From Terriglobia bacterium (lineage in GTDB: Bacteria; Acidobacteriota; Terriglobia; Bryobacterales; Bryobacteraceae): 36,099 nucleotides of DNA. The notes below the pieces were generated by a model. The model did not search any database, was not told where the DNA came from, and saw only the letters and a list, made by a program, of their open reading frames with translations. Below are positions 1 through 36,099 of this stretch, piece by piece. Each line of letters begins with the position of its first letter. The first letter of the stretch is position 1. Both the position numbers and the translations under genes were made by a program. The stretch covers positions 1 through 36,099 of the forward strand of contig RGPS01000037.1 in NCBI GenBank assembly GCA_010084195.1, in the 5' to 3' direction.

Positions 1-282
1 CTGCGCCGAGTCCTGGATGATCTGACGGCTCGCGGCATCCGCGTCATTGTCCTGACCGTGCCTATCCACCCGGCCGCCTGGGACTTCTTTCGCAAACGCG
101 GAGGCTACGACGACAGCTGGCTGCGCGCCGAATTGGCCCCGCGTAATATCCCGATCGTAGGAACCTATTCCCCGCAGGAATCCCACGCGACCGGAGCCGA
201 CTTTCTGGATCCCTTTCACCCCCGCCCGGCTCTGGTGAAGCGTCTGCTCTCCGACGCTGCTGTGATTTCGGCGCTACCATAA
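1..282 (+). CDS. C-terminal part of an SGNH/AlgX-like hydrolase-type protein (5' truncated)
   Basis: The reading frame is open from the first base of the window and ends at TAA 280-282, so this is the last ~93 codons of a gene that begins upstream. The visible part has a predicted beta-strand ending in TVPIHPAAWDFF and a terminal DFLDPFHPRPA segment. A D-x-x-H arrangement near the C-terminus is typical of SGNH/GDSL esterase-like folds, where it carries the catalytic Asp and His; the nucleophile would lie upstream and cannot be checked. An internal GTG at 58 exists but is not needed as a start. The next gene follows after 14 bases in the same direction. The family assignment is tentative. Confidence 0.5.
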   Translation: MRRVLDDLTARGIRVIVLTVPIHPAAWDFFRKRGGYDDSWLRAELAPRNIPIVGTYSPQESHATGADFLDPFHPRPALVKRLLSDAAVISALP

Positions 283-296
283 CGGAAGAGGTCCCC

Positions 297-947
297 ATGC
301 CGGTTGCGTTCGCTCCCGTCGTCGAATTTTCGCTCCCGCCGCAGTCTCCCCTCATCTACCCGCCCCGCAAGCGCTGGACCCGTGCTGAATGCGATAGTCT
401 CGAAGCCACCGGCATCTGGAACCGCGACCGATTCGAACTCATTGAGGGCGAATTAATCACCAAAATGCCAAAGTCTCCTCCGCGCATGGTCGTCTTCATG
501 GCGCTGTTCAAGTGGTTGACTGATAGCTTCGGGATGCAAGTTCTGAATCCGGGGGCACCGATCGAAATGGCTCCGGAAGACAACCTGACCAGCGAACCCG
601 AGCCCGCAAACGCCGTCCTCACCCGGCCAGGCACCGACTACCTGACAACCCCGCCACCTGCCTCGGACGTGCGCCTGCTCCTCGAAGTCTCCGGCGCAAC
701 TCTTGCCTTCGACCTCGGTCCCAAAGCCCGCCTCTACGCCCGTGCGGCCATCCCCGAGTATTGGGTCGCCGACATCAAAGGTCGCCGAATCATCGTGCAC
801 CGCTATCCGCAAGGCGGTGTCTACTCATCAGTAACCGTATACGCGGAAGGCGAAACCGTATCACCTCTGGCCCTGCCCACCGCGTCCCTGCCCGTCGCGA
901 CTGCATTCCCGTTTCCGGCTGACCAGGTCCCGGCGGCCGACCTATAG
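297..947 (+). CDS. Uma2 family (DUF820) PD-(D/E)XK nuclease-fold protein
   Basis: A 216-residue protein of the Uma2/DUF820 family, a restriction-endonuclease-like fold whose cellular role is largely unknown. The family signature is visible: an RFELIEGEL segment near residue 50, LLLEVS near residue 125, then DLGPKARLYARAAIPEYWVAD, which supplies the conserved Glu, Asp and Lys and the PEYWV strand. The ATG at 297 follows GGAAGAGG (284-291) at five bases, a good ribosome binding site. The length is typical of the family. Such genes occur in many copies in acidobacterial and cyanobacterial genomes, often as solitary accessory genes. Nothing in the neighbourhood points to a specific partner. Confidence 0.85.
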   Translation: MPVAFAPVVEFSLPPQSPLIYPPRKRWTRAECDSLEATGIWNRDRFELIEGELITKMPKSPPRMVVFMALFKWLTDSFGMQVLNPGAPIEMAPEDNLTSEPEPANAVLTRPGTDYLTTPPPASDVRLLLEVSGATLAFDLGPKARLYARAAIPEYWVADIKGRRIIVHRYPQGGVYSSVTVYAEGETVSPLALPTASLPVATAFPFPADQVPAADL

Positions 948-973
948 CCTCCCGATCCCGTTATACTCAAGGC

Positions 974-2266
974 TTGCGACGCACACTCCTCGCTATCTTC
1001 ATCGTTCTCCAGCTGGCCACCGCTTTCGGTAGGGCCGCTGTGTCCCCGGAACTCGCCGAACGGCGCGAAAAACTCCGCAAGAACATGCCCGACGGCGTCC
1101 TCGTCCTCTTCGGTGCCAAGGAATCTGAAGATCTCCACGAAGGCTTCTACCAGGAACCAAACTTCTACTACCTCACCGGTTGGGAAGAACCTGGTGCCAT
1201 CCTCGTCCTCACTCCTGAAGTCGATAAAGACGAACCCGCGCTCCCGCAGCGCGCCAAACTCCCCCGCGAGATTCTCTTCCTCCCGCAACGCGTCCCCTCA
1301 AAAGAAAAGTGGACCGGTCGCAAGCTTGGACCCTCCGATCCCGGCGTCGCGCAAACCACTGGCTTCGCCAATGTGATGCCCGCCGAACGCTTCGAAAGTG
1401 AACTCCGCACCATCCTCGAAGCCTATCCCGATATCTACGCCCTCTCATCGGCCAACGCGACCATCAACCGCATCGCCCCCCTCCGCACCATCGTCGACGC
1501 CTTCGAGCCAATTGCGAAACTCCGCATGCGCAAGTCGCCCGCCGAGATCACCGCTATCCAGCGCGCCACCGATGCCTCCGTCGAAGCCCACAAAGCCGCC
1601 TGGCGCGTAATGAGGCCCGGCCTCGTCGAATATGAAGTGGCAGCCGTGATGGTCGGCAGCTACATGATGGATGGCTGCCGCCGCTCCGCCTACGCCCCCA
1701 TCGTCGGCTCAGGGCCCAACTCCACCGTCCTCCACTACTCCCGCAACAACCGCAAAATGGACTCAGGCGAAGTCACCGTCATGGACGTGGCCGCCGAATG
1801 CGGCAACTACGCCTCCGACATCACCCGAACCGTCCCGGTAAATGGCAAATTCACCCCGCGCCAGCGCGAAATCTACGAGATCGTCCTCGGTGCCCAAAAA
1901 GCGGCTATTGCCGCTATCAAGCCCGGTATGACGATGTATAAGACCACGCCCAACAGCATCTATCAGGTTGCCTTCGACTACATCAACACCCACGGCAAAG
2001 ACCTCCACGGGCAGCCCCTCGGCAAGTACTTCAATCACGGCCTCTCCCACCACGTCGGCCTCGACGTCCATGATGCCGACGCCAAAGAACCCCTCGAACC
2101 CGGCATGGTCATCACCGTAGAACCTGGTATCTATATCCCCGAAGAAAACCTCGGCATCCGAATTGAAGACGTCATCCTGGTTACCGAAAAAGGCGCAAAG
2201 AATCTGAGCGAGGCCCTGCCCCGCGACACCTCTGAGCTCGAACGTGCGCTGGCGCGGCAAAAATAA
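974..2266 (+). CDS. secreted Xaa-Pro aminopeptidase / M24B family metallopeptidase
   Basis: A 430-residue aminopeptidase P-type enzyme that would remove N-terminal residues preceding proline. The N-terminus (RRTLLAIFIVLQLATAF) is a clear signal peptide, so the enzyme probably acts outside the cytoplasm. An AMP_N domain follows (NFYYLTGWEEPGAILVL), then the pita-bread M24 domain. The metal ligands are visible: two Asp in VMDVAAECGNYASDITRT, His in LSHHVGLDVHD, Glu in TVEPGIYIPEE and Glu in IRIEDV. The start is TTG 974, preceded only by CAAGG at very short spacing. A TATACT hexamer at 962-967 could be a -10 box, which would make the leader extremely short (inference). The stop overlaps the start of the next gene, suggesting co-transcription. 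Confidence 0.88.
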   Translation: MRRTLLAIFIVLQLATAFGRAAVSPELAERREKLRKNMPDGVLVLFGAKESEDLHEGFYQEPNFYYLTGWEEPGAILVLTPEVDKDEPALPQRAKLPREILFLPQRVPSKEKWTGRKLGPSDPGVAQTTGFANVMPAERFESELRTILEAYPDIYALSSANATINRIAPLRTIVDAFEPIAKLRMRKSPAEITAIQRATDASVEAHKAAWRVMRPGLVEYEVAAVMVGSYMMDGCRRSAYAPIVGSGPNSTVLHYSRNNRKMDSGEVTVMDVAAECGNYASDITRTVPVNGKFTPRQREIYEIVLGAQKAAIAAIKPGMTMYKTTPNSIYQVAFDYINTHGKDLHGQPLGKYFNHGLSHHVGLDVHDADAKEPLEPGMVITVEPGIYIPEENLGIRIEDVILVTEKGAKNLSEALPRDTSELERALARQK

Positions 2267-4109
2267 AGGCATCCCGGCGCTGGTTGCGCTCGCCGCCGGT
2301 TCCGTTGCCCTCGCGCTCGCCCTCTCCTGGACCGGACTCGGTCACCAGTTCGATAACTACGCCTACGATTTCCTGTTTCGGCTCGAACAGCCGGCCCCCT
2401 GGCAGCCAGGCTCCATCATCCTCGCCATCGACGAAGCCACCATGGCGAAATACGGCGGCAACAACGGCATCCGCGGAGCCCTCGCCGCCGGCCTTCGCCA
2501 CATCTCCGTCGCCCGCCCAGCCGCTGTCGCAGTCGATATCATCCTCAACGACGCCACCACCGAAGAGGCCGACGCCCAACTGGAACTGGCCTTCGCCGAA
2601 ACCCGCCGCCTCGTTCTCGCCTCTTATCTCCTTCGCGACGGCACCTGGTCCGACCCCCTCCCGCGCTTCCGCGCCCATGCCACCTCGGTCGGCCATGTCC
2701 ACGCCAACTTCGACAAATTCGATTCCGTCTATCGCGATGCCCCCCTCATGAAGGTCAGCGGCCACACCCGGCGCTGGGCCCTCCCCCTCGAAGCCTTCCG
2801 CGTCTCCCTGAAAGCCGAGATCCTCGAATCGCCCGAGGAACTCATCATCGGAGGCATCCGCGTGCCCTCCTCCCTCCACGACGAATTCACCGATGGCCGT
2901 ACCCTCCGCATTCGCTACCCCCCCGTAGCCATGGACGGGATCCCTCGCATCTCCGTCGCTGAACTGGATAAAGCCGAATTGGACTCGAACCGCGCCCTCG
3001 CCGCTCGTTTTTCGGGCAAAGTCGTCTTCGCCGGCGTTACCGCCCAGGGCATGGGTGATCGCTGGGTCACGCCCTACTCCAACGCCCGCGACATGCCCGG
3101 CATCGAGATGAATGCCAGCGTCTACGAAACCCTCGCCCAGCAGCGCTTCCTGGTGGACGCCTCCTGGGTCACTGTCATTGCCGGTTGCCTCGCACTTTCC
3201 GGTCTGGCTGGCATCATCTTCTACCTCGGTTCCGGCTGGCTCGCGAACCTCGGGGCAGTTGGGGTCGTCCTGATCTCTCAGGTCATCCCGGCCTTTGCGT
3301 TCTCCCAATCGCTCGTCTGGGCCTGGCTTCCCGGCACCCTGTCTGCACTCTTCGGAGTCGCCTCCGCCGCCACCTGGCGCCACTTCGTCGTCCGCCGCGA
3401 TCTCGACCGCGCCGAGCACGAACGCAGCCGCTACCAGAAGGCCATGCAGTTCGTCACCCACGAGATGAAGACGCCCCTCACCGCCATCCAGGGCTCCAGC
3501 GAACTTCTCGGCCGTTATGCGCAAATGCCCGAAGCCAAACGCAAGCAGATGGCCGATCTCATCAACAACGAATCCAAACGCCTCGCCAAAATGATCGAGA
3601 CCTTCCTCTCCGCCGAACGCCTCTCCGCCGGCGAGATGGAGATGAAGCAGGAACGCTTCTCGCTCCCCGACCTCATCGAAGCCTGCACCCTCCGAGCCCG
3701 CGTCTACGCCGAGCGCAAACAGATCATCATCGACGTCGGGGCTATCCCCCCCCGCGACCTCACCGGCGACCGCGAACTCATGGAGTACGCAATCTACAAC
3801 CTGATGACCAATGCCGTCAAATACTCCCCGCCCGCGACAACAGTACGGGTCTTCGGCGAAGATGAAAGAGGTGACCGTGTTCGCTTGTCCATTCAGGACG
3901 AGGGAATCGGCATGGATAAAAAGGAGCTGACTAAAATTTTCGAGAAGTTCTACCGCACCAAACGCGCCGAACAATCCGGCGAACAAGGCACCGGTATCGG
4001 ACTCTCGATTGTAGAGCAGATCGTCACCTCACACGGGGGCGTTATTGAAGTGGAATCCGAGCCCGGCAAAGGCTCGCGCTTCAGCCTGCTCCTGAAACGG
4101 GCCAAATGA
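2244..4109 (+). CDS. CHASE2-domain sensor histidine kinase
   Basis: A 621-residue membrane sensor kinase. An N-terminal transmembrane helix precedes an extracellular CHASE2 sensory domain (about residues 25-290, with IILAIDEATMAKYGG typical of CHASE2). Two to three further membrane helices (about 300-375) lead into the cytoplasmic kinase. The HisKA phospho-acceptor box is FVTHEMKTPLTAIQGSSELL; the ATPase domain shows the N box NLMTNAVKYS, the G1 box DEGIGM and the G2 box GTGIGLSIVEQIV. The GTG start at 2244 lies inside the 3' end of the peptidase gene, and the stop overlaps the response-regulator start as ATGA, so translation is probably coupled. CHASE2 ligands are generally unknown. The cognate regulator is almost certainly the next gene. 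Confidence 0.93.
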   Translation: MRWRGKNKGIPALVALAAGSVALALALSWTGLGHQFDNYAYDFLFRLEQPAPWQPGSIILAIDEATMAKYGGNNGIRGALAAGLRHISVARPAAVAVDIILNDATTEEADAQLELAFAETRRLVLASYLLRDGTWSDPLPRFRAHATSVGHVHANFDKFDSVYRDAPLMKVSGHTRRWALPLEAFRVSLKAEILESPEELIIGGIRVPSSLHDEFTDGRTLRIRYPPVAMDGIPRISVAELDKAELDSNRALAARFSGKVVFAGVTAQGMGDRWVTPYSNARDMPGIEMNASVYETLAQQRFLVDASWVTVIAGCLALSGLAGIIFYLGSGWLANLGAVGVVLISQVIPAFAFSQSLVWAWLPGTLSALFGVASAATWRHFVVRRDLDRAEHERSRYQKAMQFVTHEMKTPLTAIQGSSELLGRYAQMPEAKRKQMADLINNESKRLAKMIETFLSAERLSAGEMEMKQERFSLPDLIEACTLRARVYAERKQIIIDVGAIPPRDLTGDRELMEYAIYNLMTNAVKYSPPATTVRVFGEDERGDRVRLSIQDEGIGMDKKELTKIFEKFYRTKRAEQSGEQGTGIGLSIVEQIVTSHGGVIEVESEPGKGSRFSLLLKRAK

Positions 4110-5437
4110 ACGAACAGGGAACATTTACAGATCCAATCCTCGTGGTGGAAGATGACGCAGGCGTTCGCGCCACCGTCGTCACCTTTCTGGAAATGGAGGG
4201 TTTTGCAGTGGAAGCCGTCACCAACACCCGCGACGCGATGGCCCGCATCGCCGCCCGCCCCTGGCCCCTCGTCATTTCTGATATCTACATCGACGACCGC
4301 ACTGGTCTCGACGTCCTGGTTGCCGCCAAAGATCGCGACCCCAACTGCTGCGTCATCCTCATGACCGCCCGAGGAACCGTCGAAACCGTCATGACGGCCA
4401 CCCGTCACGGAGCTTTTGATTACCTCGCCAAGCCCTTCGAACTCGACACGCTGCTCGAAGCGGTTAAGCGAGCCATCCAGTCCCGCGTCGCCGCTGATGA
4501 CGAGGTGGAAGCTGAAGATCTTCCCGAAAGCGAAATGATCGGCCACTCCAAGGGCATGATCGAGATCTACAAAACGGTCTCCCTCGTCGCACCGACCGAT
4601 GCCAGCGTCCTCATCGAAGGCGAAACCGGAACAGGCAAGGAGCTCATCGCAAGAATGCTCCACCGCTTCAGCAAGCGATCAACCTTCCCCTTCGTGCCGG
4701 TAGACTGCGGAGCCATCCCCGCCCAGCTTCTCGAAAGCGAACTTTTCGGAGCCATGAAAGGTGCCTTCACGGGAGCCGACCGCGACCGCACCGGCGTCCT
4801 CGAATCCGCCAACAAAGGGACGGTGTTCCTCGACGAAATCGGAGAAATCGACCCGGCATTCCAGGTCAAACTCCTGCGCTTCATGCAGGAAAGAGAAGTG
4901 CGCCCCGTAGGTTCCGCCAGAGAGAAAAAGGTGGATGTAAGAGTCGTAGCCGCCACCAACCGAAACCTTCAAAAGATGGTAGAAGAAGGTAAGTTTCGAG
5001 AGGACCTCTGGTTCCGCATGAACGTGGTCCGCATCGAACTCCCCCCGCTGCGGGAACGAAGAGGCGACGTAGTCCACCTCTCGCACTTCTTCAACACGAA
5101 GTACAACGACCGCTACAACCGAAACACAAAGATGACCGAGAGCGGACTAAAAGCGCTATCGGACTTCACCTGGCCCGGCAACGTCCGCCAGCTCCAGCAC
5201 CTGATCGAACGCCTGACCATCCTCGCCCCCAACGAGCGCATTGACGCCGAAGCCGTCCATGACGCGATAGCCGCCATGGAACCCAAGGACGGAGGAGGAG
5301 AAACCTTAGCCGAAACCGAAATGGACCAGATCCGCCGGGTACTAGCCGCAACCGGAGGCAACAAAAGCCGAGCCGCCGCCGTCCTCGGCATCGAACGCAA
5401 AACCCTCTACCGCAAGCTGGAACGCATGAAGCTGTAG
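4106..5437 (+). CDS. sigma-54-dependent response regulator, NtrC family
   Basis: A 443-residue NtrC-type transcriptional activator. It has an N-terminal receiver with an acidic pocket and phosphorylatable Asp (VISDIYIDDRTGLDVL), then a sigma-54 AAA+ domain with Walker A GETGTGKE, the sigma-54 contact loop in GAMKGAFTGAD, Walker B GTVFLDEIGEI and arginine finger region FREDLWFR. A Fis-type helix-turn-helix ends the protein (GGNKSRAAAVLGIERKTLYRKL). All hallmark residues are intact. Its ATG overlaps the kinase TGA, so kinase and regulator form one two-component system. I saw no convincing -24/-12 promoter beside it, so the target genes are unknown. Confidence 0.94.
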   Translation: MNEQGTFTDPILVVEDDAGVRATVVTFLEMEGFAVEAVTNTRDAMARIAARPWPLVISDIYIDDRTGLDVLVAAKDRDPNCCVILMTARGTVETVMTATRHGAFDYLAKPFELDTLLEAVKRAIQSRVAADDEVEAEDLPESEMIGHSKGMIEIYKTVSLVAPTDASVLIEGETGTGKELIARMLHRFSKRSTFPFVPVDCGAIPAQLLESELFGAMKGAFTGADRDRTGVLESANKGTVFLDEIGEIDPAFQVKLLRFMQEREVRPVGSAREKKVDVRVVAATNRNLQKMVEEGKFREDLWFRMNVVRIELPPLRERRGDVVHLSHFFNTKYNDRYNRNTKMTESGLKALSDFTWPGNVRQLQHLIERLTILAPNERIDAEAVHDAIAAMEPKDGGGETLAETEMDQIRRVLAATGGNKSRAAAVLGIERKTLYRKLERMKL

Positions 5438-5495
5438 TCTGTGTGGCACAAAAGGTAAGTTCCACGCCCCCTGGTATGATAAGGACCAGCAAGCC

Positions 5496-6020
5496 GTGAC
5501 GCTCGATCAAAAAATCCAGATTTGGGTTGCTATCGGCACCTGGTTTTCCGGATTCGGAACCATTGCAGCGGTAATCGTTGCCCTCTATCTATGAATGCGC
5601 GCCGGGCCAGGGCAACGTTTCAGCGTGATGGCTGAAAGGGTGTTATCTAACGACCTCAATACAAAAGTTGTTCAGACAGAGGTAGTAAATTGCGGTGATC
5701 GTTCGACAACGATTACCAATATTGCTATGGCGTATTTTGAAACACAGTGGTCATGGGCGAGGCTTCGGAATAGACCAGTCAGGACCTATGTGTTGATCAA
5801 TCCAAATATTCCGGGTTCGAACGTAAGCCAGCCATTGCCTGGCGAGTTGAAACCGGGTGGTGTGTGGCGTGGGTTGACGGGACAAAATGCGCAGCTTGAA
5901 ATGTGGGCGAGGAACGGTGTCTTGTACTTTGATCCGTACCATTCCCACAACGTCAAGCCAGTCAGACAGCGGGTTACGCTTAAAGTGGATGATCGTGCCG
6001 GGCCTCCGGTTCGACTATAA
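5496..6020 (+). pseudogene. single-TM membrane protein gene interrupted by an in-frame TGA
   Basis: GTG 5496, preceded by TAAGGA at suitable spacing, opens a frame encoding MTLDQKIQIWVAIGTW and a hydrophobic helix (GFGTIAAVIVALYL), then stops at TGA 5592-5594. The same frame continues immediately with ATG 5595 for another 141 codons to TAA 6018-6020. The downstream part reads like the soluble domain of the same kind of protein (VVQTEVVNCGDRSTTITNI; a short N-terminal helix followed by a beta-rich domain is a recurrent layout of unnamed bacterial proteins). There is no SD before ATG 5595. The simplest reading is one ~174-residue gene carrying a nonsense mutation. Re-initiation at the TGA-ATG junction, giving two polypeptides, is the alternative. 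Function unknown. Confidence 0.6.
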
Positions 6021-6221
6021 AAAAGTTGCACAAGGGTGAGTTTTGCACCATCCCCACAAGGTCCATAAACATTGAGCCCTGAGTGTTGCAAGTGTAGGGT
6101 GCAAGAGTGACGGGAAAAAAAGGCAGAAGCAGGTCCTGCAACTGGGGCGGCGGTGTTGCGAAACTCAAGTGCAGAATCGTGGCGAGAAATCATTCTCTGT
6201 TCTCCCTCCGCCGAATGCTTT

Positions 6222-6536
6222 CTACGCGGGAATCCGTTTTTCCTCGGCGTCCAGAGCCTCATGAAGCAGCATCTTAATAAACGTCTGGTAAGCCAGTCCC
6301 TTCCTCGCAGACAACAGTCGGGCTCGCTCCAGATCTGCCAGGGGCATCCGGATCGTAATGTTCTTTGAACCCCGAGCCTCCGCCGTCAATCGCTGCGCGC
6401 TCCCCCTCAGGGCCGTCCCGGCGCGCATCGCAGTGATCAGCTCGTCCTCTACCGCGCCCCTGTTCTGAAACCACCAATCTGCTTCTTCTGCTTCGCTGCC
6501 AAACGGAGGAATCTTCAAGTCTTGCTTCTCGCTCAT
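6222..6536 (-). CDS. brnA: BrnA/CopG-type antitoxin (ribbon-helix-helix)
   Basis: A 104-residue antitoxin. The N-terminal KIPPFGSEAEEADWWFQ matches the IPxFxSExEEAxWW signature of the CopG-antitoxin/BrnA group. A ribbon-helix-helix segment NITIRMPLADLERARLLSAR follows, with YQTFIKMLLHEAL as the second helix. In this family the N-terminal part usually binds the BrnT toxin and the RHH dimer represses the operon. The gene lies four bases downstream of the brnT-like gene on the same strand, the usual brnT-brnA order. Nothing in the protein looks damaged. It starts at ATG 6536 with a GGTGAGAAT stretch upstream. Confidence 0.82.
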   Translation of the reverse strand: MSEKQDLKIPPFGSEAEEADWWFQNRGAVEDELITAMRAGTALRGSAQRLTAEARGSKNITIRMPLADLERARLLSARKGLAYQTFIKMLLHEALDAEEKRIPA

Positions 6537-6540
6537 ATTC

Positions 6541-6834
6541 TCACCATCCTCGTTCCGCGAAGTACTCCGCTCCCATCGCCTTACCTGCGTTGAAAGCCGT
6601 GACCACCCGAACCAACTCGCCGCGCATCGTCCAGATGACGATCAGGACCCGCACAGAACTTGTGTGGCCAACCGTTATCCATCGCTCTTCTCTCCGCACA
6701 AGTTCATAGTTCAGGTCCGTGCCGCCATTGGCGAAAACCTGCTCCACTTCCTGCGGTGAGACGTCGTGGCGTCCAATGTGGCCGACATTTGCTTCGTCCC
6801 ACTCGAATTCGAGGTTAAGAGCTATCTTCTCAAT
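6541..6834 (-). CDS. brnT: BrnT-family ribonuclease toxin with no standard start codon
   Basis: The frame encodes a complete BrnT domain, starting LNLEFEWDEANVGHIGRHDV and ending RVVTAFNAGKAMGAEYFAERGW. BrnT is a RelE-fold RNase inhibited by BrnA. Upstream of LNLEFEW the frame stays open to about 7140, but there is no ATG, GTG or TTG near the domain start; the extra upstream codons do not resemble the family. The coordinate given uses ATT 6834-6832 as a provisional start; ATA 6825 is another option. A perfect TATAAT lies on this strand at 6838-6833, so a nearly leaderless transcript is conceivable. Loss of the start codon in a decaying toxin is equally possible. The domain call is firm, the start is not. 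Confidence 0.62.
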   Translation of the reverse strand: MEKIALNLEFEWDEANVGHIGRHDVSPQEVEQVFANGGTDLNYELVRREERWITVGHTSSVRVLIVIWTMRGELVRVVTAFNAGKAMGAEYFAERGW

Positions 6835-7014
6835 TATATGTACAATGCACGTATCTGAGCGCCCCCCGCAAAGCCATCGCTGCCAATGGAATCCTAAGAT
6901 GGCGGCGCAGAAACAGTCCGGTCTTTGTTCAGCGAGCCATTTCGTGCAACACGATAATCTGAAAGGTAAGGAGCGCAGATTGTGGCAAATCTGAACTGGT
7001 AGCAGTGTCCCGCC

Positions 7015-7254
7015 GTGGAAAGTGTTCCCGGCAAGGTCAGCGGGGCATGGGTTTTCAAGGACACGCGCATGCCGGTTTCCATCGTCTTCGAAAGCCTCGA
7101 AGCGGGGGCGACTATCGACGAAATAATGGAATGGTTCCATCTGGGGCGGGATCAGATCATAGCGGTGCTGGAGTTCGCGGCCCGAAGTCTGGATCCTTTT
7201 CCACCCCCGCAGCCCGGCCCGAACGGAACAGCCTCAAATGCTTATCCTGTTTGA
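7015..7254 (+). CDS. DUF433 family antitoxin-like protein
   Basis: A 79-residue DUF433 protein. This short winged-helix family is regularly found as the antitoxin partner of DUF5615 PIN-like proteins. The signature GAWVFKDTRMPVSIVFESLE, followed by GATIDEIMEWFHLGRDQIIAVLEFAARSL, is complete. The start is taken as GTG 7015 because it gives the full N-terminal strand; no strong SD is visible. The stop overlaps the start of the downstream toxin-like frame by 17 bases, the usual arrangement. The downstream partner is broken (7238-7383), so this antitoxin is probably an orphan. Confidence 0.8.
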   Translation: MESVPGKVSGAWVFKDTRMPVSIVFESLEAGATIDEIMEWFHLGRDQIIAVLEFAARSLDPFPPPQPGPNGTASNAYPV

Positions 7255-7383
7255 CCACAGCACCCCTGCCGCTCTTGCGCTATGCCCTGAAGGGGCATGT
7301 CGTAGTGGAAGCTGTTGAGCGTGGCTGGGACCGTCTGGTCAATGGCGACTTGCTGAACGAAGCCGAGAACGCCGGGTTTGACC
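7238..7383 (+). pseudogene. remnant of a DUF5615 (PIN-like, Mut7-C) toxin gene
   Basis: ATG 7238 starts MLILFDHSTPA, the characteristic beginning of DUF5615 PIN-like proteins, then runs into a short wrong-frame tail. In the +1 frame from about 7266 the expected continuation appears (LRYALKGHVVVEAVERGW, then NGDLLNEAENAGFD). A frameshift therefore lies around 7263-7275. After GFD (7383) the similarity ends; the expected LLTTDKN catalytic segment and the last ~60 residues are absent. The gene is both frameshifted and 3'-truncated and cannot make an active toxin. It overlaps the end of the DUF433 gene, as intact pairs do. Confidence 0.72.
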
Positions 7384-7504
7384 GCAGCCTCACCCTCCTC
7401 CTCGTTCTTCTGTTCCAGACCTCCTCGCCCAAACCCTCACCACCGGCACCGCTCTCACGCCGGTGTAAGTCAGCCATTGTTGTCATGCCGTCTTTGTGAC
7501 GGGC

Positions 7505-7926
7505 TTACGGAGTGTCCCACGGATTAACGACCACGGCGCCCAGACCGACGAAGTCTTTCACGTTCCGGGTCACGATGGCGAGCTTGTGGTGAAGGGCGGT
7601 AGCCACGATCAGACCGTCAGCAACCTTGACCTGTTTCCCTATCAACCGGCATTCGCCGGAGAGAACGCCCCATCGCTCCGCAATCGGAGCCGTCACCGGC
7701 AGAATGCGGTCTGCAAACCACGGCCGAAGTATTTCATCGAGCCACTCCTGTAAACCGTCCCAGCGCCTGCTCACCGGCAGTACTGTGATGCCATTGAGGA
7801 TTTCACCCAGCGAGATCACGCTGAAATAGAGCTCCTTCGCCTGATCCAGCCAACGCTCAACCTGCGTGCGGATTTTTGACGGGTGAGTTCTGAAGGGATG
7901 TTGGTATCCAGCAGGAAACCACTCAT
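7505..7926 (-). pseudogene. frameshifted VapC-type PIN-domain toxin
   Basis: ATG 7926-7924 begins MSGFLLDTNIPSELTR, with the first catalytic Asp in LLDTN. The rest of the PIN domain (WLDQAKELYFSVISLGEI, DGLIVATALHHKLAIVTRNVKDF, VVVNPW) is in a different frame and runs to TAA 7507-7505. The switch occurs near the A5 run on this strand (7877-7873); one missing base would explain it. All PIN acidic residues are present once the two frames are joined, so the lesion is recent or is a sequencing or assembly error in the homopolymer. The ATG overlaps the antitoxin TGA as ATGA. A GTG at 7819 could give a fragment lacking the first catalytic Asp, which should be inactive. Confidence 0.75.
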
Positions 7927-8165
7927 ATCGCTATGTCGCGCCCATAGTCAGGTTCTCGCTCAAAATCAATGTCGAGACCCTTGAATGGCGAATCCGCAAA
8001 CAGTTGGGTAAGGCTCTTTCGGCCCTCCGGGCGGGGCGGAACCGCTGCGGGTGTTTCGGCGGCAAGTGAAGCTCTAAGAGCCTGAACAATGACCTCTTCA
8101 GCGTTCCGAAATCCACCCGTGCTCATCCGGTGAAAGATCATCGCTTCCGTTTCTGGACTTACCAC
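7923..8165 (-). CDS. ParD/VapB-like antitoxin of the adjacent VapC
   Basis: An 80-residue protein whose N-terminal half (ETEAMIFHRMSTGGFRNAEEVIVQAL) resembles a short ribbon-helix-helix/ParD-type antitoxin segment. The C-terminal half (GRKSLTQLFADSPFKGLDIDFER) is the tail often seen in antitoxins that pair with PIN toxins. It starts at GTG 8165 without a clear SD; the start codon and upstream region lie inside the direct repeat at 8157-8312. Its stop overlaps the vapC start. The protein looks intact although the toxin frame is broken. Confidence 0.72.
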   Translation of the reverse strand: MVSPETEAMIFHRMSTGGFRNAEEVIVQALRASLAAETPAAVPPRPEGRKSLTQLFADSPFKGLDIDFEREPDYGRDIAI

Positions 8166-8312
8166 TGTGCGTTGGGGACACTGTGATCGCGGCGCGGCGG
8201 CTAATGGCCGTTGTGGTGGACGTATTGACGACTCGCTGCGCTGGCGGTGCTGTGGAGCAGGGTCACGCTGTGTCTGGTTCAGATCCCATCGCTGTACCGA
8301 TGTCTTGGCGGG
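8157..8312. repeat. direct repeat copy A (~155 bp)
   Basis: This segment, beginning acttaccactgtgcgttggg, recurs in the same orientation at 9062-9218. Long blocks are identical (for example gttgtggtggacgtatt and tggcggtgctg), with scattered substitutions and a two-base length difference. Copy A overlaps the start codon of the antitoxin gene at 7923-8165. The two copies flank the small secreted-protein gene at 8485-8961. The repeat family is not recognised. Confidence 0.75.
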
Positions 8313-8363
8313 TTGATCTGGCCGTGCGGGGTCGGGCTTGGTTGGTTCTGGCTGTCAATACTT

Positions 8364-8379
8364 GTCGTTTGTAAACGAC
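8364..8379. promoter_or_regulatory. perfect 16-bp palindrome, possible operator
   Basis: GTCGTTT-GT-AAACGAC is a perfect inverted repeat with a two-base centre, in the gap between the antitoxin promoter side and the end of the secreted-protein gene. It has the size of a dimeric repressor site, but no regulator can be assigned. A short stem-loop is the alternative. Confidence 0.3.
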
Positions 8380-8410
8380 GCGTATTGGTGAACGCCTGTG
8401 AAGTGACGGC

Positions 8411-8448
8411 ACAGAAAGAGGCCAGCGTTGCCGCCAGCCTCTTTCTGT
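8411..8448. terminator. 12-bp stem-loop downstream of the small secreted-protein gene
   Basis: ACAGAAAGAGGC (8411-8422) and GCCTCTTTCTGT (8437-8448) are perfect complements around a 14-base loop. The hairpin lies 36 bases beyond the stop of the leftward gene ending at 8485. It has no strong T-tract on either side, so it may act as a weak terminator or as a 3' mRNA stabiliser. Confidence 0.45.
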
Positions 8449-8484
8449 TGTTGGTGATTCGCCGACCTTGTGAAAAGTCGTTAT

Positions 8485-8961
8485 CTACTGCTTGTCGAAT
8501 ACAGTCACATCCTTACTGGTTTTTCCGTCTTTATCAACCCGAGTGTCAGTGCGTGTCTTCACTTTACCGTCAGGTGAGATGACCAGGACCTGCGTCAGGC
8601 TCCGTTTGCCTGTAATGGCGATACTAACCGATTTCGCGTGGAAATCATCACTTTGAGTGTCCGTCGTGAGCATTCCAAAGGAGTCTGGTCCATTCCCGAT
8701 CTCTGGTCTGGCTACACCATCGGATTTGCTGATGAGGTTTCGACTGGTCGCCTTGCCGTCCTTATCAACGCCATGGCCCTTAACAATTTGCCAGCCGCCA
8801 TCCATGCTGATGACTTGCGTGAGGCTTCGTCGAAGATTTCCATTGCTGGATGTCGACTTAGCCACATTCATCACCCACGTACCACTGAACATGTCGGCAG
8901 CCTGAGCGGCCAGAGACAATGCGAGTACAGCCAGTACGGTAAAACCGATTCGTCTGATCAT
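8485..8961 (-). CDS. small secreted protein, repeat-containing beta domain, unknown function
   Basis: A 158-residue protein starting at ATG 8961 with AAAGGA at good spacing; an upstream in-frame start at 9003 is not supported. The N-terminus (MIRRIGFTVLAVLALSLAAQA) is a signal peptide. The mature part begins DMFSGTWVMNVAKST and contains two similar stretches, RRSLTQVISMDGG and KRSLTQVLVISPDGK, each followed by a K-x-T-R-x-type strand. This suggests an internally duplicated beta structure, as in small lipocalin-like secreted proteins common in acidobacteria. Function is not known. The gene sits between two copies of a ~155-bp direct repeat and has a hairpin downstream. Confidence 0.75.
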   Translation of the reverse strand: MIRRIGFTVLAVLALSLAAQAADMFSGTWVMNVAKSTSSNGNLRRSLTQVISMDGGWQIVKGHGVDKDGKATSRNLISKSDGVARPEIGNGPDSFGMLTTDTQSDDFHAKSVSIAITGKRSLTQVLVISPDGKVKTRTDTRVDKDGKTSKDVTVFDKQ

Positions 8962-9061
8962 GGTGGATCCTTTATGTGCGTGTATGCAGTCTCTGCGAGG
9001 CACGAAGGGTACTGTATCACACGAAAAGTTGTAGCAGTACTGCTATTCAAGTCGGCAGCCA

Positions 9062-9218
9062 ACTTACCACTGTGCGTTGGGAGCACTGTGATCGAAGCTT
9101 GGGTGCTGATGAAAGTTGTGGTGGACGTATTCAGAACTCGCTGCGATGGCGGTGCTGCGGAGCAGGGTGATGCTGTGTCTGTGGGTCAGATCGGTTCACC
9201 GCACCGATTCGTTGCGGG
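9062..9218. repeat. direct repeat copy B (~155 bp)
   Basis: Second copy of the repeat at 8157-8312, same orientation, lying in the gap between the small secreted-protein gene and the end of guaA. The shared core includes gttgtggtggacgtatt and ggagcagggt. The open frames crossing either copy do not look like conserved protein. Confidence 0.72.
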
Positions 9219-9267
9219 AAGAATCTTCAAATCTCTGATTGCTGGACCGCCAAAACCACCTTACCGG

Positions 9268-11016
9268 CTATTCCCACTCAATAGTGCCAGGCGGTTTATG
9301 CGTCAAATCATAAAAAACCGCAGCGAGCTCCGGTATCGCCATCAGCCGCTCGGCCATCGCGTGCAGCAACTCATCCGGCATCGACACCGCATCTGCCGTC
9401 ATGCCGTCCACACTCTGAATCGGCCGCAAAACCACCGAATCCCGCGCCTCGCCCGCGCCCACAGGGATCAGAATCACCGGGAACTGCCAAACATCTTTGT
9501 CGAAGCCCGATTCGGCCGACATCTCCCGAACCACCGCGTCAGCCGCTCGAAGCAACTCCACCCGGCCATGTGTCAGGGTCGACGCAAAGACCCGCAAATG
9601 CTCCAGCGGTTCCCGAGTCGCAACCCGCGCAATCACACGGTTCACACCCGCTGTCCGGTTTACCAGCTCCGTAGCCTGATCCTGTAGCCGCGAAGCCGCT
9701 GTCGGGAACGCATCAATCGCCAGGACCGGCGCGTAGGTCCGGAAATCACCCTGCACGCCGACCGACCGCACCGGGACCAGGTACCCGTCGGGCACACGCT
9801 CCACATGCAGGTCCTCGTCCGCGCACAGGCACCGAATTGCCAGACCAGGCCCCGGGAACGGGTGCCGATCCAGCAGCAGCGGAGCGAGACACATTTCCCG
9901 CCCGATCGTTCGAACTTCGTCCTTGTAGAAATCCGCCAGGGGTTCCACAATCAGGCCGGCTTCCATCAGCTTCTGAATCCCCGGCACCCGGTTGTGGTGC
10001 GTCTTGATCGTTGCAGCCTTCGCCGTGCCCCCGGATTCTATGGTGTCCGGATAGATCGTGCCCTGGCCGAGAATCCACTTGCCGTTCAGCAGGCCGACTT
10101 CCTCAATGATTCGTTCCTGCACCTTCACGAATTGCTCGCCGATAATATGGCGCTTCAGTTCCGGCTCCCGGGCACCTTCCAGTGCCCCCAAAAACTCCTC
10201 GGAGCACTCCTCAATCCGAACCAGCCCCAGACCCGCGAACGTATCCCGCACAAACTGCGTTTCGCCCTCGCGCATCAGCCCCGTGTCTACGTAAACGCCG
10301 CGCACACGGTCAACGCCCAACGCCTCCAGGCAAAGCATGAACGCGACCGTGGAATCCACGCCCCCGGAAACGAAGAAGAAGACCTTTCTGTCCCCAACTC
10401 GTTCCCGGATCTGCTCTTTTACCAGCTCAACCCGTTCGCCCGGGTTCCAGTCTTTTTCGCAACCCACAATGTCGAAAAGGAAATTCGACAGGATGCGCAT
10501 CCCCTCGGTCGAGTGAACCACTTCCGGGTGGAACTGCACGCCGTACATTTTCAGTTCACGGTTTTCAATCGCCGCCGTCTCGCACGTCGAGGTACTTGCC
10601 AGCACGCTGAAACCCGGCGGAGGCGTCGCTACCTTGTCCTTATGGGACATCCAAACTTGCTGGTGATCAGTCACCCCGGCCAGCAGCGGGGAATCAGTAA
10701 CCTTCAGATCCAGCAGCGCCAGGCCGTACTCACCCTTATCGCCGGGTTGCACACGCCCCCCCAGCAACTGCGTAATCAGTTGTTGCCCGTAACAGATGCC
10801 CAGGACGGGTACTCCTGCCTGCAGCACAGAAGGTTCCATCGTGGGGCAGCCCTCGTCATAAACGCTGCTGGGACCGCCGGAAATCACGATCCCACGCGCA
10901 TGGCGCAGGTCCTCCAAAGGGGTCTCGCTTGCGAAAACCTCTGAGGATACCCCAAGTTCCCGGATCTTACGGGCGATTAAGTGGCAATATTGCCCGCCCG
11001 TGTCCAGAACCGCAAT
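9268..11016 (-). CDS. guaA: GMP synthase (glutamine-hydrolysing), probable ATT start
   Basis: GMP synthase converts XMP, glutamine and ATP to GMP. The glutaminase domain shows VLDTGGQYCHLIARKIRELG, ISGGPSSVY, the catalytic Cys in GICYGQQ and the His-Glu pair in QFHPEV. The synthetase has the PP-loop SGGVDSTV; the dimerisation domain ends PPGTIEWE, as in all GuaA proteins. The homologous N-terminus extends 33 codons beyond the first standard start (TTG 10917), which would delete the GGQY strand. In that stretch there is no ATG, GTG or TTG, but ATT 11016-11014 lies five bases after AAGG (11025-11022) and gives the correct N-terminus. It follows the protease stop by 14 bases, so the two genes form an operon. 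At ~582 residues it is longer than the E. coli enzyme (525). Confidence 0.92.
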   Translation of the reverse strand: MAVLDTGGQYCHLIARKIRELGVSSEVFASETPLEDLRHARGIVISGGPSSVYDEGCPTMEPSVLQAGVPVLGICYGQQLITQLLGGRVQPGDKGEYGLALLDLKVTDSPLLAGVTDHQQVWMSHKDKVATPPPGFSVLASTSTCETAAIENRELKMYGVQFHPEVVHSTEGMRILSNFLFDIVGCEKDWNPGERVELVKEQIRERVGDRKVFFFVSGGVDSTVAFMLCLEALGVDRVRGVYVDTGLMREGETQFVRDTFAGLGLVRIEECSEEFLGALEGAREPELKRHIIGEQFVKVQERIIEEVGLLNGKWILGQGTIYPDTIESGGTAKAATIKTHHNRVPGIQKLMEAGLIVEPLADFYKDEVRTIGREMCLAPLLLDRHPFPGPGLAIRCLCADEDLHVERVPDGYLVPVRSVGVQGDFRTYAPVLAIDAFPTAASRLQDQATELVNRTAGVNRVIARVATREPLEHLRVFASTLTHGRVELLRAADAVVREMSAESGFDKDVWQFPVILIPVGAGEARDSVVLRPIQSVDGMTADAVSMPDELLHAMAERLMAIPELAAVFYDLTHKPPGTIEWE

Positions 11017-11030
11017 CTGTGCCTTACCGA

Positions 11031-12620
11031 TTACTTTGCCCGCCTCTCGACCACAATCTTGCGCGTGCTCGCCAGCAGCGCCTGGGCCTTCGGAAGCGCG
11101 GCAATAGCGGCTTCCACTTCCGGATCCGTCTGGATCTCGTACTTGCTCGCGTCATCCACGCTGAAGCCGGTCTTATAGATCTCCGCCTGCAGACGGCGCT
11201 TCACCTTGGCGAAATCCTTCGTGAAGTCCGCTTCCGTGAACTCGAGTTTCTTTTCCAGCAGCCAGTTATGGAACTGCTCCATATCCGTGTTGCTCACCGC
11301 CCAGCCATCAGGCAGCTTTTCTTTGTGAACCGCGAAGAAGTGCTTGGTGTATTCGCTGAACGCGAACTTTACCAGCAGCTGAATCTCCAGCGGGGTCAGC
11401 TTTTCGGGCGTAAACTTCTCGTCCGGCGAGATGCCACCGCCACCGTAAACCGTCCGGCCACCGTCCGTCATCTTGACGTCATCCGGATTCCGTTGCTCTG
11501 TATTGTTGCGGTAGTAGTAGTCGAAGAACGAAACATTGCTGTAATCGCGCTGAATCAGGCGTCCACTGGGCGTGTAGTAACGCGCCGTCGTCAGCGTCAG
11601 CCCGGTATTCTCGGCCAGAGGGAACACCGTCTGCACCAGGCCCTTACCGAAGGTATTTTCGCCAATCACCCAGGCCCGGTCATGATCCTGCAGGGCCCCC
11701 GAAACAATCTCAGCCGCCGAGGCCGAGTTCCGGTTCACAATCACCACAATCGGATACGCCTTACCCTTGTTGCCGGTACGCGCCGTGTAAATCCGCTCCG
11801 GAGAGTTCCTGCCCTTGTGCGAAACGATCACGTCGCCCTTGCCAATCAGATGATCCACAATCGACACAGCTTCCGTCAGCAGCCCACCCGGATTGCTCCG
11901 CAGATCCAGAACCAAGCCCTCCAGTTGATCTTCGTTCAGTTCCTTCAGGCCTTCTTCAAACTCCCGGCCCGTCGTCTCATTGAACTGTTCCACCCGGATG
12001 TAGCCAATCTTCGGCTTCAGCGAGAAGATCTCAGGTACACTCTTCCGGTTGATGTCGTCCCGAACAATGTTGAACACCAGCGGCTTTTCATAGCCCTCAC
12101 GTGCGATATGGATCTGAACCGGCGTGCCCTTCTGGCCCCGCAGCAGTTCCGCAACTTTGGTGGAATCCAGACCCTCAGTCGTTTTGTCGTTCACCATTTC
12201 AATGGTGTCGCCCGGCCGCAGACCAGCCTTATAGGCCGGCGAACCCACGAACGGAACCACCACCACGGTCTTGCCATTCCGGCTCACAACCGACATCCCA
12301 ACACCCGCGTACCTGCCGCGCTGGTCTTCCCGCAGGTTTTCAAAGTCCTTCGGGTCAAAGAAGTTCGAGTGGGGGTCCAGGGTCCGCAACATCCCCGGAA
12401 TCGCACCCTTAAAGATGGCTTTGTCCGGGTTCACCTTATCCGCAAAATTCTTGTCCAGCGTGTCGTAAACATCGGTGAACTGCCGCATGCCGGACTGAAT
12501 GTCCTTGTCGGCAGACGCAGCCGTAGCGGGCTGGAGCCGCTGCCCATAAATGCCGCCGATCAGCGCGCAGGCGAGCAGGAGTAGCGGGATAAGTACGAAA
12601 GACCGACGTTTCGTTGCCAT
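11031..12620 (-). CDS. S41 family C-terminal processing peptidase
   Basis: A 529-residue tail-specific protease-type enzyme. An N-terminal signal or anchor helix (SFVLIPLLLLACALIGGIYG) places it in the periplasm. A PDZ domain (GVGMSVVSRNGKTVVVVPF, then AGLRPGDTIEMVND) recognises C-terminal tails. The catalytic core carries the nucleophile Ser in NRNSASAAEIVSGAL and the general-base Lys in NTFGKGLVQTV. A C-terminal extension of ~120 residues follows. It starts at ATG 12620. Its stop is 14 bases before the proposed guaA start. A link between proteolysis and purine synthesis is not implied; this is probably a housekeeping operon. Confidence 0.92.
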   Translation of the reverse strand: MATKRRSFVLIPLLLLACALIGGIYGQRLQPATAASADKDIQSGMRQFTDVYDTLDKNFADKVNPDKAIFKGAIPGMLRTLDPHSNFFDPKDFENLREDQRGRYAGVGMSVVSRNGKTVVVVPFVGSPAYKAGLRPGDTIEMVNDKTTEGLDSTKVAELLRGQKGTPVQIHIAREGYEKPLVFNIVRDDINRKSVPEIFSLKPKIGYIRVEQFNETTGREFEEGLKELNEDQLEGLVLDLRSNPGGLLTEAVSIVDHLIGKGDVIVSHKGRNSPERIYTARTGNKGKAYPIVVIVNRNSASAAEIVSGALQDHDRAWVIGENTFGKGLVQTVFPLAENTGLTLTTARYYTPSGRLIQRDYSNVSFFDYYYRNNTEQRNPDDVKMTDGGRTVYGGGGISPDEKFTPEKLTPLEIQLLVKFAFSEYTKHFFAVHKEKLPDGWAVSNTDMEQFHNWLLEKKLEFTEADFTKDFAKVKRRLQAEIYKTGFSVDDASKYEIQTDPEVEAAIAALPKAQALLASTRKIVVERRAK

Positions 12621-12674
12621 GGCGGGGTGTAACCGTCCTTGTACATCAGTATAGCTCTGCAGGTATAGACGGTT

Positions 12675-12704
12675 TGACGCAACGGAACCGGATCCGTTGC
12701 GTCA
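12675..12704. terminator. 12-bp stem-loop between the S41 protease and the secreted two-domain protein
   Basis: TGACGCAACGGA (12675-12686) and TCCGTTGCGTCA (12693-12704) pair perfectly around a 6-base loop. It lies 24 bases past the stop of the leftward gene ending at 12729 and upstream of the S41-guaA operon, so it probably insulates the two. There is no long T-run, so termination is inferred from position and stem strength. Confidence 0.55.
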
Positions 12705-12728
12705 TTTCACCCATTTACTGGCGCGAAA

Positions 12729-13520
12729 CTAACGGACGGACGTCAGCGTTCCTGTAACGACCGCCCCCGACGGCGCACTCTGGATCAGATTTGCCCCCGC
12801 TTGTGTGTCCGCCATCACGCCAAACCAGCCCGAGGCAAAGCCCAAGCTGAAGGTTGTGGTGAAGGTGCAGTTCTTGTCCATGGCATAAGTGCCCGAGAAG
12901 GTCTCCGGCACCAGCCGGCCGGCGTAACTGGTCTGGACGGCCGCTGTAAAGGCTCCTGCACCATCAAAACTCACCTTGCCAACTCTGGCAAACAGCCCGG
13001 ATGGTACCGACGGAGAATTGATGATCACGCCAGCCAGGTTCAGCGCATAGTCGCCATTCAGGTCGCCGTTCGTGCAGGAAGCGCGCCTCTGTTTCGAGAG
13101 ATTGATACGTACATCTGTACCCTGCGGATTGAGCAACAGCAGGTTCATTGTGTTGCCATTGTTAGCCAAAACGCCCTGAAACTGGAACGGAACAGGCTGC
13201 GGTGCCCCAGGGAAGGGAATCAACAGAATCACCGTGGCCGTACAGTCGGGATTGATCGTATAGGTTCCGCCGTAACTCTCCTGCAGAATGAAACCCGCAA
13301 GGCTGAGCGTCGTAATAATAGACGAATTGCCGTTGCCGTCCAGTTGGACGCGACCCGCCCGCGCTGTCGGTCCGGCGGGGACTCCGGGCGGCGGTGTGAT
13401 GAAATTCCCGGTTACCAGGGCACTGTACGTGCCCTTGAAATCATTGTTGTTACAGGTCTGGCCCCATGCGGTCATGGCCGGGATCAGGCAAAGCGCGAGC
13501 ATTGTCAGGGTGCGTTTCAT
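12729..13520 (-). CDS. secreted protein with two tandem copies of a ~120-residue domain
   Basis: A 263-residue protein with a signal peptide (MKRTLTMLALCLIPAMTAWG) and SD GAGGA before ATG 13520. The mature chain consists of two similar halves. Each begins with a Cys motif (TCNNNDFKGTY and SCTNGDLNGDY), continues with a P-rich loop and an ARxGxVxxDGxG strand (ARAGRVQLDGNGN and ARVGKVSFDGAGA), and ends in SGTY or GGTY, an acidic or Asn residue and a second Cys (INPDCTATV and MDKNCTFTT). Each half has one Cys near the start and one near the end, so one disulphide per domain is likely. The family is common in acidobacteria but its function is unknown to me. Confidence 0.75.
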   Translation of the reverse strand: MKRTLTMLALCLIPAMTAWGQTCNNNDFKGTYSALVTGNFITPPPGVPAGPTARAGRVQLDGNGNSSIITTLSLAGFILQESYGGTYTINPDCTATVILLIPFPGAPQPVPFQFQGVLANNGNTMNLLLLNPQGTDVRINLSKQRRASCTNGDLNGDYALNLAGVIINSPSVPSGLFARVGKVSFDGAGAFTAAVQTSYAGRLVPETFSGTYAMDKNCTFTTTFSLGFASGWFGVMADTQAGANLIQSAPSGAVVTGTLTSVR

Positions 13521-13583
13521 TTGTGGTGGTCCTCACCAGTGAAGTAGCAATTAGCCTGCCACTTCTTGCACCCCGCGCGGCGA

Positions 13584-14510
13584 TTAGTTTTCGTCGACCA
13601 ACACGGGTTTCGTCAGGTCCTGGCCCGGGAAGCTGCGCTCCAGCAACTTCTCCAGTTGTGCCGCTGTCCCTGAATCAATGTTCCCGCCGGGAGCCCGCAC
13701 TCTGCCACAACCTATCAAACCGCGCCGCCGCAAAATCTCCTTCCGCACTGCCAGCCCTGGCTGTTGCTCGAACACCATCAGCGGCAGGTAGCGCCGGAAG
13801 ATCGCGTAGGCACCCTCCAGATCCCCCGCCTGCGTCCGGGCGACCATTGCCAGCAGGACCTCCGGGAACGCAAACCCCGTATTGAACCCATCTGAGCCCC
13901 GTTCCAGGTCGAAGAAACCATACAGCGCGCCCAGCCCCGTCAGCACCGGCACCGAAAGTCCGGCCTTCAACACCGCAATCTTGCCCGGACTCGGTACCGC
14001 CTCCGCCTTCACGCAGACTACCGACGGCACTTCCTTCACAATCCGCATCACCAGCGCCGCCGACATGTGAACCTCCGTCGAAGCCGGGTGATCCTGCAGC
14101 ACAATCGGCAGCGGCGACTTCTCGCCCACTTGTTTGTAGTAGTTGAAAACCTGTTCATCGGAAGGGGAAGGCTGCTTCGAAGGGGCAATCATTACTGCCC
14201 TCGCACCCTGTGCCGCAGCCTCCTGGGCGAGCGAAACTGTTGCCGCAGTCCCCGTATGACTGCACCCGGCAATCACCGGCAACTCTCCGGCTGCCGCCAC
14301 AGCGGTCGCAATCAGGCCCGATCTCTCGGCATCGGTCAACCGGTTTGATTCCCCCAGGACCCCCAGCAGTGTCACCCCCGTCACCCCCAGGGCTGCAAAG
14401 AAGCGGATCATGCGCGACAGGGCTTCATGGTCGGGCGATTCATCCTCATGGAACGGCGTCGCAAGGATCGGGATGACGCCGGAAAGGCGGGGCAGGAGTT
14501 CGGTATTCAT
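13584..14510 (-). CDS. dihydrodipicolinate synthase/N-acetylneuraminate lyase family protein
   Basis: A 308-residue class I aldolase-fold protein (DapA/NanA superfamily). The first strand GVIPILATPFHEDESPD and the Schiff-base lysine in VVCVKAE are present. Two canonical features differ: the GTTGE carbonyl-binding motif is GVLGE, and the YNxP segment with the catalytic Tyr reads VLQDHPAST, with Gln in place of Tyr. The enzyme is therefore unlikely to be a true DapA; an aldolase or hydratase acting on another 2-keto acid is more likely. It diverges from the DsbA-like gene with only 22 bases between start codons. The C-terminus (TKPVLVDEN) is complete. Confidence 0.83.
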   Translation of the reverse strand: MNTELLPRLSGVIPILATPFHEDESPDHEALSRMIRFFAALGVTGVTLLGVLGESNRLTDAERSGLIATAVAAAGELPVIAGCSHTGTAATVSLAQEAAAQGARAVMIAPSKQPSPSDEQVFNYYKQVGEKSPLPIVLQDHPASTEVHMSAALVMRIVKEVPSVVCVKAEAVPSPGKIAVLKAGLSVPVLTGLGALYGFFDLERGSDGFNTGFAFPEVLLAMVARTQAGDLEGAYAIFRRYLPLMVFEQQPGLAVRKEILRRRGLIGCGRVRAPGGNIDSGTAAQLEKLLERSFPGQDLTKPVLVDEN

Positions 14511-14532
14511 TCTGATTTGTCATTATAGAAAA

Positions 14533-15378
14533 GTGACTTTCCGCAGACTCGCTTTACCCTTCTTCGTGGCCGTCCTCTGTTTCGGCCAGGCCGCCTGGCA
14601 AGCCGTCGTTGACCTGCCCGGTGTCGACTGGAAAGGTCTGACGGGTGCAAAGAAAACCGCAGCCCTCCGCGTCATGCAGGCCGAAGGCTGCAGTTGCGGC
14701 TGCGGTTTCAAAATTGCCGAATGCCGGGTCAAGGACGAACCTTGCAGCGTCAGCAAGAAACTGGCTGGGTCCATTGTGAACGACTCCCTGGCGGGCAAGA
14801 GCCCCGCCGCCATCAAGGCCGAACTGCAGCGCGTCGCCGCCGAAGGCCCCCCACTTTTTGACCAACCCGTCACCATCTCCACCACCGGCGATCCCGTCAT
14901 CGGCCCGGCCACCGCGAAGATTACGGTCGTCGAGTTTTCAGACTTCCAGTGCCCCTACTGCTCCAAAGCCGTCGCCGAGATGAAGGAAATCATGCGCCAG
15001 ATGCCGAAGGAAGTGAAGCTTGTCTTCAAGCAATTCCCCCTCGACTCCCACTCCCAGGCGCAGTTCGGTGCCGAAGCTGCCCTCGCCGCTCAGGCCCAGG
15101 GTAAGTTTTGGGAAATGCACGATCTCCTCTACGCAGGCTTCCCGGATCTGTCCCGCAATCGCATCATGGGTTATGCCCGCCAGCTGAATCTCGACGTCAA
15201 ACGCTTCACCGCAGAAGTTGATAGCCACAAGTACAAGGATCGTGTTGCAGCTGAAGAGCAGGAAGGCCAGGCCGCCGGGGTTTCCGGTACCCCGACCTTC
15301 TTCTTCAATGGCCGCAAGTACAACGGAACCTTTACTGCCGCCGCCGTCGTACCGCTCCTCCGCAAAGAATTCAAATAG
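14533..15378 (+). CDS. DsbA-like thioredoxin-fold protein with Cys-rich N-terminal domain
   Basis: A 281-residue exported protein. GTG 14533 gives a signal peptide (RRLALPFFVAVLCFGQAAW); the longer open frame upstream overlaps the divergent gene and is not used. Residues ~30-90 form a small domain with the motif CSCGC-x7-C-x6-C, a spacing that suggests metal binding or a redox switch. After a linker comes a thioredoxin_4/DsbA domain with active-site CPYC in FSDFQCPYCSKA and the cis-Pro loop GVSGTPTFFFNG. It should be a periplasmic disulphide oxidase or isomerase, or a reductant carrier. Its stop lies 3 bases from the stop of the convergent MerR-TPR gene. Confidence 0.85.
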   Translation: MTFRRLALPFFVAVLCFGQAAWQAVVDLPGVDWKGLTGAKKTAALRVMQAEGCSCGCGFKIAECRVKDEPCSVSKKLAGSIVNDSLAGKSPAAIKAELQRVAAEGPPLFDQPVTISTTGDPVIGPATAKITVVEFSDFQCPYCSKAVAEMKEIMRQMPKEVKLVFKQFPLDSHSQAQFGAEAALAAQAQGKFWEMHDLLYAGFPDLSRNRIMGYARQLNLDVKRFTAEVDSHKYKDRVAAEEQEGQAAGVSGTPTFFFNGRKYNGTFTAAAVVPLLRKEFK

Positions 15379-15381
15379 CCG

Positions 15382-16287
15382 CTACTTCTGGCGAACCGTC
15401 TTCTTCAGGCGGTCCAGTTGTTTTCGCGCCGTTTTCGACCATGCGCTGGTGCTGTCCAGCCGCAGATACGTTTGCCAGCAGCGGATCGCCTGCAGGATCT
15501 CGTTGTTCTTTTCGTGCAGCAGCGCCAGGTTAAAATACGCATCCGCATAGCGCGGATTTAGCGTGATCGCGGCCAGGTAGTACTTCCGAGCCACTTCTCC
15601 GTTGCCCAGTTCATCGTTCAGATTTCCCAGGTTGAAGTGCGCCAGCGCGTATTCCGGGTCGGCCGCTACCGCCCGGCCGTAAAACGCTTCTGCTTCCCGC
15701 AGCTTTCGCGCACGGAAAGAAATCGTCCCCAGATTTACCAAAGCCCCGGCAGCATTCGGGTTTGCCTCAATCGCCTTACGGTAAGCCGCGACGGCTTCCG
15801 CTGCGGGCCTGCCGGTCTCCTCCAGGGCCAGGCCCTTCTGAAACCATTGCTCGGATTCGTCATCCTGCGCCTGGGTACGGGCCACCGGCTTCGACGTCAT
15901 GGTGCGGAGCTTTTCCAGTTCCTCACCATCGAAATCCAGCAACAGCTGGCCGCTGATCGCCTCCATCCTGTTACCCGATAAATGGACTGTGATCCGTTTG
16001 CCCTCGGCCGTGATCCGGAGCTGCGAAAGCGGATGCTGCACATCGTCCAGCCAGCCCAACAGCGCTGTGATGGCAGCCTTAATTCGGGACGGCTGGATCT
16101 TCAGCTCACGCAGCTTTTTCAGAGTTTTCAGCGCGAGGATATCGCCAAACTGGAAACTCTCCGAACTGCGGATAAAGCCGTGCCGTTCCCAGGCGTTCAA
16201 TTGCTGCCGCGTGATTCCGGCAATCCGCAGGACATCTTCGCGGGTGTAGCCGGATTTGGAACCGAAACTGGGGCTGGGCGACGACAC
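15382..16287 (-). CDS. MerR-type DNA-binding domain fused to TPR repeats
   Basis: A 301-residue protein starting at GTG 16287 behind GGAAG. Residues 10-75 form a MerR-like winged helix (YTREDVLRIAGITRQQLNAW, then RHGFI, then FGDILALKTLKKLRE). A middle region (~75-140) with alternating strands is unassigned. At least three TPR units follow (ALVNLGTISFRARKLREAEA, ALAHFNLGNLNDELGNGEVA, ADAYFNLALLHEKNNEILQA). This suggests a transcription factor that senses through protein-protein contacts rather than a small ligand. No partner is encoded beside it. It diverges from the isomerase gene, with 81 bases between starts. Confidence 0.82.
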   Translation of the reverse strand: MSSPSPSFGSKSGYTREDVLRIAGITRQQLNAWERHGFIRSSESFQFGDILALKTLKKLRELKIQPSRIKAAITALLGWLDDVQHPLSQLRITAEGKRITVHLSGNRMEAISGQLLLDFDGEELEKLRTMTSKPVARTQAQDDESEQWFQKGLALEETGRPAAEAVAAYRKAIEANPNAAGALVNLGTISFRARKLREAEAFYGRAVAADPEYALAHFNLGNLNDELGNGEVARKYYLAAITLNPRYADAYFNLALLHEKNNEILQAIRCWQTYLRLDSTSAWSKTARKQLDRLKKTVRQK

Positions 16288-16368
16288 GGGGCTTCCAAAG
16301 CCAGATTAACAGGCCGGAGTAACAGCAGGTCCTCGTCCCGGCTGTCGCTCTCTTCACCCCCATCCGAA

Positions 16369-17241
16369 ATGCATCGTTTTGCTACAGGCGCCATCACAGA
16401 CGAATTCTCCAGCGACATTGCGGTAGCCGCCGCAGCCATGAAGGAGCTGGGGATGAAGGGCGCAGAACTCCGCGTCGTCAACGGCAAGAACATCATGGAT
16501 CTCTCCGACGCTGAGATCGCGCAGACGATGGACATCCTCCAGGCCAACGGCCTCGAAGTCATCTCCATCGCCTCCCCCGTCCTGAAATGCACCCTCCCCG
16601 ATGCGCCGGAAGTCGATGCCCGTTTCCAGCAGGACCAGTTCAATGCGAAGCACACTTTTGAAGACCAGCCCCGCTTAGCCGAGCGCGCCTTCGAGATCGC
16701 CAAACTAACCGGCGCCAAAATCGTCCGCGTCTTCTCCTACTGGCGCGTAGTCACCCCCGAAGTCGTCTTCGAACGTGTGGTGGACGCCCTCCAGGACCTC
16801 TCCGATAAGGCGCAGAAACACGGCCTCATCATCGGCATCGAAAACGAGCACGCCTGCAACATTGCGACCGCCCAGGAAACCGCCAAAGTCCTCGCCGCCA
16901 TCGACCATGAAAACCTCCAGGTCGTCTGGGATCCGGCCAACGCCTACCTCTCTGGCGAAAAGCCCTTCCCGAACGGCTACCGCCTCCTCGACCCCACTCG
17001 CATCGGCCACGTCCACGTCAAGGACTGCGGTCTGACGCTGGACGCCAACGGAGCCCACAAGCCCGTCTGGGGCGCCGTAGGAACCTGCGACATCGACTGG
17101 AAAGGCCAGATCGAAGCCCTCGCCGCCGACGGCTACCGAGGCTACCTGCATCTCGAAACCCACTGGCCCGGTCCCGACGGAAACAAATTCGAAGGCAGCA
17201 AAATCTGCGGCCAGAACCTGCACAAGTTAGCCGGAAACTAA
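16369..17241 (+). CDS. sugar phosphate isomerase/epimerase (xylose isomerase-like TIM barrel)
   Basis: A 290-residue AP endonuclease-2/xylose-isomerase-type TIM barrel. Metal-binding residues are visible: Glu in IGIENEHACN, Asp in QVVWDPANAY, His in IGHVHVKDC and Glu in YLHLETHW. ATG 16369 gives the expected first strand (HRFATGAITDEFSSD); upstream codons overlap the divergent gene. Proteins of this family isomerise or epimerise keto-sugars or inositol derivatives; the substrate cannot be read from the sequence. No transporter or kinase lies beside it. The gene ends 4 bases before the stop of a convergent vapC. Confidence 0.84.
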   Translation: MHRFATGAITDEFSSDIAVAAAAMKELGMKGAELRVVNGKNIMDLSDAEIAQTMDILQANGLEVISIASPVLKCTLPDAPEVDARFQQDQFNAKHTFEDQPRLAERAFEIAKLTGAKIVRVFSYWRVVTPEVVFERVVDALQDLSDKAQKHGLIIGIENEHACNIATAQETAKVLAAIDHENLQVVWDPANAYLSGEKPFPNGYRLLDPTRIGHVHVKDCGLTLDANGAHKPVWGAVGTCDIDWKGQIEALAADGYRGYLHLETHWPGPDGNKFEGSKICGQNLHKLAGN

Positions 17242-17245
17242 AGAT

Positions 17246-17671
17246 CTACTCATCAGTGTCGGTGAACTGAAACGGATTGTAGACGGGAACCCCGAATCGT
17301 CCGATAGCCCGAACGTTGCGAGTGGCCGCCGTCAACCCATGCACCTTCCCGGGAGCAGCGATCATGGCGTCACTTTGTAGCTGGTTGGACTTTCCCTTAA
17401 CCATACGGCCCCACTCTCGAAAACAAGCCGAGTCCATCGGTAAGCTCTCATGGGTCTGAATCGCGATTTCGACCCAGGCTTCTAACTCTGCGGGTCGGGT
17501 AGGGTTATGCGACCGGGTCATCTCGATTCGCAACTGGATCTCACCCACAGAGAAGGCAGCAACAGATAGCTGCTCGACATGGAGCGTTCCCAGCCATGCC
17601 AGAACGCCGCCGTGCGGCTTTGGTTTCCGGGGCTCCGACAGCACATTCGTGTCGAGAAGGTACCGGATCAT
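17246..17671 (-). CDS. vapC: VapC-type PIN-domain protein, fourth acidic residue replaced
   Basis: A 141-residue PIN protein of the FitB/VapC kind. The first Asp (YLLDTNVLSEP), the Glu (SVGEIQLRIEM) and the third acidic residue (LQSDAMIAA) are present. In the last motif, normally TRNVxDF, the sequence is TRNVRAIGRFGV, so the Asp is replaced by Ala; the usual DALIAATA is also DAMIAAPG. The fold looks complete, ending VYNPFQF, but nuclease activity may be lost. Its ATG overlaps the antitoxin stop (ATGA), giving the usual vapB-vapC order. Confidence 0.8.
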   Translation of the reverse strand: MIRYLLDTNVLSEPRKPKPHGGVLAWLGTLHVEQLSVAAFSVGEIQLRIEMTRSHNPTRPAELEAWVEIAIQTHESLPMDSACFREWGRMVKGKSNQLQSDAMIAAPGKVHGLTAATRNVRAIGRFGVPVYNPFQFTDTDE

Positions 17672-17934
17672 TCCAGCTCCAGGTCCCGCGACAGAAAGCG
17701 CATCTTCTTTCGGTCCGGAAGTTCAAGCCCACCCTCAAGCCGGGGGGACGGTGCCAAGAGCCAGTCCTTCAAGGTCGGCTTCCGTTCAGCCTCCATACGG
17801 CGCCAGATTTCAATCGGGACCGCCACCGCCATCTCAACCCCGTGCTTCGTTACCACCTGCGGACCCTGACTGACGGCGTCGCTCAGCAGTTCGCCAAATC
17901 GAGCCTTTGCATCCTGTACCGGCCACGCAGTCAT
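17668..17934 (-). CDS. Phd/YefM-type antitoxin
   Basis: An 88-residue protein starting at ATG 17934 with GGAAAAAC upstream; the extra 24 codons to 18006 are out of family. WPVQDAKARFGELLSDAVSQGPQVVTKHG is a classic Phd/YefM DNA-binding fold (the AK-x-F-x-ELL core and the xxTxHGxEVAVxVP strand, here TKHGVEMAVAVP). The C-terminal toxin-binding tail (LKDWLLAP and LPDRKKMRF) is present. It is translationally coupled to the downstream vapC and should autoregulate the pair. Confidence 0.85.
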   Translation of the reverse strand: MTAWPVQDAKARFGELLSDAVSQGPQVVTKHGVEMAVAVPIEIWRRMEAERKPTLKDWLLAPSPRLEGGLELPDRKKMRFLSRDLELE

Positions 17935-17971
17935 AGTTTTTCCGGGTGTGGATTCCCTTCCCTTGTTCGCC

Positions 17972-18277
17972 TCACGCCGCAGAATCAAATCTCGATACCG
18001 ACACACTCACCCGATATCCCACTGCTCCCAGGAGGCGAATGAGGAGGTCACTGGAAACCTGATCCAGGTTGCCATTTAAAACGGATGTCACTCGCGTTCG
18101 CGAAGACCCCGCCTTACGTGCCACTTCGGCATGAGTGAAGCCCTCTTCCTCCACAACCTCACGCAGCCTCTTTAGCAGTGCATGCTGGAACTGCCATTCC
18201 TCCGCCTCGATACCACTTAGTCCCAATGCTCCGGCCAATTCTTCGGGCGTCGTGGCTTCCGCCATTTTAAGTCTCAT
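17972..18277 (-). CDS. XRE-family (HigA-like) antitoxin
   Basis: A 101-residue helix-turn-helix protein. The HTH is LKRLREVVEEEGFTHAEVAR, followed by AGSSRTRVTSVLNGNLDQVSSDLLIRLL, with a short C-terminal strand (YRVSVSVSRF). ATG 18277 follows AAGGAG closely. The start overlaps the end of the toxin frame by 11 bases, the toxin-first order of HigBA-like modules. The antitoxin is intact while the toxin upstream carries an in-frame stop. The next gene downstream (Phd antitoxin) begins 38 bases later. Confidence 0.82.
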   Translation of the reverse strand: MRLKMAEATTPEELAGALGLSGIEAEEWQFQHALLKRLREVVEEEGFTHAEVARKAGSSRTRVTSVLNGNLDQVSSDLLIRLLGAVGYRVSVSVSRFDSAA

Positions 18278-18596
18278 CCTGCATCTCCTTCAGCCGTTTC
18301 CTCGCCAACTGAATCTCTGACCGTGGTGTTTGCTGCGTCTTCTTCACGAACGCATGAAGTACCAGAATTCCCGCAGTTCCGGCAACAAAGTAAAACGTCC
18401 GAAATTGCCCATCTTCGCTGCGGAGCCGAAGTTCCGAAACCCCGCGCGCTACAGTTGGCATCGGTCGCGAGAGTGGCATCCCCGGTTGTTCACCCTGTTG
18501 CAGAAGAAAAAGAACTTATCCCAAACGATCTCGGATCCCCGCTGGAAATGTCCGGATCACATCACGCGCCCGTGGATGAAATACAACCCGCTGCAC
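18267..18596 (-). pseudogene. RelE/HigB-like (Gp49 family) toxin with in-frame TAA
   Basis: From GTG 18596 the frame reads VQRVVFHPRARDVIRTFPAG, then IRDRLG, then TAA (18518-18516), then continues in the same frame as VLFLLQQGEQPGMPLSRPMP through ELRLRSEDGQFRTFYFV and LHAFVKKTQQTP to the stop at 18267. Joined, these match the whole length of the phage Gp49-like/HigB toxin family (~110 residues). A single base change of a Lys codon (AAA to TAA) would explain the stop. ATG 18479 could still give a 70-residue C-terminal fragment. No SD is visible before GTG 18596. The partner antitoxin follows with an 11-base overlap. Confidence 0.75.
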
Positions 18597-18734
18597 AAAG
18601 CAAGTGTATCAAAAGCGGGACATTGGCCCGTCGTGGCCTGGCTCGCAGAGAACCAGACTCCACACCCGCCCCCAACGACTGCTTAGGCAGACCTCCGCAA
18701 TCCATCGGACGAACCCACGGGGGCTGCAGCGCAT

Positions 18735-18887
18735 TCACTCTTTCTGACTTTGCCAATCTTCAGCTGGCCAATCCGCATCCAGTGACGCCAATTGTGCCAA
18801 GTGTAGAGATTCGTCCAGTTCCGAAGCCTCATGCGCATAGACCTTGTTCAGTTGTTCCGTAGTAAAGCTGCTGGCCTGTTCCGTCAT
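18735..18887 (-). CDS. 50-residue ORF coupled to the HEPN gene, possible antitoxin
   Basis: ATG 18887 directly follows the HEPN stop (TGA-ATG), so translation is probably coupled. The 50-residue product (MTEQASSFTTEQLNKVYAHE through SLDADWPAEDWQSQKE) is acidic and largely helical, with a Trp-containing acidic tail. It resembles the size and style of small antitoxins but matches no family I can name. Between its stop and the toxin remnant at 18596 (about 140 bases) I see no further convincing gene. Confidence 0.5.
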   Translation of the reverse strand: MTEQASSFTTEQLNKVYAHEASELDESLHLAQLASLDADWPAEDWQSQKE

Positions 18888-19295
18888 TCACACGAATCCC
18901 GAACTCATCGGCAACCGCCGCCGAACTGCTCCAATCCCCACTGCCAGCTTCAAACCTTCCGCCACCTCCACCGCATCCGGCTCATACGGAGCCCCCGGAT
19001 ACCGGAACAACCACACATAACGAGTCAGCGCCGTAGTCGCCGCCTGGATCTCCACCTCAATCGAAGGGTCAATCGCTGCGCATTCCAGCGCCAGTTCCCG
19101 CAGCTCATGCGTCTTGCGAAATGCCGTCTGATGGTACGTCAGCAGACCCTTCAGAAACTTCTCAGCCGCCTGCTGGCAGTGATACAGCGCCTCGGCCGGC
19201 AGTTCCACCGAACAAAGCTCCGCTGCCCGCAGATCGCGCCGCGCATGGACCAGCCACTTGCCCGTTTCATCAAGCAGCCACTGCGTCGGCGTCAT
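18888..19295 (-). CDS. HEPN domain protein (HEPN/MNT toxin-antitoxin type)
   Basis: A 135-residue HEPN-domain protein; ATG 19295 is preferred over the upstream GTG 19364 because family similarity starts at WLLDETGKWLVHARRDLRAA. The helical core CQQAAEKFLKGLLTYHQ, FRKTHELRELALEC and the C-terminal helix RYVWLFRYPG are characteristic of the subfamily that pairs with minimal nucleotidyltransferases. In such modules HEPN is the RNase toxin or a regulatory subunit. Its start overlaps the end of the MNT-like frame by 26 bases, as in intact pairs, but the MNT gene is truncated. Confidence 0.8.
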   Translation of the reverse strand: MTPTQWLLDETGKWLVHARRDLRAAELCSVELPAEALYHCQQAAEKFLKGLLTYHQTAFRKTHELRELALECAAIDPSIEVEIQAATTALTRYVWLFRYPGAPYEPDAVEVAEGLKLAVGIGAVRRRLPMSSGFV

Positions 19296-19401
19296 AAAGC
19301 AACTTTCCTTCCCGGCACACAACCGCTGGCAGCGACGCCACCACATGCGCTGCCCGACCCTCAAAGTCGCTCACCCGCCACGGCACCACATCCGCCGGCC
19401 A
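19270..19401 (-). pseudogene. 3' remnant of the MNT nucleotidyltransferase partner of HEPN
   Basis: The last ~43 codons read WPADVVPWRVSDFEGRAAHV, then VASLPAVVCREGKLLYD, which fits the C-terminal end of minimal nucleotidyltransferases (a DVV strand, a helix with EF/DF, and a terminal EGxxLY). The catalytic GSxxxG...DxD part that should precede it is missing; upstream of ~19401 the frame is open but unrelated, and the opposite strand there carries the tail of another gene. The MNT gene therefore lost its 5' part through a rearrangement. Confidence 0.6.
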
Positions 19402-19404
19402 CGA

Positions 19405-19626
19405 GAAGAAGCCGAACTCTTCCTCTCCCTGCAGTTGATGAAGGCCGAAAAAATCGACTACACGCAGCCTGTCCAGGTCAATGGCTTCGTTTTTCCAACC
19501 CCGCAAATTCTCGCCGGTATCGTCAGGCAACAGACCCTCGCCGAAGCCCGCTGGTACAAAGCCAACAACTGGGATCGCACCAAACGGCCCCCGTTCGCGC
19601 TCCTCACCTTCCCGAAAGCGGCCTGA
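19405..19626 (+). pseudogene. 3' fragment of an unidentified gene
   Basis: In the plus frame from about 19405 to TGA 19626 the translation (EEAELFLSLQLMKAEKIDYT, VNGFVFPTPQILAGIVRQQT, WYKANNWDRTKRPPFALL) has the composition of genuine protein rather than an antisense shadow. It begins abruptly at the point where MNT similarity on the other strand ends. ATG 19438 would give 62 residues but has no SD. I do not recognise the family. It is most likely the tail of a gene cut by the same rearrangement that removed the 5' part of the MNT gene. Confidence 0.4.
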
Positions 19627-19637
19627 ACCCGGTGCTT

Positions 19638-21605
19638 CTACTTACCGTCGGTCGCCAAAACTTCCCACTTCTCCCCGAAGAACCCGGCCAGTGCGACCTT
19701 ACCAGGCCACCGCTTATCCGCCGGCACCGAAATATCGATCACCGCGTAATCGGGCAACTCCGCCACCTGCCACGAATTGCTCCCGTTCGCCGACTCCCGG
19801 AACGTGAAACCACTGTTGATCACAACGTATTTCGCCGGATTCAAAGGATTCGGATACACCAGCACCGGAACGTTCGTCGCTCCCGCAAACTTCTTGCCAC
19901 CCACCGTCACGCCCTCGCGCGTCCACTGCACCGGCAGCTTATCGGCAAGCCGAGCCAGCACTTTATTGCTCGAAGGATCACCCCAAAGCACCAGATTGCT
20001 ACTCGCGATATCCGCATCCGTAATAGCCGAATCATCCTTCACCGGAGTGTCGCCCCGGAACAGCCCGCGCCACTGCGAAATCGCCCGCGCCTGCTCCCCC
20101 GCAACCCACTTACCAACCTCGGCATTCATCGGAGTTCCGGTCGGCCGAACCATCACAAACCGGTCCAGAAAAGCATCGTCAATCGGACCCTGCAGACCGT
20201 GCCTCTTCGCCAGTCCGCTCACCTCACCGACCTCCCATTTACCCGCAGCCTTGCGCAGGCGCACCGTCCACGAACCATCGCTCAACGCCCCCGGCACCAC
20301 CACGCTCTGCCCATCAATCGCGATCGTGACCTTCGAAGCAACACTCAGCAAATTCGCCGCCGCGCCCATCTCGAAACTCACCGCCGAGGTATTGACAGTC
20401 TTCACTTGCACCGTGTGGTCGCTCGAAACCGAAGCTTCCACGCGAGCCCGTTCCCAGTGCTTCTCCAAACCATCCACAACCACCCAGCGCATCCGGTTGT
20501 ACTTCAGCGTCCACGTCGTAAACTTCACCGTTCGCGGCCACTCGTCCCGACCCCGCGCCGCAATCGCATCAAGCTTTTCGGAAAGCTGGACCTTCGAAAG
20601 CGGTGTGTACGCATGCCCGATATTCAGGCCCCAAACCCTCTGCAGAGTCAGCCCCTCGGCCTCCATATTGCGAGCCATAATGTCCGCCGCCTGCCTCTGT
20701 GGGTCCTGGTCACCGTTGTAAGCCACCACCGGCAGATTGAAGAAATTCGCCGCATAATCGGTCGCGTTGGTCAGGTGATACAGCTTCTCCTCCCACCATG
20801 TCGGCTGATACTTCGCGTTCTTCTGATACTCCAGCGTCTCCGCGAAACCGGCCCCTGGTGCCGCCGCCGCGAACTGCGATCCCGAATGCGCCGCAATATG
20901 CCAAACCGACGCGCCACCCATGCTGAAGCCACGCAGCAGAACCCGGTTCGGGTCCACACTGTACTGCTTCTTCACCGCGTCCAGGGCCTCAAAAAAATCC
21001 ACCTCGCCCGCAAACTTGCTCGCATTGCAGTACCGTCCATACAGGTGCAGGACAATCGTGTCCGTCGGCTGAAACTCACCGGCGTTCTGCATCCGGTCAT
21101 AAACGAAATCCACCTCGTTCAGAGTCTCGCTGCGTCCGTGAAACCACGTATCCACGCGCCAGCGATGCGGCTTCTCCGGCCCAAGCGTCGGCGGCAACAC
21201 CAGACCATACGGCTGCACGCTGCCATCAATCTTCGATACATACGCACGTACCGTCAAACCAGCCTGATGCGTCCACGGAGCCTGGCCCTTTGCCAGCAAA
21301 TCCGCCCGCTCACTGCCGATCCGCAGCAGTTCCTTGGCCCGGAAAATCTGCTCTGGCCGGAAGAACTCGTTCCCCTCCAAAGCGAACCGGACGGCCTTAT
21401 GAAAGATCTCCGCATCCGGGTAGAGCGCATGGCCCTTCACCCTGTCCAGCGCAACCCGCAGACGGTCCAGACCCGTCCGCAGAGCCTTCTGGTCCGCCTC
21501 CGGAACTACAATTCCGGGCGCAGGCAACGGCTTGTTATTCGCCTGCGGAAACAACGCCGGAGCCAAGACTCCAGCCAACGAGAGAGCAACGATAAATGGA
21601 CGCAT
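19638..21605 (-). CDS. secreted alpha/beta hydrolase, prolyl oligopeptidase-type esterase
   Basis: A 655-residue exported hydrolase with signal peptide MRPFIVALSLAGVLAPALF. The N-terminal ~150 residues are helical. The alpha/beta-hydrolase domain carries the nucleophile elbow GFSMGGASVWHIA, a probable acid in YNGDQDPQ and the His in NIGHAYTP. A C-terminal beta-rich half (~370-655) includes VTIAIDGQSVVVPG and NPAKYVVINSGFTFRES, where an ordered Asn-Ser-Gly strand recalls peptidase/esterase accessory domains. It probably cleaves ester or peptide bonds in external polymers. It is the second gene of a likely operon with the sulfatase (12 bases between them). Confidence 0.83.
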   Translation of the reverse strand: MRPFIVALSLAGVLAPALFPQANNKPLPAPGIVVPEADQKALRTGLDRLRVALDRVKGHALYPDAEIFHKAVRFALEGNEFFRPEQIFRAKELLRIGSERADLLAKGQAPWTHQAGLTVRAYVSKIDGSVQPYGLVLPPTLGPEKPHRWRVDTWFHGRSETLNEVDFVYDRMQNAGEFQPTDTIVLHLYGRYCNASKFAGEVDFFEALDAVKKQYSVDPNRVLLRGFSMGGASVWHIAAHSGSQFAAAAPGAGFAETLEYQKNAKYQPTWWEEKLYHLTNATDYAANFFNLPVVAYNGDQDPQRQAADIMARNMEAEGLTLQRVWGLNIGHAYTPLSKVQLSEKLDAIAARGRDEWPRTVKFTTWTLKYNRMRWVVVDGLEKHWERARVEASVSSDHTVQVKTVNTSAVSFEMGAAANLLSVASKVTIAIDGQSVVVPGALSDGSWTVRLRKAAGKWEVGEVSGLAKRHGLQGPIDDAFLDRFVMVRPTGTPMNAEVGKWVAGEQARAISQWRGLFRGDTPVKDDSAITDADIASSNLVLWGDPSSNKVLARLADKLPVQWTREGVTVGGKKFAGATNVPVLVYPNPLNPAKYVVINSGFTFRESANGSNSWQVAELPDYAVIDISVPADKRWPGKVALAGFFGEKWEVLATDGK

Positions 21606-21617
21606 GTCGAACCAACA

Positions 21618-23384
<1,767 letters not shown>

Positions 23385-23430
23385 CTAGCCAGTCTACAGA
23401 ACCCGGCCCGCCCCTCCGCAACCGCCGTAC

Positions 23431-23456
23431 CGAACCGCGACCGTGAGGGAGCGGCC
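23431..23456. repeat. half-copy of a putative intergenic palindromic repeat
   Basis: CGAACCGCGACCGTGAGGGA followed by GCGGCC lies in the 87-base gap between glcD and the sulfatase. I recall this sequence (often mistranslated as a NRDREGA peptide) as one arm of a repeat frequent between genes in acidobacteria and relatives. The second arm is not found nearby. This rests on memory, not on a search. Confidence 0.35.
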
Positions 23457-23471
23457 AACCCTCAAAACCGC

Positions 23472-24908
23472 CTAAATCGCGGTGCGTCTCGTGAACGGAG
23501 CCTGCCGAATTTCCAGGCACCCTTTGCCCGTCGGCAGAACCTTGCCCGGATTCAGCCGCCCCGACGGATCGAACAAAGTCTTGAATCGCCCAATATAATC
23601 CAGCGTTTCCGGGCGAAACAACTTCGCCATCAACTCGTTCTTTTCCATGCCCACACCATGCTCGCCGGTGATCGAACCGCCCACCGAAATGCAGTAACTC
23701 AGAATCGCCTCTCCCGCATTCTTCGCCCGTTCCAGTTCTTCCGGAATCCGCGCATTGAACAAAATGATCGGGTGCATGTTGCCATCGCCCGCATGGAAAA
23801 TATTGCTGATGCTCAGGTTGTACTTCTTTGCCACTTCACCGATGTAGCGAAGAGTCGGAGCGATCTGCGTGCGCGGCACCACGCCATCCTGCACGTAATA
23901 CGACGAACTCACCCGACCCACCGCGCCGAACGCGTTCTTGCGGCCCTTCCACAACAGGTCACGCTCCTCCGCCGTCTTCGCCACCCGGAACTCGCGAGCC
24001 CCGCACTGCTCACAGACCTGTCGTATCTGTTCGGTCTGCTCTTCCACCGCCTCAATAAGACCTTCCAGCTCAATCAACAGAACCGCCGCTGCATCCATCG
24101 GATAGCCCGCATGCGTGGCTTCTTCAACCATCCGCAGCATCTCGCCATCCAGCATTTCCACCGCAACCGGCGTAATCGCCCGCGCCGTAATCTGCGCCAC
24201 GGTGTCGGCGCAATCGGAAGCCGAGTTGTAGATCGCCAGAATGGTCTTGATCTTCTCCGGCTGCCGCATCAGGCGAACGATGACTTTGGTGACCAGCACC
24301 ATCGTGCCTTCCGAACCCGTCAGCAGGCCGACCAGGTCGTACCCCGGCGAATCCAGTTCCTTGCCGCCGGTTTCATGGACGGTCCCATCCGGCAGCACGA
24401 ATTCCAGCCCCAGAACGTGGTTCGTCGTCACGCCGTACGCCAGCGTGTGCGGCCCGCCGGCGTTCTCCGATACATTCCCGCCGATGGTGCACGCCCGCTG
24501 GCTCGAAGGGTCGGGGGCGTAGAAATACCCCATATCCTGCACGGCCAGCGAGATGTCCAGATTCACCACGCCCGGCTGAACCACCATGCGTTCGTTCTCG
24601 AGATCGATCTCCAGAATCCGGTTCATGCGCGAGAAGCCGATGGTCACGCCCCCCATTCGGGGAATCGCGCCCCCGCTCAGGCCCGTGCCTGCGCCGCGGC
24701 CCACAATTGGAATCCCGGCCTCGGCAGTGGCCTTGACGATCTCCGAAACCTGCTCCGTGGTCTCCGGGAACACCACCATCTCGGGCCGCGCCTTATCGAC
24801 GCTGCCATCGTATTCGTACAGGAGCAGGTCTTCCGGCTTATCCAGGTAGCCCTTCGGACCAACGATACCGATCAGTTTCTGTTTGATTGCAGGCGTCAAT
24901 GTCGACAT
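23472..24908 (-). CDS. glcD: FAD-linked oxidase, glycolate oxidase subunit GlcD type
   Basis: A 478-residue flavoprotein of the GlcD/D-lactate dehydrogenase family that oxidises 2-hydroxy acids. The FAD_binding_4 domain is complete: VFPETTEQVSEIV, GRGAGTGLSGGAIP and TIGGNVSENAGGPHTLAYG. The C-terminal FAD-oxidase domain shows HAGDGNMHP, TGEHGVGMEKN and LNPGKVLP. In the classical complex GlcD works with GlcE and GlcF, but neither lies in this window. The gene starts 6 bases after the tlpA stop, so the two are probably co-transcribed. Its 3' end abuts the half-palindromic repeat. Confidence 0.92.
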   Translation of the reverse strand: MSTLTPAIKQKLIGIVGPKGYLDKPEDLLLYEYDGSVDKARPEMVVFPETTEQVSEIVKATAEAGIPIVGRGAGTGLSGGAIPRMGGVTIGFSRMNRILEIDLENERMVVQPGVVNLDISLAVQDMGYFYAPDPSSQRACTIGGNVSENAGGPHTLAYGVTTNHVLGLEFVLPDGTVHETGGKELDSPGYDLVGLLTGSEGTMVLVTKVIVRLMRQPEKIKTILAIYNSASDCADTVAQITARAITPVAVEMLDGEMLRMVEEATHAGYPMDAAAVLLIELEGLIEAVEEQTEQIRQVCEQCGAREFRVAKTAEERDLLWKGRKNAFGAVGRVSSSYYVQDGVVPRTQIAPTLRYIGEVAKKYNLSISNIFHAGDGNMHPIILFNARIPEELERAKNAGEAILSYCISVGGSITGEHGVGMEKNELMAKLFRPETLDYIGRFKTLFDPSGRLNPGKVLPTGKGCLEIRQAPFTRRTAI

Positions 24909-24914
24909 GTTGAC

Positions 24915-25427
24915 CTAGAGCAGCGACGAAATGTGTTGCAGCATCTGCGGCGAGTTCCAGGGCTGCACCGAGATGTACTTCTCAATCACTTTGCCGTTCC
25001 GGTCAATCAGATAGCTCTCCGGATACTGGATCGTCCCGTACTTCGTGTTGATCGTCTGTTCCGGGTCCCGCGCAGTCGGGTAGGCGAGAGGGTTCTTTTC
25101 GAGGAACTTCTTGTAGATCTCGGGATCCTTGTCCACGCTGACTCCCAGGATCACCAGACCCTTCGGGCCCAGTTCACGAGCCATGTCGTTCAGCCCCGGA
25201 ATCTCTTCAATGCAGGGCGGGCACCAGGTGGCCCAGAAGTTCAACAACAGCAGCTTGCCCCCAAAGTTATCTTTTGTGACAGCCTTCCCGGCGTCAGTGG
25301 TAATGCTGAAATCGGGGGCAGAATCCCCGGCGTTCACAATCGTCTCGTGGAGCGACGAGTAGAGCGCGAAGCAAAAGAGGGCAACTGATGCCAGCAGGGC
25401 GGTGTGGAGTATACGGTCCGGTTTCAT
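24915..25427 (-). CDS. TlpA/ResA-like periplasmic thioredoxin
   Basis: A 170-residue protein with an N-terminal membrane anchor or signal (LHTALLASVALFCFALYSSL) and an AhpC/TSA-Redoxin fold of TlpA type. The active site is WCPPC in LLNFWATWCPPCIEEIPGLN; the cis-Pro loop is YPESYLIDRNGKV. Such proteins reduce disulphides outside the cytoplasm, for example in cytochrome c maturation. It is the promoter-proximal gene of the tlpA-glcD pair and diverges from the pterin operon, with 63 bases between the chosen start codons. Confidence 0.9.
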   Translation of the reverse strand: MKPDRILHTALLASVALFCFALYSSLHETIVNAGDSAPDFSITTDAGKAVTKDNFGGKLLLLNFWATWCPPCIEEIPGLNDMARELGPKGLVILGVSVDKDPEIYKKFLEKNPLAYPTARDPEQTINTKYGTIQYPESYLIDRNGKVIEKYISVQPWNSPQMLQHISSLL

Positions 25428-25490
25428 GCGCGTTATCTATAATTCTAACGGAGCCTCGTGGGCGTTTCTTCCCACAACATTTTCAACCAC

Positions 25491-25907
25491 ATGATTATTT
25501 CCAAAAAAGTCGAATTCTCGGCTTCCCACATTTGCCGGTCGCCCCAACTCAGCGACGAAGAAAACCTGCGCGTCTATGGCCTGGCGGCGAACCCCAACAG
25601 CCACGGTCACAACTATATCGTTGAGGTTGCTATCGAAGGCGACCCCGACCCAATCACCGGCATGATCCTCGATCTGAAGCACCTCAAGGACATCCTCGAA
25701 GACCGCATCCTCAAGGTTTACGACCACCGCCTTCTCAACGTGGAAGTCGATTCTTTCGCCGATAAGGTTCCGACGGTCGAGAACATGGCCATCGACATGT
25801 GGAACCGCATCGAAGCCCATATCGACGCCACCGGACGCGCCCGTCTGTTCTCGGTGCGGGTCCACGAGACCAATGAGCTGTTTGTGGAGTACCGGGGGAA
25901 AGCATGA
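25491..25907 (+). CDS. PTPS/QueD paralogue 1: lacks the catalytic Cys, keeps Asp-His
   Basis: A 138-residue protein of the 6-pyruvoyltetrahydropterin synthase/QueD family. The zinc histidines are present (VEFSASH and NSHGHNY), as is the Glu region VHETNELFVEY. The catalytic Asp-His pair is in VYDHRLLN. The catalytic Cys, normally in [13 protein letters not shown], is missing: the segment reads VYGLAANPNSHGHNY. ATG 25491 gives the family N-terminus (MIISKKVEFSA) and leaves room for a promoter. GTG 25458 with GGAG just upstream would add 11 residues and is an alternative. The gene overlaps the next one as ATGA. With paralogue 2 and folE it forms a pterin operon. Confidence 0.9.
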   Translation: MIISKKVEFSASHICRSPQLSDEENLRVYGLAANPNSHGHNYIVEVAIEGDPDPITGMILDLKHLKDILEDRILKVYDHRLLNVEVDSFADKVPTVENMAIDMWNRIEAHIDATGRARLFSVRVHETNELFVEYRGKA

Positions 25908-26329
25908 CCGTCCACCTCAGCCGACGCTACGTGTTTTTTGCCGCGCACCGCCTGCACGCCCCCACGCTTTCCGACGCTGAAAATCAGGCGCTCTACGGTA
26001 AGTGCAACAATCCAAACGGCCATGGACATAACTATGAGGTGGAAGTTACGGTCGGAGGCCAGGTGAACCCTGTCACCGGCCGCGCCGTGGATCTCCACCT
26101 GCTGGATGAACTCTGTGAGCGACAGATTCTCGCCCCGTTCCGCTACCGGAACCTGAACACGGAAGTCGAAGAATTTCGCCACGGCAATCCGACCACCGAA
26201 AATCTCGCTACTGTGGTAGATGTCCGCCTGCGGAGTGTTTGGCTCAACTGGTTTCCGGCAGGCGGACCGAAACTGGAAAAGATCCGCATCTGGGAAACTG
26301 ACCGCAACATCTGTGAGGTGTGCCCATGA
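25904..26329 (+). CDS. PTPS/QueD paralogue 2: keeps the catalytic Cys, lacks Asp-His
   Basis: A 141-residue PTPS-family protein. Zinc histidines are in YVFFAAH and [10 protein letters not shown], and the catalytic Cys is present in [15 protein letters not shown]. The Asp-His pair that should precede RNLN is replaced: PFRYRNLN instead of xxDHRNLN. The binding Glu is in IRIWETDRN. The protein ends with a CxxC (NICEVCP). SD GGGGGAAA precedes ATG 25904, which overlaps the stop of paralogue 1; its own stop overlaps the folE start as ATGA. The missing residues are exactly those retained by paralogue 1, suggesting that the two subunits assemble into one active enzyme (inference). Confidence 0.88.
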
Positions 26330-26928
26330 ATCGCAAACGTGCAGAAGTCAAAATTCTCGAGCCGAAAGAGGCCGATAAGCCCATAGCCCCGTTTATCACG
26401 GGTATGCTCGACGCAATCGGTGAAGACCCGAATCGCGACGGCCTTCGGCAGACCCCTTTTCGCGTCGAGAAAGCCCTGCGGTTCCTCACCAGCGGCTACC
26501 AGACCGATATCGCCAAAATCGTCAACAAGGCCATCTTCGAGGTCACGTACGACGAGATGGTGATCGTGAAGGACATCGAGTTCTTCAGCATGTGCGAACA
26601 CCACATGTTGCCTTTCTACGGCAAAATGCACGTGGCATATCTGGCGAAAAATAAAGTGATCGGGCTGTCGAAACTGCCCCGGATCGTAAATGCCTTCGCC
26701 CGCCGTCTGCAGATTCAGGAACGGCTCACGCAGCAGGTTGCCCAGTGCATTCAGGACCACCTGGACCCGCGCGGCGTCGGCGTCGTCGTCGAAGCCCAGC
26801 ACTTCTGCATGATGATGCGTGGCGTGGAAAAGCAGCAGTCGTCCACCGTCACCAGTGCCATGCTGGGGGCCTTCCGCGACAATAAAGAAACTCGCGACGA
26901 ATTTCTGGCCCTGATTCGGAAGAGCTGA
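26326..26928 (+). CDS. folE: GTP cyclohydrolase I
   Basis: A 200-residue FolE-type enzyme that converts GTP to 7,8-dihydroneopterin triphosphate, the substrate of PTPS/QueD enzymes and the entry to folate and deazapurine synthesis. Zinc ligands are visible in [14 protein letters not shown] and in [11 protein letters not shown]; the [20 protein letters not shown] and [12 protein letters not shown] blocks are intact. ATG 26326 overlaps the preceding stop (ATGA) with a GTGAGGTG stretch upstream; GTG 26320 is a less likely start. The overlap of all three genes indicates one transcript and coupled translation. Its stop touches the stop of the convergent gene. Confidence 0.96.
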
Positions 26929-27360
26929 TCAGTCTTTTGGTCGCGGCGTCAGAATGCTCAGCTTCATCGGCGTCTTGCCCGCATCCACCTTGGCTATTCG
27001 CGTCGTGAACGTTGCTGAAGCTGCCGGCGTAATCACCCGCACCGCATGTTCCCGGGAGGAATCGGTTCCCGAAAGCACGAATACATGGGGCGTCGGCACA
27101 AAGATTTCCAGAACGTGGATCGTCTCGGTACCCGTATAGAACTCCACCCGAAGTTCCTGATCTTCCCGCAGGCCTCTTTGCATTCCCTGGAGCTGGCCAA
27201 GAATAATCGGCCCGATCTCAACCGGAGCCGCAGCCGGTTTTGCCGGGTTCGCCTCCGCCGCTTTTGTGGGTTCCGGCCCGACCAGGCTACCGAGGACGTT
27301 CCGTTTGGTTGCCTCGATAGCTTGATCGGCCAAAACTTTACCTAAATTGCCCAGCGCCAT
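26929..27360 (-). CDS. conserved hypothetical protein with Ala/Pro-rich linker
   Basis: A 143-residue protein with no recognisable family. An N-terminal helix (ALGNLGKVLADQAIEATKRN) is followed by an AKPAAAP linker and a beta-rich domain (ELRVEFYTGTETIHVLEIFV, FVLSGTDSSREHAVRVITPA). No signal peptide is evident, so it is probably cytoplasmic. It is convergent with folE and lies 34 bases downstream of the coiled-coil membrane protein gene on the same strand, with which it may be co-transcribed. Confidence 0.65.
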   Translation of the reverse strand: MALGNLGKVLADQAIEATKRNVLGSLVGPEPTKAAEANPAKPAAAPVEIGPIILGQLQGMQRGLREDQELRVEFYTGTETIHVLEIFVPTPHVFVLSGTDSSREHAVRVITPAASATFTTRIAKVDAGKTPMKLSILTPRPKD

Positions 27361-27394
27361 GCCCCGATCCTAACATCCCCCTGGCGCACCGGGC

Positions 27395-28489
27395 CTATCG
27401 GCTGCGATCCACAGCATCGGCGCAGCGCTGCAGGGTCTGCCCGATCGACAGATTCCCGCCGCCGTACAACAGCGAGGGTTGCCCGTGGTGCCAGTCGAAT
27501 GCACAGATAGAGGGGTCTGTGGCTTTATAGCGCTCGTGGACTTCCCGAAGGATTTCCTCAGGCGCTTTGCCGTAATGTCCGGATAACGACCGGCTCAGTC
27601 TCCCCACCGCGCTCTGAAACTGGGCCCGGCCTCCCGGGGTCATGGCGAACCGGATGTCTTCAGCTGTCGTCGCGCGTGCCGCAGGCCGCTGCGTTGGCGG
27701 TGGCGGTGGCGATGGCGTTGGCGAGGGCCGCGGCGGCCGAATTTCCGGCTGCTCGGGGGCCCTCGCCTGGCTGGTGGTCGTTCTCGGGGTAGTTGCCGGC
27801 GACGGAAATCTCCGCCACACAAGGGTGGCGCAGGCCGTGACCACCAAAAACACGAACGTAGCCACCAGCTTCTTCCATTCGCGTCCGACCGAGTCAGACA
27901 CGGGTGCCGGTGGCGGCAGAATGGCGGTCGCTGGCTGCGCGGGGCCGGTGGGCGGCCTGCGGCCATTTGTCCTGCGGACCTGCAGTATGCGCTGCAATTC
28001 GTCCTGCGTCGCGTGATACTGCGCCCGGGCCTGAATCATCTCAGCCCGATGCTCGTTCCGTTCCCGCTCCAGCTCTTTTTGTGCCTTGAACGACTCCGTC
28101 CGAACCTTGGCCAGTTCCGCAAACGCATCCCCCACCAGGCGGGACGATGTGGCCTGCTCTTCCTCCGGCGGGGGTGCCGTCTCCGCCTTGCGGCCTGAGC
28201 GCACAGTCTCTTTCAGCGCTGCAGCTTCTGCACGAACCGCGTTCAGCTCATTTCGCAAGTCCAAAGAAGCCAGAATTGCCCTTTCTGCGGTGCGCGCCTT
28301 CTCGCCCAGTTGTTGCTGGAGCATAACCAGATCGGTTGAAAATGTTGTTTCAATGACGTCACCATCGGCGGAGTCCTGCCGCAGGTGTGCGTCCTCGCGC
28401 TCCGCGAAACCGCCGCCCGCCTCGCCTTCCAGATAGGCGAGGCTCGGACGGGCCGGCGCGCGCGGTGCGCCTCCTTCCAGTTCTGACAT
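27395..28489 (-). CDS. single-pass membrane protein: coiled coil, TM helix, Pro-rich linker, C-terminal domain
   Basis: A 364-residue protein starting at ATG 28489 behind GGGAG; the longer TTG start at 28531 is not needed. Layout: an Ala/Glu-rich N-terminal part (~40-190) with heptad-like coiled coil (LDLRNELNAVRAEAAALKET, KAQKELERERNEHRAEMIQA), one membrane helix (LVATFVFLVVTACATLVW, ~225-245), a long Pro/Ala linker (~245-290), and a C-terminal helical domain with SICAFDWHHGQPSLLYGGG. The C-terminal domain would be outside the cytoplasm. No family is recognised. A cell-envelope scaffold or sensor is conceivable, but this is only a guess from architecture. Confidence 0.68.
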   Translation of the reverse strand: MSELEGGAPRAPARPSLAYLEGEAGGGFAEREDAHLRQDSADGDVIETTFSTDLVMLQQQLGEKARTAERAILASLDLRNELNAVRAEAAALKETVRSGRKAETAPPPEEEQATSSRLVGDAFAELAKVRTESFKAQKELERERNEHRAEMIQARAQYHATQDELQRILQVRRTNGRRPPTGPAQPATAILPPPAPVSDSVGREWKKLVATFVFLVVTACATLVWRRFPSPATTPRTTTSQARAPEQPEIRPPRPSPTPSPPPPPTQRPAARATTAEDIRFAMTPGGRAQFQSAVGRLSRSLSGHYGKAPEEILREVHERYKATDPSICAFDWHHGQPSLLYGGGNLSIGQTLQRCADAVDRSR

Positions 28490-28590
28490 GTTGGGGATCT
28501 CCCGATGATCTATCGGTTCAAAATGGAACAAACTTTAGGGTCAGGGTCCCGAAATGGCACACATAGTTCGACGTGCAAGAATCGGAGAGG

Positions 28591-29727
28591 ATGAAATCGC
28601 TCGAACTCGTGTTCTTCGACGCTGGTGGTGGGCATCGCAGCGCCGCCAACGCCCTGAGCGAGGTTGTACGTTTGGAAGGTCGCGACTGGGACGTCCAGCT
28701 CATGAACCTCCAGGAACTCCTGGACGAAATGGATGTGTTCCGGAAGATTACCGGAATCCGACTCCAGGACATCTACAATCTGATGCTCCGGAAGGGCTGG
28801 ACGCTCGGCTCTCCGCAGTTGCTGCCGCTGATGCACGGCGTCATTAAAATGCTGCACGGCCAGCAGGTATCGATGCTGGAGAAGTACTGGAAGGGGAAGA
28901 ACCTGGATATGGTTGTCTCCGTGATCCCAAACTTCAACCGGGCCCTGTTTCAGGGCATGGCCAAGGCGTTGCCCGGCGTTCCGATGGTGACGATTCTGAC
29001 CGATATGGCCGACTACCCGCCATCGTTCTGGATCGAGAAGCAGCCGCAATATCTGATCTGCGGCACCGAAAAAGCCCGTCAGCAGGCTCTCGCGATGGGC
29101 CACGCGAAGGAACGGGTCTTCCTGACGTCGGGCATGATCCTGAACCCGAAGTATTACCAGCCGGTGGACGTGGACCGGGTGCCCGAGCTGGAAGCGCTCG
29201 GCCTTGACCCGAAGCTGCCCACTGCGCTGATGATGTTCGGTGGCGAAGGTTCCGCCAGGATGCTCGATATTGCGCGGCAGTTGAACGCGAGCACACTCGA
29301 CCTGCAGATGATTGCCATTTGTGGGAAAAACGAAAAACTGCGGCGCGAACTACAGAACATGCCCCGGCGTATCCCGATGCACATTGAGGGCTTCACCCGC
29401 GAAGTGCCCCGCTTCATGCGCCTGTCTGATTTCTTTATCGGAAAGCCCGGCCCCGGCAGCATCTCGGAAGCGGTCGCGATGGGCCTGCCGGTGATTGTGG
29501 AGTGCAATGCCTGGACTCTGCCGCAGGAGCGCTACAACGCGAGCTGGGTGGAGGAACGCGGCGTCGGCATCGCATTGAAAAGCTTCAGCAAAGGGATTGT
29601 GGAGGCTGCAGGGCAGATGGTGGATTCCCGCCGCCGCGCTGAGTTCTCTGGCAACGTCAAGGCGATCAGCAACAGGGCCGTCTACGAAATTCCGGAGATC
29701 CTGGCCGGAATTCTCGCCAGCCATTGA
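28591..29727 (+). CDS. GT28-family glycosyltransferase (MGDG synthase/MurG-like)
   Basis: A 378-residue glycosyltransferase of the monogalactosyldiacylglycerol-synthase type. The acceptor-side motif is VFFDAGGGHRSAANALSE near the N-terminus; the nucleotide-sugar site is FFIGKPGPGSISEAVAMGLP. Between them lie TILTDMADYPPSFW and MMFGGEGSARM. No transmembrane helix is present, so it probably acts on the inner face of the membrane on a lipid acceptor. ATG 28591 is directly preceded by GGAGAGG; GTG 28573 would add six residues without an SD. A terminator-like hairpin follows the stop. It diverges from the coiled-coil protein gene. Confidence 0.85.
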   Translation: MKSLELVFFDAGGGHRSAANALSEVVRLEGRDWDVQLMNLQELLDEMDVFRKITGIRLQDIYNLMLRKGWTLGSPQLLPLMHGVIKMLHGQQVSMLEKYWKGKNLDMVVSVIPNFNRALFQGMAKALPGVPMVTILTDMADYPPSFWIEKQPQYLICGTEKARQQALAMGHAKERVFLTSGMILNPKYYQPVDVDRVPELEALGLDPKLPTALMMFGGEGSARMLDIARQLNASTLDLQMIAICGKNEKLRRELQNMPRRIPMHIEGFTREVPRFMRLSDFFIGKPGPGSISEAVAMGLPVIVECNAWTLPQERYNASWVEERGVGIALKSFSKGIVEAAGQMVDSRRRAEFSGNVKAISNRAVYEIPEILAGILASH

Positions 29728-29732
29728 GTACG

Positions 29733-29755
29733 AGCTTGCCAGCAAGCTTTATTTG
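29733..29755 (+). terminator. rho-independent terminator candidate after the GT28 gene
   Basis: AGCTTGC-CA-GCAAGCT (29733-29748) is a perfect 7-bp stem with a minimal centre, followed by TTATTTG. It begins six bases after the glycosyltransferase stop. Loop size is small, so a slightly different pairing may form in RNA. Confidence 0.5.
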
Positions 29756-29790
29756 ACTTGCTCGCTGGTTACGTGCTAGTCATTAGAAAT

Positions 29791-30036
29791 ATGAAGACGA
29801 CGATAGATCTGCCGGAAACGCTATTGGCTGATGCACGTGCGGCAGCAGAGCGTCGCGGCTGGACCGTTCGGGTCGTGTTTGAAGAGAGCCTCCGCGAATT
29901 TCTGCAGAAGGACGAAACTGCGAAGCAGGCGGGCACTTTCCGTTTGAGTCACACGATTGTGGGGGGGGATGTTGCCCCCGCCCTGAGCTTTTCGGAGATG
30001 CTGGAGATGACCAATCCGGGCAGGCTTCCGGAATGA
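29791..30036 (+). CDS. vapB: VapB-type ribbon-helix-helix antitoxin
   Basis: An 81-residue antitoxin. ATG 29791 gives the RHH strand MKTTIDLPETLLADARAAAE and the second helix VRVVFEESLREFLQ. Upstream in-frame codons from 29758 are not family-like. The tail FSEMLEMTNPGRLPE is the toxin-binding part. The stop overlaps the toxin ATG (ATGA), giving the usual vapB-vapC coupling. Nothing looks damaged. Confidence 0.85.
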   Translation: MKTTIDLPETLLADARAAAERRGWTVRVVFEESLREFLQKDETAKQAGTFRLSHTIVGGDVAPALSFSEMLEMTNPGRLPE

Positions 30037-30464
30037 TTGCGGTTGACACCAATATTCTGGTTTATGCCCATCGCCGCGAATCTCCACTTCATTTGCAAGC
30101 TGTCGCGGCACTGGACCAGCTTGCGGGAAGTGGCCGGCCCTGGGGTACTGTTTGGCAATGCATCCACGAATTTATTGGCATCGTGACACACCCAAAGATC
30201 TTCAAGCCGGCAAGTACCCTGGATGAGTGTATTGGGGAAATTGAGAACTGGCGGGCATGCCCCACGTTTCGGTGTATCGCGGAGGGTGCGATTCACTGGG
30301 ATGCCTTGCAACCGGTTCTGCGGCAGGGACGGGTTCAGGGGCCCATGGTGCATGACGCGCGCATCGCTGCAGTTTGCCTGGCACACGGCGTAGAAGCGTT
30401 GTGGTCGGTGGATCGGGATTTCAGCCGATTTCCTGAATTGCGGGTTGTGAATCCGCTCCGTTAG
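30033..30464 (+). CDS. vapC: VapC-type PIN-domain ribonuclease toxin, intact
   Basis: A 143-residue PIN toxin with all four acidic residues: AVDTNILVYAHR, CIHEFIGIVTHP, MVHDARIAAVCLAHG and WSVDRDFSRFP. It is predicted to cleave RNA in a metal-dependent way when VapB is depleted. The stop (TAG 30462-30464) overlaps by four bases the stop of the convergent DUF1592 gene. Of the TA modules in this window it is the only one in which both partners appear fully functional. Confidence 0.87.
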   Translation: MIAVDTNILVYAHRRESPLHLQAVAALDQLAGSGRPWGTVWQCIHEFIGIVTHPKIFKPASTLDECIGEIENWRACPTFRCIAEGAIHWDALQPVLRQGRVQGPMVHDARIAAVCLAHGVEALWSVDRDFSRFPELRVVNPLR

Positions 30465-32776
30465 ATTTTCTGGCGTTGGCGGAACGCCGGGCTTTCAAGG
30501 ATTGCTTCGAGCAGGGTGGCGAAGCGGTAACCGTTGGCGGCGAGCCGCTGTTGGATTGCTCCCACAGCCTGACGATCTGATGGTTCCAGGCCTCGTCCGA
30601 GCGCATAGGTCATCATCTTTTCCACGAAGTTGCGGGTGAAAGCTTCGGGCGTATCCCGCATGATCCGGCGAAGATCCTGCGGTTTGTCGAAGGTCTGGCC
30701 GCCGGGCAGTTTGCCGGAGCTATCCACTGCAAACTTGCCGTCGTGTGTCCTCCAGCGTCCCGCGGCATCGTAGTTTTCGAGGCCAAAGCCGATGGGGTCC
30801 ATTTGGTTGTGGCACACAGCACAGGCAGGGTTTGCCCGGTGCTGTTCGAGGCGCTGCCGGACGGAGGCGGTTGAACCCAGGTCCTTCTCTTCGAGGGCCG
30901 GAATGTCGGGCGGTGGCGGCGGTGGCGGAGTCCCCAGAAGGTTCTCCAGAACCCACTTGCCGCGCAGCACAGGGGAAGTTCGTGTGGCGTAGGAGGAGAG
31001 GGTGAGGATGGCACCGTGAGTCATGACTCCACCGCGCTGGACGCCGTCGAGTTCTACCTTACGGAAGGCTTCGCCATTGACTCCAGGCAGGCCATAGTAG
31101 CGGGCCAGAGCTCCGTTCAGGTAAGTAAAGCGACCGTCGAGGAAGTCGAGAATTGGCCGGTTCTCACGCAGGATGGCCCCGGCGAACAACAGGGATTCGG
31201 TCTTCATTGCTTCGAGAATTTCGTCATCGGCAAGCGGGAAGCGGACGGGGTCGGGCTTCCGGCGGTCGAGTTCGCGGAGGCTGAGCCACTGGCCGGCGAA
31301 ATTATCGATGAGCGCAGTGGCGCGTGGGTCCGTCAGCATGCGTTTGAGCTGGGTTTGCAGCCCGCCGGGCTGAGTGAGCTTGTGTTCACGGGCGGCTCGC
31401 ATCAGGGGTTCGTCGGGGAGGGAACTCCACAGGAAATAGGAGAGTCGGGTGGCCAGCTCGAAGTCGTTGAGATTGTAGGTTCCGGTGGCCGGAGCGGTGG
31501 GCTCCCGTTCGATGCGAAACAGAAAATTGGGCGAGAGCAGGATCGCTTCGAGAGCGATGCGGAGCCCCTCGTCAAATTTCTCGCTGTCTTTGCGAACAGT
31601 GGCGGCCAGCTTGGCCAGGCGGTCGAGTTCGGCTACTGTCACTGGACGACGCCAGGCTCGGGTCGCGGTGTTTTCAATGATGCGGCGGGCGCAGGCGGGT
31701 GTGTGTTCGGGACACACAAAGATGGCGGGGTTCTTTGGAGCGGGGGCTGGGTTGAAGGGGCCGACGATATCGATGTAGTCGACAAAAATCTTGCGGCGAC
31801 CGTCGGTGTTGACGTTGGTGCGAGGGTCGTCCATATCCGCGTATTCAGGGAATGAAGCGCGGAAGCGGTGTTCGCCGGCGGTGAGGCGGGTGCGGGCGAT
31901 GGATTCACCGTGCGCATACGCGTAGTCAATATTGCCCTCAACAACCTCGCTGTAGATCTCGCGGCCGTCGACGGTCATGACCATCTTCACGGGCGGGTCA
32001 GCGATGCGGTTGAGTTCTGCGAGTTCCGCTTTCTCAGCGGGCGAGGGCGCGAATTTGCGGGAGAGTTCCTTCTGGCGGGGAGAGACATTCTCGCGCGGTC
32101 GGTAGTTGCCGATCCGCATGCGGAATTCATAATCGCCGGTGACGGGGAAGTCGTAACTGGTCCAGAGCGCCCCGCGGAGGGAGAAGGGCAGGGCATTGGA
32201 GGTTGGGTCGTCCTGTAGTTTTTTGCCGAGGAAGCGGGTGAGTTTACCGGGTTGTTTCGGGGCGACTTCCCCGTAAACTGCGACGCGTGAGGCTGCCCGC
32301 GCCGCCGTCGTGTATTTTTCCATCAAGAGGGGTGAGATGGAGAGGACGTCGCCGTTGTTATCGAAGCCGTAGCCGGCGTCATCGAGCGGGAAATCGGTAC
32401 CGGGCCGCAGGGATATGCCGAGGAGGTCATGGAGCGTGTTGTCGTACTCGATGCGGTTGAGGCGGCGGGCGGTGACCCGGCCTGGGCTCTGCACGGCGGA
32501 GTTTGAATGCCCGAGGGTTTTGTTGAGTGCAGCGATGGCAGCGTCGAGCTCGGCCTTCGCCGGGGCGGGAGCGCCGGGGGGAGGCATGCGACCGGTTGAG
32601 ATCTTATCGAGGATCTTCTCCAGCAGGGCTGGCGCGGCAGGCGTGGTTTCAAGTGACACGCCGGCCAGGTTCGCCCGGGCGTTGTGGCAGGAAACGCAAT
32701 GGCGATCGAAGAGCTGCTGCGGCTGCTGGGCGGTTGCGCTCAGGGAGATGGCGAAGAGGACAGCGAGGTTACGGAT
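30461..32776 (-). CDS. DUF1592-type planctomycete-cytochrome-like secreted protein, probable ATC start
   Basis: A ~771-residue exported protein of the DUF1587/1592/1588/1585 multidomain family of acidobacteria and planctomycetes. A signal peptide (RNLAVLFAISLSATAQQ) is followed by a haem motif CVSCH. DUF1587 (RLNRIEYDNTLHDLLG) comes next, then a beta/CBM-like region, DUF1595 and DUF1592 (LATRLSYFLWSSLPDEPLM; RALIDNF-type FAGQWLSLREL). DUF1588 has a second haem-type motif CAVCH in CAVCHNQMDPIGFGLENYD, and DUF1585 is C-terminal. The first standard start (GTG 32659) would remove signal and haem; upstream there is an in-frame TAG and no ATG/GTG/TTG. ATC 32776-32774, eight bases after AAGGA (32789-32785), gives the expected N-terminus. 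No DUF1552 partner follows. Confidence 0.86.
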   Translation of the reverse strand: MRNLAVLFAISLSATAQQPQQLFDRHCVSCHNARANLAGVSLETTPAAPALLEKILDKISTGRMPPPGAPAPAKAELDAAIAALNKTLGHSNSAVQSPGRVTARRLNRIEYDNTLHDLLGISLRPGTDFPLDDAGYGFDNNGDVLSISPLLMEKYTTAARAASRVAVYGEVAPKQPGKLTRFLGKKLQDDPTSNALPFSLRGALWTSYDFPVTGDYEFRMRIGNYRPRENVSPRQKELSRKFAPSPAEKAELAELNRIADPPVKMVMTVDGREIYSEVVEGNIDYAYAHGESIARTRLTAGEHRFRASFPEYADMDDPRTNVNTDGRRKIFVDYIDIVGPFNPAPAPKNPAIFVCPEHTPACARRIIENTATRAWRRPVTVAELDRLAKLAATVRKDSEKFDEGLRIALEAILLSPNFLFRIEREPTAPATGTYNLNDFELATRLSYFLWSSLPDEPLMRAAREHKLTQPGGLQTQLKRMLTDPRATALIDNFAGQWLSLRELDRRKPDPVRFPLADDEILEAMKTESLLFAGAILRENRPILDFLDGRFTYLNGALARYYGLPGVNGEAFRKVELDGVQRGGVMTHGAILTLSSYATRTSPVLRGKWVLENLLGTPPPPPPPDIPALEEKDLGSTASVRQRLEQHRANPACAVCHNQMDPIGFGLENYDAAGRWRTHDGKFAVDSSGKLPGGQTFDKPQDLRRIMRDTPEAFTRNFVEKMMTYALGRGLEPSDRQAVGAIQQRLAANGYRFATLLEAILESPAFRQRQKI

Positions 32777-32789
32777 AGGACGGTTCCTT

Positions 32790-32827
32790 CTCTGACAATC
32801 CTATACGAATTGGCTCTGACAATCCTA
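32790..32827 (-). repeat. two 14-bp direct repeats upstream of the DUF1592 gene
   Basis: CTCTGACAATCCTA occurs at 32790-32803 and again at 32814-32827, 24 bases apart. On the gene's strand this reads TAGGATTGTCAGAG, and the promoter-distal copy runs into the SD region (AGAGAAGGA). Spacing near two helical turns suggests paired binding sites. The rest of the gap to 33032 holds no convincing gene. Confidence 0.5.
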
Positions 32828-33032
32828 ATGCGGCTTAGCAGGTTGTTCCGGACTGCGGCCTATATGCGTCACTGCCGCAGCAGGCGAAGGGCTTTTGCGG
32901 CACTGGCGGAAATGGCCAGGTTTCGAGTTGGTGACCAAACCTGGCACCTTAGCGAATGCCGCCTCGTCGCGGTTTCTGGCTGCTTCGTGGGGAATTGGGT
33001 GGGAAACTTTATGGGGCGCTGGCAGGGCAGGG

Positions 33033-33061
33033 GCTCCCGAGTGCGTGAGAGCCTCGGGAGC
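33033..33061 (-). terminator. 9-bp stem-loop after the aminotransferase gene
   Basis: GCTCCCGAG (33033-33041) pairs with CTCGGGAGC (33053-33061) across an 11-base loop, 15 bases past the aminotransferase stop. No T-tract follows on the minus strand, so its role as terminator is inferred from position and GC-rich stem. Confidence 0.45.
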
Positions 33062-33075
33062 TTGCCTCCGTGAAG

Positions 33076-34260
33076 TTACTCGGCGCGCAGGAACTGGCCG
33101 ATCGAGCGGGTTGCCTGTCGGATGCGGTGCTCGTTTTCCACCAGCGCGAAGCGGACGAAGCCTTCTCCCATGGGGCCGAAGCCGATGCCGGGGGAGACGG
33201 CGACGAGGGCCTTCTCCATCAGGACCTTGCAGAATTCCAGCGAACCCATGGCCTTGTACTTCTCGGGCAGCGGGGCCCACAGGAACATGGTCCCTTTGGG
33301 TGGTTCCACGGGCCAGCCGGCGCGGAGCAGGCCGTCCACCAGGACGTCGCGGCGGTGCTGGTAGCCGGCGCAGATCCGGACGGTCTCGGCTTCGCATTCA
33401 CGCAAAGCGACGATGGACGCGATCTGGATGGGCTGGAACATGCCGTAGTCGAGGTAGCTCTTGATGCGGGCGAGAGCGGCTATCATTTTCGGGTTGCCGA
33501 GACAGAAGCCGACACGCCAGCCTGCCATCTCGTAACTCTTCGACATGGAGAAGATCTCGACCGCAATCTCCTTTGCGCCCGGAACCTGCAGGATGCTGGG
33601 CGGTTTGTAGCCATCGAAACCGTAGTCGGCATAGGCAAAGTCATGCACGATGAGGGTGCCGTTTTGGCGGCAGAGTTCCACGATTTCGGTGAGATACGCG
33701 AGGTCCACGCACACGGTAGTTGGATTGTGCGGGAACGAGATCAGCAGCATCTTCGGGGGCTTGGGAGACTCGCGGAAGAGGCCCCGGAGGCGTTCGAGGA
33801 AGGTATCTGCATCGGGCATCGGCAGCATCTGCGAATGGCCTTCGGACATGATGACGCCGTACTGGTGAATCGGATAGGCCGGGTTGGGGGCGACCACAAC
33901 GTCACCGGGGCCAATGGTGGCAAATAACAAGTGGGCGAGCGCATCTTTTGCGCCCATGGTGACGATGGCTTCCTTTTCCGGGTCTAGGTCAACATCGTAG
34001 TTGCGCTTGTAGCGCTTGACGATCTCCTCGCGCAGTTTCGGGATGCCTCTCGAAAGCGAATAACGGTGGTTGCGTGGATTGCGCGCCGCTTCCACGAGTT
34101 TGTCTACGATGATGGCAGGTGTGGCCCCATCGGGATTTCCCATTCCGAGATCGACGATGTCCATCTGTGCTGCCCGTGCTTTTGCCTTCATCTCATTGAG
34201 GACGGCAAAAACGTAGGGTGGCAACTTCTGGATTCGATAAAACTCGTCGTTTACTGACAT
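33076..34260 (-). CDS. class I/II aminotransferase, AlaC / LL-diaminopimelate aminotransferase type
   Basis: A 394-residue PLP-dependent aminotransferase, fold type I. The substrate-side MGNPDGATP, the PLP-phosphate region [23 protein letters not shown], the Asn in [21 protein letters not shown] and the Schiff-base lysine in [15 protein letters not shown] are all present, with the C-terminal Arg in [14 protein letters not shown]. Length and motifs fit alanine (AlaC) or LL-diaminopimelate aminotransferases; the two cannot be separated by eye. The gene is monocistronic, with a hairpin downstream and tRNA-Glu diverging upstream. Confidence 0.9.
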
Positions 34261-34373
34261 AGACCTTTTATTTTAGAATGGCCGGTTTGTCGGGCGGCTG
34301 AGTTTTGGCCAGGAGGAGGTTTTTCGGGCGACGCGAAGGGGCATGTTAGATTAGTTTTGTAGCCCTCCTGTAC

Positions 34374-34449
34374 GTCCCCATCGTCTAGAGGCCCAGGACG
34401 TCGCCCTTTCACGGCGTTAACGAGGGTTCGAATCCCTCTGGGGACGCCA
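34374..34449 (+). tRNA. tRNA-Glu (anticodon UUC), CCA encoded
   Basis: A complete cloverleaf: acceptor stem GTCCCCA (34374-34380) with TGGGGAC (34439-34445), discriminator G and encoded CCA (34447-34449); anticodon stem TCGCC/GGCGT around CTTTCAC with anticodon TTC; T arm GAGGGTTCGAATCCCTC. A weak AT-rich stretch (ttagattagttttg) upstream may hold the promoter. It lies just before the exopolysaccharide genes, and tRNA 3' ends are common integration sites, but no att duplication is visible. Confidence 0.97.
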
Positions 34450-34583
34450 TTTTCTTTTCCCGGTTTGAGCATGCATCGTTGGCTCTACTCTCTCGCGGGC
34501 CCGGAATGTAGTGTAACAATTCCGGTTTCTTCGGCACTGCATCGATAGAGCGATCCCAAATCGTGAGATAATGGGGGAGTTCA

Positions 34584-35567
34584 ATGAGGTTAACGCGATA
34601 CATGTTCCTTCAGTCCAGACGGCCCCTGTCACTTATTCTTGCCACAGCCTTACTTGGTCTTTGCCCGTTGGTTTCGGCGCTCGGCCAGAGCGGTGCCGCT
34701 GTGCCGGACGGCACGAATCTGCCTGCTCAAAAAATTGGCGAGAACGATCTGTTGATGGTTCGCGTTTATGATTCACCGGATTTGACTCGCTCCGTACGTG
34801 TTAGCACGGACGGCACGATTCGCCTGCCAATGTTGAAGACAACCCTTCCAGTGGTCGGTCTGCTTCCCATAGAAGTGGAAAAAGTGGTGGCGGACGCCCT
34901 GAAGCGAGAACAGCTTTTGGTAGATCCCTTTGTGACTGTTTCGATCACGGAGTATCACAGCCGCCCGATCAGCGTCAACGGCTCTGTCAAGAGTCCGGTC
35001 ATCTTCCAGGCAATCGGCAAAGTAAACCTTCTGGACGCCCTCGCCAAGTGCGGCGGGCTGGCTGCGGATGCGGGCGGGGAGATAATTATCACGCGCCCCA
35101 ACGGTGACGCGGGTGCCCAGTCCGTGACCCGAGTGCCAGTCAAAGCTCTTTACGATGGCTCGGATCCGCAACTCAATCTAACTTTGCTCGGGGGCGAAGA
35201 AATTAGGGTTCCCACAATCGGCTCGGTGGTTGTATCGGGTAACGTTCGGGACCCGGGTGTTTATCCGGTTCAGGAATCCGGCACGACGACGGTGATGACT
35301 GCGATCGCACAAGCAAAAGGTCTCGCTGATTATCAGCCGAAAATTATCTATATTTTGCGCCCCGACGACCAGGGCACACGGCATGAGATTCCGGTTGACC
35401 TGGACTCGATTCTGAAGCGAAAGAAGCAGGATGTCGTCTTGCAGGCGAAAGACCTGCTGTTCATCCCCATGAATAGTCGCGCCAAGGCAACGCAGCAGGC
35501 GATTCAGGTTCTGACTGGCGCCGGCGCGCAGGCCAGTACAGCTCTTATCTACACGCGGTCCAGGTAA
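34584..35567 (+). CDS. polysaccharide export protein (Wza/EpsA type, SLBB domains)
   Basis: A 327-residue exported protein. GGGGGAG (34573-34579) precedes ATG 34584. Signal peptide LSLILATALLGLCPLVSALG; no clear lipobox. The Poly_export domain begins QKIGENDLLMVRVYDSPDLT and includes DGTIRLPMLKTTLPVVGL; two SLBB-like segments follow (ISVNGSVKSPVIFQAIGKVN and SVVVSGNVRDPGVYPVQESG). Such proteins form the outer-membrane or periplasmic part of capsule/EPS export channels. It is the first gene of a probable exopolysaccharide or heptose-containing glycan locus that continues beyond the window. Confidence 0.9.
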   Translation: MRLTRYMFLQSRRPLSLILATALLGLCPLVSALGQSGAAVPDGTNLPAQKIGENDLLMVRVYDSPDLTRSVRVSTDGTIRLPMLKTTLPVVGLLPIEVEKVVADALKREQLLVDPFVTVSITEYHSRPISVNGSVKSPVIFQAIGKVNLLDALAKCGGLAADAGGEIIITRPNGDAGAQSVTRVPVKALYDGSDPQLNLTLLGGEEIRVPTIGSVVVSGNVRDPGVYPVQESGTTTVMTAIAQAKGLADYQPKIIYILRPDDQGTRHEIPVDLDSILKRKKQDVVLQAKDLLFIPMNSRAKATQQAIQVLTGAGAQASTALIYTRSR

Positions 35568-35586
35568 CGCTCCTCGCGGCGTATTC

Positions 35587-36075
35587 ATGCCTCCTGGTTC
35601 GAAGCTGCAGTCTCTCGAAAATCTCCTGAAACTCCGAGCGAAATGGTCGGACGAGGGCAAGCGCGTTGTCTGGACGAACGGCTGCTTTGATCTGCTTCAC
35701 GTCGGACATGTGCGGAGTCTCCGTGACGCAAAAGCTCTCGGTGACATCCTGGTTGTCGGGATCAATAGCGATGCCAGTGTTCGGGCGATCAAGGGTCCGA
35801 CGAGGCCCGTTGTCGATCAGGATGACCGTGCGGAGCTTCTCTCGGCGCTGGAGCCTGTTGATTGCGTCACTATTTTTGACGAAACCGAGCCATCCGCGAT
35901 ACTGTCCCTTGTGAAGCCTGATATCCATTGCAAGGGTGCGGAGTATGCCGACGACAAGCGCCCGGTTCCCGAGCGTGCGGTGGTGGAGGCCTATGGCGGC
36001 AGAGTGTGCTTCCTGCCGCTCCATGAAGGCCGCTCGACGACAGCCATGCTGCAACGCGCGGAGCAACTTCGGTAA
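35587..36075 (+). CDS. rfaE2: D-glycero-beta-D-manno-heptose 1-phosphate adenylyltransferase (RfaE domain II)
   Basis: A 162-residue cytidylyltransferase-fold enzyme equal to the C-terminal domain of HldE. It would transfer AMP to heptose-1-phosphate in ADP-heptose synthesis. The nucleotide-binding HxGH is in TNGCFDLLHVGHVRSLRDAK; VVGINSDASVRAIKGPTRPV and HCKGAEYADDKRPVPE are conserved; the terminal RSTTAM matches the STT motif. The kinase domain (HldE domain I) is not fused and is not seen here. It starts 19 bases after the export gene. Its last codons lie in a 17-bp tandem duplication. Confidence 0.92.
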   Translation: MPPGSKLQSLENLLKLRAKWSDEGKRVVWTNGCFDLLHVGHVRSLRDAKALGDILVVGINSDASVRAIKGPTRPVVDQDDRAELLSALEPVDCVTIFDETEPSAILSLVKPDIHCKGAEYADDKRPVPERAVVEAYGGRVCFLPLHEGRSTTAMLQRAEQLR

Positions 36076-36099
36076 TGGAGCAACTTCGGTAATGGAGCA
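36061..36099 (+). repeat. 17-bp tandem duplication at the gene end
   Basis: GAGCAACTTCGGTAATG occurs at 36061-36077 and 36078-36094, with a third partial copy (GAGCA) to the window edge. Each unit contains the end of rfaE2 (EQLR-stop) and an overlapping ATG (TAATG), so the start of the next gene is probably duplicated too. Confidence 0.8.

Follow-up and report, generated by a model that had tools for sequence, protein, structure and literature searches.

In rat 6-pyruvoyltetrahydropterin synthase (PTPS), Cys42 of one chain is said, in work attributed to Ploom in 1999, to meet Asp88 and His89 of another. According to PMC7546909, two trimers make up the PTPS hexamer and its sites lie between the monomers, and the title of Burgisser 1995 speaks of an "intersubunit catalytic triad motif". 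Among solved chains, rat and human PTPS (1b66/1gtq and 3i2b) were the best sequence matches of the two proteins considered here, paralogues A and B. They share with them the fold, the length, the zinc histidines, the glutamate and the principle of an intersubunit triad, but one chain there holds Cys, Asp and His, which are divided between two genes here.

In PTPS-III a glutamate may stand beside the catalytic cysteine, and we know of no partner gene for this enzyme; PTPS paralogues of folB-less bacteria were reportedly treated by Pribat in 2009. The folate-bypass PTPS-III of Plasmodium falciparum belongs to the same family and has, like A, its catalytic cysteine replaced, by glutamate according to PMC2229834, whereas A of the window displays alanine. 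QueD (6-carboxytetrahydropterin synthase) is likewise a PF01242 protein, but A and B score below its NCBIfam cut-off, and identity with QueD was rejected (TIGR03367, 64.3 and 44.1 bits, respectively, against 89.25). Uricase, a tandem T-fold protein, carries two T-fold domains per chain as fused PTPS do (a weak structural match, TM about 0.4); its chemistry is different, and the halves of fused PTPS are each clear PTPS domains.

Mutually dependent paralogues within one oligomer have precedent in other enzymes, for example trypanosomatid deoxyhypusine synthase, where, as reported in PMC3663545, an impaired and an inactive paralogue yield an active hetero-oligomer. That enzyme is unrelated, and the pattern found here suggests instead that the two copies have lost complementary parts of a single triad. 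To our knowledge no such dependence is known for PTPS. No split-triad PTPS was found by literature search, a weak test covering few PTPS papers and mostly without subscription journals, and a sequence search of solved chains returned no two-domain or hetero PTPS.

Gene order and residues of the two paralogues

The window, i.e. the whole stretch of DNA analysed (36,099 nucleotides), contains A and B in tandem, followed by folE (Table 1). Possible alternative starts are in-frame GTG at 25458 for A and GTG at 26320 for folE. Because a divergent ORF precedes A (24915-25427, minus strand) and another minus-strand ORF follows folE (26929-27360), the three genes look like one operon. The folE product leads to dihydroneopterin triphosphate, as stated in PMC5041015. 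A 2185-codon open frame at 18831-25388 faces several likely genes on the opposite strand and is itself probably a composition artefact.

Table 1. Coordinates of the paired PTPS genes, of folE and of the triad positions in the window
Feature	Position	Strand	Remarks
PTPS paralogue A	25491..25907	+	138 aa from ATG; stop included
Cys15 of A	25533..25535	+	rat position 25; two residues past zinc His13
Ala32 of A	25584..25586	+	at catalytic Cys position (rat Cys42); codon GCG
Asp78-His79 of A	25722..25727	+	rat Asp88-His89; present
ATGA overlap, A stop / B start	25904..25907	+	read from sequence
PTPS paralogue B	25904..26329	+	141 aa
Cys34 of B	26003..26005	+	at catalytic Cys position; codon TGC
Arg80-Tyr81 of B	26141..26146	+	replacing Asp-His (rat 88-89)
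folE, GTP cyclohydrolase I	26326..26928	+	ATG at 26326 overlaps B stop by ATGA

Both products belonged to the PTPS family according to profile PF01242 (110 bits for A and 91.6 for B; curated cut-off 22.4) and stayed below the cut-off of the 6PTHBS subfamily TIGR00039 (82.3 and 59.6 bits against 125.5). They were identical at 52 of 135 positions with each other and at 61 (A) and 59 (B) of 129 with rat PTPS, by alignment to which residue positions were set. The letters given in the earlier note, namely Asp-His with alanine at the Cys position in A and Cys with Arg-Tyr at the Asp-His position in B, were confirmed directly. Its statement that both copies keep the zinc histidines and the binding glutamate agreed with the rat alignment (His13, His38 and His40 in A, His15, His40 and His42 in B, and the Glu133 equivalent in each). 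Neither chain of the window displayed a complete Cys-Asp-His triad, A being devoid of Cys42 and B of Asp-His.

The PTPS fold was confirmed in predicted structures. The AlphaFold2 model of B (pLDDT 95.8, pTM 0.88) was closest to human PTPS (TM 0.88-0.91, 43% identity to 3i2b), and that of a natural A-B fusion (L236, the same protein as in genome G162) reached pLDDT 95.0 and pTM 0.89, so that its halves appear to be placed confidently relative to each other.

A third PF01242 gene, with a complete triad, was present elsewhere in the same genome and may serve the folate step. In this copy (L001, G000:C625:12557-12916) the cysteine is followed by glutamate ahead of HGH (CENVHGH). Neither FolB nor PF00351, the biopterin-using aromatic amino acid hydroxylase, was found in the window's genome (G000), which is 94.4% complete, so that their absence is uncertain; PF00351 occurred in 17 out of 41 genomes of the window's family.

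Half-sites within and beyond the window's family

The window's family, f1, was sampled in 150 genomes, the window's own included, and the loci of the 140 with a strong B match were read. Two of them (L176 and L226), with A incomplete in the stretch examined, were dropped, leaving 138 f1 pairs; L002 and L003, copies of the window locus, were dropped as well. Cys42 of A was replaced in all 138 pairs (Ala in 80, Glu in 23, Ser in 13, Asp in 11, Gly in eight and Asn in three), while Asp-His of A and the cysteine of B were kept in every one. Asp-His of B was intact in 66 pairs and changed in the other 72, into 26 different letter pairs. All three zinc histidines were encountered in 137 A copies and in all 138 B copies, and Glu133 in 136 A copies. 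Chance or sequencing error as the source of the pattern was rejected, since 138 of 138 pairs agree. Glutamate or aspartate at position 42 of A was not reliably linked to the loss of Asp-His in B; the raw counts hint at a link, but independent pairs gave a median p of 0.25.

The division between A and B extends past the triad columns. Across 128 pairs and 131 columns, Asp88 and His89 were invariant in A and ranked 81st and 75th in conservation in B, whereas Cys42 was invariant in B and ranked 101st in A. Among these pairs, 17 columns were fixed in A and loose in B, 12 of them at 66-73 and 88-100; those fixed in B and loose in A were 17, 24, 41, 42 and 121.

The operon of overlapping genes with folE claimed for the window proved to be conserved. 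folE adjoined the pair in 127 of the 130 f1 loci tested, the three misses running off the contig end. With each start codon chosen to lie as close as possible to a four-base A/B overlap, such an overlap could be formed in 76 of 128 f1 pairs and in 21 of 30 pairs from f2, another family within the class of f1. folE followed the pair in all 30 f2 loci. In f2, A was complete and the B cysteine present in 30 out of 30 pairs, and Asp-His of B was lost in eight. Wherever part of the triad was missing in the f1 and f2 pairs tallied, it was missing on the predicted side, losses being confined to opposite half-sites. The earlier note had also asked whether loss of Cys and loss of Asp-His always co-occur, and they do not: the triad of B was whole in 66 of 138 f1 pairs and 22 of 30 f2 pairs.

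A few f1 genomes departed from this arrangement. L178 (genome G143), counted among the 138, had an intact A next to a B interrupted by a single in-frame stop close to its end, and in G073 (L325 1905-2211), outside the 138, A was intact and B broken by an internal deletion and a frameshift. The remaining ten f1 genomes also included G005, without any PF01242 match, six with only QueD-like copies (G009, G039, G046, G079, G128 and G141), G018, with a QueD-like copy and a contig-edge fragment, and G020, where A was followed by a B running into unknown bases. G009 and G128, which had no A/B pair, are 91-92% complete.

Changes were counted on a tree of A, B and FolE built without the trait columns (158 pairs, 128 of them from f1). 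The Asp-His state of B required a minimum of 30 changes, 25 within f1 and five within f2, and the Cys state of A a single one. Trees of A and B from two methods (168 pairs) gave 32 and 34 changes for Asp-His of B (28 and 29 in f1, four and four in f2). Asp-His of A and Cys of B did not change at all across the 158- and 168-pair trees; if both copies changed alike, none of 30 changes falling in A would have p about 2e-9. Such counts are blind to gain versus loss, and the changes in B are interpreted as probable losses because the replacements are varied and lone copies are complete. In a quick tree of 128 domains, from a short alignment with many forks open, f1 B grouped with f2 B (94) and f1 A with f2 A and three N-terminal halves from other phyla (83). 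The duplication into A and B is therefore probably older than f1 and f2.

Six Acidobacteriota loci carried both domains in one reading frame. All six N-halves were without Cys (Arg, His or Lys instead) and with Asp-His, and all six C-halves had Cys together with Gln-Gly, Ser-Gly or Asp-Cys at the Asp-His position. Glu133 was Thr or Ala in five of these N-halves; the sixth, L046, has an alignment gap there and the identical protein L279 displays Glu. The same split was encountered in five out of five genomes with unlinked copies. Their B-type copies kept Cys, with Asp-Arg, Glu-Arg or Asp-Cys at the Asp-His position, and their A-type copies displayed Asp-His without Cys, Tyr at zinc His48 (five of five) and no Glu at 133 (five of five; four replaced, one alignment gap). 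A further tandem, L128, combined an A with Leu42, Asp-His and Phe at His48 with a B bearing Cys and Arg-Gly. An A that has lost its zinc histidine and glutamate and kept Asp-His would be what is expected of a pure Asp-His donor. All 17 copies that stood alone in the stretch examined were complete, and so were both copies of four tandem pairs of family f17. In L105 the second copy had lost both halves of the triad beside a complete one; this copy (2862-3260), ~1.2 kb after the complete one, carries Tyr at the Cys position and His-Tyr at the Asp-His position.

A second cysteine of A, overlooked in the earlier note, was found at rat position 25, two residues past zinc His23, in 134 of 138 f1 pairs. 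The same position was Tyr in 30 of 30 f2 A copies and Leu in 137 of 138 f1 B copies. The four f1 A copies without it (L177, L181, L333 and L335) all kept Asp-His, and B had lost Asp-His in all four. L177 and L181, with no cysteine anywhere in A, are by their residues the cleanest putative split triads of f1, and L333 and L335, without Cys at 25 and 42, have one at 24 and 20, respectively. Because Cys25 (134 of 138), the zinc ligands (137 of 138) and Glu133 (136 of 138) are kept, the pocket of A looks maintained and may be live, Cys25 serving either as a moved nucleophile or as a fourth zinc ligand.

Fused PTPS genes of other phyla

Fused relatives were gathered by a scan whose query was fused proteins, so that fused genes rank first; the best 80 of 269 matches were kept. 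They came from Herpetosiphon, Binatota, Bacilli, cyanobacteria, Gemmatimonadota, Latescibacterota, Armatimonadota and others. The split pattern was that of the seven Acidobacteriota among these best 80 of 269, of which five were proteins already present in the six fused loci and L239 was new; L246 was not counted as split, as the contig end cuts its second half. folE was located within 6 kb in 52 of the 80 loci, and an ORF resembling short-chain dehydrogenases lay nearby in 59. Naming the latter sepiapterin reductase was rejected, the similarity being too generic.

Within the same best 80 of 269, the 73 fused genes from outside Acidobacteriota all displayed at least one complete domain, and none of them carried a split like that of the window. 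Most (51 of 73) had an N-half with Cys and without Asp-His followed by a complete C-half; both halves were complete in 12. Nine had an N-half devoid of both Cys and Asp-His with a complete second domain, four of these nine being triple, and one lacked only the Cys of its N-half beside a complete C-half. Since every one of the 73 retains a complete domain, degeneration of a copy does not by itself make it a catalytic partner. Asp-His was lost in nine of the ten N-halves without Cys42 (related rows included); in f1, by contrast, A kept Asp-His even where B was complete (66 of 66).

Entries L253-L303, mostly from Bacilli, kept Cys in the first half, mostly with Asp-Gly for Asp-His, and had a complete second half. 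In four Nostoc loci (L305, L309, L311 and L314) a single frame encoded three PTPS domains, of which the first had lost both Cys and Asp-His and had Gln in place of a zinc histidine.

Six N-halves from Gemmatimonadota and Latescibacterota possessed Cys25, three together with Cys42 and three with Ser42, a combination that fits an arrival of Cys25 before Cys42 left. Asp-His was lost in five of these six.

A possible shared active site

It is reasonably probable, judging from these residue patterns, that A and B assemble together into a mixed oligomer of the PTPS type, in which the zinc/Cys pocket of B receives Asp-His from A across a subunit interface. On the geometry ascribed to rat PTPS, with Cys42 meeting Asp88 and His89 of the other chain, Cys of B and Asp-His of A would make a full site at an A-B interface. 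The Asp-His of B itself would thereby be free to decay. The standard Cys of A would have been lost, most simply once and early in f1, and selection would since then have held Asp-His in A. The two proteins would form a physical complex, presumably in fixed ratio, with catalysis at the A-B interface. folE supplies dihydroneopterin triphosphate, the presumed substrate.

The intersubunit triad proposed in the earlier note, Cys of B with Asp-His of A, is thus favoured by the one-sided losses, by the natural fusions that join both halves and by the conserved folE operon. The accompanying idea that mixed interfaces are the only places with complete sites is not supported in that form: A has a near-invariant Cys25 with zinc ligands and glutamate, and such exclusivity does not seem forced everywhere since Asp-His of B is intact in 66 of 138 f1 pairs, as it is in 22 of 30 f2 pairs. 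The zinc ligands, Glu133 and Cys25 kept in A would be needless for a pure Asp-His donor, and the intact A beside a broken B in two f1 genomes (G073 and G143) speaks against a partnership, as does the lack of any pair in G009 and G128.

The strongest competing account has A as a complete enzyme in which Cys25, next to zinc His23, has taken over from position 42 as the nucleophile, and B as a second pocket using Asp-His of A, both pockets being live, perhaps for different steps or substrates. We give it a substantial but less than even chance; its A-to-B step is common to the shared site preferred above, and the odds of the two overlap. It draws on the occurrence of Cys25 in 134 of 138 Cys42-less f1 A copies, as against Tyr in all 30 Cys42-bearing f2 A copies and Leu in 137 of 138 B copies, on the conserved zinc and Glu ligands of A, and on the six Latescibacterota and Gemmatimonadota N-halves, which look as if Cys25 had come first. 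However, Cys25 might just as well close the site as a fourth zinc ligand, the four f1 A copies without it still keep Asp-His, and five of the six fused N-halves bearing it have lost Asp-His. A combined version, a heteromeric PTPS with A as the sole Asp-His supplier, B with the classical Cys and the nucleophile of A moved to the Cys beside a zinc ligand, is put forward only tentatively. One oligomer would then hold two pockets that differ in chemistry, with a dependence traceable across one phylum and losses in B repeated many times, which is conceivable though doubtful.

It is unlikely that A instead has no catalytic activity and acts as a scaffold or an allosteric partner, with B working by Cys and zinc without Asp-His. 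A precedent exists in the trypanosomatid deoxyhypusine synthase, activated by a dead paralogue according to PMC3663545, and 61 of the 73 fused PTPS of other phyla (best 80 of 269) combine a complete domain with a degenerate half. Nevertheless, Asp-His of A was invariant in 168 of 168 f1 and f2 pairs, and the nine out of ten Cys42-less N-halves that lost Asp-His next to a complete neighbour (related rows included, best 80 of 269) indicate that Asp-His is not retained by a subunit acting as a scaffold only.

That A is a PTPS-III-like folate-bypass enzyme with Glu for Cys, and B an inconsequential copy in decay, is very improbable: no FolB was found in the genome of the window, four of 31 f1 genomes had one (three over the curated cut-off) and Glu occupies position 42 in 23 of 138 f1 A copies, but A of the window has alanine without an adjacent acid, neither position 41 nor position 42 is acidic in 73 of 128 f1 A copies, the Cys and zinc site of B are invariant in 138 pairs, so B is not simply decaying, and the third PTPS of the genome, with Cys then Glu, is a better candidate. 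For the window itself, A as PTPS-III was rejected (Leu-Ala-Ala in A and Lys-Cys-Asn in B around the catalytic Cys position).

For annotation, copies scored singly would have one or both called inactive, which calls for caution. If the shared site of A and B holds true, these pairs would constitute a natural and many-times-replicated passage from a homo-oligomer to a dependent hetero-oligomer through loss of opposite halves of an interface site. The origin of obligate heteromers would then be directly testable, as full, half-decayed, oppositely decayed and fused pairs are all present in the sampled genomes.
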